This document shows positions 1 through 64,000 of a stretch of 64,000 bases of DNA, in pieces. Made by a program: the position numbers and the translations under genes. Numbering within the stretch: position 1 is the first letter of the stretch; the number at the start of each line of letters is the position of its first letter. Source of the stretch: Fidelibacterota bacterium (GTDB lineage: Bacteria > Fidelibacterota > Marinisomatia > Marinisomatales > UBA1611); the NCBI GenBank assembly GCA_018658715.1, contig JABHUQ010000101.1, forward strand, positions 1 to 64,000, written 5' to 3'. The notes beneath the pieces are model-generated. The model was not told the origin of the DNA. It searched no databases and was given only the letters and a program-made list of their open reading frames with translations.

Positions 1-1405
1 TTAGTTTAGATGCATCATCCGTATTTATCTCATTCATTGGGCTAGCAATTATATCTTGGATAGGTTTAGGTACATCAGTCTCATTCAAGGTCAGGATGAG
101 CACTTTGTAATCGGTAAGTAATCCATTATCTACGGCTTCACCAAATCCGATTCGATAAAATTCTTCTCCATAAATTTCAGGGTCATCCATGGAGCAAAGC
201 ACCGCGTCCGCTTCGGCTGCCTTTGACTTTGAATCATCACTAAACAACCGTGGCGTAGCTGTCATATAAATTCGTTTTTTTGCTTTAATAAAATCATTAT
301 CGTGCACTTTTACAAATGCAGATTCATCGTTACCCGTAAGCGTAACTCCAGTGGTTCTATGGGCTTCATCGCAAATGATTAAATCAAATGCTCCAAAACC
401 AATATTCGAAGTCATCAATTCTTTTTGTGCTGCAGAAATGACATCAATGGATTGATAGGTAGAGAAAACAACCGTCAAACCTTCTTTATTTTCTGACTTA
501 ATCCTTTCAAACTGTCGTTTTATATTGTTTACATCCGTAGATGCGGGCATTGCCAAATCAACTACACTTAAACTATTATTAGCGGAATCTATTAGATTGA
601 TTTGTTTAGAATGAGTCTTGGTTATTCTTGAATCAGAACAAATACAAATTGGGTTGATAGGTTCATCAGAATCTGCTGACCAACCACGAAGCGTTTGCCC
701 TATTAATGCAATTGAAGGGACTAAAAATAATACAAGTCCATTCCCATCCGTCTCTTTTTCAGCAATTTTTAAAGCTGTAAAAGTTTTGCCTGTCCCACAT
801 GCCATAATGAGTTTACCACGGTCATTGGTCTTGAAATATTCGTGAGCTTTATCGACTGCCTTGATTTGATGTTGCCATAAATCTTTTTTAGTGGTTCTGG
901 CTAATTCACCCGTAATCCCTTTTTCAAGTTTTTCCCAATCAATGGGTGCTTCTTCAAGGTCATGTAAGTTTAATCGAGATACAGGGGGGTTTTGATTTTG
1001 TATGGCTTCTTCCGCATTCGAACCCCATTTATTTGTGGTTGAAATCCATAGACGATGGGCAAATCGCACGGTTTGATTATCATCATTGGTAAATTCACGG
1101 CTTGAAGTAGACAGGAAGGAATCAACAGAAGGTTTATCAATTGAACTAATTTCTTGGAAACATTTACATTGAATTGCCCAGTAATCACCATCATATGTTT
1201 GAGCAACAATATCAATACCTACATCTTTACCACCAAAATCCATTTTTGACGGAAATTCATTCCAAAGCCATACATAACTAAATTGATTAGAGTAGGTTGG
1301 GTCTGTTTGAAGATAGGCTTGCATGAGCCGTTCAAAACGGTCACCCTTATTTCGTTCGGAAAAAGCTATTTCTCTGTATTTATCTAATACTTTTTGAAAA
1401 TTCAT
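1..1405 (-). CDS. Restriction-type Mrr nuclease-helicase protein, N-terminal part (gene runs off the window)
   Basis: This reading frame stays open from an ATG at 1405 to the window edge, so about 468 N-terminal residues are visible and the C-terminus lies outside. The N-terminal part has an Mrr-like nuclease core, with GKDVGIDIVAQ followed by WAIQCK (the D...QxK pattern). A superfamily 2 helicase follows, with Walker A ACGTGKT, a DEAH box in ICDEAH, and motif III in YMTATPR. An Mrr domain fused to a DEAH helicase is the arrangement at the start of type ISP restriction-modification enzymes (LlaGI/LlaBIII-like) and of related predicted helicases. A methyltransferase and target-recognition part would be expected further on, outside this window. 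It lies 17 bases downstream of a zinc-ribbon gene on the same strand and may be cotranscribed with it. The family call is sure at domain level. The ISP assignment is inference. Confidence 0.8.
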   Translation of the reverse strand, partial: MNFQKVLDKYREIAFSERNKGDRFERLMQAYLQTDPTYSNQFSYVWLWNEFPSKMDFGGKDVGIDIVAQTYDGDYWAIQCKCFQEISSIDKPSVDSFLSTSSREFTNDDNQTVRFAHRLWISTTNKWGSNAEEAIQNQNPPVSRLNLHDLEEAPIDWEKLEKGITGELARTTKKDLWQHQIKAVDKAHEYFKTNDRGKLIMACGTGKTFTALKIAEKETDGNGLVLFLVPSIALIGQTLRGWSADSDEPINPICICSDSRITKTHSKQINLIDSANNSLSVVDLAMPASTDVNNIKRQFERIKSENKEGLTVVFSTYQSIDVISAAQKELMTSNIGFGAFDLIICDEAHRTTGVTLTGNDESAFVKVHDNDFIKAKKRIYMTATPRLFSDDSKSKAAEADAVLCSMDDPEIYGEEFYRIGFGEAVDNGLLTDYKVLILTLNETDVPKPIQDIIASPMNEINTDDASKL

Positions 1406-1422
1406 CTTCTAATATTTACACT

Positions 1423-1776
1423 CTAATCCCAAAGTAGAATCGGTTCATTTTTATCCTTAACCATTCTACCACTACATTTTGGACATTTACGCCATCTAGG
1501 ATTCCAATCGGTTAGGTTGTCTCCATCACATTCTCCACAGGTAAAAAATTCATCTTTCATATCAACTTCAAAACCTGATAAAGGGCTTTCTTTCGGGTTT
1601 TCAAACCATTCTTTTAGATACACATCTCCAGACATACCCACCATCACATCAGTAATAATATTACAGTCATTACAAATATATGGACTCAAAACTGCTTGCA
1701 TACCTACACTGACTTCACCAGTTGATTCTACATTGTAATCGCATTTATTACATTTGAATGTGTAACTCATTCCCAT
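1423..1776 (-). CDS. Zinc-ribbon protein of unknown function
   Basis: A 117-residue protein with four CxxC pairs at about residues 9/12, 35/38, 80/83 and 98/101. This is enough for two zinc-ribbon folds separated by an acidic linker. An ATG two codons downstream (MSYTF) is an equally possible start. No catalytic motif is visible and I do not recognise a family. It sits directly upstream of the restriction-type helicase on the same strand, so it may be an accessory protein of that defence locus. That role is only inferred from position. Confidence 0.65.
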   Translation of the reverse strand: MGMSYTFKCNKCDYNVESTGEVSVGMQAVLSPYICNDCNIITDVMVGMSGDVYLKEWFENPKESPLSGFEVDMKDEFFTCGECDGDNLTDWNPRWRKCPKCSGRMVKDKNEPILLWD

Positions 1777-2395
1777 TAAATAGCAAACGCCTCCTGTAAT
1801 GTTGATTGTTACTTATACCCAAATATACCCTTCATCTAACAAATAAAAAACCCAACGATTGTGAGACGTTGGCATAGAAAATTATAGATCAAGTACTAAC
1901 ATATTTATACAGTATTGAATCATTTAGTTCCTTTGTGCTATTCGCCTACTGAACAGGGACTAGGAGTGGAAAGAATATGACCTTTAACGAGAGATAGTAC
2001 GCTAGACGACTCTTTTGTCGTCCGTGGTAAATCTGGACGAAGAATCGTCAAATTTAATGGTCAGAAAAAAGAGAGAATATATAGCCAACAAGCATTATGG
2101 AATTAAAGTAGAGATTATGGGTGCAATAAGTACATGAAATAGATAAGAAAAATTAGGATTGAAAATGGTCGCTTCCATAAAGTGATGCGAACTTTTAGTC
2201 TGAATCTCATTAAGCAAAGAATGTTTTTTTTATAAAGTAAGTAAGTTATAATGACATTTTTCAATGAGGACCACAGTACAGCATTATGCTCCCCTGCTTA
2301 CTTTGGAGATTGAATATTTTATATTGTAGGTAATTGTATTATAGAATATTAAATAAAATTGTAATAGATTTTGACTGATTGGTTTGCAAGAATTA
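1777..2395. other. Intergenic region without a supported gene
   Basis: About 600 bases with no convincing coding frame. It contains a minus-strand terminator-like hairpin near 1850. It also has a short hairpin at 2004-2021 (GACGAC/GTCGTC around TCTTTT) and a TATAAT box near 2247 upstream of the unknown 212-residue gene. The rest is AT-rich sequence with no RNA-gene fold I can name. The region is part of the accessory block that ends at the tRNA fragment. Confidence 0.5.
1841..1873 (-). terminator. Rho-independent terminator-like hairpin
   Basis: On the minus strand, CCAACG (complement of 1867-1872) pairs with CGTTGG (complement of 1852-1857). It is followed by GTTTTTTATTT. It lies upstream of the zinc-ribbon gene, so it would stop minus-strand transcription entering from the unassigned region to its right. 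Confidence 0.5.
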
Positions 2396-3031
2396 ATGGA
2401 AACGAAAAACAAAGAAATCTCGACACTATTTTTTAGTCAATACCCTGATGTTTTTTGGCGTATCGTATCTATATACTACCCATTTTCAGAGAAAGAATTA
2501 TTCCTATATAGGGACTACATATACTGGGGAAGCCACTGTGATGGAGAACTCGAAGTTGGTTTAAATAATTATATTGCCCCTGGAATAAATTGTAATAATA
2601 ATTTACATGATGATGAATTGATTTATAGATGTTTTAAAAATAGTGTGCACTTTGAAAAAATCCCTGAACCTTTTTTTGGCGGACATTTTACATCTGAAAT
2701 GCAGATTGATTATGAAATACAAAATCGGACTTATCAAATCATGGCGCACAATAAACTTCTTGATGATAGTTCCTATTATATATCCAAAGAAGACAGAGAA
2801 GAAATTGAGAATGTTGTATATAAAAAATTTAAACAATTAAAAATTGATACCAAATTAGACTTTTTTGAACTTATTACAATTTTATCTAAAAATGATTACG
2901 ATTCTGATTTATTACAATTTAATCCCATTTTATGGGATGGCTACTTTGGTAAAATAATTGATTCAGAATATTTGTACAATTTTCACCGCAGACCGTCATG
3001 GTTATTAAAAGCCAGTGGACTATCTGATTGA
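2396..3031 (+). CDS. Unknown protein, about 212 residues
   Basis: A soluble, acidic protein rich in aromatic residues, with no signal peptide, membrane segment or catalytic motif I recognise. The frame also opens four codons earlier at a TTG (2384), but I prefer the ATG at 2396. Neither start has a clear ribosome binding site. Codon use is strongly AT-biased. It stands alone between two non-coding stretches in the island-like left end. Such orphan genes beside restriction systems are often defence or immunity proteins, but nothing in the sequence proves that here. Confidence 0.55.
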   Translation: METKNKEISTLFFSQYPDVFWRIVSIYYPFSEKELFLYRDYIYWGSHCDGELEVGLNNYIAPGINCNNNLHDDELIYRCFKNSVHFEKIPEPFFGGHFTSEMQIDYEIQNRTYQIMAHNKLLDDSSYYISKEDREEIENVVYKKFKQLKIDTKLDFFELITILSKNDYDSDLLQFNPILWDGYFGKIIDSEYLYNFHRRPSWLLKASGLSD

Positions 3032-3128
3032 TTTTTGCCATTTTAATGTATATCCCCCAAAACATATCCCCATTTTGTATATGTTTTGAATTAATTTAGT
3101 TAGTTTTAATCTTTTAGGTATAAAATAA

Positions 3129-3153
3129 GAAAGGGCAGTAATCTGCCCCTTTC
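3129..3153 (-). terminator. Terminator hairpin downstream of the tRNA fragment
   Basis: AAAGGGCAG (3130-3138) pairs with CTGCCC(C)TTT (3143-3152) with one bulged C. Read on the minus strand, the hairpin is followed by CTTATTTTAT. It lies 31 bases past the tRNA 3' end on the same strand, as expected for the original tRNA transcript. The opposite-strand side has a CT-rich tail, so it may also act weakly in the other direction. Confidence 0.6.
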
Positions 3154-3183
3154 TCTCTATTAAACAACTTTGTTGTCGGTTAG

Positions 3184-3212
3184 TCGGGGCGACAGGATTT
3201 GAACCTGCGACC
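3184..3212 (-). other. tRNA 3'-end fragment (T-arm and 3' acceptor strand only)
   Basis: On the minus strand this reads as the 3' end of a tRNA. It has a T-stem GCAGG, a T-loop TTCAAAT, the returning stem CCTGT, an acceptor strand CGCCCCG and discriminator A. CCA is not encoded. The 5' half (acceptor strand, D-arm, anticodon arm) is absent, because the sequence to the right is mscS. The shared string CTGCGACC belongs to both genes, so the exact join lies in 3205-3212. Such fragments typically mark attachment sites of integrative elements or past recombination. The anticodon, and so the tRNA identity, cannot be read. Confidence 0.75.
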
Positions 3213-3621
3213 CACTCGCTTTATGACCCGTGATGATATTGAGATTACCATACCTAATTCTGTTATTGCCGCTTCTAAAATTGTGAACGAGAGTGGTGGC
3301 CCCGGTGAAACTGAACGCGTACGAATTACCATCCATGTGGCTTATGATTCAGACTTAGATCAAGTTAAAAATGTTTTGAATTCCATTGCGCTGGCAAATG
3401 ATAATGTTTTAAAAACGCCTGAACCTCGTGTACGATTTCGTGAATTTGGTGATCACGGGCTGAAGCTTCAACTCTTATTCTGGATTCATAAACCTGAAAT
3501 TCGTGGCAGGACTGTAGATGCGGTGAATACAGAGATTTACAAACAATTTTCTGAAAATAATATTTCAATTCCTTATCCCACCATGAAAGTATTGCTTCCA
3601 GCAGAAGGAAATAATATTTAA
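3205..3621 (+). pseudogene. mscS: mscS-family mechanosensitive channel, 3' remnant
   Basis: The frame encodes about 137 residues that match the C-terminal half of MscS-family channels. It begins in the beta domain (LRPTRF, then DDIEITIPNSVIAAS) and continues through the alpha/beta vestibule domain to a natural stop. The membrane part, including the pore helix TM3, is missing. The 5' end runs straight into a tRNA 3'-end fragment, and the first residues of the open frame (MN) come from the tRNA. No promoter or ribosome binding site precedes it, so this is a truncated, very likely non-functional copy. A chimeric assembly is the main alternative. Confidence 0.8.
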
Positions 3622-3681
3622 TTCAAGTATAGCTTATAAAGAATTTTATGTTAATAAAGGATTCTGTTTAGATTACTTATT

Positions 3682-3719
3682 AAACATCAAAACCCCACAT
3701 TAGTGGGGTTTTGATGTTT
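3682..3719. terminator. Long perfect hairpin, bidirectional terminator
   Basis: A 17-base perfect inverted repeat with an ATTA loop. The left arm is 3682-3698 and the right arm 3703-3719, with core CCCCAC/GTGGGG flanked by A-rich and T-rich arms. It lies 61 bases after the mscS remnant and can terminate in both directions. A shorter relative of the same hairpin follows the next gene. Confidence 0.8.
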
Positions 3720-3743
3720 GTGGGGTGATGGGTAGATTTGGGT
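3693..3743 (+). repeat. Direct repeat copy 1 (hairpin plus GATTTGGGT tail)
   Basis: About 50 bases starting at CCCCACATTAGTGGGGTTTT and ending in GTAGATTTGGG. The sequence reappears with small differences at 4139-4189, on the other side of the 122-residue repeat-protein gene. The two copies bracket that single gene. Confidence 0.65.
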
Positions 3744-3756
3744 ATAAATCAAGGAG

Positions 3757-4125
3757 TTGGATATGAAACAATACTTTACGGGCTTTTTTACAGCAGTATG
3801 CCTAACTGCGAGCGTGTTCCTGTTTATGGGTTTTCAGAACAAGAATCTTGGGGACATAGAAGTCAATTCCATAACCGTTAGAGCACCAGGTGGAAAAAAA
3901 GTAGTTTGGCTTGGGCCTGCTAAAAGTGGCAATGGTGTTCTTGAGACCTACAATGCTAATGGTAAAGAGACTGCATATCTTGGAGGGAAAACCGGCCACC
4001 TTGTAACCTACAATGAACGAGAAGAAATGACTGGATATTTTGGGACAAACGCTCAAAATGATGGGATGATACTATTGAACGACAAATATGGTGAACAAGG
4101 TTGGGCAATGAGCGGTAAGCAATAG
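3757..4125 (+). CDS. Short secreted repeat protein, family of the 45,470 gene
   Basis: A 122-residue protein with an N-terminal hydrophobic segment (residues 7-27), either a signal peptide or an anchor. Two to three beta-type repeats follow, of the form G-x-LxTYNxxGKETAYLG. A C-terminal cap reads LLNDKYGEQGW. The cap and the repeats match the 272-residue protein at 45,470-46,288, which has many more copies, so this is a short family member. Both share the start pattern of hydrophobic segment, then EVNSITV or VVKSLTI, then a GxxxxWLG or YIG step. A second in-frame ATG at 3763 lies closer to the AAGGAG at 3750-3755 but leaves the protein essentially unchanged. The biochemical role is unknown; an exported, beta-rich structural or adhesive protein is inferred. 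The gene is bracketed by near-identical hairpin repeats. Confidence 0.7.
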   Translation: MDMKQYFTGFFTAVCLTASVFLFMGFQNKNLGDIEVNSITVRAPGGKKVVWLGPAKSGNGVLETYNANGKETAYLGGKTGHLVTYNEREEMTGYFGTNAQNDGMILLNDKYGEQGWAMSGKQ

Positions 4126-4133
4126 ATAACACA

Positions 4134-4161
4134 TCAAGCCCCACATTAGTGGGGTTTTTTG
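4134..4161 (+). terminator. Terminator of the 122-residue repeat protein gene
   Basis: CAAGCCCCAC pairs with GTGGGGTTTTTTG around an ATTA loop, with one G-T pair, and is followed by T-rich sequence. It is 10 bases after the stop codon. It shares its core and loop with the 3682-3719 hairpin. Confidence 0.75.
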
Positions 4162-4189
4162 TTTGGTGAGGTGATGTGTAGATTTGGGT
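4139..4189 (+). repeat. Direct repeat copy 2 (hairpin plus GATTTGGGT tail)
   Basis: The second copy of the repeat at 3693-3743, differing by small substitutions and length changes in the middle. The pair could be the footprint of a duplication or insertion of the gene between them. Confidence 0.65.
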
Positions 4190-4292
4190 GTGAAAAAGAT
4201 AGTATAGGACATAAAGTAAGTTCAGGGATTTACATGTACCAATTACAAGCGGAAGATTTTTACATAACAAGTAAAATGGTCCTTCTTAAATA

Positions 4293-6476
4293 ATGCTAAA
4301 ACGCTTTATAAAGCCAGATACGGTTCCAAGTATCATTTCGGGATTAATCAATGGAATTATACTTATTGTTATTGCTATGGCATTAAGCGCATTAATCTTT
4401 ACTGGTCCCCTATCTGACTATTTATCTCAAGGTATTGGTATTCTGTTATTTGGTTTTTTGGTTTATGCCCTTTTTTCAGCCTTTACCGCAAGTTATCCCA
4501 TTAATATAAATACGCCTCAGGATATTCCTGTTGCCATTATCGCATTGATAGCAACGACCATTATGGCGACTAGCGGCAAAGATTGGAGTCCTGAATCTAC
4601 CTTTCAATTTATTTTTGTAACTATTGCACTTACATCCATAATGGTGGGTATCTTTTTCTTTATCCTTGGATCGTTAAAGTTGGGGAAATTAGTGCGGTTT
4701 ATTCCATACCCTGTGGTAGGGGGCTTCCTTGCAGGGACAGGTTGGCTGATTATCAAATTCGCATTTATTATGACCGCTGGTATGGAATTATCCATCACCA
4801 ATGCTTCGTCCCTTTTGGGGGCATCCACACTTATGCAATGGTTTCCGGGATTCCTTTTTGGAGCTGTTATGCTAATAGCAAGTCGCACCTTCACCCACTA
4901 TTTGTTGATTCCGGGCATTATTGCGCTGGGCATTTCCCTTTTTTATGGAATCATGTTTTTGAACGGATATTCATTTCAGGGCCTTGAATCAGGCGGGCTC
5001 TTGTTGGGGCCATTTCCTGACGGTGGATTATTTCAAGGATCACCTATAAAATATTTATCAGGATTTAAATGGTCTGTTTTTCAAAGTCAGTTACCTGCCA
5101 TTGGTACAATGATGCTCCTAAATGCTATTTCAGTTTTATTCAATTATAGTGGGTTAGAATTAATTATTAAAAAAGACCTCGATCTAGACAGAGAATTAAA
5201 AGTGACAGGATTGGGAAATGTATTAGGTGGGTTATTAGGCGTACCACCCGGGCACTTAGCCTTAGGCGGAGCTTCACTGGCATACTCTATAGGAGCAAGA
5301 AGTCGATTAAGTACTATTATTGTGGCGTTATTATGTGGCTTTGCTCTATTTTTCGGATCAAAAGTATTATCTGTTTTCCCGAGGATTATTCTAGGTGGAT
5401 TATTGTTTAATCTAGGTCTTTCCTTTATTGTCGATTGGTTAATTCTTACATGGAATCGAGTGCCAAAAAATGATTATATCATTATTAGTTTAATATTTCT
5501 CATTATTGGATCTGTTGGATTTCTTGAAGGTGTTGTGACTGGTTTAATGGCATCCGTTGTTTTATTTGTTATTAGTTATTCAAAAGTTGAAACCATTAAA
5601 CATCAACTTTCTGGAAGGACATTTCATAGTAATGTTAATAGATCTGAAAAATTAAAATCCCTTCTTGACTCCGCTGGAGACCAAATTTTAATTCTACCTT
5701 TACAGGGATATTTATTTTTTGGTTCAGCTAATCGCCTATTGGAATATGTAAAGGGTTATTTAAAATCTGAGGATGGAAATAAACTTAAATATTTGATTTT
5801 TGATTTGAGGCAAGTCACAGGCGTGGATTCTTCAACAATTAATAGTTTTAATAAATTACAGATTCTAGCGACAATGGATGGTTTCAAAGTTCTTTTTTGT
5901 AGTTTTACTCCAAAAATAGCAAACCAATTCGATTTAGAAGGATTATTTGATGATAAAAACGAAGAATCCTTTTTAACATTTGAAGATCTTGACCATGGAA
6001 TGGAATGGTGCGAAGAACAAATTATTGCTCGCTCATTAAATGACTCGAATCAAGATGAAGATGAAACACAATGGTTTGAATCCCGATTTTCAGATGTATT
6101 ACCCTATTTTGAATCTGAAACAATAATAGAGCATACAAAAATCATTAAGCAAGGGACCAACCCAAGGGGATTGTATTTTATCAAATCGGGTCGTGTTACG
6201 GTAGAATTAGATTCTAAAATGGATAAAAAAATTCGTCTTAAATCCATGGGTGCTGGCACAATTGTAGGTGAGGTTAGTTTATATTTAAAAACACAAGCGA
6301 CAGCATCTGTCGTAACAGATGAAGTCTGTGATCTTTATTTTTTATCTCATGAAAATTTTGAAAAACTAAATGTAGAAGCGCCCGAAAGAGCCGCGGAGCT
6401 CCATACTTATGTGATCAAATTATTAAGTGATCGATTAGCAAAATCCAATGCCACAATTCATGCATTGATGCAATAA
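4293..6476 (+). CDS. SulP-family anion transporter with STAS and cNMP-binding-like domains
   Basis: A 727-residue inner-membrane protein. Residues 1 to about 430 are hydrophobic and form a SulP/SLC26 transporter core, with PYPVVGGFLAGTGW and PPGHLALGGASLAYSIGARS typical of the family. A STAS domain follows (about 450-575), with DLRQVTGVDSST at the regulatory loop. The C-terminus (about 600-720) is a cyclic-nucleotide-binding-type beta roll with GLYFIKSGRVTVELD and GEVSLYLKTQATASVV. Within that phosphate-binding cassette the usual Arg (RxAxV in CRP) is Gln, so nucleotide binding is doubtful. SulP proteins move sulfate, bicarbonate or other anions; the substrate cannot be told from sequence. 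It appears monocistronic. Confidence 0.9.
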   Translation: MLKRFIKPDTVPSIISGLINGIILIVIAMALSALIFTGPLSDYLSQGIGILLFGFLVYALFSAFTASYPININTPQDIPVAIIALIATTIMATSGKDWSPESTFQFIFVTIALTSIMVGIFFFILGSLKLGKLVRFIPYPVVGGFLAGTGWLIIKFAFIMTAGMELSITNASSLLGASTLMQWFPGFLFGAVMLIASRTFTHYLLIPGIIALGISLFYGIMFLNGYSFQGLESGGLLLGPFPDGGLFQGSPIKYLSGFKWSVFQSQLPAIGTMMLLNAISVLFNYSGLELIIKKDLDLDRELKVTGLGNVLGGLLGVPPGHLALGGASLAYSIGARSRLSTIIVALLCGFALFFGSKVLSVFPRIILGGLLFNLGLSFIVDWLILTWNRVPKNDYIIISLIFLIIGSVGFLEGVVTGLMASVVLFVISYSKVETIKHQLSGRTFHSNVNRSEKLKSLLDSAGDQILILPLQGYLFFGSANRLLEYVKGYLKSEDGNKLKYLIFDLRQVTGVDSSTINSFNKLQILATMDGFKVLFCSFTPKIANQFDLEGLFDDKNEESFLTFEDLDHGMEWCEEQIIARSLNDSNQDEDETQWFESRFSDVLPYFESETIIEHTKIIKQGTNPRGLYFIKSGRVTVELDSKMDKKIRLKSMGAGTIVGEVSLYLKTQATASVVTDEVCDLYFLSHENFEKLNVEAPERAAELHTYVIKLLSDRLAKSNATIHALMQ

Positions 6477-6672
6477 AATTATTTGCCCAAATTTTTCGTC
6501 TAAGAATCTATTTCTGATTAATGCCGTTTAACCAAGGGGTAATATTTAAAGAAATTTTATCAGTCGCCTTTTTTATGCAACTCTAAAAAACAAGATTCTA
6601 AAATGACAAAACTTATAAAATGCCATTGCGCCCACACTAAAATAAATAAACCATAAAAGTACATACTTCATC

Positions 6673-6701
6673 TTGACATGAATCGTGAGAAGCGGTACTT
6701 T
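6673..6701 (+). promoter_or_regulatory. Promoter of algH, apparently leaderless
   Basis: A consensus -35 TTGACA (6673-6678), a 17-base spacer, and a -10 TACTTT (6696-6701). The algH ATG starts only five bases later (6707), so the expected transcription start coincides with the start codon. No Shine-Dalgarno sequence lies in the gap. This predicts a leaderless mRNA. Confidence 0.6.
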
Positions 6702-6706
6702 TTTTC

Positions 6707-7261
6707 ATGGCATCCCTTCAAAATCATATCCTTATTTCCATGCCCCACATGCAAGACCCTTTCTTTGCTAGTTCTGTGGTATTTATTTGTGAACATTCCA
6801 AGGATGGTGCTATGGGCCTCGTTATAAATAAGCGATTTCAACAACCGGATTTGATGGACTTATTTGAGCAATTATATGTAGGAGAAGATAATTTACTCGA
6901 AGCTATTCCAGAAATATACTTTGGCGGACCTGTTTTACTTGAACGGGGGATTGTTCTTCATGCGGGATCATTTGAATCGGAAGGTACTATAAAAGTTTCA
7001 GATGATTTTGCCATTACAAGTCAAAAACAAATTTTATCTGAATTACGTAAAACAGATAATATTCCATATAAATTAATGTTAGGTCATGCGGGTTGGGGGT
7101 CGAGACAATTGGAACGTGAAATTGAAAATGGCGATTGGCTCCTTCAATCCACTACATCCGATTTTGTCTTTAATATGCCCGAAGATCAAATGTGGAAACA
7201 AGCAGCTGGCTCTCTTGGGATGGATTTAGGTCACAGCCCCGGTATCGGCGGACACGCATAA
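6707..7261 (+). CDS. algH: YqgE/AlgH family protein
   Basis: A 184-residue cytosolic protein of the UPF0301 (YqgE/AlgH) family, at the usual family length. Typical motifs are MPHMQDPFFASSVVFICEH near the N-terminus, GAMGLVINKR, YFGGPVLLERGIVLH, and LGHAGWGSRQLEREI. In pseudomonads AlgH is linked to alginate control, but its biochemical activity is not established. The start is fixed by a near-consensus promoter whose expected transcription start falls on the ATG. Downstream, an AlkD-like gene follows after 92 bases. Confidence 0.9.
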   Translation: MASLQNHILISMPHMQDPFFASSVVFICEHSKDGAMGLVINKRFQQPDLMDLFEQLYVGEDNLLEAIPEIYFGGPVLLERGIVLHAGSFESEGTIKVSDDFAITSQKQILSELRKTDNIPYKLMLGHAGWGSRQLEREIENGDWLLQSTTSDFVFNMPEDQMWKQAAGSLGMDLGHSPGIGGHA

Positions 7262-7353
7262 TATTTAATTCCTTCATATAAATCATTTCTTTATCTCCTG
7301 AAAAGGAAGAAATTAAAATCTATAAAAGGCATCCTTGTTGATATAAAATATTC

Positions 7354-8052
7354 TTGGCAGATTCTATTATGGAATCATCTGCAATAAAAGAACTCCAACA
7401 AGTTCTAGCTAAAAATGGGAATGGCGAATATGCTGATCAAATGGCTCAGTATATGAAAAATAATTTCCCATTTTACGGAATTCAATCTACGCCTAGACGA
7501 CGTATATCTAGACAATGGTTAAAAAATTACCCCATTGCAAATGAATCAGATACATGTGCTATATTAAAATTGCTTTGGGCAAAAGATCAGCGTGAATTCC
7601 AATATATCGGAAGTGATATTGCTAAAAAGAATAAACAAAAACTCACGCCAAAAAGTATTCCTATTTTAGAATATTGCATTCGGGCCAAATCTTGGTGGGA
7701 TACGGTGGATGCTTTGGCGGCACATCCAATCGGAATGATTGTACAACAATATCCAGAAGTAATATCTCTAATGGATCAATGGGTTGAGGATGAAAATATG
7801 TGGATTCGCCGAACCGCACTTCTGTATCAACTCCAATATAAAGAAAAAACGGATCAAGATCGGTTGTTCCGATATTGTGAATTACGAATGGATGAAGGTG
7901 AATTTTTTATTCGTAAAGCAATTGGTTGGGTTTTACGGCAATATAGTTATATCAATCCAGATGCTGTAATCGGTTTTGTGGATAAGTGGGATGGCCGACT
8001 ATCAAATCTCAGCAAGCGTGAAGGATTGAAAGCACTTCATCGAAATATGTAG
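7354..8052 (+). CDS. DNA alkylation repair protein, AlkD-like
   Basis: A 232-residue all-helical HEAT-repeat protein of the AlkD/DNA alkylation repair family. Characteristic segments are FPFYGIQSTPRRR near residue 39, the central SWWDTVDALAAH, and FFIRKAIGWVLRQYS in the C-terminal helices. AlkD proteins excise positively charged alkylpurines without base flipping. The central WDTVD stretch carries the Trp and Asp that family members use at the lesion. The frame opens at TTG (7354); an ATG five codons in (7369) is an equally good start. It ends two bases before the convergent MBL-fold gene, with no clear terminator between. Confidence 0.85.
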   Translation: MADSIMESSAIKELQQVLAKNGNGEYADQMAQYMKNNFPFYGIQSTPRRRISRQWLKNYPIANESDTCAILKLLWAKDQREFQYIGSDIAKKNKQKLTPKSIPILEYCIRAKSWWDTVDALAAHPIGMIVQQYPEVISLMDQWVEDENMWIRRTALLYQLQYKEKTDQDRLFRYCELRMDEGEFFIRKAIGWVLRQYSYINPDAVIGFVDKWDGRLSNLSKREGLKALHRNM

Positions 8053-8053
8053 T

Positions 8054-9223
8054 TTATTTTTTAAGCACTAAGCTTTCTATTGAATAATAATACAATAATT
8101 TTAATAATCTCAATTCAGTAGATTGTGTTTTGTATTCATTTTCAAATTCAGTAATAAATGAATCAAAATGAGCAAAATCAATAAGATGTGTTTCTGTGTC
8201 TCCAAAAATATTTTCCGGAAAACCAAACCCAATAACTGGATCAAATGTAGAAAATTCATCTAATGGTTTAAAGAAATTATCATAGTGAGCCGGGATATAA
8301 TAAATCGGTTCCATAACTTTAATACATTCAGCAATATTGTTTTCCATTTCTCTGGAAGCAATCGTTTGAATTAATATATCCACTTTCCCAATATTTTTCG
8401 GGTTTTGAATAAAGGGAGAGTCACTAAAATATATTTTTAGTCCACCGTATTCAATTAAAAAACCAATAGATTCATTATGATTTAATTTATAATCCCAAAC
8501 ATAAAATGGTGGCGTTGATTCTATCAATCCGCTTGGACCGCGCCATGAGAAAAAATCATATTGTGGATGGAGTCCCTGAAATGCAGTAATCTTAAATCGT
8601 CCAATATTCCACTGATTATGAGCATTCTCTTTGGATGAAAAATCAGTAACATATATTTGTATTTTTTCTAATGAATTATTTGGGCCTATCCAAGAAATAT
8701 CAGACTTATTATACGATTGGATTATCTGTTCCGTATTTTTATTTCCAATTAAAATGGGTTGAATTCCATTATCAAGATATTGAGATAAAATATAGGGAAC
8801 ATCTTGTATATGGTCGTAATGGCTGTGTGTCACTAAGACAGCTTTTATAGTAGAATTATTACCCTGCCTAAGTACATAATGATTAACTGCATCTGTATCT
8901 ATATGTAATGGTCTAAATTGTTCTTTTGGGGTTGGCCTTGAAACAAATGGATCAATCAAAAGAGATGTTGTACCATCTGATAACTCAAAACCAAATGTAC
9001 CCAGCCATCGGATAGATAAACCACGATTTGGTTGGTTAAATTTTTTGATTTTTAACTCTTGTAAATACCGCGATATATCGTGCCATTCATATACCTTTCC
9101 TACTTTAGAATCATATCCCAAAATATTCTTATAAGAAATATGATGTGGGAGTAGATGTGTCTGTTCGCTGTATAATAAAGCGAAAGAAAAGATTATAAAG
9201 ACTCGAATCATATAACTAATCAT
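8054..9223 (-). CDS. Exported MBL-fold metal-dependent hydrolase (UlaG/NAPE-PLD-like)
   Basis: A 389-residue protein with an N-terminal hydrophobic signal (residues 5-18). A metallo-beta-lactamase fold of the lactonase/phosphodiesterase (UlaG, NAPE-PLD) branch follows. The metal motif is THSHYDHIQD (HxHxDH). Further ligand-bearing segments are FQGLHPQYDFFSW, IYFSDSPF (the bridging Asp) and PAHYDNFF near the C-terminus. LGTFGFELSDGTTSLLIDPF at the start of the fold is typical. The predicted signal suggests a periplasmic or lipid-facing enzyme. The substrate is unknown; NAPE-PLD relatives cleave phospholipids and UlaG cleaves a lactone. It is divergent from the molybdoenzyme operon across 194 bases. 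Confidence 0.85.
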   Translation of the reverse strand: MISYMIRVFIIFSFALLYSEQTHLLPHHISYKNILGYDSKVGKVYEWHDISRYLQELKIKKFNQPNRGLSIRWLGTFGFELSDGTTSLLIDPFVSRPTPKEQFRPLHIDTDAVNHYVLRQGNNSTIKAVLVTHSHYDHIQDVPYILSQYLDNGIQPILIGNKNTEQIIQSYNKSDISWIGPNNSLEKIQIYVTDFSSKENAHNQWNIGRFKITAFQGLHPQYDFFSWRGPSGLIESTPPFYVWDYKLNHNESIGFLIEYGGLKIYFSDSPFIQNPKNIGKVDILIQTIASREMENNIAECIKVMEPIYYIPAHYDNFFKPLDEFSTFDPVIGFGFPENIFGDTETHLIDFAHFDSFITEFENEYKTQSTELRLLKLLYYYSIESLVLKK

Positions 9224-9417
9224 ACACCAATCTTTCTATAAATTTCAAATATCAATTGTACTTTAATTCAATAAGGATTTTGTACAAAAATTATCATACT
9301 TCAACAAGAATAAACTCACTATAAATCTTCTGAAATAAAATATAAGAAATAACTAGACCTTGTTATCTTATTCCGTTTATATTGAATTGAGTTAAATATT
9401 GTTATTTAGGAGTTTAC

Positions 9418-10977
9418 GTGAGAAAATTATCTAATTACTCTATCTTAGTATTGTCATTATGTGTGACCTTATTTTTCTCCCAGGAAATATTCTCACAAGG
9501 TCTTGATAAACGTTCTGGAGAAGTTCTATATAAAGAATATTGCGCCTCGTGTCATGGAAATTCCGGTGATGGGAATGGTGAATTATCTTATCTGGTTTAT
9601 CCCAAACCCAGAGATTTCACTAGCGGTTTATTCAAAATAAAAAGTACATCCGCAGGAGCCCCTCCAATAGATAGTGACTTGTATCGGACAATTCTAAAAG
9701 GATTACCCGGTACGTCCATGCCATCCTTCAATTTTCTGGATGAGTCTCAAATATATTCACTAGTCACTTATATAAAAAATATAGGAGGTATTGAAAATAA
9801 TGGGATAGCTCAGATAAAAATACCTGAAGTTTTGAGCCCTACACAAGAGTTGATTGAATCTGGGAAATCTATATACTCTGAGGTGGGGTGCAATATGTGT
9901 CATGGCGAAACAGGTAAAGGAGATGGACCATCTTCAAAAATGCTAACTGATTCATGGGGGTATCCTATTATTCCAAGAGACTTCACATCCGGCATTTATT
10001 TAGGGGGCGGTGAAGTTCAGGACCTTTATTTACGTTTTGCAGGTGAGATGAGTGGCACTCCCATGCCCTCCTACGGCAAACTCTCTCAGCTATTGAACAA
10101 ACCAAAAGAAGATGAAAATGAGCTTGCATGGGCTCTAGTTTATTATGTAAAAAGTTTAGAGGAAAAAAAATCTGATCAATCCGTTCGACTACCGGAAAAC
10201 CAAAAATTAGTCGCTAGTAAAATAAAACGCTCCACTAAACCAGAAGAATTTATGGATGGTGCAGCCAGTATATGGAAAAATGCACAGATCTATTCCATTC
10301 CCATCTCACGCCTATGGCAAAGCGACAATGTTAATTATCAAATGGTGAATGTACAGGCAGTTTATAATTCAAACTATATAGGAATAAAAATGGAATGGAA
10401 CGATTATTCCGAGGATAAGGGATTATATCGAATCCAGGATTTTCAAGATGGTGCGGCAATTCAATTTTCACTAGATGGAACAAAAGGATTCCACGGGATG
10501 GGATCGAAAGACCACCCCACGGATATCTGGTTCTGGAAAGCGGAATGGCAAATGCGTGCAAATGAAAATACGGATTCTGATATTGTGCTGGCCTATGCTG
10601 ATCGAGTTAGTGATTCGGATGTGACAACTTACCCAACACTTATGAATGATATGGCATATCTATCAGGAAGGGATGCTGGAAATATTAATTCTGAAGCCGG
10701 AAAAACATCACCGGTGGAAAATGTAACTGCTGTGGGTCCCCAAACTGTCACACCTTTAAAGGGGCGAAGACAAAAGATAATGGGCAATGGGGTGTGGGAT
10801 GGAGAAAAGTGGAGAGTGGTATTTGTCCGTAAAAGAAAAGCTGATTCCAAAGAAAAAGTTGATTTACAAAAAGACGAGCTTATCCCCATTGGGTTTGCTG
10901 TTTGGAATGGCAGTGAAAAAGACCGAAACGGACAAAAAATGGTATCTACCTGGTATGATTTAAATCTAAAGGATTGA
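9418..10977 (+). CDS. Periplasmic gamma subunit: two cytochrome c domains plus ethylbenzene-dehydrogenase-type haem b domain
   Basis: A 519-residue exported protein with a Sec signal peptide at residues 1-27. Two class I cytochrome c domains follow, with haem sites CASCH (42-46) and CNMCH (158-162); each has a downstream Met-containing loop (GTSMPSF, GTPMPSY). Residues about 275-519 form an EB_dh-type haem-binding domain, as in the gamma subunits of type II DMSO reductase family enzymes, with AAIQFSLDG, WRVVFVRKRK and a final VSTWYDLNL. It should pass electrons between the Fe-S subunit and soluble cytochrome partners in the periplasm. GTG is the start, with GGAG at 9410-9413. It is the first gene of the operon and ends four codons before the catalytic subunit. 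A cytochrome c/EB_dh fusion is a feature reported for NxrC-type subunits of nitrite oxidisers. Confidence 0.88.
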   Translation: MRKLSNYSILVLSLCVTLFFSQEIFSQGLDKRSGEVLYKEYCASCHGNSGDGNGELSYLVYPKPRDFTSGLFKIKSTSAGAPPIDSDLYRTILKGLPGTSMPSFNFLDESQIYSLVTYIKNIGGIENNGIAQIKIPEVLSPTQELIESGKSIYSEVGCNMCHGETGKGDGPSSKMLTDSWGYPIIPRDFTSGIYLGGGEVQDLYLRFAGEMSGTPMPSYGKLSQLLNKPKEDENELAWALVYYVKSLEEKKSDQSVRLPENQKLVASKIKRSTKPEEFMDGAASIWKNAQIYSIPISRLWQSDNVNYQMVNVQAVYNSNYIGIKMEWNDYSEDKGLYRIQDFQDGAAIQFSLDGTKGFHGMGSKDHPTDIWFWKAEWQMRANENTDSDIVLAYADRVSDSDVTTYPTLMNDMAYLSGRDAGNINSEAGKTSPVENVTAVGPQTVTPLKGRRQKIMGNGVWDGEKWRVVFVRKRKADSKEKVDLQKDELIPIGFAVWNGSEKDRNGQKMVSTWYDLNLKD

Positions 10978-10979
10978 GT

Positions 10980-13900
10980 ATGAAGAAAGATCAATTTAAA
11001 AGTAATAAAGATGCTCCCAAAAACCAACATTCTAAAGCTGGAATTAGCCGGCGGAAATTTTTAAAGGTTGGTACATTAGGAATTGGGAGTGCAGGATTAT
11101 TGTGGTCCATGCCCGGGAGCATGTATTTTTTAAAAGGTATTCCAGATATTGATAATCCCCTTACGCATTATCCTAACCGAGGATGGGAAAAAATATACCG
11201 TAATCAATATAAGTCCGATAACAGTTTTACATTTATCTGTTCTCCCAACTGTACGCATGAATGCCGAATGCGTGGTTTTACCAGAAATGGCGTTATGATT
11301 CGAACAGAACAAAATTATGATTCCCATAAAATTAAAGATCTTTATGGAAATCAATGTACACATGCCTGGAATCCCCGCGGTTGTTCCAATGGATTCACTT
11401 TTCATCGCCGCATTTATGGCAGTTACCGTTTAAAATATCCACTAGTTAGAAAGGGATGGAAGCAGTGGGCAGATGATGGTTTTCCATATCTTACTCCCTC
11501 AAACCGTGATAAATATAAATTCAATTCCCGCGGAACCGACACGCAGGTAAAAATTTCATGGGATAAAATCGAAGACTATATTGCTAAAGGCTTAATAAAT
11601 ATTTCTGAAACTTACAGTGGTGATATCGGGAAAAAACGTTTGTTGGATCAGGGATATCCCGAAGAAATGCTGACTCACTGGGAAGGTGCTGGCACGCGAA
11701 CCATCAAACTGCGAGGCGGTATGGGACTTTTAGGTGTGATTGGGAAATATGGTGCTTACCGATTCAGCAATACCTTGGCGCTTTTGGATCATCATATTCG
11801 CGGTGTAAACCGAAAAGATGCAAAAGCAGGTAGAAACTGGTCTAATTATACCTGGCATGGGGATCAAGCGCCTGGATTTCCTTTTGTGCATGGCCTTCAA
11901 GCATCTGATGTGGATATGAACGAAATGCGTTACAGTAAGCTGTTGGTTTCCATTGGTAAAAATCTTGTAGAAAATAAACGGGCAGATAATCATTTTGCAG
12001 CAGAAGTAATGGAACGAGGTGGGAAATTAGTGAATATTTCGCCAGAATACGGCCCTTCTTCTTCCAAGGCGGATTACTGGCTTACCATTCGACCAAATAC
12101 CGATACCGCATTACTATTGGGTATTTCAAAAATTATTATTGATAATGATTGGCATGATAAAAAATTCTTGAAGGAATTTACTGATTTCCCATTATTAATA
12201 AGAAAAGACACTCTGAAGCGCCTGAAGCCAGAAGATTACATCAAAGACTATAAAAACCAACTAGCTAAAAATGGACCAAGTTATACGATTCACGGATTAA
12301 AGGAAAAACAATATGACAAGATTGGTGATTTTACAGTTTTTGATAGAATTTCTGACTCAGTAAAACCACTTACTCGGGATGATGTTGGAGAGTTTTTGAA
12401 TAAGAAAAAAATTAATCCCGCACTAGATTGGACAGGTTCTATAAAGGGTGTAGATAGTAAGGATATCGAGGTATGTACTCTTTTCTGGGCTTACAAGAAT
12501 ATTCATCTAAAAGATTATGATCTGGATACAGTGGTCGAAATAACACATTCCAATAAGGAATTGATTCAACAATTAGCTGAAGATCTTGCCACTATAAAAC
12601 CAGCAACGATTCATATTGGTGAAGGATTAAACCATTGGTTTCATGCAGTGGAAAATAATCGCGCATGTTACTTGCCCATTATCTTAACTGGAAACATAGG
12701 GAAAAAAGGTGCTGGGTGCCATACTTGGGCTGGGAATTATAAAGCGGGTCTATTTCAAGGATCAGAGAAGGTTGGGCCCGGTTTCAAAGGTTGGGTGGCA
12801 GAAGATCCATTTGAACCAAATCTTAGCTCAAGGGCAACAGCTAAAGAGTTAAAAATAAAAGGGTATGCGGTGGGTGAAGAGCCGGCCTATTGGAATGTTG
12901 GAGATAGACCATTATTGGTAGATACTCCAAAATTCGGTAAAAAATCCTTTACTGGCGAGTCCCACATGCCAACACCAACCAAAGCGATTTGGCATAATAA
13001 TGTTAATCTACTCAATAATGCCAAATATCATTATGAAATGGTAAAAAATACAAATCCTGGTGTAGAAATGTGGATTAGCCAAGATATAGAAATGACTGCC
13101 ACCTGTGAATATGCAGACATCGTGCTACCTGCTAATAGCTGGGCAGAGCAGCAGAGTTATGAATTGACCGCTTCCTGTTCAAATCCGTTTTTACAAATCT
13201 GGAATGGTGGATTGAAGCCTGTTTTTGATTCAAAGGATGATGTATTAATCTGGGCAAGTGTTGCTAAACAAATGGGGAAAATATTGAACGATAAGCGATT
13301 CGAAGATTACTGGAAATTTGCCTTATTAGGCAAAACAGAAGTATATATTGATCGCCTGCTCAATGGAAGTAATACTACAAATGGTTATACTACTAAAGAT
13401 ATAATGGATGGAAAATATGGAGAGCCAGGCTCAGCGCTTATGCTATTTAGAACCTATCCGCGAATTCCATTCTTTGAACAGATTAAAGAAAGTACTCCAT
13501 TTTTTACGCCAACAGGACGTATGCAGGCATACAATGATGAGCCAGAAATCATAGAATATGGAGAAAATTTCATTGTTCACAGAGAAGGTCCCGAAGCCAC
13601 TCCGTATCTGCCAAATGTAATCGTTTCGAATAACCCGCTTATTCAACCTGAAGATTATGGAATTTCTCTAAATGCTATGTCACCTGAAGAACGGCAAGCA
13701 AGGAATGTAAAAATGCCTTGGAAGAAAGTGAAAAAAACCAAAAACTTTTTGTGGGAAGATGGATTCTCTTTTTACTGTTTGACGCCCAAAACACGACATG
13801 CCACCCATTCGAGCTGGCAGGTCACTGATTGGCAGTTTATCTGGAGTAATCCATTTGGAGACCCCTATCGTTTAGATAAACGCCAGCCGGGTGTAGGAGA

Positions 13901-14507
13901 ACATACCATGTTTATGAACTCCGATGCTGCCAAAGATCTGGGTATTGAAGATGGTGACTATGTTTACGTAGATGCGGACCCACAAAACCGACCATATCGG
14001 AATTTTGACAAAAAAGATCCCTTCTATAAAATAGCACGTTTAAAGTTACGTTGCCGGTACAATCCCGCTTATCCTTATCATGTAATAATGATGAAACATG
14101 GTGCGTGGATGGCTACAGAAAAATCTGTACTGGCACATGAAACCAGGCCAGATGGCAGGGCTCAATCCAAGGACACCGGATATCAAGCAAGTTTCCGGTA
14201 CGGATCTCATCAATCTCTGACCTATGGATGGCAGATGCCCATGCAGCAGCTGGATAGTTTGTTTCATAAGGCAAAAGCAAAAATGGGATTTTTATTTGGA
14301 TACGAAGCAGACAATCATGCCATTAATACGGTTCCAAAGGAGACTCTCGTGAAAATCACCTTTGCTGAAAATGGCGGGTTAAAAGGGAAAGGGAAATTAG
14401 ACCTTGTTAAAAGTGGATATACACCAGCGAATGAAAATGAGTTTATGCAGAGTTACCTTGCGGGAGACCTTACTAAAGTTGGTAGTGAGGAATGGGACGA
14501 ATGGTAA
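10980..14507 (+). CDS. Molybdopterin catalytic subunit, type II DMSO reductase family, nitrite oxidoreductase/nitrate reductase-like (NxrA/NarG-like)
   Basis: About 1,175 residues, the usual size for NarG/NxrA-type subunits. A twin-arginine signal (SRRKFLKVG) near residue 23 predicts export of the folded enzyme. The FS0 site reads CSPNCTHEC followed by GNQC...PRGCSNG. A Cys stands where NarG has its His ligand. A candidate Mo-ligand Asp lies in HGLQASDVDMNEM. VENKRADNHFAAE and ADIVLPANSWAEQQSYE are typical pterin-binding segments, and the C-terminal molydopterin dinucleotide-binding domain contains HATHSSWQVTDW. From memory, the closest motifs are those of periplasmic NXR from Nitrospina, Nitrospira and anammox bacteria. 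I chose the ATG at 10980 because AAAGGA sits six bases upstream; a TTG two codons earlier also fits. Reaction direction and substrate (nitrite, nitrate, other oxyanion) cannot be settled here. Confidence 0.85.
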   Translation: MKKDQFKSNKDAPKNQHSKAGISRRKFLKVGTLGIGSAGLLWSMPGSMYFLKGIPDIDNPLTHYPNRGWEKIYRNQYKSDNSFTFICSPNCTHECRMRGFTRNGVMIRTEQNYDSHKIKDLYGNQCTHAWNPRGCSNGFTFHRRIYGSYRLKYPLVRKGWKQWADDGFPYLTPSNRDKYKFNSRGTDTQVKISWDKIEDYIAKGLINISETYSGDIGKKRLLDQGYPEEMLTHWEGAGTRTIKLRGGMGLLGVIGKYGAYRFSNTLALLDHHIRGVNRKDAKAGRNWSNYTWHGDQAPGFPFVHGLQASDVDMNEMRYSKLLVSIGKNLVENKRADNHFAAEVMERGGKLVNISPEYGPSSSKADYWLTIRPNTDTALLLGISKIIIDNDWHDKKFLKEFTDFPLLIRKDTLKRLKPEDYIKDYKNQLAKNGPSYTIHGLKEKQYDKIGDFTVFDRISDSVKPLTRDDVGEFLNKKKINPALDWTGSIKGVDSKDIEVCTLFWAYKNIHLKDYDLDTVVEITHSNKELIQQLAEDLATIKPATIHIGEGLNHWFHAVENNRACYLPIILTGNIGKKGAGCHTWAGNYKAGLFQGSEKVGPGFKGWVAEDPFEPNLSSRATAKELKIKGYAVGEEPAYWNVGDRPLLVDTPKFGKKSFTGESHMPTPTKAIWHNNVNLLNNAKYHYEMVKNTNPGVEMWISQDIEMTATCEYADIVLPANSWAEQQSYELTASCSNPFLQIWNGGLKPVFDSKDDVLIWASVAKQMGKILNDKRFEDYWKFALLGKTEVYIDRLLNGSNTTNGYTTKDIMDGKYGEPGSALMLFRTYPRIPFFEQIKESTPFFTPTGRMQAYNDEPEIIEYGENFIVHREGPEATPYLPNVIVSNNPLIQPEDYGISLNAMSPEERQARNVKMPWKKVKKTKNFLWEDGFSFYCLTPKTRHATHSSWQVTDWQFIWSNPFGDPYRLDKRQPGVGEHTMFMNSDAAKDLGIEDGDYVYVDADPQNRPYRNFDKKDPFYKIARLKLRCRYNPAYPYHVIMMKHGAWMATEKSVLAHETRPDGRAQSKDTGYQASFRYGSHQSLTYGWQMPMQQLDSLFHKAKAKMGFLFGYEADNHAINTVPKETLVKITFAENGGLKGKGKLDLVKSGYTPANENEFMQSYLAGDLTKVGSEEWDEW

Positions 14508-14764
14508 AAAAGTACGATAAGGAAGATCCGTTTGAAATGAAAGCGATGGAGATTCCCGGAGGAAATATTATACAACAGGCACAAGTCATGGCAGAAGAAT
14601 ATAGAGATATGGGAATGCCGCAGGATGAATTAAAAAAAATATTTTCAGATCCTTTTTATGGTGGTTTATATGTGGTCTATACCCAATTGGGAGTTGATGC
14701 TGTAGAGAGCATCATTAATCAAGTTTATGAAGATCTGCATTTGTTAAACGGCCAGGAGTCCTAA
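14501..14764 (+). CDS. Small unknown protein of the molybdoenzyme operon
   Basis: An 87-residue soluble protein located between the catalytic and Fe-S subunit genes. It overlaps the end of the former by seven bases. The frame also opens at 14492, but there GAGGA directly abuts the ATG; for 14501 the spacing is nine bases, which is better. It contains no Cys pairs, signal peptide or membrane segment. It looks helical, with acidic and amphipathic stretches (EMKAMEIPGG, QAQVMAEEYRDMGMP, YTQLGVDAVESIINQVYED). I do not recognise the family. Its position between alpha and beta genes suggests an assembly factor or a small structural subunit. Lacking a signal of its own, it would have to act in the cytoplasm or travel with the Tat-exported complex. 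Confidence 0.75.
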   Translation: MVKKYDKEDPFEMKAMEIPGGNIIQQAQVMAEEYRDMGMPQDELKKIFSDPFYGGLYVVYTQLGVDAVESIINQVYEDLHLLNGQES

Positions 14765-16045
14765 ATGGAAAAAGTATATAATTGGCAAATTAATCGAGAT
14801 ATGAATTATCCCTATGAAGGTAAATATCCAGAGAGACAATTTGCATCAGTTTTTAATATTAACCGATGTATTGCATGTCAAACCTGTACCATGGCATGTA
14901 AAAGTACATGGACTTTTTCCAAGGGACAGGAGCTCATGTGGTGGAATAATGTGGAAACCAAACCCTATGGGGGGTATCCTCATTTTTGGGATGTAAAACT
15001 TCTCAAACTACTAAAAACTGTTCACGATCGTCAGGAAAAATCTATGACTTGGGATAGTGAAAGTAAATATAATGGAATGACAATTTTTGAGGCAGCCGAA
15101 AAAGAAAAAACGGGCAATGGGCAATCTCGAGTCTTGGGTTATTTGCCAAATGATAACGAATGGACCAAACCCAATATTGGTGAGGATGCACCTCCGCAAA
15201 AGAATCTAAAAAAAGACAAGATGGGTTTCATTACAGAATCTATACAATTACCAGAACATAAAAGTTTCTTTTTCTATCTCCAGAGGATTTGTAATCATTG
15301 TAGCTATCCTGCCTGCGTAGCAGCATGCCCGAGAAAGGCAATTTATAAACGTAATGAAGATGGTGTTGTTCTTATTGATCAAGAAAGATGTCGCGGATAT
15401 CGAAAATGTGTAGAAGCCTGTCCATATAAAAAAGCTATGTACAACGGCCAATCAAAAATTACAGAAAAGTGTATTGCATGCTATCCCCGTTTGGAAGGTA
15501 AAGATAATCATATTACTCCAGATGGTGTCTCACTTGAAACACGATGCATGTCATCTTGTGTTGGTAAAATTAGGATACAGGGTTTAGTGAAGATGAACAA
15601 AGATGGTTTGTGGACACAGGATGAAGAAAATCCCTTATATTGGATGGTACAAAAGGAAAAAGTTGCTCTCCCTCTATATCCGCAATTTGGGACGGAACCG
15701 AATATTTTTTACATTCCACCTCGTTGGGCCCCTCGGAATTATTTAACCCAAATGTTTGGTCCCGGTGTAGATGCTGCCATTGATCGATATACAGCACCAT
15801 CTCGGAAACTCATGGCAATACTGCAGCTTTTCCGAGCTCAAAGAGAGGTGATTTACAAGTATAAAATTAAAAAAGGACCAAAGATTTATGAAAAAAAGGT
15901 GACTTTGTCTGATGGCTCTAAGAAAAACTTAGACATTTATAATGACACGGTAATCGGTTATAATGAAAAAGGAAAAGAATGCGTCAGAACAACGGTGGAA
16001 GAACCCATGTATGAGCGTCCCAATATTCATTTTAATTCAATATGA
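14765..16045 (+). CDS. Iron-sulfur beta subunit, NxrB/NarH-like
   Basis: A 426-residue electron-transfer subunit with four Fe-S clusters. The ligand sets are CIACQTCTMAC, CNHCSYPACVAAC, CRGYRKCVEACP and KCIACYPR...TRCMSSCVG. In the third set a Tyr replaces one Cys, as Trp does in NarH, so a [3Fe-4S] cluster is expected. The opening VYNWQINRDMNYPYEGKYPE and WTFSKGQELMWWNNVETKP strongly recall NxrB of nitrite oxidisers. It has no signal peptide and is presumably carried out by the Tat signal of the catalytic subunit. The start is supported by AGGAG eight bases upstream, overlapping the end of the small upstream gene. It links the Mo site to the haem subunit. Confidence 0.9.
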   Translation: MEKVYNWQINRDMNYPYEGKYPERQFASVFNINRCIACQTCTMACKSTWTFSKGQELMWWNNVETKPYGGYPHFWDVKLLKLLKTVHDRQEKSMTWDSESKYNGMTIFEAAEKEKTGNGQSRVLGYLPNDNEWTKPNIGEDAPPQKNLKKDKMGFITESIQLPEHKSFFFYLQRICNHCSYPACVAACPRKAIYKRNEDGVVLIDQERCRGYRKCVEACPYKKAMYNGQSKITEKCIACYPRLEGKDNHITPDGVSLETRCMSSCVGKIRIQGLVKMNKDGLWTQDEENPLYWMVQKEKVALPLYPQFGTEPNIFYIPPRWAPRNYLTQMFGPGVDAAIDRYTAPSRKLMAILQLFRAQREVIYKYKIKKGPKIYEKKVTLSDGSKKNLDIYNDTVIGYNEKGKECVRTTVEEPMYERPNIHFNSI

Positions 16046-16060
16046 TACCAAACTAGTCAA

Positions 16061-16732
16061 ATGCCAGATAATATGTTAGCAACGCGGTCTACGCTCTACG
16101 GAGCGGTTTCTGCTCTATTTTCGGATCCTGAAAGTGAAAAGTTTTCCATAATTATGGCTTCCGGATTACAGGGAGAAATTTTAGATGCCTGTTTTCAATT
16201 AGAAGAAAGGGGGAATCAAAATAAAATTACTTTATCGGGTTTATTTAAAAAACTGATGTCTAATTTAAAAAAATCCAAAATGACTAAAATCAGGAATGAA
16301 TTTGTTGATGTCTTTGGGCATACGCTTTCAAAACAAATTGCACCATATGCGTTGGAACATTTGAAAAATTCAGATGTGTTTTATCGGACTCAAAAGCTGG
16401 CAGACCTGAATGGGTTTTATAAAGCGTTTGGCATGGAAGTTGAATCCATCGAAAGGGCAGACCATATTTCCACGCAAACTGAATTTCTTTCTTTCTTACT
16501 TTTAAAAGAATGGTTAGCAGATCAAAATGATCTATATGATGAAAAAGAAATTTGTGGAAAAGCATTCGCTGATTTTCATAATGACCATTTTTTTGATTGG
16601 GTCGAGATGTTTTCTCAAAATTTAGCCAAACATGTTGATGGTGAATTTTATTCATTTGCGGGTAAATTTTTATCGGAATTTCTTCGAAAGGAAAAAACAG
16701 AATTTCATACTTCAAAAGCCTTACAAAGATAA
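16061..16732 (+). CDS. TorD/NarJ-like molybdoenzyme assembly chaperone
   Basis: A 223-residue, all-helical soluble protein at the end of the molybdoenzyme operon. Its length and patterns fit the TorD/DmsD/NarJ redox-enzyme maturation family. It opens with TRSTLYGAVSALFSDPESEKF. The central segment includes ADHISTQTEFLSFLLLKEW, equivalent to the E-x-x-P-D/H-H-I-x-x-E-L-E-F region, and the end has FFDWVEMFSQNLAK. Such chaperones hold the catalytic subunit and guard its Tat signal until the Mo cofactor is inserted. It starts 15 bases after the beta subunit gene, so it is presumably in the same transcript. Confidence 0.85.
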   Translation: MPDNMLATRSTLYGAVSALFSDPESEKFSIIMASGLQGEILDACFQLEERGNQNKITLSGLFKKLMSNLKKSKMTKIRNEFVDVFGHTLSKQIAPYALEHLKNSDVFYRTQKLADLNGFYKAFGMEVESIERADHISTQTEFLSFLLLKEWLADQNDLYDEKEICGKAFADFHNDHFFDWVEMFSQNLAKHVDGEFYSFAGKFLSEFLRKEKTEFHTSKALQR

Positions 16733-16852
16733 GCTCAACGGAATAGATTGCATTTATGATTTAGATCAGATACGTAAGAATATGAAAAATTTAAAAGAGA
16801 AATCATAAAGGCTTTATTCTCTTCTCTTTTTGGTTCTTAGATAGATGTAATT

Positions 16853-17758
16853 TTGGGGGTGAAAAAACTAATTCCACCTTTGGCGGTCATTTCGGCTGCT
16901 CTTCTTTGGAGCTTTGATGGATTCCTTCGTCAAGAACTCCATGATGTATCATCCTTTTTAATAATTACCATTGAGCATACTTTGGGGGCCCTTCTATTTG
17001 TTCCTTTCCTTATCAAAGGTTGGGGTGAAGTAAAAAGTATGAATCAACGCACGTGGGTTTCCGTATTGTGGATTAGCATATGTGGTGGAATTTTAGGGAC
17101 TTTCTTTTACACAAAAGCTCTGAGTTATATTGATTATATAAATTTATCAGTTGTTGTATTACTTCAAAAATTTCAACCTTTCTTCGCTATCGCCCTCGCT
17201 TCTGTCATATTAAAAGAACCTATGACAAAACGATTTCTATCGTTGGCTGGGTTGGCAATGGTTGGAGGATATTTAGTAACATTCGGAAATGTATCCATTG
17301 GGCAATGGAACGATAAAATGGTTATTGCGGCCTTATTAGCGCTCTTAGCCGCTTTTAGTTGGGGAAGTTCTACTGTATTGGGTAAACATGCTTTAAACCG
17401 TCTGTCTTTTACAATTGTAACAGCATTGCGGTTAGCACTAACAGCAGTCGTCGCAGGCATTGTATTGGTCTATACACAAGGAAATATTAGCGATATTCAA
17501 TTAACAACATCACAATGGAAAACTTTACTCATTATTGTATTTTCTACAGGGTCTATTGCTCTTTTCATATATTACTATGGGTTACAAAGGCTCCCTGCGT
17601 CCCACACTGCGATTTATGAATTATTTTGGCCCATATCTGCATTAATCTTCGATTGGGCGATTCGTGATAAAAATCTAGTTCCCATTCAATTTTTTGGTGT
17701 TGCAATTCTTCTGGGGTCCATTATGATGTTGACTCAAGAAAAAACATCGCATGACTAG
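16853..17758 (+). CDS. EamA/DMT-superfamily transporter
   Basis: A roughly 300-residue inner-membrane protein with ten predicted hydrophobic segments in two EamA repeats. The first repeat contains SAALLWSFDGFLRQEL and ILGTFFYTKALSYIDY; the second contains LLAAFSWGSSTVLGKHAL and ASHTAIYELFWPISALIFDW. The family exports metabolites or amino acids and the substrate is not predictable. The frame opens at TTG 16853; a GTG at 16859 preceded by GGGG is an alternative. It overlaps the next gene (MFS) by eight bases, so the two are cotranscribed. Confidence 0.85.
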   Translation: MGVKKLIPPLAVISAALLWSFDGFLRQELHDVSSFLIITIEHTLGALLFVPFLIKGWGEVKSMNQRTWVSVLWISICGGILGTFFYTKALSYIDYINLSVVVLLQKFQPFFAIALASVILKEPMTKRFLSLAGLAMVGGYLVTFGNVSIGQWNDKMVIAALLALLAAFSWGSSTVLGKHALNRLSFTIVTALRLALTAVVAGIVLVYTQGNISDIQLTTSQWKTLLIIVFSTGSIALFIYYYGLQRLPASHTAIYELFWPISALIFDWAIRDKNLVPIQFFGVAILLGSIMMLTQEKTSHD

Positions 17759-19013
17759 TTTCACGCGACAGGATCATCGCCATAATTTGATTCTTAATAT
17801 ATTTCATGAATTTACATGGGGATTTGGGATAGCCTTTCATACGGTATATGCCATTGTTCCGTTATTTTTAAAATCCTTGGGTGCTCCAGATATAATTATT
17901 GTTTCTACTGCAGGACTTTTCGCCATACTGGTGGCAATACCACAACTTTTTTCTGCATTGATGGGGCGAAACATAAAAAATATTAAACGTGCATCTTTAT
18001 TGCTCCACGGACTTCCTATTTCAGTTGTTTTTATGATGGGAACAATTTATACTTTTTTTATTCCATCAGGTTCAAATGCATGGCTCTATTTTTATACTGG
18101 GTTTATTGGGTATGCTTTAGCGATTGGATATTTACTTCCTATCTGGGTTGAATTTTTAGAACATGCAACTTTAAAAGAAGAGCGGGGTCGTTTTTTAGGG
18201 ATTTCATTTGCACTTAATAGTGTTGGCGGTTTTGTAGGTGGCTTAACAGTAAAATGGATTTTGGACAGTTCAATTCCCTTTCCACAAAACTTTGGAATTG
18301 GCTTTTATATATTTTTCTTTTCAATTACCATTGGGTCTGCATTGTTTTACTGGTTTCGCATGAAAGAAAGGCGTTTGGATATTCCTCATAAAACTGTTGA
18401 GCAATTTATTGCCGACACTAAAAACATTATTGCGGGACATCAGAATTTTCAAAAATATTTATTAGCTCGTGTTTTTTGCACTTCTACTTTTCCGGCCATG
18501 AGTTTATATGCCGTTTATTGCCAAGATAAATTTGGGTTCGAAATTAGTGAAGCAGGAATATTTACAGTATTGAATGTGGTTGCTGGAAGTGGGGCAGCCT
18601 ATTTAACAGGAAAACTTGGAGATAAATATGGACATAAATCTTCCATTATTTTATCTTACTCTGGTCACTTAACAGCTGTTTTATTAGCGATTTTTTCCCA
18701 GTCAATGATGTGGGTTTATGGCACATTTTTCTTTTTAGGGATTGGTATTGGTTCCTTCATGCCAGCATCCATGAATTTAGTATATGATTTCGCAGGAAAT
18801 CGTGATACAAAAACATATATGGCGCTTATTGATACTATTTTAGCGCCCTTTGTTTTACTTATTATTATCGCTTCTGCTACACTTTCATCAATCTTTGGGC
18901 CTAAATCTGTACTCATAAGTGTTGCTGGTATGCTCATTGTTGGAATATTACTATTAATTTTTGTTGTAAAAGACCCGGGAACAAAAAGACAAATTGAAAG
19001 ATTTTCTTCTTGA
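17751..19013 (+). CDS. Major facilitator superfamily transporter
   Basis: A 420-residue membrane protein with about twelve hydrophobic segments. The cytoplasmic loop between the halves (about residues 205-225) is basic, and the second half carries the MFS-type motif TGKLGDKYGHKSS. It begins inside the end of the DMT transporter gene (ATGACTAG overlap), which indicates translational coupling. The substrate is unknown. The N-terminal half (FTWGFGIAFHTVYAIVPLFLKSLGAP) resembles permeases found with drug or sugar transporters, but not specifically enough for a finer call. Confidence 0.85.
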   Translation: MTSFTRQDHRHNLILNIFHEFTWGFGIAFHTVYAIVPLFLKSLGAPDIIIVSTAGLFAILVAIPQLFSALMGRNIKNIKRASLLLHGLPISVVFMMGTIYTFFIPSGSNAWLYFYTGFIGYALAIGYLLPIWVEFLEHATLKEERGRFLGISFALNSVGGFVGGLTVKWILDSSIPFPQNFGIGFYIFFFSITIGSALFYWFRMKERRLDIPHKTVEQFIADTKNIIAGHQNFQKYLLARVFCTSTFPAMSLYAVYCQDKFGFEISEAGIFTVLNVVAGSGAAYLTGKLGDKYGHKSSIILSYSGHLTAVLLAIFSQSMMWVYGTFFFLGIGIGSFMPASMNLVYDFAGNRDTKTYMALIDTILAPFVLLIIIASATLSSIFGPKSVLISVAGMLIVGILLLIFVVKDPGTKRQIERFSS

Positions 19014-19057
19014 TTTTCCACTGATAACCTTGAAAATTCCAAGCTGATTAGACAAAG

Positions 19058-19423
19058 ATGTATAAACCTCAACACACAAAATTATTCATTGTTTTCTTTG
19101 TCACCCTTTTTATAGTTGGGTGCCAAGAGGACCCAGAGCGTCACTTGAAACTTGGAAGCTGGTATCTCCAAAAAGATTTGGTTGACGAAGCAATTCTTGA
19201 ATTCCGAGAAGTGCCTCGCCTGTATCCAAATGATTTAGGGAAATTAACTCGTGAAGAATTTCAAACTTTAAGTAAAGCCCATTTTAACCTTGCGCTTGCA
19301 TATACAAAAAAAGGTTGGTGGAAATTTGCTTTAAAGGAGGCTCAAAAAAGTTTCGAACTACAACCTGGGAAAGAAAACCACGACTTAGTTGAATTAATCG
19401 AAATAAAACTAGAATCAGAATAA
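19058..19423 (+). CDS. Small TPR lipoprotein
   Basis: A 121-residue protein with a lipoprotein signal (IVFFVTLFIVGC, lipobox Cys at residue 22). The mature part has about two TPR-like helix pairs: LKLGSWYLQKDLVDEAILEF and HFNLALAYTKKGWWKFALKE, ending in SFELQPG. It should be anchored to the outer or inner membrane on the periplasmic side and serve as a scaffold. It follows the MFS gene by 45 bases on the same strand. The PAP2 gene after it converges. Confidence 0.75.
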   Translation: MYKPQHTKLFIVFFVTLFIVGCQEDPERHLKLGSWYLQKDLVDEAILEFREVPRLYPNDLGKLTREEFQTLSKAHFNLALAYTKKGWWKFALKEAQKSFELQPGKENHDLVELIEIKLESE

Positions 19424-19442
19424 TTCTATTCTAGCTTATTAT

Positions 19443-19922
19443 TTACACGCCATCTTTATTCTTGGTTTCTTCTAAGGGCTTACTTTCTATCTTCCAAATC
19501 CATATTCCAAGAATGAAAAACCCAATAAGCCAACCACAAAATACTTGGTCTAGGAAATGGACGCCTAAATAAATACGAGATACTCCAATAAGAAAAATAA
19601 CTATTAAAGCAGAGATCCATCGTTTATACCGATATCCAAGCCAACCCCAAACAACAACAGCCATTTGCGCATGCCCACTTGGAAATCCATACCCAGCTAC
19701 AGATATTTTATGATGTTCTACTGAAGGACGAGGCAGCGCGAATCCATTTTTTAGTAATTCATTTATAATTCCAGATAATACAATTATCCCCATAAAAGAG
19801 AGCCAGTCTCTTCTTTTTAATAACGGAAAAGCAATAATAATATATATGAAATAAAGGGGCACATTTCCGAGTAATGTTACCCCCTTCATAAATAAGAATA
19901 TAAAAGGGTGATCCATTATCAA
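19443..19922 (-). CDS. PAP2-family membrane phosphatase
   Basis: A 159-residue membrane protein carrying all three motifs of the acid phosphatase/PAP2 family. These are KNGFALPRPS (KxxxxxxRP), YGFPSGHAQ (PSGH) and SRIYLGVHFLDQV (SRxxxxxHxxxD). Hydrophobic segments flank each of them. Members dephosphorylate phosphatidic acid, undecaprenyl diphosphate or lipid A at the outer face of the inner membrane. The length is on the short side for the family but the motifs are complete. The substrate is uncertain; lipid carrier recycling or lipid A modification is plausible. Confidence 0.88.
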   Translation of the reverse strand: MIMDHPFIFLFMKGVTLLGNVPLYFIYIIIAFPLLKRRDWLSFMGIIVLSGIINELLKNGFALPRPSVEHHKISVAGYGFPSGHAQMAVVVWGWLGYRYKRWISALIVIFLIGVSRIYLGVHFLDQVFCGWLIGFFILGIWIWKIESKPLEETKNKDGV

Positions 19923-19944
19923 TCAGCCCAATATATTTTAATAA

Positions 19945-20727
19945 TTAAAATGCGCCTGAACGATGTTCTCCACCATCGCAATAAATGATTGAGCAATTAA
20001 TAAAATCTGCTCCAGACTGAAGAAGCATTGCAATAGTATTTGCCACATCTTCTGGTGTAGTTGTGCGACGAATTGGATTGCGTTTTTTAGTGTTTTCCAC
20101 CCATATTTCCCAATTATCTGTTATTTTTGTTAATGCTCGAGTTGGTGTAATTCCTGCTTGGACAGCATTTGCGGTAACCCCATATTGACCTAACTCCCAT
20201 CCGATTTGACGAATGATAGCTTCCATGGCAACCTTTGCAACACTTACTGGTCCATAACCTTCCATGGCTAAATAATTTCCTTCGCTGGTCAAACCCATCA
20301 CGCGAGATCCATCACCAAGCAATCCCTCAAAAAATAACTTCTGAGTCCAATATAGTAGTGAATTTCCCATAACATGAACTGTCATATCCATTTGACGTTG
20401 TGTAACCGGTTTTTTTCCAAAAAAGTTTGTTGTGGTTCCAAATGCAATTGAATGTAATAATAGCTTTAATGGTTTCCCGCCCGTGATTTCTTTTATTTCA
20501 GGAATATATTTATCCATCGCTTCTTCAGATGCTGCATTTGTATTATAATAGTGGCATCGACCACCTGTTAATTCGTTTACTTCTTCAATGGTTTCTTTTG
20601 CAATTTGTTTTGCTTCACCTCGGTCAAAGTGAAACCCAATGATTCCATAGCCTTCGGCTGCAAGTTTTTTTGCTGTTGCACCACCATGTCCGGTTGATGC
20701 GCCAAGAATTAATACCCATTTAGACAT
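19945..20727 (-). CDS. Enoyl-ACP reductase-like short-chain dehydrogenase (FabI/FabL-like)
   Basis: A 260-residue Rossmann-fold reductase. The N-terminal nucleotide loop is LILGASTGHGGATAKKLA. The active-site pair is Y-x6-K in YGPVSVAKVAME, the spacing used by enoyl-ACP reductases of the FabI/FabL type, where classical SDRs use Y-x3-K. SIAFGTTTNFFG and ANAVQAGITPTRAL align with FabI segments for substrate and cofactor binding. It is divergent from fabA across about 80 bases, so the two fatty-acid genes may share control. It would reduce trans-2-enoyl-ACP in the last step of each elongation round. A different SDR substrate cannot be excluded. Confidence 0.75.
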   Translation of the reverse strand: MSKWVLILGASTGHGGATAKKLAAEGYGIIGFHFDRGEAKQIAKETIEEVNELTGGRCHYYNTNAASEEAMDKYIPEIKEITGGKPLKLLLHSIAFGTTTNFFGKKPVTQRQMDMTVHVMGNSLLYWTQKLFFEGLLGDGSRVMGLTSEGNYLAMEGYGPVSVAKVAMEAIIRQIGWELGQYGVTANAVQAGITPTRALTKITDNWEIWVENTKKRNPIRRTTTPEDVANTIAMLLQSGADFINCSIIYCDGGEHRSGAF

Positions 20728-20810
20728 ATTTCCTCCAAAATTTAAATATCAATTTACCGAATAATTTGTGTACTCTCTCAACTATTAAATCATATAATAA
20801 TTGGGTTTTC

Positions 20811-21356
20811 ATGAATAAAAAAACATCATATACAAAAGAAGAGCTTCTCCAAGTTGCGGAGGGTGATATATTTGGAGTAGAAAACGGAAAACTTCCACAG
20901 AAGCCAATGTTGATGGTAGATCGAATCATAAATATCAACGATAATGGCGGCACTTATAGTAAAGGACAGATTATTGCAGAAATGGATATTGATGAATCAT
21001 TATGGTTTTTTCATTGTCACTTTAAAGGCGACCCTGTCATGCCTGGATGCTTGGGATTAGACGGCTTATGGCAACTCATTGGCTTTTTTTTAACGTGGGT
21101 TGGTGGCGAAGGTCGCGGTCGAGCGTTGGGTGTCGGCAATTTAAAATTTAAAGGTCAAGTTCGCCCCTATCATGATAAAATCACCTATAAGATTGATATT
21201 AAAAAACTCATTAAAAAACCTGTTTATATGATTTGGGGTGATGGGGAATTAAGCATTGGTAATCGCGTCATTTATATTGCAAAAAACCTTCAAGTCGGAC
21301 TCTTTGATAATTTGACATATGATTTTGGTGGTGACCCCACACAAGATACTTTTTAG
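20811..21356 (+). CDS. fabA: 3-hydroxydecanoyl-ACP dehydratase/isomerase FabA
   Basis: A 181-residue hot-dog-fold enzyme. The active-site His lies in WFFHCHFKGDPVMPGC and the Asp in LGLDGLWQL, both as in E. coli FabA. GRALGVGNLKFKGQV is also diagnostic. I start at the ATG at 20811 because MNKKTSYTKEELL aligns with the N-terminus of known FabA proteins, although the frame opens earlier at a TTG. FabA dehydrates 3-hydroxyacyl-ACP and isomerises the C10 product, giving unsaturated fatty acids. A FabB partner is not in this window. The next gene, ychF, follows after 16 bases. Confidence 0.93.
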   Translation: MNKKTSYTKEELLQVAEGDIFGVENGKLPQKPMLMVDRIININDNGGTYSKGQIIAEMDIDESLWFFHCHFKGDPVMPGCLGLDGLWQLIGFFLTWVGGEGRGRALGVGNLKFKGQVRPYHDKITYKIDIKKLIKKPVYMIWGDGELSIGNRVIYIAKNLQVGLFDNLTYDFGGDPTQDTF

Positions 21357-21372
21357 TTAAGGCTTTTACACT

Positions 21373-22473
21373 ATGGCACTTCAATGCGGAATCGTAGGAT
21401 TACCCAATGTTGGAAAATCCACAATTTTTAATGCGCTAACCGAATTATCAATTCCAGCAGAAAATTATCCTTTTTGCACAATTGAACCGAATCTTGGGAT
21501 TGTCAACTTACCAGACAACCGTCTGAACCGCTTGGCAGAAATATATCAACCAGAAAAAATTACACCAGCCACGGTTGAATTTTTAGATATTGCCGGATTA
21601 GTTCGCGGAGCTAGTAAAGGTGAAGGCAAAGGAAATCAATTTTTAGGCAATATTAGACAGGTTTCAGCAATTCTTCATGTTGTTAGATGTTTTGAAGATG
21701 ATGGCATAATACATGTGGATGGTAGTGTGGATCCTGTGAGGGATGCTGATACGATTGAAACAGAACTCTTATTTGCTGATTTAGAAACACTTGAAAAACG
21801 CCACAGAAAAACAGAAAAATTAGCTCGGTCCGGTGATCGTCATATGCAAATGGAGTTAGAAATTCTAAATAGACTGGTCGATCATTGTTCTAATGGTCAT
21901 CGCGCTAGAACATTTCAAGCGACAAAAGAAGAATTAGCGGTAATAAATACGCTACACTTGCTCACCCAAAAACCTATCCTTTATATTGCAAACGTTGATG
22001 AAAATGAAATAATGAATACTGAAAGAAATAAACTCGTACAATCATTATTTGATTATGCAGAAAAAGAAGGGAATAGTGCAATTCGAATCTGTGGAAAACT
22101 TGAGCAAGAAATTGCAATAATAGATTCTGAAGAAAAGGAATTATTTTTATCAGAGTATAATCTAAGTGAACCGGGGTTACATAAAGTAATCCATGCTGGG
22201 TTTGATTTGCTAGGATTGGAAACATACTTTACTGGTGGCCCAAAAGAAGTAAGAGCTTGGACTATTAAAAAGGGGTCATCAGCTCCTAAAGCAGCGGGGG
22301 AAATTCATACTGATTTTCAACGTGGATTTATTAAAGCTGAAATATTTTCCTTTAACCAACTTGATCAATACGGATCTGAGTCTGCCTTGTCTGATAAAGG
22401 GTTAATTAGGCAAGAAGGAAAAGAATATATTGTACAAGACGGTGATTGTATCTTTTTTAAGTTTAATGTTTAG
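21373..22473 (+). CDS. ychF: Obg-family GTPase/ATPase YchF
   Basis: A 366-residue protein at the normal YchF length. The P-loop GLPNVGKSTIFNALT has the characteristic N in place of G before VGKS. The G2/G3 region reads YPFCTIEPNLGIV and FLDIAGLVRGASKGEGKGNQFL. The base-recognition motif is the altered NVDENE type, which fits the ATP preference reported for YchF. A helical insertion and a C-terminal TGS domain (LETYFTGGPKEVRAWTIKKG, then FQRGFIKAEIFS) complete the fold. It acts in the cytosol on or near ribosomes. A hairpin terminator follows the stop codon. Confidence 0.95.
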   Translation: MALQCGIVGLPNVGKSTIFNALTELSIPAENYPFCTIEPNLGIVNLPDNRLNRLAEIYQPEKITPATVEFLDIAGLVRGASKGEGKGNQFLGNIRQVSAILHVVRCFEDDGIIHVDGSVDPVRDADTIETELLFADLETLEKRHRKTEKLARSGDRHMQMELEILNRLVDHCSNGHRARTFQATKEELAVINTLHLLTQKPILYIANVDENEIMNTERNKLVQSLFDYAEKEGNSAIRICGKLEQEIAIIDSEEKELFLSEYNLSEPGLHKVIHAGFDLLGLETYFTGGPKEVRAWTIKKGSSAPKAAGEIHTDFQRGFIKAEIFSFNQLDQYGSESALSDKGLIRQEGKEYIVQDGDCIFFKFNV

Positions 22474-22477
22474 ACAC

Positions 22478-22506
22478 AAAAAAAGGCAGTAATAACTGCC
22501 TTTTTT
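22478..22506. terminator. Bidirectional terminator between ychF and the acidic membrane protein gene
   Basis: AAAAAAAGGCAGT pairs with ACTGCCTTTTTT around an AATA loop. It sits five bases after the ychF stop and serves the convergent gene on the minus strand as well, since both sides carry A/T tracts. Confidence 0.85.
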
Positions 22507-22526
22507 AATACTTTCTTGAAGAAAAT

Positions 22527-23165
22527 TTATTCGTCTTCATCCTCATCTTCTTCGTCTTCATCTTCCCACTCATACTCATCGTCTTCATCTTCATCTTCTT
22601 CATAATAATCTGATGGATAAGCATATGCGTAAGGATCATAACCATAGGGGTGTTGTGCGGGTGCTTTTTCTACTTCTTTTTCCGCTACAGGTTCTGGTGA
22701 ACTTTCTTGTTTTACCACAATTACTCTTGGTTCAGTGGTTGAATCATCGGAAGATTCAATTGCCTGGCGCACCAACTCTTTTTCATTGGAGTTTAAAGAA
22801 CCCGACGTATTAGGTGAGAATTGTCCCCTAAATAACATTCCTGTAAGAACAGAAAAGAACAAAACAACCAACGAAATAAGAAGACCGTCAGTTTTAAATT
22901 CCATTCCGCCATGGATATTCTGGTTAATACCATAAGCCATAAAAACGCCTACGGATAATAAAACACCAAAAAGAATGATGAGATTACCAAGATGTGATGG
23001 AGGTTTACTCTCTACAACTAACATATATACAAACCATCCCAGTATACCAAATACTGCTACTGCAATGCTTAAAACATATGATCCTGCAAATAGAGATGCG
23101 AAAAATCCAATCACCGCTGATGCGGGAATAATGTACCCAACTCCAGATTTTATATCATTTGACAT
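22527..23165 (-). CDS. Membrane protein with a strongly acidic C-terminal tail
   Basis: About 212 residues from the ATG at 23165; the frame stays open a further 22 codons upstream, but those look non-coding. Four hydrophobic segments fill the first half (for example YIIPASAVIGFFASLFAG and LLISLVVLFFSVLTGMLF). A Ser/Thr-rich linker, a segment with HPYGYDPYAYAYPSDYY, and a tail made almost only of Asp and Glu follow. The tail resembles polyanionic ends that bind basic partners or cations. I recognise no family and no enzyme motif. Confidence 0.7.
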   Translation of the reverse strand: MSNDIKSGVGYIIPASAVIGFFASLFAGSYVLSIAVAVFGILGWFVYMLVVESKPPSHLGNLIILFGVLLSVGVFMAYGINQNIHGGMEFKTDGLLISLVVLFFSVLTGMLFRGQFSPNTSGSLNSNEKELVRQAIESSDDSTTEPRVIVVKQESSPEPVAEKEVEKAPAQHPYGYDPYAYAYPSDYYEEDEDEDDEYEWEDEDEEDEDEDE

Positions 23166-23316
23166 AGTTGAAACTCTAGTTATTTCCGGATTACTGTTCG
23201 ACAAATTGGCATTTTTTAACAGGAAAATCAAGATTTTTCAAAAAAGGTTTCTATATCATTATTTTCACGTTTCCATATCAAATATGTAACTTCCCATCCT
23301 TAATTTCATAGCTAGA

Positions 23317-24303
23317 ATGAACAAACAAATAAATATCGGAATTATTGGTACGGGTCATTTAGGCCAATACCACGTAAAACATTTTTTAGGTTTACCTAAT
23401 GTGAATCTTGTCGGCATCTATGATGTAAACCCAAAACAGACTGATATCATCCAGAAGACCTACGCTGTTAATTCATTTACTTCAATGGAGAAATTAGTAG
23501 AGTCCTGTGATGCATTATCTATTGTAACGCCAACTGAAACACATGCTCAAGTAGCAAAAAAGTGTATTGAAATAGGAAAACACGTTTTCATTGAAAAACC
23601 AATAACGAAAGATATTAAGGAAGCAGAAATGCTTGTTCGGCTTGCACAGGAAAATAATGTATTGATTCAAGTGGGTCATATTGAACGACTAAACCCTGCT
23701 ATTTTAGCCCTTAAACCATTTTCTGTTTCTCCAAAATTTGTTGAAATACAACGACTAGCTCCTTATACTATTCGCGGCACAGATGTTCCTGTTGTTTTAG
23801 ATTTAATGATTCACGACATTGATATTTTGCTTTCTATTGTTGATTCTTCTGTTTCCAATATTCGAGCGACTGGTGTTTCTATTTTAACTGATTCGGTTGA
23901 TATAGCACACGCTCGGCTTCGTTTTGAGAATGGAACCGTTGCGAGTATGGTCTCTAGTAGGGTCGCTCAGGATAAGGTTCGAAAAATTAAATTATTTCAA
24001 AAAGATTTTTATGCTACAATGGATTTGTTATTGGGATTAACAGAAGTTTATCAAATTAGCGATGAAATTGATCCTGATCTTTCATCAGATACAACAGCAC
24101 CATTTGAATATCATGGTAGAAAACGCATCATCGCCTACGAAAAACCTCCCGTTATTCAGTCTGACGCTTTAAGAGATGAATTAAGTAATTTTGTTGATTC
24201 AATTTCAGGAAATGCTAAACCAATTGTGGACGGAAAAGCTGGTCGGGATGCATTAGAAGTAGCAATTCAAATTCAAGATATGATTATTCAAGACATTCAT
24301 TAA
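23317..24303 (+). CDS. Gfo/Idh/MocA-family NAD(P)-dependent oxidoreductase
   Basis: A 328-residue enzyme with an N-terminal Rossmann fold (IGIIGTGHLGQYHVKHF) and the family's EKPITKDIKEAE motif, whose Lys is catalytic. The C-terminal alpha/beta domain contains DLMIHDIDILLSIV, with the conserved HD pair. The next genes on the strand belong to lipid A synthesis. One possible role is therefore GnnA-type oxidation of UDP-GlcNAc for 3-amino lipid A. A GnnB transaminase is not seen here, so the sugar substrate stays open. Confidence 0.82.
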   Translation: MNKQINIGIIGTGHLGQYHVKHFLGLPNVNLVGIYDVNPKQTDIIQKTYAVNSFTSMEKLVESCDALSIVTPTETHAQVAKKCIEIGKHVFIEKPITKDIKEAEMLVRLAQENNVLIQVGHIERLNPAILALKPFSVSPKFVEIQRLAPYTIRGTDVPVVLDLMIHDIDILLSIVDSSVSNIRATGVSILTDSVDIAHARLRFENGTVASMVSSRVAQDKVRKIKLFQKDFYATMDLLLGLTEVYQISDEIDPDLSSDTTAPFEYHGRKRIIAYEKPPVIQSDALRDELSNFVDSISGNAKPIVDGKAGRDALEVAIQIQDMIIQDIH

Positions 24304-24324
24304 CCCACTAACCAATCAAACCAA

Positions 24325-24900
24325 ATGCCAATTCATAATTTTTTTTTCAAATATAGAAGTTTTACTCCTATGCCTATTGTTTTCGCTATTATTTTTTATT
24401 CAAACATTTCTTTTCTAGAATGTATGTTGGGTGGTATTGTTATAGCTGTGGGAGAATATATCCGAATAAATGCTGTTATGTATGCTGGTGGAGAAACTCG
24501 GACTATAAAAGTTGGTGCGCCTGCTTTATGTACTGCTGGCCCTTACGCGCGAACTCGAAACCCGCTTTATATCGGAAATATGATTATTTATTCAGGAGTA
24601 ATTATAGCCTCTGGTGGACCTTATATGTGGAATTTACTTCTCATTAGTACTTTATTTTTTACTATCCAATATACTCTTATAGTTATTTTAGAAGAATCCA
24701 CTTTACACGATCTGTTTGGACAGCCTTATTTAGATTATCAAAAAAATGTTCCTCGGCTATTTCCAAGATTAACATCTTGGAAAAACGATGACAATCGAAC
24801 ACCTTCAAACTTTGTAAAAACTTTAAAAACAGAACGAAGAACCCTTCAAAATTTGACCTTTATCATTCTTGTCCTTTTACTTAAAAGTCAATTTTTATAA
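24325..24900 (+). CDS. Isoprenylcysteine carboxyl methyltransferase-family membrane protein
   Basis: A 191-residue membrane protein with about four hydrophobic segments. The ICMT/PEMT-type signature is GPYARTRNPLYIGN followed by EESTLHDLFGQPYLDYQKNV. In this fold the RxPxY/xGN region and the later E-x-x-L-x-x-x-F/Y segment make the SAM site. Bacterial members methylate small or lipid substrates that are mostly unknown. It lies between the Gfo/Idh gene and lpxB with short gaps, so it may act on envelope lipids, but that is positional inference only. Confidence 0.75.
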   Translation: MPIHNFFFKYRSFTPMPIVFAIIFYSNISFLECMLGGIVIAVGEYIRINAVMYAGGETRTIKVGAPALCTAGPYARTRNPLYIGNMIIYSGVIIASGGPYMWNLLLISTLFFTIQYTLIVILEESTLHDLFGQPYLDYQKNVPRLFPRLTSWKNDDNRTPSNFVKTLKTERRTLQNLTFIILVLLLKSQFL

Positions 24901-24917
24901 AGTTGATTTAATATTTA

Positions 24918-26030
24918 ATGAAATATTTTATTCTTGCTGGCGAACCATCCGGAGACCTTCATGGGTCCAACCTGATACGAGCTATTAAAAATTTAAAACC
25001 AAATTCATCTTTTTTTGGTCATGGTGGGAATAAAATGGCAAATGAAGGAATGTCAATTGTTGAACATATAGATACATTATCAATAATGGGCTTTACTGAG
25101 ATTATAAAACATTTACCAAAAATGTTAAAAATAATGAGTGAAACGATTCAATTAATTGAAGATGAAAAACCTGATAGAATTATTTTAATAGATTACCCAG
25201 GGTTCAATCTTAGGCTTGCAAAAAATATCTATCATTTAAATATTCCTGTTTCCTATTTTATATTACCTCAGGTATGGGCTTGGAAAGAAAACCGAATTAA
25301 AGGAATAAAAAAATATATTAACCAATCATTATGTATTTTTCCTTTTGAGCAAGGTTGGTTTGAGTCTCGAGGAATACCCGCAAATTATGTGGGTCACCCA
25401 TTTGCAGATCGCTCACCCATGGATATTTCAAAAACAACATATTTTGAAAAAATGGTTTTAAAGACAAGTGAGCCAGTTTTAACTCTATTGCCGGGAAGTA
25501 GACAGCAAGAGGTTGATCGCCATTGGCCAGTATTGTTAGATATTGCTGAAAAATTAAAACAATTAAATAATACACTTCAATTTATTGTAGGGAAGGGCGC
25601 CCATGTGTCTATCGAACCTTGTCCTAATTTTATCAAAGTTGAGCCTGATGCGCGAAAAGCTATGGCATTTGGTACAGCCGCAATAACAGCATCAGGTACA
25701 GCTACACTTGAATGTGCGGTTGAAGATATTCCTTTTATTGTATGTTACAAGTTTTCTACTTTATCGTGGATTATTGTAAAACATTCAACAAAAGTGAAAT
25801 TTGCATCAATGGTTAATCTTATTTTAAATAGAAAAGTTGTACCAGAATTTTTACAAAAAAATATGACAACAGAAAATATATCATCAGCCATTATGCCGTT
25901 ACTAGATTTAAAATCTCTTGAGAGAAGAAAAATGCTCAATGATTTTAATGAGGTTAGAAGATCGCTAGGTCTACCTGGTGTATATGATCGTGCAGCCAGT
26001 GCAATTCTTTTAAAGGATTCAGAAATATGA
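24918..26030 (+). CDS. lpxB: Lipid-A-disaccharide synthase LpxB
   Basis: A 370-residue GT-B fold glycosyltransferase of the normal length. It starts with ILAGEPSGDLHGSNLI, which is diagnostic for LpxB. Further signatures are IDYPGFNLRLAKN, YFILPQVWAWKENR, NYVGHPFADRSP, LLPGSRQQEV and the donor-site ASGTATLECA. It joins UDP-2,3-diacylglucosamine and lipid X at the inner face of the inner membrane. It overlaps the following acyltransferase-like gene by four bases (ATGA), so the pair is translationally coupled. Confidence 0.96.
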   Translation: MKYFILAGEPSGDLHGSNLIRAIKNLKPNSSFFGHGGNKMANEGMSIVEHIDTLSIMGFTEIIKHLPKMLKIMSETIQLIEDEKPDRIILIDYPGFNLRLAKNIYHLNIPVSYFILPQVWAWKENRIKGIKKYINQSLCIFPFEQGWFESRGIPANYVGHPFADRSPMDISKTTYFEKMVLKTSEPVLTLLPGSRQQEVDRHWPVLLDIAEKLKQLNNTLQFIVGKGAHVSIEPCPNFIKVEPDARKAMAFGTAAITASGTATLECAVEDIPFIVCYKFSTLSWIIVKHSTKVKFASMVNLILNRKVVPEFLQKNMTTENISSAIMPLLDLKSLERRKMLNDFNEVRRSLGLPGVYDRAASAILLKDSEI

Positions 26031-26665
26031 AGATAGTTATTCTTTCCTATTTGGGGAAGTGGATCTTGAAATTATTTTATGGTCTTAATATTTGGGACGT
26101 TCGAGGTAAGAACAATTATTTAGAATTATTAAACTCTAATCAATCTGTTATAATTTCCTGCTGGCACGGACAATTATTGGCTGTATTTATGAATCTATCT
26201 GGAAATAATTATCATGGATTAGCAGGAATGCATAAAGATGCAGAACTTATATCACAAATTGGTCAAAAATTGAAATGGTCTATTCTCCGAGGCTCTAGTA
26301 AAGAAAGAGGGAAAGAAGCATTTATTGAAATTGTTGACACGTTAAATTCGGAATCAACTTTGTTGGCGATTACCCCTGACGGCCCTAGTGGCCCAGCAAG
26401 AGTCCCTAAGCATGGCGTCATTCGTGCATCACAAAAAACAGGTGCACCTGTCGTCCCAGTTACCGTTCATTCATCTCGAAATTGGACTTTTACAAACTGG
26501 GATACATTTTTTGTAGAAAAACCTTTTGGAAAAATATGGATTGAATATGGTGAACCCATTTACTTTACCGAAGATGAGCCCATTGAAAGCGGCTTAAACA
26601 TACTTACCAATGCTATGAACGAACTAGAAAACCATAATTTGTATCATGCAAATAATTCACAATAA
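26027..26665 (+). CDS. DUF374 lysophospholipid acyltransferase-family protein
   Basis: A 212-residue membrane-associated protein of the DUF374 family, which belongs to the LPLAT superfamily. The catalytic pattern is SCWHGQLLAVF (WH in place of HxxxxD). LRGSSKERGKEAF and ITPDGPSGPARVPKHGVI are hallmark DUF374 segments. In many Gram-negative genomes this gene stands next to kdtA and lpxK, and it is taken as an acyltransferase for lipid A or a related lipid. Here it overlaps both lpxB (4 bases) and lpxK (20 bases). No waaA/kdtA is present in between. Confidence 0.88.
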   Translation: MKIVILSYLGKWILKLFYGLNIWDVRGKNNYLELLNSNQSVIISCWHGQLLAVFMNLSGNNYHGLAGMHKDAELISQIGQKLKWSILRGSSKERGKEAFIEIVDTLNSESTLLAITPDGPSGPARVPKHGVIRASQKTGAPVVPVTVHSSRNWTFTNWDTFFVEKPFGKIWIEYGEPIYFTEDEPIESGLNILTNAMNELENHNLYHANNSQ

Positions 26666-27677
26666 AGAATATTTGGTTTGGATATTGTTTCCATTAGCCC
26701 TTTTTTATTGGGGAATGATTTATTTGCGAAATATTTTTTATAAGGTTGGTTTTTTTGTAACCAGAAAACTACCAATCCCTGTAATAAGTGTTGGGAATAT
26801 TTCTGTTGGAGGAACCGGGAAAACGCCTACCGTAATTGCTATTGCTCATAAACTTCAAAATGATGGATATCACCCTGCAATAATTAGCCGGGGGTATGGA
26901 CGCAATACATCAGGAACAATTGAAGTCACAGATGGAAAAACGCAACCGCCTTCCTGGGAATTAATTGGGGATGAGCCTTGTTTAATGGCTAGTCAAACTT
27001 ATGATATTCCAATTGTAGTCGATGAAGATCGATTTCGAGGCGGTATGTTTTTATACAAAAAATACAAACCGAATGTATTTTTATTAGATGACGGATTTCA
27101 ACACAGAGGCTTATACCGAGATTTAGATATTGTTTTAATTAATAGCAAAGATTCAAAAAAAGAGCATAAACTATTACCATATGGCCACCTAAGGGAACCT
27201 TGGGATCAATTGCGTCGAGCTGATATTATAATTACTACTAAACATAATAAGAAACGAGCCACTCCTTATTTAACTCGGAAACTAAAATCAGCAAAGTGTC
27301 CTATTCTATCTAGTGAATTTTATTTTAGTAACAAATTAATTGATGGGAATGGGGATGGTTTAAATCTTTCTGAAATGAAAAATAAAACAGCGTTTTTATT
27401 CTCTGGGTTGGGAGATAATCTTGGATTCTTTCAAGCAGCTGAAGAATTGGGTCTCCCCATTGGAAATACTCACTCATTTCCCGACCATCACCACTATACA
27501 AAAAAAGATTTTACATTTATTCAAGACCAACAAATGAAATCAAAATCAGATTATATTTTAACAACCGAAAAAGATTTTATTAAACTTGAATCTGGATGGA
27601 AAGAATTACCTATATATTATTTACCAGTAAAAATGATACTACCAGATAAATTAATTTTTGGCCACGTGCTCGATTAA
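26646..27677 (+). CDS. lpxK: Tetraacyldisaccharide 4'-kinase LpxK
   Basis: A 343-residue inner-membrane-anchored kinase with an N-terminal hydrophobic helix (about residues 8-35). The P-loop VGNISVGGTGKTPT is typical of LpxK. IISRGYGRNTSG, GDEPCLMA, DDGFQHRGLYRDLDIVLI and the late HSFPDHHHYT are all conserved family segments. It phosphorylates the 4' position of the lipid A disaccharide. The start lies inside the preceding gene. Its stop overlaps by four bases with the stop of the convergent giant FG-GAP gene. Confidence 0.95.
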   Translation: MQIIHNKEYLVWILFPLALFYWGMIYLRNIFYKVGFFVTRKLPIPVISVGNISVGGTGKTPTVIAIAHKLQNDGYHPAIISRGYGRNTSGTIEVTDGKTQPPSWELIGDEPCLMASQTYDIPIVVDEDRFRGGMFLYKKYKPNVFLLDDGFQHRGLYRDLDIVLINSKDSKKEHKLLPYGHLREPWDQLRRADIIITTKHNKKRATPYLTRKLKSAKCPILSSEFYFSNKLIDGNGDGLNLSEMKNKTAFLFSGLGDNLGFFQAAEELGLPIGNTHSFPDHHHYTKKDFTFIQDQQMKSKSDYILTTEKDFIKLESGWKELPIYYLPVKMILPDKLIFGHVLD

Positions 27678-30600
27678 ATCTGAGCCATTCCCCACGCAAA
27701 AACAACACCAACAAACGTTAACATCAAAGGCCATCCTGTATTGATAAGTTGTTTTGCGCTCGGGTCATAAAACACATGGACTTGAAATTCATGAGCAGTT
27801 GTAGCGCCATGCTCATCAATGGCCATAAAAATAAAATCATTTGGACCTGTTTGATTCTTCTTTGGTGCCCATTCTACCGTTGCCTTCTTTTTATTGAAAC
27901 GTGCATATTTAGGCAAGCGAACTGGGCGATATGTGACTTTATCACTATTTAAGTCTTCTGCTGCTAGTTTATATCTCCACGTGTGGCCTGTTAAGCCTAC
28001 TGGTTTTGGTGTAGATAAAATATTGGGGGGCATATTTATATACATTTTCCCTGATTGAATATCCTTTCCATATCCATCAGAAACTTGGACTTCGAATGTG
28101 CTATAATTAATCTGCGCTGCTTTTGGTACCCATAAAATGCGTCCATATTTATCCATTTGCATACCATGGGGACCGCGAATTAATGTGTATTCTAGGTTTG
28201 CGTCTTCATTTTGATCTTCAACCCTTAATTGATATTTATATAATTCGCCTACGAGTCCCATTCTAGGCGGATTTGAAACAATAGTCGGAAGATGGTTTGA
28301 ATATAATTCATACGTTTGTTCGTCGCGAGAATATCCATCAGACGCTACAACAGAAATACGATGTCTGTCCACCTGGTCTTTACTGGGTGTCCAAAACATT
28401 GTACCCGATGGGTCGTCAACAACCATTCCTTCTGGAAATTCTGTGAGAGTAAACTTAAAAGGGCTTATTCGTTCAACAACAACTCTGGGTGGCTTCCCCT
28501 TGTTCCCTTGGAAAAATTCCCAAAGAAAATCTTTTATTTTGATTGTGCGATCATCAATCGTTTCTAAGATTGCATATAGCCTATCATTTTCAAAAAATAC
28601 TGAATGAACATATTTTTTTAAATTTAATCTAGATAACAGGGTGTCTGCTGGATAATCCTTGTTAAATTTATAAATGGCATCCGCATTCTGCCATTCGCTG
28701 ATATATCGATGGATATTTTCTAAATAAACATCATCAGATATATTAATTGAATAAATACGAATATTGTTTACATCATCAATTTTAACCACTCTATCAAAAG
28801 GGAGTAAAGCGCCTTTGTTTTGGTCGACAATCATAATGTCATATTTATATTCTTTGCCTACTGTTGCGCTCATTGGTGGAATTGAAACAATTCTTGTTGG
28901 TGCATTTACAAAAAATTCGCTTTCTATAATTCTAGATTCATGTCCATCTGATATTTCAATTTTTAATTCAGAAAAATCAAGATTTTGCGATGTTGGATCC
29001 CATTTTAACCGTCCTAAATAAGCATCCATACGCATACCCTCAGGTAATTTATGAGCTGTATATATAAGCTGGTCGCCAACATTTGGGTCATCAACGCCCA
29101 ACTGAAAATCCCATGTATCCCCCAAAGTAATCAAATTCATAGGTGGGGGTGCTTTTTTAATAATAGGAGGATGATTCACAAATAGATTAACATATTGCGT
29201 ATCTGATGCAACCCCATGAGAAACCATAATCGCAAAAGGCATTGTATCAATTTGGACTGGGTTTGGGGTCCATGTAACAATTCCTTTATTATTTAATGAC
29301 ATTCCGTCAGGACCATTCAATAATTTAAATTGAACTGGTTTATCTTTTTGCTGACGCCACAACTTTACTTCATAGGTGTAATCGTTCCCAACTTTGGCTT
29401 CTTTAGGTGCTTCAGACAATATTTTAACACCTGCTTGAGCGAATAACTTAAACTCTTGTGCTGTGCGGTCAAATCCATCTGTTACAACAATTCTAACATC
29501 ATATACATCTACATGAGAACTGTCTGTTTTCCAAGATAAAATACCGTCTTTTAATATCATTCCTTTAGGCGCTTTCTCTAGCTCAAATTGAAGTAAAGCA
29601 TCTCTATTTCTATCCTGAACCAATGGTTGATACCTAAATAAATCACCGGCTACGAATTCTGTCCCTGCTGGCTCACTTAAAAAGACGGGTGAATCATTAA
29701 CATAGAGCCACATTTCTTCATCCCTTCCTTCTAAGACTGGAACTACTTTATATGATTGTGTTGATTCACCACTTACAGATTCCGGTTCCATCATTTCGTC
29801 TACTTTCATTCTTACATGAAAAGATAGAGGAAAAGCATCTAGTTGTTTTTCGTTAGGTACCCATCGAATTGAGCGTGTTTCGTAATGAAAAAACATTCCT
29901 TTAGGAGGTGTTAATTCCCATCTAAAGCTATGGAACTGTTCTGTGCTCTCGCGAGGTAATTCATATTCAAATTGTGCGTTACTTGATAGAACATATCTTG
30001 GTAGTACATGTTTAGGAAGTCTTTGCCCTACTGTTTCAACCGGTCTTGGTTGTTTTGGAGATTCTAAAGTACGAGTTATTTTTTTGGGAGATTGTGACCT
30101 CGGTTGTTCTTTTAAAACATCCACTTCATCTCTTTCTGGCTCTAATGCTTTAGGGAGTTTTTTCCCAGGCTTTTCACCTAAATCTGTAATGATTTCGATT
30201 TCTGGCTGAGGTAATTGAGGCTCTCTATCTGGTAATACTTCAATATAAACTTCGGGAATCGGAATATCTTCCTTTTGTGCATTAGAAAGCATTTCAGGGA
30301 GATTGTTTGCGATAAAATCAGAACTCACAATAAATCCTTGATCAAAGTTGTTAGATTTTTGACCAACATTTATCATATATACTGCATTTTCATTGCCATC
30401 CCACCCTGAAACAAGTACGGCGCCAGTATAATAACCTTGTTGTATTAAAGGTAGTATGTTGGATATTTGAAACTCATCCATTGCTTCATTAATCGAAGTA
30501 GAAATATTGTCTATTTTCCCATTCTTTCCAGAGTAGAGAGATAAATTATTTATGTCAGAAGAAAGAATTAATAAATCATCAAAAGTATCTTGATCAAAGT

Positions 30601-31540
30601 CTGCGGTCGCAATCTGATTTAATGGACCGCCAGAAATGGGCAGTTTGTCAATCACAAGCGTCGCTGGCGTCAGTGTTAATGCAATAATATCTCCAGAGCG
30701 GAAAGGAAGAATAACATCCTGAAATCCATCTGCATCCCAATCAGAAAGAGTGATAGATCGATGAATAATCCCACTTAATCCTTGGAATGTTTTTTTAATC
30801 AATGCGCCTGAATCAAAAACGCCACCAACATTGTAGAATGGTTGTGCTTTAAGAATATTGCCTTCTGGACTAATGGCGATTAAATCATCATAACCATCCA
30901 TATCATAATCCACAATTCCTGCATATAATAATCCTGAACCAACCAACAGATCATCTGGGCGAATTTTCTTTATAACAGATAATTGGTTATCGCTTCCAAT
31001 GCCAATAAAAGCAAAACCTCTAAATGGGCTTCCTAAAGATAAAACTAATTCTTGAGTTCCATCTGCATCCATGTCTAATAAAGCAAAATTATTACATCGC
31101 AGTGATTGACCCTGTTTCCCCACATCCAATGTGGCAAAAGGGAGCTCAGAAAATGTTTCACCACCCCAAGAATAAGCCGCAATAAATACATGAGGAGATG
31201 AGTTGTCACCAAACCGCGAAAGGTTCATTACTGTTATAAGGTCAGGGGTTCCATCACCTTGAATATCGCCCACAATTGCATTAACAAAATATCCTTCTAA
31301 TTCGTCTGGTGGAGAAAATTCCCATGTTTTGGTTTGATATCCATCATTATCTACCTCATAATAATGAACCGATGATGGGAAATATTCCTCAGATGGATTT
31401 AATTCAAGAGCTATAAACTCTTGCCATTTATCACCATCTAGGTCATAAGATCCATCTAAATGAATGATTTTTTGAGATTGCCCAATAACTAATTGAATGG
31501 CCAAAAGAAAAAGGGGAATGACTTTTTGAAATTTATTCAA
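27674..31540 (-). CDS. Giant secreted FG-GAP and Ig-like (He_PIG/cadherin-like) repeat protein
   Basis: A 1,288-residue protein with a signal peptide (residues 1-20). The first 380 residues hold six or more FG-GAP/VCBS-type repeats with Asp-rich calcium loops, such as DLDGDKWQEF, DIQGDGTPDLI, DYDMDGYDDLI and DWDADGFQDVI. A Pro/Glu/Lys-rich linker follows (about 415-500). At least six Ig-like domains come next, with the pattern P-x-G-M...G-x-(I/L)-x-W-x-P...(V)-S-D-G. The extreme C-terminus is hydrophobic (WPLMLTFVGVVFAWGMAQI) and may anchor the protein. The likely role is adhesion or surface display. It lies 20 bases after another FG-GAP gene on the same strand, and its last four bases overlap the stop of lpxK. 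Confidence 0.8.
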   Translation of the reverse strand: MNKFQKVIPLFLLAIQLVIGQSQKIIHLDGSYDLDGDKWQEFIALELNPSEEYFPSSVHYYEVDNDGYQTKTWEFSPPDELEGYFVNAIVGDIQGDGTPDLITVMNLSRFGDNSSPHVFIAAYSWGGETFSELPFATLDVGKQGQSLRCNNFALLDMDADGTQELVLSLGSPFRGFAFIGIGSDNQLSVIKKIRPDDLLVGSGLLYAGIVDYDMDGYDDLIAISPEGNILKAQPFYNVGGVFDSGALIKKTFQGLSGIIHRSITLSDWDADGFQDVILPFRSGDIIALTLTPATLVIDKLPISGGPLNQIATADFDQDTFDDLLILSSDINNLSLYSGKNGKIDNISTSINEAMDEFQISNILPLIQQGYYTGAVLVSGWDGNENAVYMINVGQKSNNFDQGFIVSSDFIANNLPEMLSNAQKEDIPIPEVYIEVLPDREPQLPQPEIEIITDLGEKPGKKLPKALEPERDEVDVLKEQPRSQSPKKITRTLESPKQPRPVETVGQRLPKHVLPRYVLSSNAQFEYELPRESTEQFHSFRWELTPPKGMFFHYETRSIRWVPNEKQLDAFPLSFHVRMKVDEMMEPESVSGESTQSYKVVPVLEGRDEEMWLYVNDSPVFLSEPAGTEFVAGDLFRYQPLVQDRNRDALLQFELEKAPKGMILKDGILSWKTDSSHVDVYDVRIVVTDGFDRTAQEFKLFAQAGVKILSEAPKEAKVGNDYTYEVKLWRQQKDKPVQFKLLNGPDGMSLNNKGIVTWTPNPVQIDTMPFAIMVSHGVASDTQYVNLFVNHPPIIKKAPPPMNLITLGDTWDFQLGVDDPNVGDQLIYTAHKLPEGMRMDAYLGRLKWDPTSQNLDFSELKIEISDGHESRIIESEFFVNAPTRIVSIPPMSATVGKEYKYDIMIVDQNKGALLPFDRVVKIDDVNNIRIYSINISDDVYLENIHRYISEWQNADAIYKFNKDYPADTLLSRLNLKKYVHSVFFENDRLYAILETIDDRTIKIKDFLWEFFQGNKGKPPRVVVERISPFKFTLTEFPEGMVVDDPSGTMFWTPSKDQVDRHRISVVASDGYSRDEQTYELYSNHLPTIVSNPPRMGLVGELYKYQLRVEDQNEDANLEYTLIRGPHGMQMDKYGRILWVPKAAQINYSTFEVQVSDGYGKDIQSGKMYINMPPNILSTPKPVGLTGHTWRYKLAAEDLNSDKVTYRPVRLPKYARFNKKKATVEWAPKKNQTGPNDFIFMAIDEHGATTAHEFQVHVFYDPSAKQLINTGWPLMLTFVGVVFAWGMAQI

Positions 31541-31559
31541 GAAACTATCTACGTTTAAT

Positions 31560-33872
31560 TTAATTGGGTGTCGGTTTTTGGCTTGTTGAATCCATTACTT
31601 CTGGATCAATTAGCTCAATTTGATTTTTTGGCTCATCTTCGACATTATCCGTAGGAGATTGTTCGGGTTGTAACACAGGTTCGCTCGGCGTTTCTTCTTC
31701 GTTTGACATTTCTGCAGGTTTAGGGCTAAGTGGTGATTCCACTTTGAGTGAATCTTTTTCTGGAATATGACTTTGTACTGCTTTAATAGGTACGATTGGG
31801 TTACTCTGTTCTTTCAATTCAGTTGGGAGTCTCTTTTTCATTAATATTTCTGGAAATTGGCCTGAAGATCTCCAAAGTGGTTCTTCAAAAGTTCCACCCT
31901 GTAATAGTCTTATCTTTAATGAGTCTGGAAATATTTCCTCAATAAGTCTAGAGAACATAACAGCTGGTTCCACATTCCCAACCAAATCGAACTCTGTTGT
32001 AATTTTTTTAGAGCCATTTTCTCGAACTTTTACCTCTCCACGAATCGCTTGCAGCTCTCCTTGATCAAGAAATACTGCTAAAGATTGTGCTGGTTTGGAT
32101 GGGCTTGTTGCAGACAAATATATTCCATGTGTCCCGGGTATACCTGTTGAGTCATCGTCAAATGAAAACCGTATTAATCGATCTGTAAAATCCATACCTA
32201 AAGAAGAAGGAAACCCCTCAAAAAAATAGTCTGGAAACTCAAATAATGTGGGGTCAAAAGATATAGGTTGGTAGGATTGACTTAATGAATCTTTTAATGG
32301 CGATATTGATAGAAACACTACATTCGTTTGCATATCATGAACCATAGATATAGTTGTTATACTATCCATTTTAGCATTTCGAATAGAGTAGGCATAATCA
32401 TAAACAGAGCCTCTATCTAAGTGGGCTAAATTCGCAGAAATACTATGTTGTATATGGGTTGGGTCACCTATTGGTGGCATTTGATTTACACCCACACCAA
32501 AGGGTGATTCACCATCAAAAATAAATCGTTTAGGTGTTTTTCCCATGGGAGTCATAACTTGCGCATAATATAGATCAATAGGTACAAATTCTGTCTCTAG
32601 TTCTATAGTCGCTGTGGTATCAGGAAATGATTGCTTTGTAATTGTATCTTTAACCGCCTCAGAGAAAACAGAAATAGCATCATCAACACCGGGGACTTTA
32701 TCCTTTTCGTCTGGTGGTAAGATTGGGTTTTCCGGGATTAAGTCTGCTTCAACAATTTTAACATTTTCACCACCTGCATTAACTATCAACAAATCAGATG
32801 CCATTTCTGTGGAAACAGTTGGAACTTGATTAACGGGCAATGGTTCATCTAATATAACTTCTTTTTTGGCCTTTTGAATATAATCAGATAATGTTGGTCC
32901 AGATGATGGGTATAACTTTTCTTGTGACCATTTTTTATGCCACTTACTTGGATCTGTTTCTGTGAATAGGTTTTTTCCCGAATAAGAAGATGGTGTTAAT
33001 ACTAAATTTTTTCCGTCAAAGGAAATACGCTCTACATCCCCTGAATCAAAAGGTAATAATAGCCCTTCTTCTTTCGTGGCTTCTTTCGAAAAAAAAGATA
33101 AACTTGAACTTTGTAGCCTCCCGCGAGCATCCGATATCAGTACATCAGATGAAATTTCTGATAAATCATCACCATTAAAAATTCCTGCTTTAATTGTATT
33201 GTTCTCTATAGATAGCTGAATTATATAATTTTGCTGATCATATTGGTAAACACTTGATGCCAATTTCCCATAACCATTTTCAATTAAATCAGTTCCTATA
33301 TAGTTGATATTATTAATATTGACGGTTGACTCGTTTATATCTAAGGAAAAAACAGCAGTCTTTCTAATGGGTGAGCCTAGAGCAACAACCATTTTTGCGC
33401 CCGGAGTATTTAATGAGGAAATGGTGGTTGGCCGTACGCTGGCTAACCCTAATTCAGAAGAATATACTTTTAGTGGATTTTCTGTAAGCCCCTTTTCATT
33501 TCCAGTAAAAACATATAGCCAAGGTTGGATTACTTCCCCAGGGATGCGGTTAGATATAACAACTAAATCATTAAAATTATCATGATTTACATCCATTACT
33601 TCAAAATCCATTATGATGCCACTATGGTCCATGGTCCATGACCAAATTAATTGGGATGTTCCTTTTGGAGAAAATTCCAGCAGGCTAAGTGTGGGGCCTG
33701 ACGAAGAATTCTGGACGATCGACTCTTTTTTCCCGTCGCCATCAAAGTCATATACACCTTGCATGTGAAATGGTCCGCTTGCTAATGCAATAGACAGAAA
33801 TAATAGGAGTCCGACGCCAAAAGCTTTGCTTTCAACGCGTGAATTCCTCCGCATGTACGCACGTCTGCTCAT
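31560..33872 (-). CDS. Large FG-GAP-type surface protein
   Basis: A 770-residue protein with a positively charged N-terminus and a hydrophobic segment (about residues 19-37) as signal or anchor. FG-GAP-like loops appear in the first 120 residues (DFDGDGKKESIV, DVNHDNFNDLVVI), followed by a beta-rich region without a motif I recognise. The last 100 residues are rich in Pro, Glu and Ser (low complexity). It forms an operon with the 1,288-residue FG-GAP protein; the gap is 20 bases. The two may be parts of one surface complex. The function is unknown. Confidence 0.75.
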   Translation of the reverse strand: MSRRAYMRRNSRVESKAFGVGLLLFLSIALASGPFHMQGVYDFDGDGKKESIVQNSSSGPTLSLLEFSPKGTSQLIWSWTMDHSGIIMDFEVMDVNHDNFNDLVVISNRIPGEVIQPWLYVFTGNEKGLTENPLKVYSSELGLASVRPTTISSLNTPGAKMVVALGSPIRKTAVFSLDINESTVNINNINYIGTDLIENGYGKLASSVYQYDQQNYIIQLSIENNTIKAGIFNGDDLSEISSDVLISDARGRLQSSSLSFFSKEATKEEGLLLPFDSGDVERISFDGKNLVLTPSSYSGKNLFTETDPSKWHKKWSQEKLYPSSGPTLSDYIQKAKKEVILDEPLPVNQVPTVSTEMASDLLIVNAGGENVKIVEADLIPENPILPPDEKDKVPGVDDAISVFSEAVKDTITKQSFPDTTATIELETEFVPIDLYYAQVMTPMGKTPKRFIFDGESPFGVGVNQMPPIGDPTHIQHSISANLAHLDRGSVYDYAYSIRNAKMDSITTISMVHDMQTNVVFLSISPLKDSLSQSYQPISFDPTLFEFPDYFFEGFPSSLGMDFTDRLIRFSFDDDSTGIPGTHGIYLSATSPSKPAQSLAVFLDQGELQAIRGEVKVRENGSKKITTEFDLVGNVEPAVMFSRLIEEIFPDSLKIRLLQGGTFEEPLWRSSGQFPEILMKKRLPTELKEQSNPIVPIKAVQSHIPEKDSLKVESPLSPKPAEMSNEEETPSEPVLQPEQSPTDNVEDEPKNQIELIDPEVMDSTSQKPTPN

Positions 33873-34099
33873 GTTAAGTCCTATATAGATATACTTTTTT
33901 TAGGGAGATAATATACGAATGACCTCCCATACCTCGGTTAGTTCTCTCAACAAATATAGGTGTTCATGTGTTATATAATCAAGAAAAAGCCCCAATAATA
34001 CTATATCATTGAATTTTCAATTAAAACGTATAATTTCTTTCGTATTTTTACAATGTGCTCTAAATTTTCACGTTAATCAATGCGGAGACTCCTAACATC

Positions 34100-34966
34100 G
34101 TGAAGAAAAAACTGCTTTATATCATTTTTGGTGCATCTTTGGCAACAGCCCAAGTTGACCTGTACCCTGTTGAAGATTTTTTTGGCGGAGGAATTGGGTA
34201 TAGTCCAATGTATATTTCTTTGGATTCAATTCCTGGGTCAGTGTCCCTAACAAAGCTGGGACTGGATCCTACAAATTTCACAACACCTTTTGTGCTTCAT
34301 GGAGGTGAGGGCTTTGCTCACATAACTGGGCGATGGCGGATCGGCGGATATGCAGGAATTGGTACATCAAGAATTAGTACAGTGCCTGATATAAAATTAT
34401 ATATTGATAAAGACAGCACAGGAACATTTACAGCAGCAGATACATCTGTTAGTTATAGTGGCGACTTTTCTCCCTCTCTAGAAGCAAAATTCGGCTTTTC
34501 TCTTGGGGCTGCAACAGTGGAATATGTTATGCCTGTTTTACAAGATTTAGAACTTTCTGCCGGGGCATTATTGGGGTTAGGGCATGTAAATATTACAGTT
34601 GACCAGCATACCGGAACCCCAAAATGGGAAAATGCTTTTAGTAGCGTTTACGGAGATGTTGATTCCACAGGAACTTTTTATTACGAGGTTGCAGATATAG
34701 ATGGTGCGCAGTCTGGGGGATTTAGCGCGGCAAATATGCCTGGCGTCATGACTGATTTAAGTGGTTTGTTTTTTAATTTTCAACCTTACATTGCTGTAAA
34801 ATGGCAATTTCTCGACCGAATGGGGTTACGTATAAGTGTTGGTTTTAATAAGGGAACCATTCAAGCTGGGCGTTGGTATCTGAATGGGCGTGTTCCAATA
34901 AGCGATTCACCAAAAACGACAATTCAGGGTGTTACTTTTAGAACAATGCTCTATCTCGGATTATAA
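34100..34966 (+). CDS. Outer-membrane beta-barrel-like protein of unknown function
   Basis: A 288-residue exported protein with a short signal peptide (KKKLLYIIFGASLATAQV). Alternating hydrophobic strands rich in Gly and aromatic residues, ending in the C-terminal segment TTIQGVTFRTMLYLGL, suggest an outer-membrane beta barrel. GTG is the start, with GGAG at 34083-34086. It is the first gene of a block continuing into ctpA and the ExbB/ExbD/TonB genes. No specific family is recognised. Confidence 0.65.
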   Translation: MKKKLLYIIFGASLATAQVDLYPVEDFFGGGIGYSPMYISLDSIPGSVSLTKLGLDPTNFTTPFVLHGGEGFAHITGRWRIGGYAGIGTSRISTVPDIKLYIDKDSTGTFTAADTSVSYSGDFSPSLEAKFGFSLGAATVEYVMPVLQDLELSAGALLGLGHVNITVDQHTGTPKWENAFSSVYGDVDSTGTFYYEVADIDGAQSGGFSAANMPGVMTDLSGLFFNFQPYIAVKWQFLDRMGLRISVGFNKGTIQAGRWYLNGRVPISDSPKTTIQGVTFRTMLYLGL

Positions 34967-34984
34967 AAAATATTATATTAATTA

Positions 34985-36604
34985 GTGAATTTTAAAATTA
35001 AACGAAAACTCCCTTTATTGGGGTCTGGACTATTGGGCTTTTTGCTCGCAACAGCATTAATGGCTTCATATGCTTTTTCTAGTAATCAGAATGTGTATCG
35101 GATTCTAAAAGAAAAAGTAAATGTTTTAAACCAAATTATAACATATGTGAATCATTTTTATTTTGATGACGTGGATTTGGAAAAAGTAATGGATGGTGCT
35201 TTTCACGGCTTAATGGAAGAATTAGACCCGCATTCAACTTATATCCCCGCAAAAGACCAAGAAAATATTGATGAATTGTTTCGAGGTAACTTTCAGGGTA
35301 TTGGTATCGAATTTGATATTCTTCAAGGATACATTACTGTCATTTCACCAATCCCTGATAGTCCTTCTGATCATGTTGGATTGCAATCAGGAGATAAAAT
35401 TATTTCCATCAATGATGAAGATGCATACAAAATAACTAAAGATGAAGTTTTTAAAAAGCTACGCGGTAAAAAAGGATCCTCTGTTGATTTATCAATTCAA
35501 AGAATTGGTGTTACGAAACCTTTTGATGTAACAATTATTCGAGACGATATCCCAATCTATAGCGTTGCAGCCGCATCTATGATAGACGATTCAACGGGTT
35601 ATATCTTTCTAAGACGTTTTTCTGCTACCACAGATACTGAAGTTAAAAAGGCTCTAAACAGACTTGACGAATTGGGGATGAAGCGACTTGTTTTTGACCT
35701 AAGAGGAAATAGCGGTGGCTTTTTAGAACAGGCGGCAGCCATTTCAAACCTATTCATTACAACTCCCGATACATTAGTTTTTACTAAAGGAAAAATAAGG
35801 GAATCAAATCAAGTTTTTATGGCTAACCCATCAAAGGGTAGAAATGATTTTTCGTTAATTGTTTTAATCAACCGCGGATCAGCGAGCGCAAGTGAAATTG
35901 TTGCTGGCGCCGTACAAGATTTAGACAGAGGCCTTGTTGTTGGTGAAACGAGTTTTGGGAAAGGATTGGTTCAACGCCAACTTCCCCTTGAAGGCGGGTC
36001 CGCTCTTAGGGTAACCATTGCGCGGTATTACACTCCTACTGGTAGATTAATTCAAAGACCCTATGAAGATGGAAAAGATCATGCGTATTATCGCGAACTA
36101 TACGATAAGAACCGAGAAGCTAAAATGGACTCATTGAAAGAGTTGAGGCCAAAGTATTTTACTAAAAGTGGACGGATCGTTTATGGTGGCGGAGGTATTA
36201 CTCCAGATATTTATCTGCCCTTCAAAAACAAATTAACTAGAGACACTCAAAAAGTAATTAGAAGCGCCAAAAGACCTATCTTTAATTTTGGATCTAATTA
36301 CGCCTCTAGCCACTCAAAAGAAATTGGTATTGGTGATGCTCAATCTTTTAAAAAGAATTGGACTGTTTCAAGTGATGTTTTCAATTCTTTTTATGAATAT
36401 TTATCAACCGATTCTATTGACGTGAGTTTAGACTCTCTCTTGGTTGATTTGCCTTATATACAAAATCGAATTAAAGCAGAAATATCTAGTGTTGCTTTTG
36501 GAAAAGACGAATCTTCTGCAATTAGAATACAAACTGATAATCAAGTGATGGATGCTTTAGAATTTTTTAAGGAAGCAGATGCATTCTTGCACTCTTCGCA
36601 TTAA
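34985..36604 (+). CDS. C-terminal processing peptidase, S41 family (CtpA/Prc-like)
   Basis: A 539-residue periplasmic serine protease with an N-terminal membrane anchor (about 10-30). A helical cap region contains VNHFYFDDVDLEKVMDGAFHGLM. A PDZ domain (about 95-180, GIGIEFDILQGYITVISPIPDSPS is its start) precedes the S41 catalytic domain. The nucleophile is in NRGSASASEIVAGAVQD and the general-base Lys in GETSFGKGLVQRQLP. A C-terminal extension of about 150 residues has no clear domain. The start is GTG at 34985, 18 bases after the barrel gene. Substrates are usually envelope proteins with non-polar C-termini. Confidence 0.92.
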   Translation: MNFKIKRKLPLLGSGLLGFLLATALMASYAFSSNQNVYRILKEKVNVLNQIITYVNHFYFDDVDLEKVMDGAFHGLMEELDPHSTYIPAKDQENIDELFRGNFQGIGIEFDILQGYITVISPIPDSPSDHVGLQSGDKIISINDEDAYKITKDEVFKKLRGKKGSSVDLSIQRIGVTKPFDVTIIRDDIPIYSVAAASMIDDSTGYIFLRRFSATTDTEVKKALNRLDELGMKRLVFDLRGNSGGFLEQAAAISNLFITTPDTLVFTKGKIRESNQVFMANPSKGRNDFSLIVLINRGSASASEIVAGAVQDLDRGLVVGETSFGKGLVQRQLPLEGGSALRVTIARYYTPTGRLIQRPYEDGKDHAYYRELYDKNREAKMDSLKELRPKYFTKSGRIVYGGGGITPDIYLPFKNKLTRDTQKVIRSAKRPIFNFGSNYASSHSKEIGIGDAQSFKKNWTVSSDVFNSFYEYLSTDSIDVSLDSLLVDLPYIQNRIKAEISSVAFGKDESSAIRIQTDNQVMDALEFFKEADAFLHSSH

Positions 36605-36670
36605 ATTCAGTGCCTTTTACTGATAGACAATTTTATTCATACATACAAAATAGATTAACGGAGGAACAAA

Positions 36671-37282
36671 ATGGTACAATATTTTATCAACGGTGGAGAG
36701 TTCATGTGGCCGATTCTTATTTCCCTTTTATTTGGGCTAGGGTTTGCTATAGAACGTTTTTACTCCTTGATGATGTCAGGTATTGATTCAAAGAAATTCT
36801 TTGATGAAATTATTGAAAAAATAAACAATGATGGTTCTGGTGCTGCGCTAGAATTATGTGAAACTACATCAGGCCCTATTGCGTCAATTTTTCATGCAGG
36901 CCTTTCTAGAATGCACCGCGGATTAGGAGAAGTTGAAAAAGCTATCCAAAATGCAGGTTCAATTGAAATGGCCTTTTTAGAAAGAAATATGATCTGGCTA
37001 AATGCTGTAATTACTATCGCACCTATGCTTGGATTTACTGGAACTGTTGTTGGGATGATTGCTGCTTTTGATGCTATTAAAGCTGCAAATGATATTTCAC
37101 CTGCTGTTGTGGCTGGTGGTATTTCTCAAGCATTGTTAACAACTGCTTTTGGGCTAATCGTTGCTATGATTATTCAAACATTTCAAAATGTTTTTGTTGC
37201 GCGTATCGATAAACTTATCCTTGATATGGAAGAACAATCCGTAAAAATCATGGATCATTTATACGAAAACGAATCTAAATAA
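36671..37282 (+). CDS. exbB: MotA/TolQ/ExbB proton channel family protein (ExbB-like)
   Basis: A 203-residue inner-membrane protein with three hydrophobic segments (about 12-30, 112-135, 152-175). It has the family pattern LGFTGTVVGMIAAFDAI and GGISQALLTTAFGLIVAM. The start is well supported by GGAGG ten bases upstream. With the two ExbD genes and tonB downstream it should form the proton-driven complex that energises TonB-dependent outer-membrane transport. A TolQ/TolR role is the alternative, but the adjacent tonB favours ExbB. Confidence 0.92.
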   Translation: MVQYFINGGEFMWPILISLLFGLGFAIERFYSLMMSGIDSKKFFDEIIEKINNDGSGAALELCETTSGPIASIFHAGLSRMHRGLGEVEKAIQNAGSIEMAFLERNMIWLNAVITIAPMLGFTGTVVGMIAAFDAIKAANDISPAVVAGGISQALLTTAFGLIVAMIIQTFQNVFVARIDKLILDMEEQSVKIMDHLYENESK

Positions 37283-37300
37283 TAAGGCATATCTTCTTCG

Positions 37301-37699
37301 ATGAAAAATAAACGCCGATTTAAAAGCGGAGAAATCCCCACGTCTTCAATGGCGGATATTGCTTTTCTTCTACTTATCTTTTTTCTAGTAACAACAACTA
37401 TCGATACCGATAAAGGATTAGGTATTGTTCTTCCTCCTCCTGGCGATGTGGAAATTGAGATTAAAAAGAAGAATATCTTAAATTGCCTTATTAATTCTCA
37501 GGGTGCAGTCTTGCTTGATGAAGAGCCAACTCCAGTTGACCAAATTAGCGGAGCTGTAAAAAGACGACTAGCAGAAAATCCTCTTTTGATCGTATCTGTC
37601 AAGTCACATAAAAAAACTGAATACAGTGATTATGTCCGGGTTATCGATCAACTAAAAACGGCAAATGCAATGCGTATTTCCATAGCTAACTCTAATTAA
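37301..37699 (+). CDS. exbD: ExbD/TolR-family protein, first copy
   Basis: A 132-residue protein with one N-terminal membrane helix carrying the essential proton-binding Asp in SSMADIAFLLLIFFLVTT. A periplasmic ExbD domain follows. The two neighbouring ExbD proteins differ clearly, so a heteromeric plug-like assembly with ExbB is possible. Tandem ExbD copies of this kind are common in Bacteroidetes-type TonB loci. Confidence 0.92.
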   Translation: MKNKRRFKSGEIPTSSMADIAFLLLIFFLVTTTIDTDKGLGIVLPPPGDVEIEIKKKNILNCLINSQGAVLLDEEPTPVDQISGAVKRRLAENPLLIVSVKSHKKTEYSDYVRVIDQLKTANAMRISIANSN

Positions 37700-37702
37700 C
37701 AA

Positions 37703-38113
37703 ATGAAATTTTCACGTAAAACAAAAATATCTAGTGAAATCCCTACAGCTTCCATGCCAGATATTATCTTTATGTTGCTTATCTTTTTTATGGTAACAAC
37801 TGTGTTAAGAGAATCATCTGGGTTGCCTGTTGAGCTCCCTAAAGCAAAACGGATAGAAAAATTAAAATCAAGGCGTCACACATCTCAAATTTGGGTATCA
37901 AGAGAAGGATTAATCTCTATTGATGATAGGCTTTTCAATGTTTCTGACATTCGACATATTATGTATGATAAACGTGTTTCTGATCCTATGATAACTGTGT
38001 CTCTTAAAGCAGATGAATCTGCTAAAATGGAACTGATATCTGGGATTCATGAAGAGTTACGCCAAGCAGATGCTTTGAAGTTGAATTATTCAACCAAAAC
38101 ATTGGTTAATTGA
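37703..38113 (+). CDS. exbD: ExbD/TolR-family protein, second copy
   Basis: A 136-residue protein with the same layout as its neighbour: an N-terminal helix ASMPDIIFMLLIFFMVTT with the conserved Asp, then a periplasmic domain. It begins three bases after the first exbD and ends one base before tonB, so all are surely cotranscribed. Confidence 0.92.
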   Translation: MKFSRKTKISSEIPTASMPDIIFMLLIFFMVTTVLRESSGLPVELPKAKRIEKLKSRRHTSQIWVSREGLISIDDRLFNVSDIRHIMYDKRVSDPMITVSLKADESAKMELISGIHEELRQADALKLNYSTKTLVN

Positions 38114-38114
38114 T

Positions 38115-38720
38115 ATGGATAATCCATTAAAAATTAAATATCCAGTTGTTATAAGAGCAACCAGCTTGGTTGGAATATTTTCAGTCATAATCATGTTTTT
38201 AATATTTCCGCGTTTTTTAAATACTATTGTTTTTGACGATGTTGATCAAGTCATTATTGATTCTATTGATATTCCTCAGACACAACAAATTGATCAGGCG
38301 CCACCACCTGCAAGGCCATCAATACCTGTTCCGTCAGACGATGAAGATATTGCTGATGATCTTACAATAGATGAAATGGACTTTGATGAAATCGACTGGG
38401 AAGCTCCACCTCCTCCACCTTCTGGCCCTAAGGTAAAGTTTATTCCTTATGATGATCCTCCAAGAGCAATAGGTGGTATTCGACCTGTATACCCTGAAAT
38501 CGCGCAAGAGGCTGGTATTGAAGGTGTTGTTGTTGTACAGGCTTTTATCGATGAAAAAGGTCGCGTAAAAGAAACCATTATTTTAAAAGGTATTCCAAAT
38601 ACTGGACTAGATGAAGCCGCGATGGAAGCAATTAGAAAAACTCGATTTAAACCTGCAAAACAGAGAGAACGTCCTGTGGGTGTTTGGATTTCAATTCCTG
38701 TCAATTTTAAACTAAAATAA
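38115..38720 (+). CDS. tonB: TonB-family energy transducer
   Basis: A 201-residue protein with one N-terminal membrane helix (about 15-34). A Pro-rich and acidic spacer follows (about 55-110; QAPPPARPSIPVPSDDED). The C-terminal TonB domain has GIRPVYPEIAQEAGIEGVV, VKETIILKGIPNTGLDEAA and FKPAKQRERPVGVWISIP. It transmits the ExbB/ExbD proton energy to outer-membrane receptors. No TonB-dependent receptor lies in this window. A strong bidirectional terminator follows. Confidence 0.94.
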   Translation: MDNPLKIKYPVVIRATSLVGIFSVIIMFLIFPRFLNTIVFDDVDQVIIDSIDIPQTQQIDQAPPPARPSIPVPSDDEDIADDLTIDEMDFDEIDWEAPPPPPSGPKVKFIPYDDPPRAIGGIRPVYPEIAQEAGIEGVVVVQAFIDEKGRVKETIILKGIPNTGLDEAAMEAIRKTRFKPAKQRERPVGVWISIPVNFKLK

Positions 38721-38740
38721 TCTAACCATCATTAAATAAA

Positions 38741-38772
38741 AGAAAAAGCTCTCGTATACGAGAGCTTTTTCT
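38741..38772. terminator. Bidirectional terminator between tonB and sdhB
   Basis: A perfect palindrome: AGAAAAAGCTCTCGTA (left arm) is mirrored by TACGAGAGCTTTTTCT (right arm). It has an A-rich left side and T-rich right side, and separates two convergent operons. Confidence 0.9.
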
Positions 38773-38791
38773 TTTTATAGCTAAATTATTT

Positions 38792-39532
38792 TTAGATTAT
38801 TGATGCCTTTAAAAACTCTCTGTTCATTCTTGCTATATTAACAAGTGATATTTCCTTAGGACATTCTACTTCACATGCACCTGTATTTGTGCAATTTCCA
38901 AACCCTTCTTCGTCCATTTGATCCACCATATTTTTTACTCGATTTGACCTTTCGGGTTGCCCTTGCGGTAATAATGCAAATTGAGAAACTTTCGCTGAAA
39001 CAAATAACATAGCTGATGAATTTTTACACGTAGCTACACAAGCACCGCACCCAATACATGCTGCAGCATCCATAGCAGCATCCGCATCCTCTTTTGCTAT
39101 TGGAATGGCGTTGGCATCCTGTGCATTTCCAGTGTTAATAGAAATATATCCACCCACTTCCATAACGCGATCAAAGGATTGGCGATTAACAATTAAATCT
39201 CTAATAATGGGAAATGCCTTAGCTCTCCAGGGTTCTACAACTATTGTTTCTCCATCTTGAAAGCTTCTCATATGAAGTTGACAGGTGGTTACTCCACGAA
39301 TTGGGCCATGAGCTCTACCATTAATAAAAACACCGCAGGTACCACAAATACCTTCTCTGCAATCATGGTCAAATGCTATTGGGTCTTTTCCCTCCGTAAC
39401 AAGATTATCGTTCAAACTATCCAGCATTTCAAAAAAAGACATATCTCCCGAAACGCCATCTAATGGATATGTTGAAAAATTACCTTCTGACTGAGCGTTT
39501 GTTTGGCGCCAAACTTTAATATGAACTTTCAT
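38792..39532 (-). CDS. sdhB: Succinate dehydrogenase/fumarate reductase iron-sulfur subunit
   Basis: A 246-residue subunit. The [2Fe-2S] ligands are in [17 protein letters not shown] plus a Cys in VTTCQLHM. The C-terminal ferredoxin domain has [11 protein letters not shown] and a later [12 protein letters not shown]. Both its size and the [16 protein letters not shown] segment recall Bacteroidetes and epsilonproteobacterial enzymes. Its ATG overlaps the sdhA stop (TAATG). It passes electrons between the FAD of SdhA and the haem b of SdhC. Confidence 0.95.
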
Positions 39533-41445
39533 TACTTATAACTCCTCGTCGTGAGTTCAACGTTTTCAAACTCCAATATTTCTTTGTGTAATTCTGGTGG
39601 GCTTGAATCGTCTTTATACTCCCAAGCGGAAACATAAGTGAAGTTTTTGTCATCTCGCAATGCTTCATTATCTTCAGTTTGGAATTCGGTTCTAAAATGC
39701 CCACCACAAGATTCTTCTCGATTTAAACCATCTCTTGCCATTAATTCGCCCAACTCAAGAAAATCGGCTAATCGTCCTGCTTTTTCAAGCTCGGGATTTA
39801 ATTCGTTTAATTTTCCTGGTATTTTAACATTAGACCAAAATTCATCTCTTAATGTAGGTATTTTTTCTATTGCCTTTTCTAGTCCATCTTTATCTCTAGC
39901 CATCCCAACATTGTTCCACATAATTAAACCTAATTCTTTATGAATATTGTCTACGGTGCGATTGCCGTTAATAGATAATAGGTGGCTTAATCTTTTATTT
40001 ACATTAGATGTAGCTTCTTTAAATGCGTCATGATCTGTTGAAACCTTTTCACCTAGTTTTTTAGAAAGGTAATCACCAATAGTGTATGGTATAACGAAAT
40101 ATCCATCAGCTAAACCTTGCATGAGCGCACTAGCCCCAAGACGATTTGCTCCATGATCTGAAAAATTAGCTTCGCCTAACACGTATAGTCCTGGAATTGT
40201 TGTCATAAGGTTATAATCAACCCAAATACCGCCCATTGTATAATGAACTGCAGGATAGATTCGCATTGGAGCATTATACGGATTTTCACCAGTTATTTGT
40301 TGATACATATCAAACAAATTTCCATATTTAGCTGTTACTTGATCTTTTCCAATACGATTGATAGCGTCTTTGAAATCTAAATAAACAGCTAGTTTTGTTG
40401 GCCCAACTCCACGGCCATCATCGCACATTTCTTTTGCGCGGCGGCTCGCTACATCTCTTGGAACTAAATTGCCAAATGATGGATAAAGCCGTTCTAAATA
40501 ATAATCTCTATCTTCTTCTGGAATATTGGTAGGGTGGCGGTCATCGCCTTCTTTTTTAGGAACCCAAACTCGTCCATCGTTCCGTAAACTTTCACTCATT
40601 AATGTCAATTTTGATTGATGGTTGCTTGCTACGGGAATACATGTAGGATGTATCTGAGTAAAACTTGGATTTGCGAAGTATGCACCTTTTTTATATGCTC
40701 TCCATGCTGCTGTTCCATTACTTGCCATAGCATTTGTTGATAGAAAAAATACATTTCCATAACCACCAGTAGCCAAAACAACTGCATTAGCAGAATGAGA
40801 TGATATTTCACCTGTAACTAAATTACGCGTTATAATACCTTTTGCTTCCCCATCAATTAAGACTGGTTCTAACATTTCGTGTCGGGGATAAAATCGAACT
40901 TTTCCTTTGTGCATTTGTCGAACCAGAGAAGAATATGCCCCTAACAATAACTGTTGCCCAGTTTGGCCGCGCGCATAAAAAGTACGTGACACTTGTGCTC
41001 CGCCAAATGATCGATTATCTAAAAGGCCTCCATATTCTCTAGCGAAAGGAATCCCTTGAGCCACACATTGGTCAATAATAGCATTGCTCACTTCTGCCAG
41101 GCGATAAACATTTGCTTCTCTTGAGCGATAATCACCGCCCTTAATTGTATCATAAAATAACCGAAATATGCTATCCCCATCATTGGGATAATTCTTTGCG
41201 GCATTTATGCCCCCTTGAGCAGCAATACTGTGTGCTCTCCTAGGTGATTCATGATATGAAAATGCTTTTACATTATACCCCATTTCTGCAAAAGATGCGG
41301 CAGCTGCGGCTCCGCCTAACCCTGTTCCAACAACTATTATATCATATTTTCTTTTATTAGATGGGTTAACTAACTTTAGATCGAATTTGTGTTTTGTCCA
41401 TTTTCCCGCTAAGGGGCCTGATGGAATTTTTGAATCAGGAAACAT
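39532..41445 (-). CDS. sdhA: Succinate dehydrogenase/fumarate reductase flavoprotein subunit
   Basis: A 637-residue flavoprotein of the usual length for the B. subtilis/Bacteroidetes-like branch. The FAD-binding N-terminus is [20 protein letters not shown]. The covalent flavin His lies in [17 protein letters not shown]. The active-site region reads [11 protein letters not shown], with [11 protein letters not shown] and [19 protein letters not shown] further on. It oxidises succinate in the TCA cycle or reduces fumarate; sequence alone does not decide direction. It sits in an sdhC-sdhA-sdhB operon, one base downstream of sdhC. Confidence 0.95.
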
Positions 41446-41446
41446 A

Positions 41447-42115
41447 TTAGAATCCTCCTTTTATAAATCCGAAATAAATAGGTATTGATAGAAAGCCCAG
41501 CGGTATAATCAACCAAAAGAAAACTGAGATCCATTCAATAAACTTCCCATATTTATTGTACCGAACACCAAATGTTTGAAACGTCGATTGAAACCCATGG
41601 CGAAGATGAAATGATAATAGAACCATCGCCAGACAGTATAAAAGTGTTACAAATATATTTCCAAAACCAATTTTTTGGTCAATGACAATATTGAAAAATT
41701 GTCCTCCGTCATGCTGTGCTTGAAATTGATACCAAAATGTTTGAAGATGAACTATAAGAAAAATAAAAATAATGCTTCCAGTCAATCCCATATTTCTAGA
41801 GAAAAAGGAGCTATTTTCATTGGCTTTATCTGCTAAATATTTTTCCGGTGTTGCTTTCCTATTTTCGATAGTAATTCGAATACCATTTATAATATGCACT
41901 AAAAAAATAAGTACTAGTATTGCTTCAATAAATCGAACTAATGGCTTCAATGCAGACAGAGTTGAAACATAACTATTAAAAAATTCTGGGCCACCAAAAA
42001 GAGTCAGATTCCCTATGAGATGAATAATAAGGAATAGTGACAAAAATAGACCTGAAACAGCCATAAATATTTTTTTGCCGATAGATGAATTTGTAAATTT
42101 TGTAAACCAGTTCAT
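41447..42115 (-). CDS. sdhC: Succinate dehydrogenase cytochrome b subunit
   Basis: A 222-residue membrane protein with five hydrophobic segments, of the single-subunit cytochrome b558 type. Candidate haem-ligand His residues lie in [38 protein letters not shown] and [12 protein letters not shown]. No sdhD gene is present, as expected for this type (SQR/QFR with one membrane subunit and two haems b). It anchors SdhAB and hands electrons to or takes them from quinone. It is the first gene of the operon. Confidence 0.92.
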
Positions 42116-42208
42116 GTCAACCTCGATAGACTAAAAAACACACTATAAATTTATGATAGAAGCGTTCTAATTAAAATGCCCATATTTTAAAAGTACGGGT
42201 AATTAAAG

Positions 42209-42943
42209 TCAAATATTTTGCTTTTTTCTTTTCACGCTTTTTGAAGATAGCCATTTAAATAAATTTAAATGATCTGATGAATGGGTGGCTATCTCTGGAT
42301 GCCATTGAACAGCCATAAAGGCCTCGGGGAATTGTTTATCTTCAATTGCTTCTATAAGCCCATCTCTTGCCCAACCCACTGCGCGCAATCCTCTGCCTAG
42401 GGTTCGTATCCCTTGGTGGTGTGTGCTTGGCACTTTAGGGTTATTGTTTTTCATTATATTTGCAATAGCACTTCCTTTTTCTAAGCGAACGGAATGTTCT
42501 GCCAAATCGCCATTAAAATCCCCATGAAATATATTGTTGTCCATTTGAGTTGGAATATCCTCAAAAAGTTTTCCACCATAGATCACATTGATATGTTGAA
42601 ATCCAGCACAAATTGCAAGAATAGGTTTATTTAATTTTTTTATGGCTTTAAAAATAGCTTGATCAAAATGTTCTCGATTGTTATGCATCACATCATCGTC
42701 TAATAACTCAGGTTGATCTCCAGAATAAGTATGTATGGGTAAATCTGGACCACCAACCATGAGTAACCCATCAATGCTATAAGAAATTTCTTCGATGGAA
42801 TCTCCATTTTGGGGATAGTGAAGTGTAACTGGAATACCCCCGCCCAACCAAACTGCGTTATAATATTTTTCCTTTGTGGCATTCCACCATGATTCATTAT
42901 GTTGGAAATAGTATGGGTTAATACCAATAAGTGGTTTAGTCAT
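42209..42943 (-). CDS. Class I glutamine amidotransferase-like gamma-glutamyl hydrolase (peptidase C26)
   Basis: A 244-residue protein of the PuuD/C26 branch. The catalytic Cys is in PILAICAGFQHINVIYGG and the His-Glu dyad in AVQWHPEIA. DGLLMVGGPDLPIHTY is the usual oxyanion-side segment. Relatives cleave gamma-glutamyl amide bonds, such as gamma-glutamyl-GABA. Its start overlaps the end of the upstream glutamate-cysteine ligase by eight bases, so a role in gamma-glutamyl peptide turnover is likely, though the substrate is unproven. Confidence 0.85.
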   Translation of the reverse strand: MTKPLIGINPYYFQHNESWWNATKEKYYNAVWLGGGIPVTLHYPQNGDSIEEISYSIDGLLMVGGPDLPIHTYSGDQPELLDDDVMHNNREHFDQAIFKAIKKLNKPILAICAGFQHINVIYGGKLFEDIPTQMDNNIFHGDFNGDLAEHSVRLEKGSAIANIMKNNNPKVPSTHHQGIRTLGRGLRAVGWARDGLIEAIEDKQFPEAFMAVQWHPEIATHSSDHLNLFKWLSSKSVKRKKQNI

Positions 42944-44231
42944 TTTCCCCTAATAAAAAAGATTTTAAATCTTGACCGCTTTCATTGAAAAGATTTTGTG
43001 TTTGAATACTCATAAACCCAGATGTAAAAAATGATTCTAAATATGGGTCCAAATAAATACGTTCATTTTCAATTTTGAGTGATTTGCTTCTCATGTCTAA
43101 TCCTTTTTGAGCAAAATCACAAACTGTCTTTAGCCATTGTCCAATTGTTTTAGAATGAGGCCCGGGTTGATTTAAATCTAATATTTTTGCTGCACTATTA
43201 AGTTGTTTTCTTTCTAATAAGGTGAGTGGCAGAAAAATTTCCATCAATTCTTCCTGAAGGGTTGGTTCAGACAATAATCCCATCCAAAATGCTGCTGGTG
43301 CCATTTCAAACCCTCTTGGGGGGCGATCAGCGCCACGAACTTCTAATACATTTTTAAACCGTACGTGGGTGAATATTTGATGTATTGCTGCCATTATATG
43401 TTCATCGCTTAATGAATTATTTCTATCCATTTTTTCTAAATATTCTCCTAAGGTTCCATCAAAACCTTCAGCATCACCATTATCTTTGTATATAAAAATG
43501 GTTGGCGTATTCAAAACAAGGGAGCTGAATTTTTGCAACAATCCATTTGGCGAAGTGATATTGTGATCAACTAAATTACCACATCGGGATGGGTCAGTGT
43601 CACTCCAGATGTCATATCGCTTATTGTTGTTATTTGTTATTTGGCCATTCATAAAAGGGCTATTTGCAAAAAGCAATGCGCAAAAAGGTTCTAGCACATC
43701 TGACAGCCACGCCAACCTTTCTGCTTCATCCTTTGATGAAATATCTAAATTGACTTGAACGCTTGTTGTGTTTCGCATCATCCATGGCCCATGATTTCCA
43801 ACTTTTCGAAAACAATTATCCATTAATTGATATTTGTTTTGCTGAATAAGATCAATATTGTCTGCTGAGTAAAGTGGCTCTAAAGCAAAACCCATATGAA
43901 TTAAATTATGTTTCTGTACAATTTTTTTCACCCGATTAAAATGAGCCTTCATTTGAAAATTGACTGCGTGTAAATCTGTAAAAGGAGAAGATGCCCACTC
44001 AAGTTGCCCTCCGGGCTCGAGTGAATAAATTGGTTTTGGGGATTCTTCTTTAGCTAATTCATTTATTTCTTCTATGAAATCCATAGATGAAAAATGATCT
44101 GTTTTATTTACGGGTATTCGATTTAGTTTAGCATCATAAAAGAAACATTCAATTTCAACGCCAATTCGCCTTTCATTTGGTTCTTTTAAATTGGATAAAA
44201 TAACAGATTGAATGTGGTCGTTTAGTGACAT
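42936..44231 (-). CDS. gshA: Glutamate-cysteine ligase, GCS2 family
   Basis: A 431-residue ATP-grasp-like carboxylate-amine ligase. RRIGVEIECFF begins the fold, SLEPGGQLEWASSP is the ATP/metal segment, and PWMMRNTTSVQVNLDIS is a strong GCS2 signature (plant/alphaproteobacterial type gamma-glutamylcysteine synthetase). RFKNVLEVRGADRPP is also conserved. It makes gamma-glutamylcysteine from Glu and Cys. No glutathione synthetase gene lies nearby, so the final thiol may be gamma-glutamylcysteine itself, glutathione, or another derivative. It overlaps the C26 hydrolase gene by eight bases. Confidence 0.88.
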   Translation of the reverse strand: MSLNDHIQSVILSNLKEPNERRIGVEIECFFYDAKLNRIPVNKTDHFSSMDFIEEINELAKEESPKPIYSLEPGGQLEWASSPFTDLHAVNFQMKAHFNRVKKIVQKHNLIHMGFALEPLYSADNIDLIQQNKYQLMDNCFRKVGNHGPWMMRNTTSVQVNLDISSKDEAERLAWLSDVLEPFCALLFANSPFMNGQITNNNNKRYDIWSDTDPSRCGNLVDHNITSPNGLLQKFSSLVLNTPTIFIYKDNGDAEGFDGTLGEYLEKMDRNNSLSDEHIMAAIHQIFTHVRFKNVLEVRGADRPPRGFEMAPAAFWMGLLSEPTLQEELMEIFLPLTLLERKQLNSAAKILDLNQPGPHSKTIGQWLKTVCDFAQKGLDMRSKSLKIENERIYLDPYLESFFTSGFMSIQTQNLFNESGQDLKSFLLGEND

Positions 44232-44350
44232 TGAAACCTGCTTTGGTAATATAATTTAATAAATTGCATAGTTTAACTTACGAATCGATAACATTAAAGA
44301 AAGCCTATTTGAATATTTGAAATAAATTAAAAGTCGACTAAAATACATGG

Positions 44351-45427
44351 GTGTCCCTCTTCAAAAAAATTAAGCGTTGTCTTCCTATCTTTGGTTTATT
44401 GAGCGTAATTCTTGCTCAATCGCCCACCCAACAAAAAACTATTAAACATTATCATGTAATTATAAGTAACAATAAACAAGTAAAAGAGCTGACCGGGTTG
44501 GCCCATATTTCTTATTCAAAGAGTGGTTCAATTTTAGATTCAACAAATTACTCATTTGTCGTTCCTTTAAGCGAAAAATATGCTTATGTGGATGGCCCCG
44601 ATGAAGGGCTCAGGCTTTTAAGAAAAATAGATAAGGAAATCGTTGATCAGTTTGAGTATAACTATAACTTAGGTGGGCTGTTAGATAATATTATTTGTAA
44701 AGGAAACTCAAATCAGATAATTTGGAAAGAATTTTACAAGTATACTCCAGATAATGTTTTATTAAAAACAATTCGGTTTAACCCCCGTAAGGCAGAACCT
44801 CGCCAAAATCTAATTCGATTAAAAAAACAAAAAAATATAAGTTCGTGGAGCGAGGCTTTTGTTTATGATAGTACAGGCACTATGATGGAGCACCAAGAAT
44901 TCTATGACGAATATTTAATAGAACGCACAACATATCGTTTGGGAAATTTAGGAGAACGCATACTGCTTCAAGAGTATTTTGATCCATCATTAATCCAAAA
45001 AACTGTTTACAAATTCAATGAACTAGAAAAAATAAAACACCAGTTAGTAATAAAAGGTTTGGGCATATCTGTAAAATCCATCACATTTTCATATGATGGG
45101 TTTGGCCGAAAGAATAAAACAATTACATTTAACGAAGATGGCCTTGTGCAAGATTCTATCAAATGGAGCTATAAACAAAACCAAGCTATTTCAACGCACT
45201 ATAATGAAATGGGTTATATTCACAGACAATTTGTTTATGATTTTGATTCCAGTTTGGGGCTGGTAAAAGAAAGGCAGTTAGATGGGGTGGGGAATTTATT
45301 ATTTAAACAAGTTTATTCTTATTCAGAAAATGGCAAATTATATATGATTCGAAAATTTAATCCGCTCCATCCAAATCGAACAAATGATAAAATTCCACTT
45401 AACGTTTCCATATTTGAATATGATTAA
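44351..45427 (+). CDS. Secreted protein with YD/RHS-like beta repeats, unknown function
   Basis: A 358-residue protein with an N-terminal signal peptide (FKKIKRCLPIFGLLSVILAQS). From about residue 170 it shows short beta-hairpin-like units with F/Y-D/N-E-x-G spacing, for example SWSEAFVYDSTGTMMEHQEF, ITFNEDGLVQDSIKWSY and HYNEMGYIHRQFVYDF. These resemble RHS/YD-type strands but carry no toxin or core domain. GTG is the start. It stands first in a row of three secreted repeat-protein genes, 42 bases before the next, so cotranscription is plausible. Confidence 0.65.
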   Translation: MSLFKKIKRCLPIFGLLSVILAQSPTQQKTIKHYHVIISNNKQVKELTGLAHISYSKSGSILDSTNYSFVVPLSEKYAYVDGPDEGLRLLRKIDKEIVDQFEYNYNLGGLLDNIICKGNSNQIIWKEFYKYTPDNVLLKTIRFNPRKAEPRQNLIRLKKQKNISSWSEAFVYDSTGTMMEHQEFYDEYLIERTTYRLGNLGERILLQEYFDPSLIQKTVYKFNELEKIKHQLVIKGLGISVKSITFSYDGFGRKNKTITFNEDGLVQDSIKWSYKQNQAISTHYNEMGYIHRQFVYDFDSSLGLVKERQLDGVGNLLFKQVYSYSENGKLYMIRKFNPLHPNRTNDKIPLNVSIFEYD

Positions 45428-45469
45428 ATTCAAGTCCTCGGTATTGTACCGAATAATTTAGGAGGTCTC

Positions 45470-46288
45470 ATGAAAACCATAGACACAAAAAGCCTTTTGA
45501 TTGGCGTGTTATTTACGCTGCTTATATTATCTACATACGGCTTTAGAACAGAAACAGATGAATTAGGTAATCTTGTTGTTAAAAGTTTAACTATTGAAGA
45601 TGACCGAGGTGTAATAATGACCTATATTGGGAATGGATATGTACAAACATATAACCAATATGGTGAATCCACATTATTTGCTGGGACAGGGAAAGATGGT
45701 GGTGGTTATATGCGCACCTATAATGGAAATGGCGATGAATCTACCTACGTCGGTACTGGGCGTCTTGGTGGCGGTTATATACGCACCTATAATAATGGTG
45801 GAAAAGAAACGACATATTTAGGGACAGGCTCTGATAATGCAGGGCAAGTTCGTATTTATAGCAAGAACGGCGAAACTTCTTCTTACCTTGGTGATGGATA
45901 TGTCCAGTTTTATAATCAGTTTGGAGAGCGCACCCTTTTTCTTGGTACCGGAACAACGGGCGGTGGCTATATGCGCACCTATAATTTTGATGGCAGAGAA
46001 AGTGTATATTTAGGAACCGGTGCTGATAGTACGGGACAAATCCGAATATATGATAATGCTGGCGAAACTGCTAGTTTCGTTGGAAATGGATATTTTCGAA
46101 CTTATAACCAGTTTGGGAAATTAACATCTTTTCTTGGTACTGGTGCTGATGGCGGAGGCTATCTAAGAACTAATAATAAATTTGAAACAGAAACAGCATT
46201 TTTAGGAACAAATAATTCAAATGAAGGACTTATTAACCTAAATGATAAGTTTGGTCAGAGTTTTTGGATTCGAATTAATAAAAATTGA
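45470..46288 (+). CDS. Secreted TYN-x-x-G/YLGTG beta-repeat protein
   Basis: A 272-residue protein with an N-terminal hydrophobic segment (about 8-26). About nine repeats of roughly 18-23 residues follow, with the consensus GGGYxRTYNxxGxExxYLGTG. The repeat type alternates between G-x-GYVQTYNQ and GGGYMRTYN forms. The C-terminal cap LINLNDKFGQSFWIRI matches the cap of the 122-residue protein at 3,757. The Gly/Tyr/Thr pattern predicts a solenoid or beta-prism-like fibre. A strong AGGAGGT precedes the start. I know no characterised homologue; a surface or matrix structural protein is inferred. Confidence 0.75.
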   Translation: MKTIDTKSLLIGVLFTLLILSTYGFRTETDELGNLVVKSLTIEDDRGVIMTYIGNGYVQTYNQYGESTLFAGTGKDGGGYMRTYNGNGDESTYVGTGRLGGGYIRTYNNGGKETTYLGTGSDNAGQVRIYSKNGETSSYLGDGYVQFYNQFGERTLFLGTGTTGGGYMRTYNFDGRESVYLGTGADSTGQIRIYDNAGETASFVGNGYFRTYNQFGKLTSFLGTGADGGGYLRTNNKFETETAFLGTNNSNEGLINLNDKFGQSFWIRINKN

Positions 46289-46341
46289 TTTTTTGATTTT
46301 TCCAATGGGTATTCTTAACTTTACCAAACATAAGGTAATCC

Positions 46342-46379
46342 GAGGGAGAATAAGGCATCCTTTTTTTTATTCTCTCCCT
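46342..46379 (+). terminator. Possible terminator after the repeat-protein gene
   Basis: GAGGGAGAATAA can pair with TTATTCTCTCCCTT, with a two-base bulge and a T-rich loop. It lies 53 bases past the stop of the 272-residue gene. There is no clear T-tract after the hairpin, so function is uncertain. Confidence 0.35.
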
Positions 46380-46411
46380 TATAAACATTATTTCAAGGAA
46401 AGGATCTGACT

Positions 46412-49400
46412 ATGCGCAGATACCTAGGCGTTTTCGCTTTATTATGTCTGGTTCAAGGCCAGAATGACAGTCTTGTATCCACTTATTATTCAAGTGGTGC
46501 TCAAAAATCTTTAGGTTTTTATACCGAAGGCGTTCGTGATGGTTTATGGACTGAATGGTATGATGGTGAAGTTTATGAAGATTTTGGAGCTGATGGCCAA
46601 CCCAACACCCAAGATGAGGGAGAAGGTAATGGCATTTGGGACTCGACAGAAATCATTACTTTAGATTTGAATAACAATGGAGTATATGACCTCCCACAGT
46701 TATCTACAGATGGTTTTTATATTTCTGGGAATAGGGACTCACTTTGGATTTTTTGGTATCCGAATGGAAATAAGAAAGAACGGGCTTTATATAAAAACGG
46801 CAAATTAAATGGTCATCTAAGCAAATGGTATGATAACGGAAATCGAAAAGAAGGCGGTGTTTACGTTGGCGGAGTACAAGATAGTGTTTGGACTTGGTTC
46901 TATAAAAACGGGATTAAAGAAGAAGAAGCCTTTTTCACAGATGGAGAGCAGGAAGGAAAATGGACATTTTGGTATGAAGATGGGACAAAAAAAGAAGTTC
47001 GAAAATATGTAAATGGAGAAAAAGATAGCACTTGGGTTGTTTGGTATCCAAATGGGAATCGCAAATCTCTTGTAACATACGTTGATGGAAAATTGACGGG
47101 TCCGTGGATATCTTGGTATGAAGATGGAATTTTTAAAGAAAAAAGTGGTGAATATAAAGTAAATAAATTGCACTCACTTTGGACTACCTGGTCAGAAAAG
47201 GGGAGAAAAACAGAAGAAATCACATATGACAATGGAGCAAAAAGTGGTCCATGGGTTCAATGGAATTCTTTTGGCGATAAAGTATTAGAGGGGCGATTTA
47301 AAAAATCAGAAAAAGATGGCGAATGGATTTATTTCTATGATAATGGATTAAAAGAAAAACAGGAAAATTATATCGATGGAAATAAAAACGGGAAATGGGT
47401 CTGGTGGAGAATTGATGGCATTAAAGACTTAGATGGAACATATATAAATGATATTAAACACGGTATATGGACTCATTGGAATACGGCAGATCATAAAAAG
47501 TTAGAAGAAACATTTGTTGATGGAAAATTAGATGGAAAATTAACCACCTGGTTTGATAATGGAAATAAACAACGCGAGGGTATTTTTAGAAATAGCGAAA
47601 ATGAAGGTATTTGGTCTTATTGGAATCCCGATGGAACCATTGATTATACTTTTAATTACGGAAAAGGATTAGATAGATCTGTTATTGCTGGCCTAGAACA
47701 AAGAGATGGTGTTTATTATAAAATTGGGAAAGCAAAACCCTTTACAGGTATTATTGTTGAAACAGGCGGTGCAAGAAAATATTTACTTCTTGGGCGATTT
47801 GAAAAAGGTCTAAAGCATGGTAAGTGGATTCAGTGGCATCGCAATGGTCAAAAATCAATTCATGGGTCTTATCGATATGGACAAAAACACGGTGAATGGA
47901 CTTTGTGGTATCGAGAAGATGAAATGCAAAAAATGGATGCCTTCACCGAAGGAGAATATAGTGGCGGCACTTTCAAATATTGGGACGAAGACACATACCG
48001 CAAAGAATGCGGATATTTTACGAATGGAAAAGTAGATAGTGTTTATAAATATTGGTACCCGAATGGTCATTTATCGCGAGAAGAGCGTTATACTAATGGC
48101 GTAAAAAACGGAAAATGGACAGAATGGTATCAGCGCGATCATGACTTAAAATTTTCTGACGGAAGTTGGAGTTATCGAGGTGATACCTATCGCCTTGAAG
48201 ATGGTGAAGAATTGTGGAATTGGTGGTGGTATCATAATGATAATAAAAAGAAAGAAGGTTATTATCTTAATGGTATTGAACACGGACATTGGACTTGGTG
48301 GTATAATAATGGCACAAAAGAATCTGAAGGAAATTATACTTCTGGTGAACAAGATGGATCTTGGCTTTATTATACAGACAATGAAGTAATTGCAGAAGAA
48401 GTATCATTTAAAATGGGCGAGCGCCACGGTCGTTCTGCTAAATGGTTAAATACCGAAGAAAAAGAATGGGAAAAATTCTTTAAAAATGGAAAATTAGATG
48501 GACCAAGCACTTATTGGTCAAATGGTTATCGCATGACTATGACATCTTACAAAAATGATATACCAGAGGGTCCCTGGGTTATTTGGTATCCAAATGATAT
48601 ACAAATAAAAGAACAAGGATTTAACCTAAATGGTAAACGGAGCGGTCTTACAACTTATTGGTATTCAGACAGTGTAAAACAAAAAGAAGGATACTACTCT
48701 AATGGTAAACCAGATGCTGTATGGTCTTATTGGAATACAAGAGGAGAAAAAGATTTTGATTTCGATTTTGGGAAAAATTTAGAACAAATTGAAATTGCCC
48801 AAATCAATGAAGTAGAAGGATTCTTTTATAAGCTTGGCGATGAAGCACCTTTTACTGGAGTTATTGTTGATGATATAGAAACTGCTGGCTACCTATTTTT
48901 AGGAGCTGTTAAGGATGGACAAAAAGATGGTCCATGGATTAAGTGGTATCCTGGCGGTAAAAAAGTACCCGAAGTAACTATTACAGAAATCCCTGAACCC
49001 GAACCATTCAAACCTTGGAGTGGAAATAAAGAAGAACAAGGTTCATATAAAAATGGTAAAAAGCATGGGGAATGGACAGAATGGTTTGGAAATGAACATG
49101 TAAAATCCCACGGTGAATACAATGAGGGTGTCATGATTGGAGAATGGACTTTTTGGTATGATAATGGTGCCATCGAAAAGAAAGGTCTTCTTGAAAATGG
49201 AAATGCTCATGGTGTGTGGGATTTTTGGAATAGAGATGGGCGTAAAATTCAACAAGGCTCATTTAGTAATGGTATAAAAAATGGCCAGTGGGTTGCGTGG
49301 TTTGAAGATGGGCGTACCACAGAAGGATATTATTCCAACGGTAAAAAACATGATATATGGATTAGTTGGTGGGATGCCGAACACCGGAAAAAAGAAATGC

Positions 49401-49501
49401 AAGGAACTTACCGTGAAGGTAAAATGGTGGATAAATGGTATTTTTACAATGCCGATGGTAACTTGAAAGAAGTTCGATACTTCTCTCCATCTTTTAAATA
49501 G
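46412..49501 (+). CDS. Large secreted MORN/YwqK-type repeat protein
   Basis: A 1,029-residue protein with a short signal peptide (RRYLGVFALLCLVQG). Nearly the whole mature chain consists of some forty units of about 22-25 residues with the consensus G-x-W-x-x-W-Y-x-N-G-x-K-x-x-E-x-x-Y-x-N-G. This is the MORN/YwqK (toxin-antitoxin-type) repeat. Two insertions near residues 430-455 and 790-815 repeat each other as well: YKIGKAKPFTGIIVETGGAR and YKLGDEAPFTGVIVDDIETA. This suggests an internal duplication of a block of about 360 residues. It should form a long rigid beta-hairpin rod outside the cytoplasm. The role is unknown. SD AAGGAAAGGA supports the start. Confidence 0.82.
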   Translation: MRRYLGVFALLCLVQGQNDSLVSTYYSSGAQKSLGFYTEGVRDGLWTEWYDGEVYEDFGADGQPNTQDEGEGNGIWDSTEIITLDLNNNGVYDLPQLSTDGFYISGNRDSLWIFWYPNGNKKERALYKNGKLNGHLSKWYDNGNRKEGGVYVGGVQDSVWTWFYKNGIKEEEAFFTDGEQEGKWTFWYEDGTKKEVRKYVNGEKDSTWVVWYPNGNRKSLVTYVDGKLTGPWISWYEDGIFKEKSGEYKVNKLHSLWTTWSEKGRKTEEITYDNGAKSGPWVQWNSFGDKVLEGRFKKSEKDGEWIYFYDNGLKEKQENYIDGNKNGKWVWWRIDGIKDLDGTYINDIKHGIWTHWNTADHKKLEETFVDGKLDGKLTTWFDNGNKQREGIFRNSENEGIWSYWNPDGTIDYTFNYGKGLDRSVIAGLEQRDGVYYKIGKAKPFTGIIVETGGARKYLLLGRFEKGLKHGKWIQWHRNGQKSIHGSYRYGQKHGEWTLWYREDEMQKMDAFTEGEYSGGTFKYWDEDTYRKECGYFTNGKVDSVYKYWYPNGHLSREERYTNGVKNGKWTEWYQRDHDLKFSDGSWSYRGDTYRLEDGEELWNWWWYHNDNKKKEGYYLNGIEHGHWTWWYNNGTKESEGNYTSGEQDGSWLYYTDNEVIAEEVSFKMGERHGRSAKWLNTEEKEWEKFFKNGKLDGPSTYWSNGYRMTMTSYKNDIPEGPWVIWYPNDIQIKEQGFNLNGKRSGLTTYWYSDSVKQKEGYYSNGKPDAVWSYWNTRGEKDFDFDFGKNLEQIEIAQINEVEGFFYKLGDEAPFTGVIVDDIETAGYLFLGAVKDGQKDGPWIKWYPGGKKVPEVTITEIPEPEPFKPWSGNKEEQGSYKNGKKHGEWTEWFGNEHVKSHGEYNEGVMIGEWTFWYDNGAIEKKGLLENGNAHGVWDFWNRDGRKIQQGSFSNGIKNGQWVAWFEDGRTTEGYYSNGKKHDIWISWWDAEHRKKEMQGTYREGKMVDKWYFYNADGNLKEVRYFSPSFK

Positions 49502-49684
49502 CCGAAATACGACATATGTTGCGCTAAAACCTGCTTTGTTGGTAGGTTGAGTAATTCTATAGTTATTGCCTAAATAATAACTTTTATCTTCATCCTCTTG
49601 ATATTTTAGAAAGATGCTACATTTTCTTTCTAAATTCGACACCTTATTATCTTACAATTTTATTAAAATGAAAGCACACTTACG

Positions 49685-52387
49685 ATGAAACACGTATATA
49701 CGTTCGGAAACGGCCAAGCTGACGGTAAGGCGGATATGAAAAATTTACTTGGTGGAAAAGGCGCCAATCTAGCAGAAATGAATTTATTGGGCGTTCCTGT
49801 TCCTCCTGGATTCACCATTACAACAGAAATATGCACTGAATACAATCAGATTGGGCAAGACCAAACAGTTCAAATGATAAAAGAAGAAGTAGGGTTGGGT
49901 GTAAAAAATGTAGAACAAATTATGGGCGCTGAATTTGGTGGAGCTGATAATCCATTATTACTTTCTGTTCGCTCTGGTGCGCGAGTTTCTATGCCGGGAA
50001 TGATGGATACTGTCTTAAACCTAGGTTTAAATGATTCTGCTGTAGAAGCAATTGCCAAAAAAGCTGGCGATGAACGTTTCGCTTGGGACTCCTATCGACG
50101 TTTTGTCCAAATGTATGGCGATGTTGTTTTAGGAATGAAGCCTGAATCAAAAGAAGATATTGATCCATTTGAAGAAATTATGGATGAATTAAAAGAAAGC
50201 CGCGGAATTGAACTTGATACTGATTTCACTATCAAAGATTTAAAAAAACTGGTTTACAAGTTTAAGACTGCCGTCACAAACCAGACGGGTAAAGAATTCC
50301 CCGATAATCCTTGGGATCAATTATGGGGAGCTGTTATGGCAGTATTTGATTCTTGGGAAACACCGCGTGCTGTATATTATAGAAAAATTAATAAAATCCC
50401 TGATGATTGGGGAACTGCAGTAAATGTTCAAGCAATGGTCTTTGGAAATATGGGAAATAATTCAGGGACAGGTGTTGCTTTTACACGCGACGCTGGAACG
50501 GGTGAAAATATTTTTAATGGTGAATATTTGATCAACGCCCAAGGAGAAGATGTAGTTGCGGGTGTTCGAACCCCACAACAAATCACTAAAATCGGATCTG
50601 AAAGGTGGGCACAATTAGCGGGGGTTGAAGAAGATGTAAGAAAAAACATATATCCTTCTCTCGAAGAATTAATGCCAGAGATTTATACTGAATTAGATGA
50701 AATTCAAAATAAACTTGAATCACATTATAAAGATATGCAAGATGTAGAATTCACAATGCAAGATGGAAAATTGTGGATGCTCCAAACACGATCTGGAAAA
50801 CGAACTGGGTTTGCAATGGTTCGAATTGCTATGGAAATGTTAGATAATAGTGAAATCGGTGAAAAAGAAGCTCTTCTTAGAGTGGAACCTAACAAATTAG
50901 ACGAGTTACTTCACCCTGTTTTCAACAAATCTGCTATGGCTGATGCCCGTCTATTAACAAAAGGACTTCCTGCGTCTCCGGGAGCAGCAACAGGACAACT
51001 TGTATTCTTCGCAGATGAAGCTCATAAATATGATAATGCAATTTTAGCGCGTATTGAAACATCTCCGGAAGATTTAGAGGGTATGAATATTGCCAATGGA
51101 ATCTTAACTGCGCGGGGGGGGATGACTTCTCACGCAGCTGTTGTAGCACGAGGTATGGGAAAATGTTGTGTTTCTGGAGCGGGTGAATTAAAAATCAATT
51201 ATAAAACTAGAATAATGGTTGTAAATGGAGAAACCTTTAAAGAAGGAGATTGGGTTTCTCTAAATGGTTCTACTGGGGAAATATTTGAAGGTAAAATCAA
51301 AACAATTGATCCAGAATTATCCGGGGACTTTGAAAAATTAATGGATATTACTAGAAAATATGCAAGAATGTCTGTGCGCACAAATGCAGATACGCCACAT
51401 GATAGTAAAGTAGCTAGAGGGTTCGGCGCAAAGGGAATTGGGCTTTGTCGTACAGAACATATGTTTTTTGAAGGTGAAAAGATTGTTGCAATGCGCGAAA
51501 TGATTTTAGCTGATGATACAGCTGGCCGGGAAATTGCATTAGAAAAATTGCTCCCTATTCAACAAAAAGATTTTGAAGGTATCTTTGAAGCTATGGATGG
51601 ACTTCCTGTAACAGTTAGGCTTCTAGATCCGCCGTTACATGAATTTGTACCTCATGAAGAAAAAGGTCAACAGGAAATGGCGGATGTTATGGGTGTTTCT
51701 ATTGATGTTATTAAAGATAAAGTGGAGGATTTGTCAGAATTCAATCCAATGCTTGGTCACCGAGGATGTCGATTAGGAAATACTTATCCTGAAATTACTG
51801 TTATGCAAACACAAGCCATAATAGGGGCTGCTCTGGCACTAAAGGTGCGAGGTATTACTGCTGTTCCTGAAATTATGATTCCATTAACCGGGACTGTGGC
51901 AGAAATGCAATTACAAGAGCAAATTGTACGTGACACTATTAAAGATTTATTTGATGAAAAGAATGATACTATTGATCATTTGGTGGGTACAATGATTGAA
52001 ATCCCAAGAGCTGCCCTTACAGCTGATAAAATTGCCGAACATGCTGAATTCTTTTCCTTTGGGACAAATGACTTAACTCAAATGGCTTTTGGGTATTCTC
52101 GGGATGATGCTGGAAAATTCCTTCCTGTTTATTTAGAAAAAGGTATTCTCAAAAATGATCCATTTGAAGTATTAGACCAAGATGGTGTTGGGCAATTGGT
52201 GGAAATGGCTTGCGAAAAAGGACGCCAAGCGCGCCCAGGTATTAAATTGGGCATATGTGGTGAGCATGGCGGAGAGCCAAGTTCTGTTGAATTTTGCCAT
52301 CGTGTCGGATTAGACTATGTATCTTGTTCGCCATTTCGGGTACCAATCGCACGACTATCTGCGGCTCAGGCAAACTTAAGAAATTAA
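49685..52387 (+). CDS. ppdK: Pyruvate phosphate dikinase
   Basis: A 900-residue cytosolic enzyme. It has the N-terminal ATP-grasp part (LLGGKGANLAEMN, then LLSVRSGARVSMPGMMDTVL), the central phosphohistidine domain (GGMTSHAAVVARGMGKCCVSG, catalytic His), and the C-terminal PEP/pyruvate TIM barrel (IGLCRTEHMFF, LGHRGCRLG, FSFGTNDLTQM, GICGEHGGEP with the catalytic Cys). It interconverts pyruvate, ATP and Pi with PEP, AMP and PPi, so it serves gluconeogenesis or PPi-linked glycolysis. The length and domain order match bacterial PPDK and not PEP synthase. It appears monocistronic. Confidence 0.96.
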   Translation: MKHVYTFGNGQADGKADMKNLLGGKGANLAEMNLLGVPVPPGFTITTEICTEYNQIGQDQTVQMIKEEVGLGVKNVEQIMGAEFGGADNPLLLSVRSGARVSMPGMMDTVLNLGLNDSAVEAIAKKAGDERFAWDSYRRFVQMYGDVVLGMKPESKEDIDPFEEIMDELKESRGIELDTDFTIKDLKKLVYKFKTAVTNQTGKEFPDNPWDQLWGAVMAVFDSWETPRAVYYRKINKIPDDWGTAVNVQAMVFGNMGNNSGTGVAFTRDAGTGENIFNGEYLINAQGEDVVAGVRTPQQITKIGSERWAQLAGVEEDVRKNIYPSLEELMPEIYTELDEIQNKLESHYKDMQDVEFTMQDGKLWMLQTRSGKRTGFAMVRIAMEMLDNSEIGEKEALLRVEPNKLDELLHPVFNKSAMADARLLTKGLPASPGAATGQLVFFADEAHKYDNAILARIETSPEDLEGMNIANGILTARGGMTSHAAVVARGMGKCCVSGAGELKINYKTRIMVVNGETFKEGDWVSLNGSTGEIFEGKIKTIDPELSGDFEKLMDITRKYARMSVRTNADTPHDSKVARGFGAKGIGLCRTEHMFFEGEKIVAMREMILADDTAGREIALEKLLPIQQKDFEGIFEAMDGLPVTVRLLDPPLHEFVPHEEKGQQEMADVMGVSIDVIKDKVEDLSEFNPMLGHRGCRLGNTYPEITVMQTQAIIGAALALKVRGITAVPEIMIPLTGTVAEMQLQEQIVRDTIKDLFDEKNDTIDHLVGTMIEIPRAALTADKIAEHAEFFSFGTNDLTQMAFGYSRDDAGKFLPVYLEKGILKNDPFEVLDQDGVGQLVEMACEKGRQARPGIKLGICGEHGGEPSSVEFCHRVGLDYVSCSPFRVPIARLSAAQANLRN

Positions 52388-52557
52388 ATTTCATTAGTGA
52401 TGCGGGTGTATATATAAGTAGACTATTCATCTGCCCACTAAAATCATTTTATTCTATATTTTTTGGTTTACATATTATTCATAGAAGTATGTCTGCGTAA
52501 AAAAACAAAATAATTTTCTTTCCACCTTAATAATATTTTGCTATACTCACCCTGCTT
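52388..52557. other. Intergenic region upstream of the asnB leader
   Basis: About 170 bases after ppdK. I see no clear hairpin terminator for ppdK and no RNA gene. The last 40 bases contain the promoter of the asnB leader transcript. Confidence 0.5.
52519..52547 (+). promoter_or_regulatory. Promoter of the asnB leader transcript
   Basis: A -10 box TATACT (52542-52547) with a weak -35 TTTCCA (52519-52524, four of six consensus bases) at 17-base spacing. The expected start of transcription is about 52554, only a few bases before the ATG of the leader peptide at 52558. No Shine-Dalgarno lies in that gap, so the leader peptide would be translated from a leaderless or nearly leaderless mRNA. Confidence 0.55.
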
Positions 52558-52641
52558 ATGAACAACCCGAATTACAACGACATCTTTGTTAATAATAACA
52601 ATAATAACGCTAATAATAGAAGCGTGGGGGATATCGTGTAA
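52558..52641 (+). CDS. Asn-rich attenuator leader peptide of asnB
   Basis: A 27-codon frame, too short for usual gene calls, with start ATG 52558 and stop TAA 52639. Twelve of 27 residues are Asn: NN at 2-3, N at 5 and 7, NNNNNN at 12-17, and NN at 19-20. The peptide ends AxxRSVGDIV. Both AAT and AAC codons are used. The last codons and the stop overlap the antiterminator strand (GTGGGGG at 52624-52630 and GTGTAA at 52636-52641). The stop is 87 bases before the asparagine synthetase start. Asn-codon enrichment exactly ahead of an Asn biosynthetic gene and a terminator is the hallmark of a stalling leader peptide, as in trp and his operons. I have no memory of a described asparagine example of this kind. 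Confidence 0.85.
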   Translation: MNNPNYNDIFVNNNNNNANNRSVGDIV

Positions 52642-52702
52642 CCAGGGTAACCAAGAAAATTACACAAACCCCCACAGCGAAAGCTTGTGGGGGTTTTTTT
52701 TT
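52624..52702 (+). promoter_or_regulatory. Transcription attenuator: antiterminator and terminator of asnB
   Basis: Terminator: CCCCCAC (52669-52675) and AGC (52676-52678) pair with GCT (52683-52685) and GTGGGGG (52687-52693) around a GAAA tetraloop. One T is bulged, and nine T follow (52694-52702). Antiterminator: an identical GTGGGGG at 52624-52630 can take the same CCCCCAC strand, and GTGTAA (52636-52641) pairs with TTACAC (52660-52665). The two folds exclude each other. If the ribosome stalls at the Asn run (52591-52617), the 52624-52641 strand stays free, the antiterminator forms and asnB is read. With Asn plentiful the ribosome reaches the stop at 52641, covers that strand, and the terminator forms. 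The logic is inferred; the pairing is visible. Confidence 0.85.
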
Positions 52703-52728
52703 ACTAAAAATAAAGGAAGAAAAAACAA

Positions 52729-54318
52729 ATGTGCGGAATCGTTTCTTACGCTGGAACTAACTATTCGTTAGACGAAATAAAAACTCATGTCGATAAAATT
52801 CAATATCGTGGGCCTGACAATTCACATTATGAAAGTGTATCCAGAAATATATATTTCATTTTTCATCGATTGGCGATCGTAGGTTTAACAGATGATGGAA
52901 ACCAACCTATGAAACATCCTGAAGATGACTCAATTACACTTATTTGCAACGGAGAGATATATAACTATCAACAATTAGCAGAAAAATATGGATTTAATCT
53001 CCATTCGGGAAGTGACTGCGAAGTAATACTTTTTATGTACAAGAAATTTGGAATTGAAAAAACAATTCAAGAGCTAGATGGTGTATTTATGTTTGTTCTC
53101 TATGATGAATTGAAAAACGAATTATTATCGGGCAGAGATCCTATGGGCGTACGACCCGGTTTTGTTGGGCGTAAAGATGAGGATATTTTTATTTCATCTG
53201 AAGCAAAACCGCTCACCGATTTATGCGACTCTATTATTCCATTTGAACCGGGGACTTGGTGGTCATCTAAAGACCCAAAAACATTTAATAGATATTTTAC
53301 TTACTCAACTCCAATCAACTCAATAGTTGATGATAATGATATTTGTGCTTCTATTCGCCACCACCTAACATCTGCTGTAAACAAAAGGCTTATGTCTGAC
53401 CGAGAAATAGGCTGTCTGCTTTCAGGTGGTTTAGACTCAAGTCTTATAACTGGCCTTGTTGCAAAAGAATATAATGGCCGTGGATTAAATACATTTTCTA
53501 TAGGTATGGAGGGAAGCGTCGATTTGGTCTATGCTAAAGAAGTTGCTGATTTTTTAGGCACTAAACATCATCAGATAGAGCTTACACAGAAGGATTTTTT
53601 AAAAGCAATTGAAACGGTCATTTACAATATTGAATCGTATGATACAACAACAGTGCGCGCAAGTGTGGGGAATTATCTTGTTTCAAAATATATTTCCGAA
53701 AATTCAGATTGTAAGGTGATTTTTAACGGAGATGGCGCAGATGAAGTTTGCTGTGGATATGTATATTTAAAAAATGCTCCTTCTCCGGGGGCATTACAAA
53801 TTGAAAGTGAACGTTTGGTAAAAGAAATATATTTATTTGATGTATTAAGGTCTGATAGAAGTATTAGCTCCAATGGTCTTGAAGCAAGGACCCCATTTTT
53901 AGATAAAGCCTTTGTTAAATATTATCTATCTATTCATCCTGAACTAAAACAATTTGATGGAGAAAAGCGGCTTGAAAAATATTTATTAAGAAAAGCATTT
54001 GAAGGAATGGGGGTAATTCCAGATTCAGTTTTATGGAGAAGAAAGTGTGCATTTTCAGATGGGGTTAGCTCTCAAAAAACATCTTGGCATACGATAGTTC
54101 AATCATTTGTGGATCAGCAGATTTCAGATGAAGAGTTTTCTAAAGAAATAAAATTAATTAAACACTGTACACCCGTATTAAAAGAAAGTTATTATTATCG
54201 TAAGGTGTATAAATCATTTTTTGGAAAACATGATAATTTAATTCCAAAGTTTTGGATGCCGCAGTGGACAGATGTTATTGATCCATCTGCTAGAGAATTG
54301 TCAGGCTATAAAGAGTAG
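52729..54318 (+). CDS. asnB: Asparagine synthetase (glutamine-hydrolysing)
   Basis: A 529-residue enzyme. Cys2 is the nucleophile of the N-terminal class II amidotransferase domain (MCGIVSYAG; also IQYRGPDN, FHRLAIVG, CNGEIYNY). The synthetase domain has the PP-loop LLSGGLDSSLITG, then FNGDGADEVCCGY and ARTPFLDKAF. It makes Asn from Asp, Gln and ATP. It is slightly shorter than E. coli AsnB (554). The start is set by Cys2 and an AAGGAAG about nine bases upstream. Expression is probably governed by the Asn-rich leader and attenuator directly ahead of it. The following gene converges with a ten-base gap. Confidence 0.94.
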   Translation: MCGIVSYAGTNYSLDEIKTHVDKIQYRGPDNSHYESVSRNIYFIFHRLAIVGLTDDGNQPMKHPEDDSITLICNGEIYNYQQLAEKYGFNLHSGSDCEVILFMYKKFGIEKTIQELDGVFMFVLYDELKNELLSGRDPMGVRPGFVGRKDEDIFISSEAKPLTDLCDSIIPFEPGTWWSSKDPKTFNRYFTYSTPINSIVDDNDICASIRHHLTSAVNKRLMSDREIGCLLSGGLDSSLITGLVAKEYNGRGLNTFSIGMEGSVDLVYAKEVADFLGTKHHQIELTQKDFLKAIETVIYNIESYDTTTVRASVGNYLVSKYISENSDCKVIFNGDGADEVCCGYVYLKNAPSPGALQIESERLVKEIYLFDVLRSDRSISSNGLEARTPFLDKAFVKYYLSIHPELKQFDGEKRLEKYLLRKAFEGMGVIPDSVLWRRKCAFSDGVSSQKTSWHTIVQSFVDQQISDEEFSKEIKLIKHCTPVLKESYYYRKVYKSFFGKHDNLIPKFWMPQWTDVIDPSARELSGYKE

Positions 54319-54327
54319 GTTGTTTTC

Positions 54328-55629
54328 TTAAGTCGTGCGAGCAGGGATAACTGTTTTATTGGTATCTGTATAAAGCCCGAGCGCAATGTATTTTTCGCAA
54401 ACAGCCTCAGCGTACGCCTCAGAAAAAAACGAGCCAACTTTAAACACCGTACCGCTTCGTTCTTTTGTTGGTTCAAGGTCAGGTAATATTTCTCGCACTG
54501 ATTGAATCTGTTCTTCGCCTTGCGGAACAATATTCACATCAAAAACGGTAATATCACCACCTTTTTCAACGCTAATATAGTGGGAAATCATACCCGTAAA
54601 TTCTGCAATTGCCATGGATTCTTCATCAGTTACCTCGTCGTCAGCTTCAGCCATTAAATTAATTAGGTCTGTAAGCCCGGAAGCCACATCTAAGTCTGGT
54701 TTTTCGTCCAAATAAGACTGAACAAGCTCTTTCAATTCAACGAGGTTAGTAACCTGTTCAGGTTTTCCAACTTTTAATGTGGGAATATCAATATGCCATT
54801 TTTCCGCAAAATCATTAATTAAATCTATTTCTTCTTGAGCGATATCATCGTCAATAGCTGCTAATTTTGTAAGAATATTAATGATTTTTTGAGCTCCCTT
54901 TGGACGAAGCATTGCATTTAATAATTCTCCAGACTCCTTCTTTTCAAGATTTAATGCTTCGGCAAATAATGTGAAAAAACCTTTTCCTCTGTTCGCATCT
55001 ACAAAAACCCCAGCGCCAATTAAAGTAAAAATAATTGCTAAAGATAATCCTAGAACAACTTTACCTGCTGAAAAATAATCATTTGTGATAAAAATATTAT
55101 TCAATAAAAATGGAACACCAACTGCGAAGCCTAGCAAAGCTGCAACAATAGAAATACTACTGGCAACTTCTTCGTTTTTTCGTCGTTTCCATATTTTATT
55201 TACCTTTAAATAGGCCTGCATTATCGAAAACAATAATGCGCTTGAAACTAAAATGGACAATAATTTTTTAAATAACCCAGGCAAAGCATATATAGAATAT
55301 TCTCCAACTTTTTCTCGGGTATCTGTTTCTATTATTATAAAATTTTCTGATGAAGTGGGTTGCAATGTATATGTATTCTCTCCAGATATTCTATCCGCTT
55401 GAAGCGAGCCATTTATTAGATAAAAAACCATCTTAGACCCATTATTATATTCTAGTTTTGCTTGGTTCTTATTTACTGAAACAAATATGGAATCTCCAAT
55501 ATCCTTTGAGTGATAATAACCTTCGGTAACTTCTGTTGTGCTTCCATAACTAAATTGAGCAATAAGAAAAGAAGCTATATATATAATTTTATGGATTGTT
55601 TCTGTTTTTGTGGAGTATTTCATAATCAA
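54328..55629 (-). CDS. Membrane protein with TerB-like domains
   Basis: A 433-residue protein with an N-terminal signal or membrane segment (about 10-30) and a periplasmic-looking beta region up to about 110. Three hydrophobic segments follow (about 120-140, 155-180, 190-212). The cytoplasmic part (about 235-370) has two helical units resembling TerB/DjlA-type domains: INILTKLAAIDDDIAQEEID and LINLMAEADDEVTDEESMAI, each with acidic pairs that may bind metal. The last 60 residues (TVFKVGSFFSEAYAEAV...) could be a SPOR-like module. TerB-type domains occur in tellurite resistance and envelope stress proteins. The precise function is unknown. Confidence 0.6.
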   Translation of the reverse strand: MIMKYSTKTETIHKIIYIASFLIAQFSYGSTTEVTEGYYHSKDIGDSIFVSVNKNQAKLEYNNGSKMVFYLINGSLQADRISGENTYTLQPTSSENFIIIETDTREKVGEYSIYALPGLFKKLLSILVSSALLFSIMQAYLKVNKIWKRRKNEEVASSISIVAALLGFAVGVPFLLNNIFITNDYFSAGKVVLGLSLAIIFTLIGAGVFVDANRGKGFFTLFAEALNLEKKESGELLNAMLRPKGAQKIINILTKLAAIDDDIAQEEIDLINDFAEKWHIDIPTLKVGKPEQVTNLVELKELVQSYLDEKPDLDVASGLTDLINLMAEADDEVTDEESMAIAEFTGMISHYISVEKGGDITVFDVNIVPQGEEQIQSVREILPDLEPTKERSGTVFKVGSFFSEAYAEAVCEKYIALGLYTDTNKTVIPARTT

Positions 55630-55698
55630 GGTATTATTTTATTATTATTCGAATTCAAGAAATCTAAAAATAATTCTAAAATAATAAGACTTTTTTCT

Positions 55699-57096
55699 TT
55701 AGGTTGTTTTTTCAAAGTTTGCGGTAAAATGTCGTAAAAAAGGTGGTTGTTTTTTAATTCGATAACCCGCCAACTTACTTTTTGATTTAAATATTTCTTT
55801 CATTACCTCAATAACATAATCAATATGACTTTGAGTGTGCGTTCTACGCGGTAATGCAAGTCGAACCAATTCCATTTCCGACGGAGTTTCTTCTCCTGTT
55901 TTTTGGTTTACTTTTCCAAACATGACAGATCCGATTTCCACCGTCCTAATTCCTCCTGCAATATACATTTCAACTGAAAGAGATTGACCTGGATACTGTA
56001 AAGAGGGAATGTGGGGTAATAACTCTTTTGCATCGATATAGATGGCGTGTCCTCCGGGAGGTTGTAAAATAGGATATCCTATTTCTGTTAAATGTTCACC
56101 TAAGTACCGCGTTTCTGAAACACGATAATGTAAATAACTTTCATCTAGTGCTTCTTGTAGGCCTACAGCCAATGCATCTAGGTCTCTGCCAGCTAAGCCG
56201 CCATAAGTTGGAAACCCTTCTGTTAAAATAAGTAAATCTTTTTGTTTTTGAGCCATTAAATCATTATTTGTACACAAAAACCCACCAATATTAACCATAC
56301 CATCTTTTTTTGCGCTCATGGTACAGCCATCACCATATTTCATCATTTCCTGAACAATTTCTTTAATCGATTTCTCTTTATATCCTTCTTCTCGCTCCTT
56401 GATGAAATATGCATTTTCTGCAAATCGGGCTGCATCAAAATATAGAGGAATACCATATTTGGATAAAACAGCTTTAACTTGTTTTACATTTTGCATGGAT
56501 ACCGGCTGCCCGCCACCAGAATTATTTGTAATGGTAATCATACATAGGGGAATATTATTAGACCCGTTTTTCTCAATTAAGGTCTTTAATTTTTCAACAT
56601 CCATGTTCCCTTTAAATGGGTGGATTTTTTTAGGATCTTTTCCTTCTTCAATTACAAGATCTAATGCTTTAGCTCCTTGATATTCAACATTAGCTCGCGT
56701 TGTATCAAAGTGTGTGTTATTAGGTACAACAGATCCTTTTTGGCACATAACAGAAAATAATATTCTTTCTGCGGCGCGACCTTGGTGTGTTGGGATTACG
56801 TGTTTGAATCCAAATATATCTTTAACGGATGCTTCAAACCTTTGGAAACTTTGACTACCTGCGTATGACTCGTCTCCTCTCATAATAGCAGCCCATTGTT
56901 CAGAACTCATAGCTCCTGTTCCACTATCAGTTAATAAATCAATTAATACATCTTGGGCGTTTACTTTGAACAGGTTATAGTTTGCCTTTTTTAAAATTTC
57001 TTCGCGCTCAAGTCTCGTTGTCATTTTTATAGGTTCAACTGATTTAATAACAAACGGCTCAATGATTGTTCTAAATATCGATTCTTTCTGTTCCAT
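55699..57096 (-). CDS. tnaA: Tryptophanase (PLP-dependent beta-eliminating lyase)
   Basis: About 465 residues from the ATG at 57096. The frame stays open 15 more codons upstream, but these overlap a terminator and are not likely to be used. The PLP Lys is in CTMSAKKDGMVNIGGF. IDLLTDSGTGAMSSEQWAA, THQGRAAERILF and FAENAYFIKEREEGY are beta-eliminating lyase segments. The choice between tryptophanase and tyrosine phenol-lyase rests on GIRTVEIGS, where TPL has Arg (SMERG); the Ile favours tryptophanase. It splits Trp to indole, pyruvate and ammonia. No TnaC-like leader or TnaB permease is seen beside it. Confidence 0.82.
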   Translation of the reverse strand: MEQKESIFRTIIEPFVIKSVEPIKMTTRLEREEILKKANYNLFKVNAQDVLIDLLTDSGTGAMSSEQWAAIMRGDESYAGSQSFQRFEASVKDIFGFKHVIPTHQGRAAERILFSVMCQKGSVVPNNTHFDTTRANVEYQGAKALDLVIEEGKDPKKIHPFKGNMDVEKLKTLIEKNGSNNIPLCMITITNNSGGGQPVSMQNVKQVKAVLSKYGIPLYFDAARFAENAYFIKEREEGYKEKSIKEIVQEMMKYGDGCTMSAKKDGMVNIGGFLCTNNDLMAQKQKDLLILTEGFPTYGGLAGRDLDALAVGLQEALDESYLHYRVSETRYLGEHLTEIGYPILQPPGGHAIYIDAKELLPHIPSLQYPGQSLSVEMYIAGGIRTVEIGSVMFGKVNQKTGEETPSEMELVRLALPRRTHTQSHIDYVIEVMKEIFKSKSKLAGYRIKKQPPFLRHFTANFEKTT

Positions 57097-57120
57097 GTTC
57101 TTATAAATCCCTAAATAACA

Positions 57121-57156
57121 AAAAAGCCTCCACGAAAGCATGAAGGCTTTTTTTTA
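57121..57156 (-). terminator. Terminator at the end of the FliF/FliG/Mot-like operon
   Basis: On the minus strand an AAAAAGCCT arm pairs with AGGCTTTTTT across an imperfect inner stem. It lies 17 bases after the fliG-like stop codon and before tnaA. The A/T tracts on both sides make it work in either direction. Confidence 0.75.
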
Positions 57157-57172
57157 AAATATGGGGTTGAAA

Positions 57173-58102
57173 TTATTCAATCATTTCTCCACCGCCAAGC
57201 ATATCGGCTAAATTAATTGTACCGTCTTCCTCCATTTTTTTGGCTGCAGTTACAATGGCTTTTCGTGCGCCGTCAACTTCGCGCTTAGCGACAGCGCCTT
57301 CGACAGGTTCATACATTGCTTGTTTCTTTTGTGGAAGATTTTCAATTACGCGATCAACTTTCTCTTGCTCCACGCCTTTCATGGCCATTGCAAGTGAATC
57401 TAGTTCAACTGAATTCATTAAATCGCGAATAATATTATCTGGAAAAGATTCAAAAATATCATCAAATGTTAGATAATATTTTTTTACTTCTTTATATAAT
57501 TCTGGATCATCATTTTGGATAGCAGCCAAATATTTTTCTTCTTCATCAGAACTCATTGATCCAATAATTTCAGCAATTTCTTTTCCGCCGCCTCTTGAAA
57601 AATCTACTGTTTTTGGTAAAAAGTGTGACTTTTCCCGAAGCTTATTTGCAACTTCTATTATTCCTTCTAAGGGAACATCGTCCAATCCGCCTAATTCTAG
57701 AAGAATAGCACCTTTATCTTCTGGGGCCATCCTATTTAAAATATTCATTCGTTTTTCTGATTCAAGTTGCGCCATCACAATAGCTATGACCTTTGTATCT
57801 TCTTTTGAGACAAGAGCAATCATTTGTTCATCATTAAGGTGCTGTAAGAACTCAAATGGTTTTAATGGGCCATCATCTTTTGTTTGATAATCTTCACTTA
57901 AAAAACTAAAATAAAATTCTTCCATAATGCGTTTTTTAACTGCAAATGAAATTTCACCTAACTCTCTTATGGTAGAACGAATTTTTCTAATATCTGTCTT
58001 CGAAAGATCTTGAATTAAATTCATTGCAAGGCTTTCTCCAAGAATTGAAAAAAGAATTGAGACTTTTTGAAGACCGGATAATCGGTTGTAATCTGTAATC
58101 AT
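57173..58102 (-). CDS. FliG-like motor switch protein of a non-flagellar locus
   Basis: A 309-residue cytosolic protein with all three FliG domains. FliG-N (1-70): LSGLQKVSILFSILGESLAM, with LGEISFAVKKRIMEEFYFSF. FliG-M (about 85-165): FEFLQHLNDEQMIALVSKED, IAIVMAQLESEKRMNILNRM. FliG-C (about 175-309): GGGKEIAEIIGSMSSDEEEK, LTFDDIFESFPDNIIRDLMN, LDSLAMAMKGVEQEKV. By alignment to E. coli FliG, Lys264 is kept (MKG) and Arg281 is Lys (LPQKKQ). The acidic pair D288/D289 is not clearly kept (YEPVE), and Arg297 is replaced, with Lys and Arg next to it. It lies ten bases after the FliF-like gene and downstream of motA/motB-like genes. No other flagellar gene is present. It presumably couples a ring to the stator. 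Confidence 0.85.
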   Translation of the reverse strand: MITDYNRLSGLQKVSILFSILGESLAMNLIQDLSKTDIRKIRSTIRELGEISFAVKKRIMEEFYFSFLSEDYQTKDDGPLKPFEFLQHLNDEQMIALVSKEDTKVIAIVMAQLESEKRMNILNRMAPEDKGAILLELGGLDDVPLEGIIEVANKLREKSHFLPKTVDFSRGGGKEIAEIIGSMSSDEEEKYLAAIQNDDPELYKEVKKYYLTFDDIFESFPDNIIRDLMNSVELDSLAMAMKGVEQEKVDRVIENLPQKKQAMYEPVEGAVAKREVDGARKAIVTAAKKMEEDGTINLADMLGGGEMIE

Positions 58103-58111
58103 ATTTTGCCT

Positions 58112-59896
58112 CTACTTCTTCTTTTTCTTACCAGAATCATCGTCACCATTTTCTTCTGGTTCAGGTTCAGGAGCAGGTGCTTCTGGTTCAGGTTCGGGTG
58201 GCGCTGGAGCTTCCATCCAATCTTTTACAATCTGAGTTGTTTTGTCAGGTTGCCCTACGCTCATTGATATTACAGATTTCCGTATATCATTTACCTCGCT
58301 TTGTAAAACGCTTGGGTCATCGTCTATAGATTTTGGCGTTTGATGTGGCTCCTCAGTTGAAAATGGTGGCGGGTTTTGAGCTGCTGGTTCAGGTACATTA
58401 ACAACTTCTGGTTTTTCATCAACAACTTCCTTTTCCTCTTTCTTAGGCTTTTCAGTTGATTTCTTTTTCTTTTTTTTCTTTGGCTTTCTTCTAGGAGGTG
58501 GAGGGTACATCCATGGTGGCGTTGGTGGTTGTTTAGATTTATTCATAACTAAGACAACCAATAGAAGCGCAGCTACACCACTAACTAGTGCCAATAAAAT
58601 AGTTTTCATGTCTGGACCAGCATTTTCAATTTCAGTTTGAAGTTGATCTAATTCTGTTTGGGTAGCCTCAAGCATTGCAAGCTTTTCTTCAATTAATGAA
58701 TCTCTAGATGCTTTTTCTTTTTCTTTTAGAGCTAGTTCTTCCGCTATTTTGTCCTCAGCAACTTTTTTAGCAGCTAAGGAGTCTTTCATCATTGCTGTTA
58801 ATAACATTCCCTGTAATGTTTTTAGTTTTGTATCTAAGTTGGAATATTTAACTGAGTCAACAGTAGATTGTTTAACGACTTCTTCATCTTGAGCTGAGCC
58901 TAGCATTTCTTTAAGTGCTAAAATATCATCATTTAATTTTTTTAATTTAAGAGAATCACTTTTAAGCATCGCATTTTTTTCTTCTTGAAAAGCGCGTTCT
59001 CGTGCTTCCGTTTTTAATTGAGCAATTTCGCTTTCCAATAAATCTTCCACTGATGTTATGCGTTTTGCTTCTTCATCGCGGTAACGTTGTAGTTCTACTC
59101 TCCAACTTTCTTCTCTAGAGTCTGTATCCGCAACACGCTTATTCTCTAGCAATTCAATTTTTTCGGCAATATTTTTAAGTAAAATAGTTTCGGCAGACCT
59201 CTGGTCTCTGCGTTCTTTAAAGCTTGCTGTCATTATTGTGAGTTTATCGCCACGGTTTCGATTAAAGTTTGCTGCAGCCATTGTGAGTTGGCGTATATTT
59301 TCAATTAATTCTGGAGCAGCCCCTTCTTGCAAAATTAAACTAATATCTACTCTTTTAACTTCGGCTCTACTTGGCCGTTTTCTTGATTTAATAATATCTG
59401 TTTTTTGGGATGATTGGACTTGAACTGCTGGGGTTGCTTCTGGAACAATAGTAATTGTTTCTTTAACAGGCTCATGAGAATTTGTTTCAAATGTCTTCTT
59501 TTTACCGTCAGCCATTTCAATTTCAAAACCAGGAATCGGCAAACCAACAGAATACATGCCACTACCGGTGCTAGATTTTTCTTTCGATTGTGTAGGTTCG
59601 GTTGATTGGACTGTGGATTGATATGGGGATGTTTTTTCTTCTTTTTGCGATCCGCTTCCTTTTGGAGTTACCATTGTGAATTGCTCATTCACCTCATCGC
59701 TAATTTCGAGTTCAACATCAACGTTTATTACATATTTGTATTCATCCACAATCTTGGATAACGCATCTGTGATTCGTGCCCGAATATTATTTTCAACCAT
59801 GAGCTTTTGGGCTATATAGCTTTCTTGCCCAATAGACATGCCTATAAAAAGGAATAATCCCAATATGGCGCGTTTGTTCCTATACCCTTTTGTCAT
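58112..59896 (-). CDS. FliF-like ring protein with coiled coil and FliG-binding-like tail
   Basis: A 594-residue protein. An N-terminal hydrophobic segment (9-23) serves as signal or anchor. Residues 30-230 resemble the RBM3/beta-collar part of FliF: IRARITDALSKIVDEYKYVI and NVDVELEISDEVNEQF, then a long Ser/Thr/Pro-rich insertion (75-180), then RVDISLILQEGAAPELIENI and FNRNRGDKLTIMTASFKE. A coiled coil spans about 235-425. One membrane helix is at 431-451. The cytoplasmic tail is Pro/Lys/Glu-rich. Residues 530-562 (SVLQSEVNDIRKSVISMSVG, then DKTTQIVKDWM) look like the FliG-binding C-terminus of FliF. RBM1 and RBM2 appear to be missing. AAGGAGT precedes the start. It probably forms a ring on which the FliG-like protein sits. 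Confidence 0.75.
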   Translation of the reverse strand: MTKGYRNKRAILGLFLFIGMSIGQESYIAQKLMVENNIRARITDALSKIVDEYKYVINVDVELEISDEVNEQFTMVTPKGSGSQKEEKTSPYQSTVQSTEPTQSKEKSSTGSGMYSVGLPIPGFEIEMADGKKKTFETNSHEPVKETITIVPEATPAVQVQSSQKTDIIKSRKRPSRAEVKRVDISLILQEGAAPELIENIRQLTMAAANFNRNRGDKLTIMTASFKERRDQRSAETILLKNIAEKIELLENKRVADTDSREESWRVELQRYRDEEAKRITSVEDLLESEIAQLKTEARERAFQEEKNAMLKSDSLKLKKLNDDILALKEMLGSAQDEEVVKQSTVDSVKYSNLDTKLKTLQGMLLTAMMKDSLAAKKVAEDKIAEELALKEKEKASRDSLIEEKLAMLEATQTELDQLQTEIENAGPDMKTILLALVSGVAALLLVVLVMNKSKQPPTPPWMYPPPPRRKPKKKKKKKSTEKPKKEEKEVVDEKPEVVNVPEPAAQNPPPFSTEEPHQTPKSIDDDPSVLQSEVNDIRKSVISMSVGQPDKTTQIVKDWMEAPAPPEPEPEAPAPEPEPEENGDDDSGKKKKK

Positions 59897-59921
59897 TATT
59901 GACTCCTTGTAAAAATATTAT

Positions 59922-60761
59922 TTATTCCTCACCTTCAACAAAATCTGCCTTATGGTGAGTTGGTTTTAGAAAAGTTATTTCAATGCGTCTGTTTTTTCCT
60001 TTTTGTTCATTTGTTGCATTGAGTTCTGATAAATATTCTTCAGTTAAATCTTTGAATTCTGCTTTTCCTCTTGGGACATACTGAGCATACCCGGCAGCAA
60101 TTAATTGCCTTGGGTCTACATTTTTATCCCCTAATTCTGTTGTTATATGTCTTATAACTGCCGCTCCACGAGATGCAGATAATTCCCAGTTACTGGGAAA
60201 CTTTTTACGAATACTTCCAGGAAGCTTATCATTGTCAGAATGACCTGCCACTTCAATTTGAAAAATACTGTTAGTAATTTTTGGTGCAATTTCATTTTTT
60301 AATAAATCCTTTAATTCTTGTTTTAAGCTTGCTGAACCTGATTTAAAACTAAAGTCTCCGCTTACATTTAGCGTTACACCTTTTGGGCTAGTCGTTACAT
60401 CAATGGGTGGGTCACCTTCTTTCCCTTCTTTTTCCATTTCTTTTTTAATCTTTTCAACCATTTCTTGGAGAGAATCTCTTACATCTAATAGATTATCCAT
60501 CTTTTTTTCGAATTCACCCTCAAGCTCTGCAGCGCCCTCCATTTTGATCTTACTTCCTAAGGATTTTCCTGTGGAGTTTGCCATTTCTTGAATCTTTACA
60601 GGGTCCATTGTAGATAAAGCGGCAAGAAGTACAAAAAAAGCAAATAGAAGTGTCATCATGTCAGCAAAAGTACCGAACCAGCCCGGCAACCCCTCGGTGA
60701 CTGATTCTGCCCCTTTTTTAAAACCTGATTTCCAAGCTTTTTTTTCTCCCGGTGTTGACAC
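59922..60761 (-). CDS. MotB-like stator protein
   Basis: A 279-residue inner-membrane protein. A single N-terminal helix (about 27-49) carries the ion-binding Asp at residue 34 in WFGTFADMMTLLFAFFVLLA. A linker with a charged coil follows (about 85-115). The OmpA-like peptidoglycan-binding domain (about 130-275) has IEVAGHSDNDKLPGS, NWELSASRGAAVIRHI and KGKNRRIEITFL. This is the full layout of a MotB/PomB stator subunit. The gene starts five bases after the motA-like stop and is followed by the FliF-like gene. Confidence 0.92.
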   Translation of the reverse strand: MSTPGEKKAWKSGFKKGAESVTEGLPGWFGTFADMMTLLFAFFVLLAALSTMDPVKIQEMANSTGKSLGSKIKMEGAAELEGEFEKKMDNLLDVRDSLQEMVEKIKKEMEKEGKEGDPPIDVTTSPKGVTLNVSGDFSFKSGSASLKQELKDLLKNEIAPKITNSIFQIEVAGHSDNDKLPGSIRKKFPSNWELSASRGAAVIRHITTELGDKNVDPRQLIAAGYAQYVPRGKAEFKDLTEEYLSELNATNEQKGKNRRIEITFLKPTHHKADFVEGEE

Positions 60762-60766
60762 TTATA

Positions 60767-61552
60767 TTATCCTTCTCGTTTCCATTCTTTAGGAGGTATA
60801 AAAGAATTCAATTTTTCCCTTACAATAATAGGATGCTTTCTTTGGTGAATTAATCGTGCAGCTTCAACTAACAAAGACTGCGCTGTTGTCGATGCAATTT
60901 GTTTTTGGTTTAATTTTGCAGCCATTGGTAAGAAAAATAAATTTGCAAAAACAGCACCATAGAAAGTGGTGATCAGCGCAGCTGACATACCGGGACCAAG
61001 TGAATCTGCACCACCGGAGCCACCAAAACCTGCTAACATAATAACTAAACCAATTAATGTCCCGATCATTCCCCAGGCAGGAGCCATTTCTCCCATTGAT
61101 TTAAACATATCTGCCTGTGTTTTTTCTCTCTGTTCACGATATTCAATACGTGTTTCTAAAATTTCAGTTAATTCTTCGAGTGAATAGCCATCTACAACCA
61201 TTTGGCAACCATCTTTAAAAAAGAAGTTTCGAATTGAGTCTAGATTTTTTTCTAAATCTGCGGCACCTTTTCTTCCTACATCGGCCACATTCACGGCATC
61301 ATCAACTAGCCCACCTAGAGGAGGTCCATCACCTTTCATAACAGCTCCAATGGCTGCCCCTAGACCAATCACATCTTTTAATGGGAAAGCAACAGCTAAT
61401 GATGCAATCATCCCTCCAAATACAATCGCAAAACTAGAGCCGGAAATAAAACCGCCCATACCCGCGCCTCCTGATGCGGATGCTGCGAGCCAAATTCCTG
61501 CAACAATTGAACCTACACCTAAAACAAGACCTATGAGAATTGCTAAATCCAT
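60767..61552 (-). CDS. MotA-like stator protein
   Basis: A 261-residue inner-membrane protein of the MotA/PomA type. Two N-terminal helices (about 2-22 and 33-55) come first. A cytoplasmic region with charged residues (EILETRIEYREQREKTQADM) is where MotA contacts FliG. Two further helices (about 155-176 and 190-212) include MAPAWGMIGTLIGLVIML with the conserved Pro, and MSAALITTFYGAVFANLFFL. It is clearly MotA-like and not ExbB/TolQ-like. It sits three bases after the barrel/TPR gene. Confidence 0.92.
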   Translation of the reverse strand: MDLAILIGLVLGVGSIVAGIWLAASASGGAGMGGFISGSSFAIVFGGMIASLAVAFPLKDVIGLGAAIGAVMKGDGPPLGGLVDDAVNVADVGRKGAADLEKNLDSIRNFFFKDGCQMVVDGYSLEELTEILETRIEYREQREKTQADMFKSMGEMAPAWGMIGTLIGLVIMLAGFGGSGGADSLGPGMSAALITTFYGAVFANLFFLPMAAKLNQKQIASTTAQSLLVEAARLIHQRKHPIIVREKLNSFIPPKEWKREG

Positions 61553-61555
61553 TAT

Positions 61556-62926
61556 TTATTCCTCCTCAAATATGCTGGTTGATTTCAGCCTATTTTCATG
61601 TAACGCTTTTAAAATATTTCTAACATCGTCGTACTCTGGGTCTAGCCTTAATGCTAAATTCCAATTAATGGTAGCACGCTGAACATCACCTAATTTATAA
61701 TAAATAGACCCGCGGCGCGCATAAGCTAATGCCATATTTGGGTTTAACTCTAAGGCAAGGTCAATTTCTTTTAACGCTTCTCTATAATCTCCAGCATAAA
61801 AATATCTCAAAGATCTAGATAAGTATCTCATCGCCTCATTCATATTATCTTCAGCAACATTTTGCTTCAAAGTAACAGACTTTAATGAATCATTTAAAAA
61901 TTGAGACTGTTGCTCCATAGATGCTAATCGAATCATCATGTTTCTCATTTCGTTATTCATGAGAGACATTGAGTCTCTTAGGGTTGTTACCATCAAATCT
62001 GCCAATGATAATGTTGTATCTAAATGCATTGGGATTGTTTCAAAACCATTAGCTCCATACCCCGGAAATGGTTCTCCAGAAGGACCTCGGCTTGGTACAG
62101 ATGTTTTATCTACTCTAGGAACAACCATATCGAACCCAATAGTAAAGCCCGGGTGACCTTTCCAATAACGCGTTTTCCACTCTGGCAATTTATCTAAGTG
62201 GGTGAACCCTAGGTTCAGGCGGTAATCCGAGGTAAGGGGGATGCGGAGTCCCACATTGACACCCGTTCCGTCAAATTCACCCACTATATCTAATCCACCC
62301 CAATTTGCCAAATAGGGTGTTTTGAATAAAAAGCCAAGAAATACACCGGATTTTGTAGAATTCGTTGTATCGATCGCTTCAATTGTATCCATGGGCGCAA
62401 GACCGCCGGTCCCGAATCCCATGTATGTATTAAATTTATATTTGCCTAAATCTTTTTCACTTCCTAATACCATAAATGCAGATAGTAATTCTGTATTAAG
62501 GCTTAGCATTTTTTCAGAGGTGGGGTCTGTTTGAAAAACAACATCTTGAACGCCTACAGATAAAGATATGTCATTATATGTATACACCTTTTTTTGAAAA
62601 TGGAATCCAAATTCAACAGATGGTGTTGTTAAAGATTCGCTTAATAATGCAAGTGACGTTGTATCGCCGCCCTGTACAGATGAGAATCCAAAAGAAAACC
62701 CTCGGGCTAATTCCATATCGAAATAAACCCCTTTGGATGTATTCATTGGGTCAAAATTGTGTAATTCTGTTCCAAATCCAGCTCTAAATAAATAGGGTGA
62801 CTTTCCTACGCTTGTTGTAGGAACTCGCATCATAAGGCCTGGGCGAGTATAAACAACGCGCGTTGAACTGTATCCTATGCTTATAAATAATAGGAAAGCT
62901 AAGAATGGTGTATTTACTTTTTTCAT
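61556..62926 (-). CDS. Outer-membrane beta-barrel protein with C-terminal TPR
   Basis: A 456-residue exported protein. After a signal peptide (1-20), residues about 25-265 are alternating aromatic/Gly-rich strands typical of an outer-membrane barrel (for example SPYLFRAGFGTELHNF, SGVFLGFLFKTPYLANWGG). A linker with a helical, possibly coiled segment follows (about 300-355). The C-terminus (about 365-445) holds two to three TPR units (YFAGDYREALKEIDLALEL, AYARRGSIYYKLGDVQRATI). Its stop is three bases before the motA-like start, so it is part of the same operon. It may be the outer-membrane partner of the Mot/FliF-like machine. Confidence 0.72.
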   Translation of the reverse strand: MKKVNTPFLAFLLFISIGYSSTRVVYTRPGLMMRVPTTSVGKSPYLFRAGFGTELHNFDPMNTSKGVYFDMELARGFSFGFSSVQGGDTTSLALLSESLTTPSVEFGFHFQKKVYTYNDISLSVGVQDVVFQTDPTSEKMLSLNTELLSAFMVLGSEKDLGKYKFNTYMGFGTGGLAPMDTIEAIDTTNSTKSGVFLGFLFKTPYLANWGGLDIVGEFDGTGVNVGLRIPLTSDYRLNLGFTHLDKLPEWKTRYWKGHPGFTIGFDMVVPRVDKTSVPSRGPSGEPFPGYGANGFETIPMHLDTTLSLADLMVTTLRDSMSLMNNEMRNMMIRLASMEQQSQFLNDSLKSVTLKQNVAEDNMNEAMRYLSRSLRYFYAGDYREALKEIDLALELNPNMALAYARRGSIYYKLGDVQRATINWNLALRLDPEYDDVRNILKALHENRLKSTSIFEEE

Positions 62927-62969
62927 TATTTCAATATCTCTGCTTTTATTCGCTCAATTAGTGAGTTGA

Positions 62970-64000
62970 TTATTCGTATTCTTCCCAATCTATAACGTAA
63001 GAATACCCAATAAACGTACCAAACTCTGCTGGAACATAAAGTTCAAAATTTCCAACTGCGCCTGGAAGTAGACTCGCATCCGATACAATACCGCTCTCGA
63101 ATGTGTTATAAGATCCTTTAGCAAAAGTTGTAAGCGTTTTTGTTTCACCGCTCCAGTTTTTTCTAAACACAAAATCAATCTTTGTGAAATCTGCTCTTCT
63201 GCCGCCAATGTTTTTTAATTCACCCGTAAAAATGATATTTCCGCGGCTATCTTTCTTTTCGGTAATGTTGCCAACTAATACGCAGTTCGCAGAAAAATGT
63301 TTAGCGTTATTGCGAGCGCTATTATTATTTGATGTATATCTTGGCTCAGCTAATTTTGGCATTGGGGGGGGAGTGTAGCTATCTCGGATTTGTTCCGGAA
63401 TATACTCTTGGGTATCATCCGTAATTACATTATCAATAATTCGAATTACTTGATCTCTTTCTATGATAAGATAACCAACCAGTGTTTCCACTTTTAAAGT
63501 TTTATCATCTTGGTAAATTATTTTACCAAAGACTGTGCTTCCATTTTTTAAAATAATTTCCTTGGAATAAATCGTTAAAGGATTAATCCACATTTTGCTT
63601 AGCGCCTTTAAGTCATCTAATTCTTGACTAATATATTTGAATTCGGCTGTAAGTTTTTTTATTTCAAAGTTTAATTCATTTATAACAAAATCTCTATCAG
63701 AGCCGCCAGCTGCTGTTGGAGATTTAATTTTGGTTGCAATCGCATTTGCATCTTGGATTAATCTTTTTTCAAGATGGGGTGGACTAGCGCCAGATGTGGG
63801 CTGTCCGTTGGTGGCAACATCATTTGTTTGCGTATCAACTGATGGGGCAACGATAGAAATTGTTATATCAACTTCTTTCTTTTTGTCGCCTTCCGCTAAT
63901 ACGACAGATGCTTGACCGCTTCCTTTTTCATCATGAGATGCTTTTAAGGTGTATTCGCCGGGTTCAAGTTTATTAAATGAATATTTTCCGTTTCCGCCCG
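62970..64000 (-). CDS. Envelope protein with carboxypeptidase-regulatory-like domain, 5' end outside the window
   Basis: The frame is open from the window edge to a stop at 62970, giving at least 343 residues. An internal ATG at 63593 is not the true start. The visible N-terminal part has a carboxypeptidase-regulatory/PEGA-like strand set (GKYSFNKLEPGEYTLKASHD). A helical, possibly coiled stretch follows (FVINELNFEIKKLTAEF...). Next comes an SH3-like segment (EIILKNGSTVFGKIIYQDDK) and a C-terminal beta domain (GNIIFTGELKNIGGRRADF) ending in SYVIDWEEYE. It is upstream of and collinear with the barrel/TPR and motor genes, 43 bases apart. The function is unknown; a periplasmic or outer-membrane part of the same machine is possible. 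Confidence 0.65.
   Translation of the reverse strand, partial: GGNGKYSFNKLEPGEYTLKASHDEKGSGQASVVLAEGDKKKEVDITISIVAPSVDTQTNDVATNGQPTSGASPPHLEKRLIQDANAIATKIKSPTAAGGSDRDFVINELNFEIKKLTAEFKYISQELDDLKALSKMWINPLTIYSKEIILKNGSTVFGKIIYQDDKTLKVETLVGYLIIERDQVIRIIDNVITDDTQEYIPEQIRDSYTPPPMPKLAEPRYTSNNNSARNNAKHFSANCVLVGNITEKKDSRGNIIFTGELKNIGGRRADFTKIDFVFRKNWSGETKTLTTFAKGSYNTFESGIVSDASLLPGAVGNFELYVPAEFGTFIGYSYVIDWEEYE

Follow-up and report, generated by a model that had tools for sequence, protein, structure and literature searches.

Why does the 3′ end of a tRNA gene stand directly against the 3′ half of mscS near the left end of this contig, and does the joint between them mark the edge of a genomic island? 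The window, meaning the whole 64,000-base stretch analysed here, comprises bases 1-64,000 of contig C53 (90,127 bp) in a draft genome of 2.46 Mb and 115 contigs (96.3% complete, 2.2% contaminated), whose named same-family relatives are Candidatus Neomarinimicrobiota MAGs. Two further contigs of this draft genome, C5 and C8, are needed to describe the features at and to the left of the joint:

2 to 1405, minus strand: Type IIG restriction enzyme-methyltransferase, N-terminal 468 amino acids, cut by the contig end (PADLOC and Pfam)
1423 to 1776, minus strand: zinc-ribbon-like protein of 117 amino acids, with a weak match to PF09723 below its cut-off
2384 to 3031, plus strand: orphan ORF of 215 amino acids, without a Pfam match
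3128 to 3182, minus strand: tRNA downstream region and hairpin terminator, homologous to C5 and to two same-genus genomes
3183 to 3212, minus strand: 3′ 30 nt of tRNA-Pro(GGG), T-arm and 3′ acceptor strand without the 5′ part, by identity to the C5 copy
3205 to 3213, no strand: the joint, with tRNA up to 3211/3212 and mscS from 3212; C8 differs only at 3211
3205 to 3339, plus strand: overlap with the end of C8, 1 mismatch in 135 bp, at 3211
3212 to 3621, plus strand: 3′ part of mscS, with PF21082 complete and PF00924 present only as its tail, in frame with C8

The 30 nucleotides at 3183-3212 on the minus strand are exactly the end of an intact tRNA-Pro(GGG) at C5:18631-18705, beginning just 5′ of the T-stem. 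The tRNA tail described in the first-pass annotation is thus real, although it is 30 rather than 29 nucleotides long, and the intact tRNA with the same 3′ end that it suggested seeking in the genome is the one on C5. ARAGORN found no complete tRNA in the window. The annotation had also placed a terminator behind the tail, and this was borne out, as the homology to C5 continues through it (81% over 85 bp for tRNA and terminator together). In a four-way alignment with folding, the terminator reached -20.0 kcal/mol in the window against -7.4 on C5, and a terminator of the same kind stands behind tRNA-Pro(GGG) in each of the two same-genus genomes compared; an exact match to the terminator was absent from IMG/VR. 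Over the 73 bases past the tRNA in the four-way alignment, the window is identical to C5 at 43 of 71 aligned positions; against the two same-genus genomes the figures are 43 of 72 and 49 of 73. The fragment thus derives from the surroundings of a tRNA-Pro gene in the genome's own lineage, but is no recent copy of the C5 locus.

On the other side of the joint, an ORF at 3199-3621 starts at a TTG within the tRNA piece and carries the whole of MS_channel_3rd (PF21082) and only the end portion of MS_channel_2nd (PF00924), so that the truncation of mscS noted earlier is real in C53. The 5′ half, which had been thought missing, was recovered by a DNA search of the draft genome itself. It lies on C8, a contig of 3,680 bp that encodes mscS codons 1-261 and stays in frame on passing into the window; past base 3211 the two contigs are identical for 128 bp, and no place besides C8 holds the 5′ half in the draft genome. 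We compared 16 mscS loci of the family (L011-L026) with both halves covered, L020 being matched by the 5′ query from residue 110 onward only, and in all 16 the gene reads through the joint site without a stop. A motif search located LRSTR at this site in 15 of these loci and missed it in L023. Two same-genus genomes and the genome's own contig C17 gave only distant MscS paralogues (26-29% identical). The unbroken genes of the relatives indicate that the normal path leads from C8 into the window.

The bases at the joint resemble both parents. Where the genome's own mscS on C8 reads CTGCGATC, the joint reads CTGCGACC, with seven of eight bases matching, and the serine codon of LRSTR has become proline in the window (LRPTR); together these changes indicate that base 3211 derives from the tRNA. 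An eight-base string had been reported as shared at the joint, and this stands as a match of seven in eight: tRNA and mscS have CTGCGA in common, then differ at one base and agree at one more, and strictly only base 3212 is common to both parents. Among 51,925 pairs of 8-mers from the tRNA and the 5′ part of mscS, six match at seven or more of eight bases, and the joint is one of these. Aligned locally, the tRNA and mscS also match best at the joint (CTGCGA-CCACT, an 11-base match with one gap); the score of this alignment was reached by 198 of 1,000 whole-gene shuffles, which is not significant gene-wide, and by about 19 of 1,000 shuffles of the 40-nt joint region. From the look-alike position of the joint in the two sequences, near-homology probably directed the join. 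Template switching, microhomology repair and a recombinase acting at a look-alike site would each be expected to join sequences in this way. No exact match to the junction was found in the genome-contig collection or in IMG/VR, from which the genome's own or very near records are possibly absent.

On balance, we regard the joint as a chimera and not as a standing structure of the genome's own mscS locus, a reading that we hold with moderate confidence. The draft genome contains the displaced tRNA fragment, a second and unbroken route through mscS in the same assembly and near-homology at the joint, and we infer an origin of the hybrid outside the main genome. One of its parts would be a tRNA-Pro(GGG) copy, represented by its 3′ end and terminator, that borders an accessory region with defence genes; the other would be an ordinary, intact mscS whose 5′ half was assembled apart as C8. 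A strand ending at the tRNA T-stem (…CTGCGACC) may have paired with the mscS look-alike CTGCGATC and then been extended, presumably during library amplification and less likely in a cell, and the assembler would then have carried the hybrid into C53. Several findings argue for this sequence of events. C8 supplies the mscS 5′ half as its sole carrier in the draft genome and shares sequence with the window through the joint and past it, the only mismatch being at the joint itself; the gene is unbroken at this site in every relative's locus; the joint is one of the few near-identical 8-mer pairs; C8 has another gene fusion at its other end; and the left arm stops within a gene at base 1, with no remainder found. 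In the mscS loci of six relatives, moreover, no gene of C8 or of the window other than mscS itself adjoins mscS. The region is an ordinary one, probably mis-joined.

Other features of the assembly weigh against a chimera. C53 is 90 kb long and its left arm, at 3.2 kb, exceeds one read or fragment, so the joint was accepted by the assembler; an ordinary de Bruijn mis-join would require more than 8 bp of near-homology, so that a real hybrid molecule is needed; and genuine scars of tRNA 3′ ends with terminators exist in this genome, as in the tRNA-Leu fragment on C5. The length of the overlap with C8 also bears on the question. We compared both ends of 19 contigs, the right ends of C53 and C21 and the other stretches analysed here, eight of the ends consisting only of N, and other contig ends (C4, C18 and C21) share exactly 85 bp. 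A plain de Bruijn fork over 128 identical bases was rejected because three other contig ends share exactly 85 bp; the longer identity is more than a simple overlap in the graph, and two strains or two assemblies may lie behind it. The names of two relatives, MED648 and SP173, are ones that we take to belong to the Tara Oceans set of Tully 2018. That work describes genomes built with Megahit and then merged by Minimus2 (Tully 2018, PMC5769542). The joint resembles a chimeric joint in a MAG contig in that a gene is cut, the intact path is assembled, the bases look alike and the partner contig has a second fusion, and it differs in that its left arm is longer than one fragment. We found no literature on chimeric contigs with microhomology in metagenomes.

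The second fusion lies at the far end of C8 (L004 3500-3680), where an integrase piece of about 175 bp (PF00589 positions 10-66) is in frame with the C-terminal part of a PmbA/TldD protein. The fusion point is at a GGAAAAGGCGACAGAAAG string, which the PmbA gene of the relative G006 resembles too. The PmbA part of C8 is 82% identical to the G006 gene from query base 176 on; upstream, that gene continues as a PmbA-type protein and has no counterpart of the C8 integrase part. A DNA search of the genome found no second copy of either part. This fusion is probably a second chimeric joint. With unrelated gene fusions on both of the contigs meeting at mscS, less trust can be placed in the ends of either.

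Alternatively, a co-existing strain could carry the joint, if a microhomology-mediated rearrangement had attached a tRNA-Pro-flanked accessory region to mscS and destroyed the gene while the cells represented by C8 remained whole. The assembly of both alleles, the near-homology at the joint, the length of C53 and the 128-bp overlap, which exceeds the 85 bp at other contig ends, are all consistent with such a strain. However, unless the fragment had been displaced beforehand, loss of the 5′ half of the tRNA at its own locus would disrupt the infB-pnp-side locus (gene names from our reading of the ORFs), which is intact on C5, and a search for a second breakpoint contig found none. We consider this rearrangement unlikely.

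The remaining alternative is the island boundary that the first-pass annotation had favoured for the accessory look of the genes to the left. That look is borne out, and the left arm resembles a tRNA-Pro-side island or the side of a tRNA hotspot. Its Type IIG fragment matches PADLOC PDLC03597 (638.7 bits, profile positions 4-451 of 1646) and the Pfam families Mrr_cat_2 and ResIII, and the other two thirds of the gene was not found in the 96%-complete draft genome. Among GenBank phages the Type IIG protein matched two records, each 38% identical to it and carrying a Listeria phage label; neither it nor the 215-residue orphan had relatives in IMG/VR, and the orphan was matched in only one of 33 family genomes, its own, which was included in the set. 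Judged by eye, the first ORFs downstream of tRNA-Pro on C5 and in genomes G001 and G002 appear to be unlike one another. An intergenic repeat of about 60 bp, of the ACCCCACATTAGTGGGGTTTT type, is present at window positions 3684-3743 and 4131-4189 and also on C5, C17 and C33.

Under site-specific integration, an attP containing the T-stem and acceptor end of tRNA-Pro(GGG) would have inserted at the mscS look-alike, with the left arm as one end of the element. Sites in the T-stem region are a normal class of island target, described for 1836 of 3919 islands in Islander (PMC4383910), the 11-base, one-gap match of mscS and tRNA lies exactly at the joint, and tandem fragments of tRNA-Pro(GGG) occur in a same-family genome. 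As in the islands with T-stem 'J' sites described there (PMC4383910), an exact tRNA 3′ end is displaced on C53 with the intact copy elsewhere in the same genome on C5, although the assembly does not link the two contigs; accessory genes lie on one side; and the fragment starts at one of the known sub-sites (anticodon loop, T loop and T/acceptor junction classes). Unlike in those islands, no tyrosine integrase gene lies within the putative island, and the fragment abuts a halved conserved gene whose other half is intact elsewhere. None of the 90 kb of C53 encodes the integrase that had been sought, all six PF00589 matches in the genome being on other contigs. A second boundary was not found: the junction of the mscS 5′ half with an element is absent from the draft, and the only other mscS 5′ half continues into mscS. 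Fragments of tRNA-Pro that are of att type, in G006, G012 and G021, begin at the anticodon stem and not at the T-stem. The fragment has also retained a terminator of host type. Such a terminator belongs to the host flank of an island rather than to the element flank, so the element would be on the mscS side, where a conserved gene stands. In view of C8, the 16 unbroken relatives and the lack of an integrase or a second boundary, the accessory-looking left arm is better read as one side of a chimeric or strain-mixed joint, and we judge integration improbable.

Displaced tRNA ends occur elsewhere in this genome and its relatives. A 3′ fragment of tRNA-Leu(TAA) with its terminator, starting from the anticodon loop, lies at C5 1437-1525 (L067, first 9 kb); it matches an intact tRNA-Leu(TAA) on C33 (L066 8272-8394) that is followed by an integrase remnant. 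C5 and C33 have similar repeat-rich ends, so the tRNA-Leu pair may be one small decayed island. The relative G012 has at least seven repeats of a tRNA-Pro(GGG) 3′ half, each combining 47 bases of the tRNA with a conserved 5′ arm (L051, at G012:C43 2-5380, L052, L053, L054 and L139), four of them on one 8.4-kb contig at a spacing of 1.6-1.9 kb; no integrase was present among the nine C43 ORFs scanned. Single repeats of this type are present in SP173 (L138, PAPB01000021.1, 4945-4988) and in G021, of the same genus as G012 (G021:C21, about 60921), which are possibly the same record. The G012 array has the appearance of an additive island built from small cassettes, and a report on Methylophilaceae describes a similar additive flexible island at tRNA-Lys (PMC10872708), likewise with repeated tRNA 3′ ends beside accessory genes; the window differs from that island in having a single fragment, which starts at the T-stem, and in being without the conserved 5′ arm that the G012 repeats share. 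An integron-like or tRNA-cassette origin of the window was rejected because the 47 tRNA bases and 5′ arm are absent. We found no literature on tRNA cassette arrays.

We therefore rank the chimeric joint first, as the reading we lean towards, then a strain-level rearrangement, which we doubt, and then secondary-site integration, which we doubt more. None of the three amounts to a novel type of system. When a truncated gene adjoins a tRNA end, the pair can mimic an island scar, and the intact gene may be present on a small contig elsewhere in the assembly. There is a slim chance, which we put lowest, that in part of the population a T-stem-targeting element with a Type IIG system used a secondary site in mscS and knocked out the channel gene. 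If the joint is real, it would represent the use of a secondary site by a tRNA-targeting element in a marine relative of the Neomarinimicrobiota, which would be modest news.

Follow-up and report, generated by a model that had tools for sequence, protein, structure and literature searches.

Does the short, asparagine-rich open reading frame that precedes the asparagine synthetase gene of this Fidelibacterota bacterium allow transcription of that gene to follow the supply of charged tRNA-Asn? Transcription attenuation by leader peptides is a textbook class of mechanism, and an earlier examination based on the nucleotide letters and their open reading frames (the sequence-only reading) had proposed it for this locus, which lies within a stretch of 64,000 nucleotides referred to here as the window. 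The evidence gathered here supports that proposal through a conserved run of Asn codons, covarying stems, an encoded asparaginyl-tRNA synthetase (AsnRS), and Trp leaders in front of trpE. The asnB leader is thus best regarded, with a probability of about 0.9 judged from sequence comparison, as a ribosome-mediated transcription attenuator that senses tRNA-Asn charging.

The gene in question, asnB, occupies positions 52729..54318 of the forward strand, on which the leader and its regulatory elements described below are also found. Its product, which is the single AsnB match in its own genome, scores 503.7 bits with the NCBIfam model NF006949 (cut-off 499) and 365.9 bits with TIGR01536 (cut-off 267.1), so that the gene taken earlier for an asparagine synthetase is indeed one, namely the glutamine-hydrolysing asparagine synthase B. 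A Shine-Dalgarno-like AAGGAAG is located at 52713..52719. The leader open reading frame (MNNPNYNDIFVNNNNNNANNRSVGDIV; 52558..52641) has, as had been described, 27 codons of which 12 encode Asn, six of them consecutive (52591-52608); two further Asn codons follow at 52612-52617. Asn accounts for 4.9% of the residues in the neighboring genes, and against this background the probability of at least 11 Asn in 26 codons is about 1.5e-8. Upstream of the leader, the gene for pyruvate, phosphate dikinase (ppdK) ends at 52387, and the leader therefore has its own promoter region. Directly upstream of ppdK, positions 46412-49501 encode a protein of 1029 amino acids composed of short W/Y-and-G motifs that recur and look MORN-like by eye. 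The genome also encodes AsnRS (TIGR00457, 503 bits; cut-off 342.6), as do most of the relatives, which means that charging of tRNA-Asn can follow the activity of AsnB. The idea that AsnB might be unable to feed Asn-tRNA for want of this enzyme, leaving transamidation as the only route, is ruled out by its presence.

The RNA elements required for a switch are found around the end of the leader. A first GTGGGGG (strand A, 52624..52630), which provides the 5′ strand of the antiterminator, lies inside the end of the open reading frame, 20-35 nt downstream of the six-Asn run. A single CCCCCAC (strand C, 52669..52675) is common to the antiterminator and the terminator, and a second GTGGGGG (strand D, 52687-52693) forms the 3′ side of the latter. 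The intrinsic terminator (52666..52702) is composed of strand C, a stem with a GAAA loop, strand D, and nine T (52694-52702). The competition of two identical strands for one partner, the GC-rich terminator with its nine T, and the position of the upstream strand where the leader ends, all pointed out previously, are confirmed. Two helices and the mode of leader initiation had gone unnoticed: the leader has no Shine-Dalgarno sequence and, by prediction, a near-leaderless start; an inner antiterminator helix B (52636..52665) pairs GTGTAA (52636-52641), stop codon included, with TTACAC (52660-52665); and a hairpin P0 (52607..52625), located between the Asn run and the G-run, pairs ACGCT (52607-52611) with AGCGT (52621-52625). 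The leader segment folds with a z-score of -4.7, and none of 200 shuffled sequences was as good. Strand A pairs with strand C in all the antiterminator folds except one, and the probability of this pairing before the synthesis of strand D is close to 1. A pattern scan also picked up this terminator, one of three sites in the scanned region against 0.6 expected. The complete succession of G-run, C-run, G-run, and T occurs at only two sites of the 2.46-Mb draft genome, in front of asnB and of trpE, and at none in the reversed control. Folding revealed no clear full protector (1:2) hairpin in the asnB leader. P0 overlaps strand A by only two bases, and the folds permit P0 and the G-run/C-run helix to exist together; given this small overlap, read-through may be the default state when the RNA is not translated.

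A putative sigma70-type promoter is located at 52519..52547 (TTTCCA, 17 nt, TATACT, with an extended -10 element, TGC before the hexamer). It agrees with the promoter pattern at 9 of 12 positions, which is weak taken alone, and predicts a transcription start at about 52554, some 5 nt from the leader ATG. The TATACT lies 10 nt 5′ of this ATG, an arrangement repeated in one relative (L003) and, by eye, in another (L002); most leader ATGs have a -10-like hexamer at a distance of about 10 nt or less, with a weak motif match in genera g27 and g30. The Shine-Dalgarno energy at this locus is +2.2 for the leader versus -5.7 for asnB. The same difference is observed among the relatives: none of the 21 leaders tested has a Shine-Dalgarno sequence (mean hybrid energy -0.03 kcal/mol; none at or below -4), as against 19 of 21 asnB starts at or below -4 (mean -5.66 kcal/mol). 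From this lack and the proximity of the predicted transcript start, the leader is probably translated leaderless, and its translation would thus rest on this type of initiation. The conservation of its codons speaks for translation of the open reading frame. Leaderless mRNAs are common in hosts such as Actinobacteria, with 33% in Corynebacterium glutamicum (PMC3890552).

The distances along the leader fit the movement of a ribosome. The start of the G-run and the stop codon are 12-15 nt apart in every leader tested, from which it follows that a terminating ribosome covers strand A; the Asn run mostly lies 9-38 nt before the G-run. Folding in the two states had been suggested as a check. With an assumed ribosome footprint of 12 nt past the start of the A-site, strand A remains free in 22 of 22 leaders when a ribosome is placed on the first codon of the Asn run, and the probability of the A:C pairing is 0.75 to 1 before strand D is made; with the ribosome at the stop codon, the terminator is the only structure able to form. 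In the full-length RNA at equilibrium, the terminator is favored even with the ribosome stalled, and therefore the switch must be kinetic. The thr, trp, and his leaders of E. coli give the same equilibrium result in the same calculation, and for this reason the result is not counted against attenuation.

Taken together, we infer translation of the leader from a leaderless start, stalling of the ribosome, a kinetic competition between hairpins, and a response to asparagine. RNA polymerase would begin some 5 nt upstream of the leader AUG, where a ribosome would initiate without a Shine-Dalgarno sequence. When Asn-tRNA is short, the ribosome would stall within the Asn run; strand A and the inner helix would remain free and pair with the emerging strand C, the terminator would come too late, and asnB would be transcribed. 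When Asn-tRNA is plentiful, the ribosome would reach the stop codon and cover strand A together with the 5′ strand of the inner helix. Strand C would then pair with the 3′ GTGGGGG (strand D), and transcription would end at the nine U.

The alignment of the upstream regions of related asnB genes, another check that had been proposed, revealed the Asn run in 22 genomes from six genera, with stems that covary; the lack of conservation that had been named as refuting the proposal was not seen. The close asnB relatives in named genomes all belong to Candidatus Marinimicrobia/Neomarinimicrobiota, and nearly all are metagenome-assembled genomes (MAGs). Among 245 genomes of the phylum, 34 contain a strong AsnB match, 33 of them with the 5′ end of asnB present. 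The Asn-rich open reading frame, the G-run near the stop codon, the C-run, the second G-run, and the T stretch precede asnB in 22 of these 33 genomes, which represent two families; the attenuator is missing in the other 11 orthologues (genera g5, g10, g38, and g40). In the 45 in-frame nucleotides before the G-run, the 22 leaders contain 161 Asn codons (114 AAT and 47 AAC) where 15.5 would be expected. The length of the Asn run ranges between 2 and 9 and the peptide drifts elsewhere between genera, so that the identity of the codons is what is kept.

The stems were compared in groups of leaders aligned separately (a single alignment of all types was misregistered around the G-run). Helix B is formed by GTGTAA/TTACAC in genus g1, CTGTGT/ACACAG in g36, AAGCTTT/AAAGCTT in g8 and g18, TCCCGT/ACGGGA and relatives in g30, and GTCTCA/TGAGAT in g27. 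P0 is present in g1, g27, g30, and g36, with compensatory changes of the types C-G/U-A and C-G/U-A/A-U (12 sequences). For P0 and the terminator together, 93.8% of the alignment cells are paired, compared with 38-53% in slid controls, and seven pairs have changed on both sides; for the terminator helix (helix 2) the values are 95.4% and four pairs. When partners were swapped among the 22 sequences, a test that takes no account of their relatedness, none of 20000 permutations reached the observed mean for helix B, C:D, or P0, and 10 of 20000 did so for A:C. Swaps within groups also weaken P0, from -5.6 to -3.6 kcal/mol. Because D is a second obligatory partner of strand C, the covariation of A:C is limited. 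The G-run helix of the antiterminator has only about 4 bp in L003, one of the relatives.

The sequence-only reading of the device in front of asnB is supported; it missed the presence of this device at further amino-acid genes in the phylum. A covariance model with 12 asnB leaders as its training set, run over the 245 genomes, recovered 22 of the 22 asnB leaders and gave weaker scores before other amino-acid genes. The layout also precedes trpE. In the same genome, the trpE attenuator (L106; G000:C36:30977-31048) has the leader MIYMNTNNYYSWYWFFNCEGVT with two Trp codons, and in 61 relatives examined, own genome included, a Trp-containing leader with G-run, C-run, G-run, and T precedes 12 of 15 trpE loci. 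The two devices, an Asn leader before asnB and a Trp leader before trpE, occur together in six genomes, again including this one. Elsewhere in the phylum, the leader MKLILKSIKTTNQLIWWYNYGGTL (L079) is found before a trpE-like gene, an Ile/Leu-rich leader (L101; G221:C108:11751-11845) before the dihydroxy-acid dehydratase gene ilvD, a Cys-rich leader MKTNDAVCICNICCCSINMEGFIPV with a terminator (L102; G178:C37:27767-27859) before a sulfite-reductase-like gene, and a Met/Cys-rich leader MNIKKMAYNNQNNTRCVDMGIMMCLMCMYSSDTVGVEWLL (L081; G198:C1:58595-58695) before a threonine-synthase-like gene. Leader-like open reading frames with terminators also precede lysW-lysX (L077, L080, and L082), the leader of L077, MSKKNNRPLARNKNIARRAKMLSVGVTV, being rich in Lys and Arg. 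Several other matches of the model were discarded: three from family f15 (L083, L084, and L086) are gene ends with a terminator and are attributed to chance, and two more (L103 and L104) look like chance as well. Nothing else argues as strongly for asparagine sensing by the Asn run as the correspondence between leader codons and gene products across different genes. More tentatively, and at somewhat less than even odds, Neomarinimicrobiota may employ one attenuator design before asnB, trpE, ilvD, sulfite reductase, lysW, and others, in which the leader codons have been swapped; this design would comprise translation of the leader from a leaderless transcript, no protector hairpin, and read-through as the default without translation, with asparagine as a newly recognized input.

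Three other explanations of the locus have to be weighed against attenuation by Asn-tRNA. The terminator might be constitutive, ending upstream or leader transcription without any sensing of asparagine, with the Asn-rich open reading frame as nothing else than an A/U-rich unstructured spacer. In favor of this explanation, the genome region is A+T-rich, and the full-length RNA has no structure more stable than the terminator alone. A spacer of this kind does not account for the choice of AAY over AAR (Lys) codons, which is 161 versus 4 in the 45 nt before the G-run over the 22 leaders, nor for the G-run strand kept 12-15 nt from the stop codon in all the leaders tested, and before trpE the Asn codons are replaced by Trp codons. 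A constitutive terminator is consequently considered quite improbable.

There are precedents for leader peptides that act in trans or through arrest (peTrpL, PMC7298713), and the nascent poly-Asn peptide could itself be the effector, arresting the ribosome or acting in trans, in which case the signal would not be the charging of tRNA-Asn. Against such a role, the leaders of different genera show no conserved sequence beyond the Asn run, the run ranges from 2 to 9 residues, and the device recurs before trpE and ilvD with unrelated leader sequences; an effector peptide is even less probable than a constitutive terminator. The least credible explanation is direct binding of a ligand or of uncharged tRNA by an RNA element, like a riboswitch or a T-box, with an incidental open reading frame. 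The stable conserved stems, P0 included, would suit such an element, whereas P0 is absent in genera g8 and g18, which retain the Asn run. No Rfam family reached its gathering score in the whole window, and a search with E up to 5 gave only sub-threshold matches; Thr_leader and His_leader, but not T-box, are among those at the site. The T-box covariance model itself had no match at gathering in the window and none among the matches listed around the site at E up to 5. Ribosome-mediated sensing of tRNA-Asn charging thus remains the preferred reading.

Among the closest known systems, the threonine leader of E. coli (thrL, RF00506; L124) follows the same plan. It also has a run of cognate codons, an antiterminator 5′ strand (GGTGCGGGCTGA) at the end of the open reading frame reaching the stop codon, a nearly identical terminator 3′ strand (GTGCGGGC) that competes with it for GCCCGCAC, and a T-run thereafter. 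The asnB leader differs in its codons (Asn instead of Thr/Ile), its regulated gene (asnB instead of thrABC), its lack of a Shine-Dalgarno sequence, its extra hairpin P0 and inner helix B, and the phylum in which it occurs. Thr_leader is the top sub-threshold Rfam match by bits (24.5 versus a gathering score of 55), and the asnB leader is accordingly not a Thr_leader by Rfam, though built like one. The trp and his leaders (RF00513 and RF00514) share with it the open reading frame of cognate codons, the alternative antiterminator and terminator, and a terminator that is the equilibrium fold with a stalled ribosome; unlike them, the asnB leader has no clear full protector hairpin. Outside Proteobacteria, leader-peptide attenuators of trp, ilv, and leuS were predicted by comparative genomics in Actinobacteria (Seliverstov 2005, PMC1262725), a survey that contains no asparagine case. 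In bacilli, hisS/hisZ leader peptides replace the T-box. According to Naville and Gautheret 2010 (PMC2965389), no leader peptides had been known outside Proteobacteria and Actinobacteria until that case in Firmicutes. These bacilli leaders respond to His, and no asparagine leader is mentioned in that work.

The sequence-only reading knew of no Asn leader-peptide attenuator of this kind, and none was found in the open literature, in a search that did not cover the broad survey by Lopatovskaya et al. 2010 (Mol Biol 44:128), so that priority is not proven; nor did the papers searched describe any leader attenuator for Neomarinimicrobiota. The class of mechanism is known, and the asparagine input and the phylum appear to be new. 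If the reading is true, ribosome-sensed control extends to asparagine, and amino-acid regulation in uncultured bacteria becomes predictable from sequence alone, in a marine phylum with hardly any cultured members. Together with the layout common to several amino-acid genes, the near-leaderless leader would also make it possible to test whether attenuators evolve by codon swapping.

Regarding the history of the element, the presence of the leader on the asnB tree needs three changes, and the tree does not follow the GTDB families; the leader may accordingly have arisen once or more than once. In the AsnB tree, two sequences of family f8 (L007 and L023) fall among those of family f1. As the phylogeny cuts across GTDB families, asnB may have moved together with its leader between families of the phylum. 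In another relative (L047; G138:C94) the attenuator is kept despite an insert between the terminator and asnB; this insert has long inverted repeats (with GGTTTATCAAAGAGTT ends) and resembles a small mobile element.
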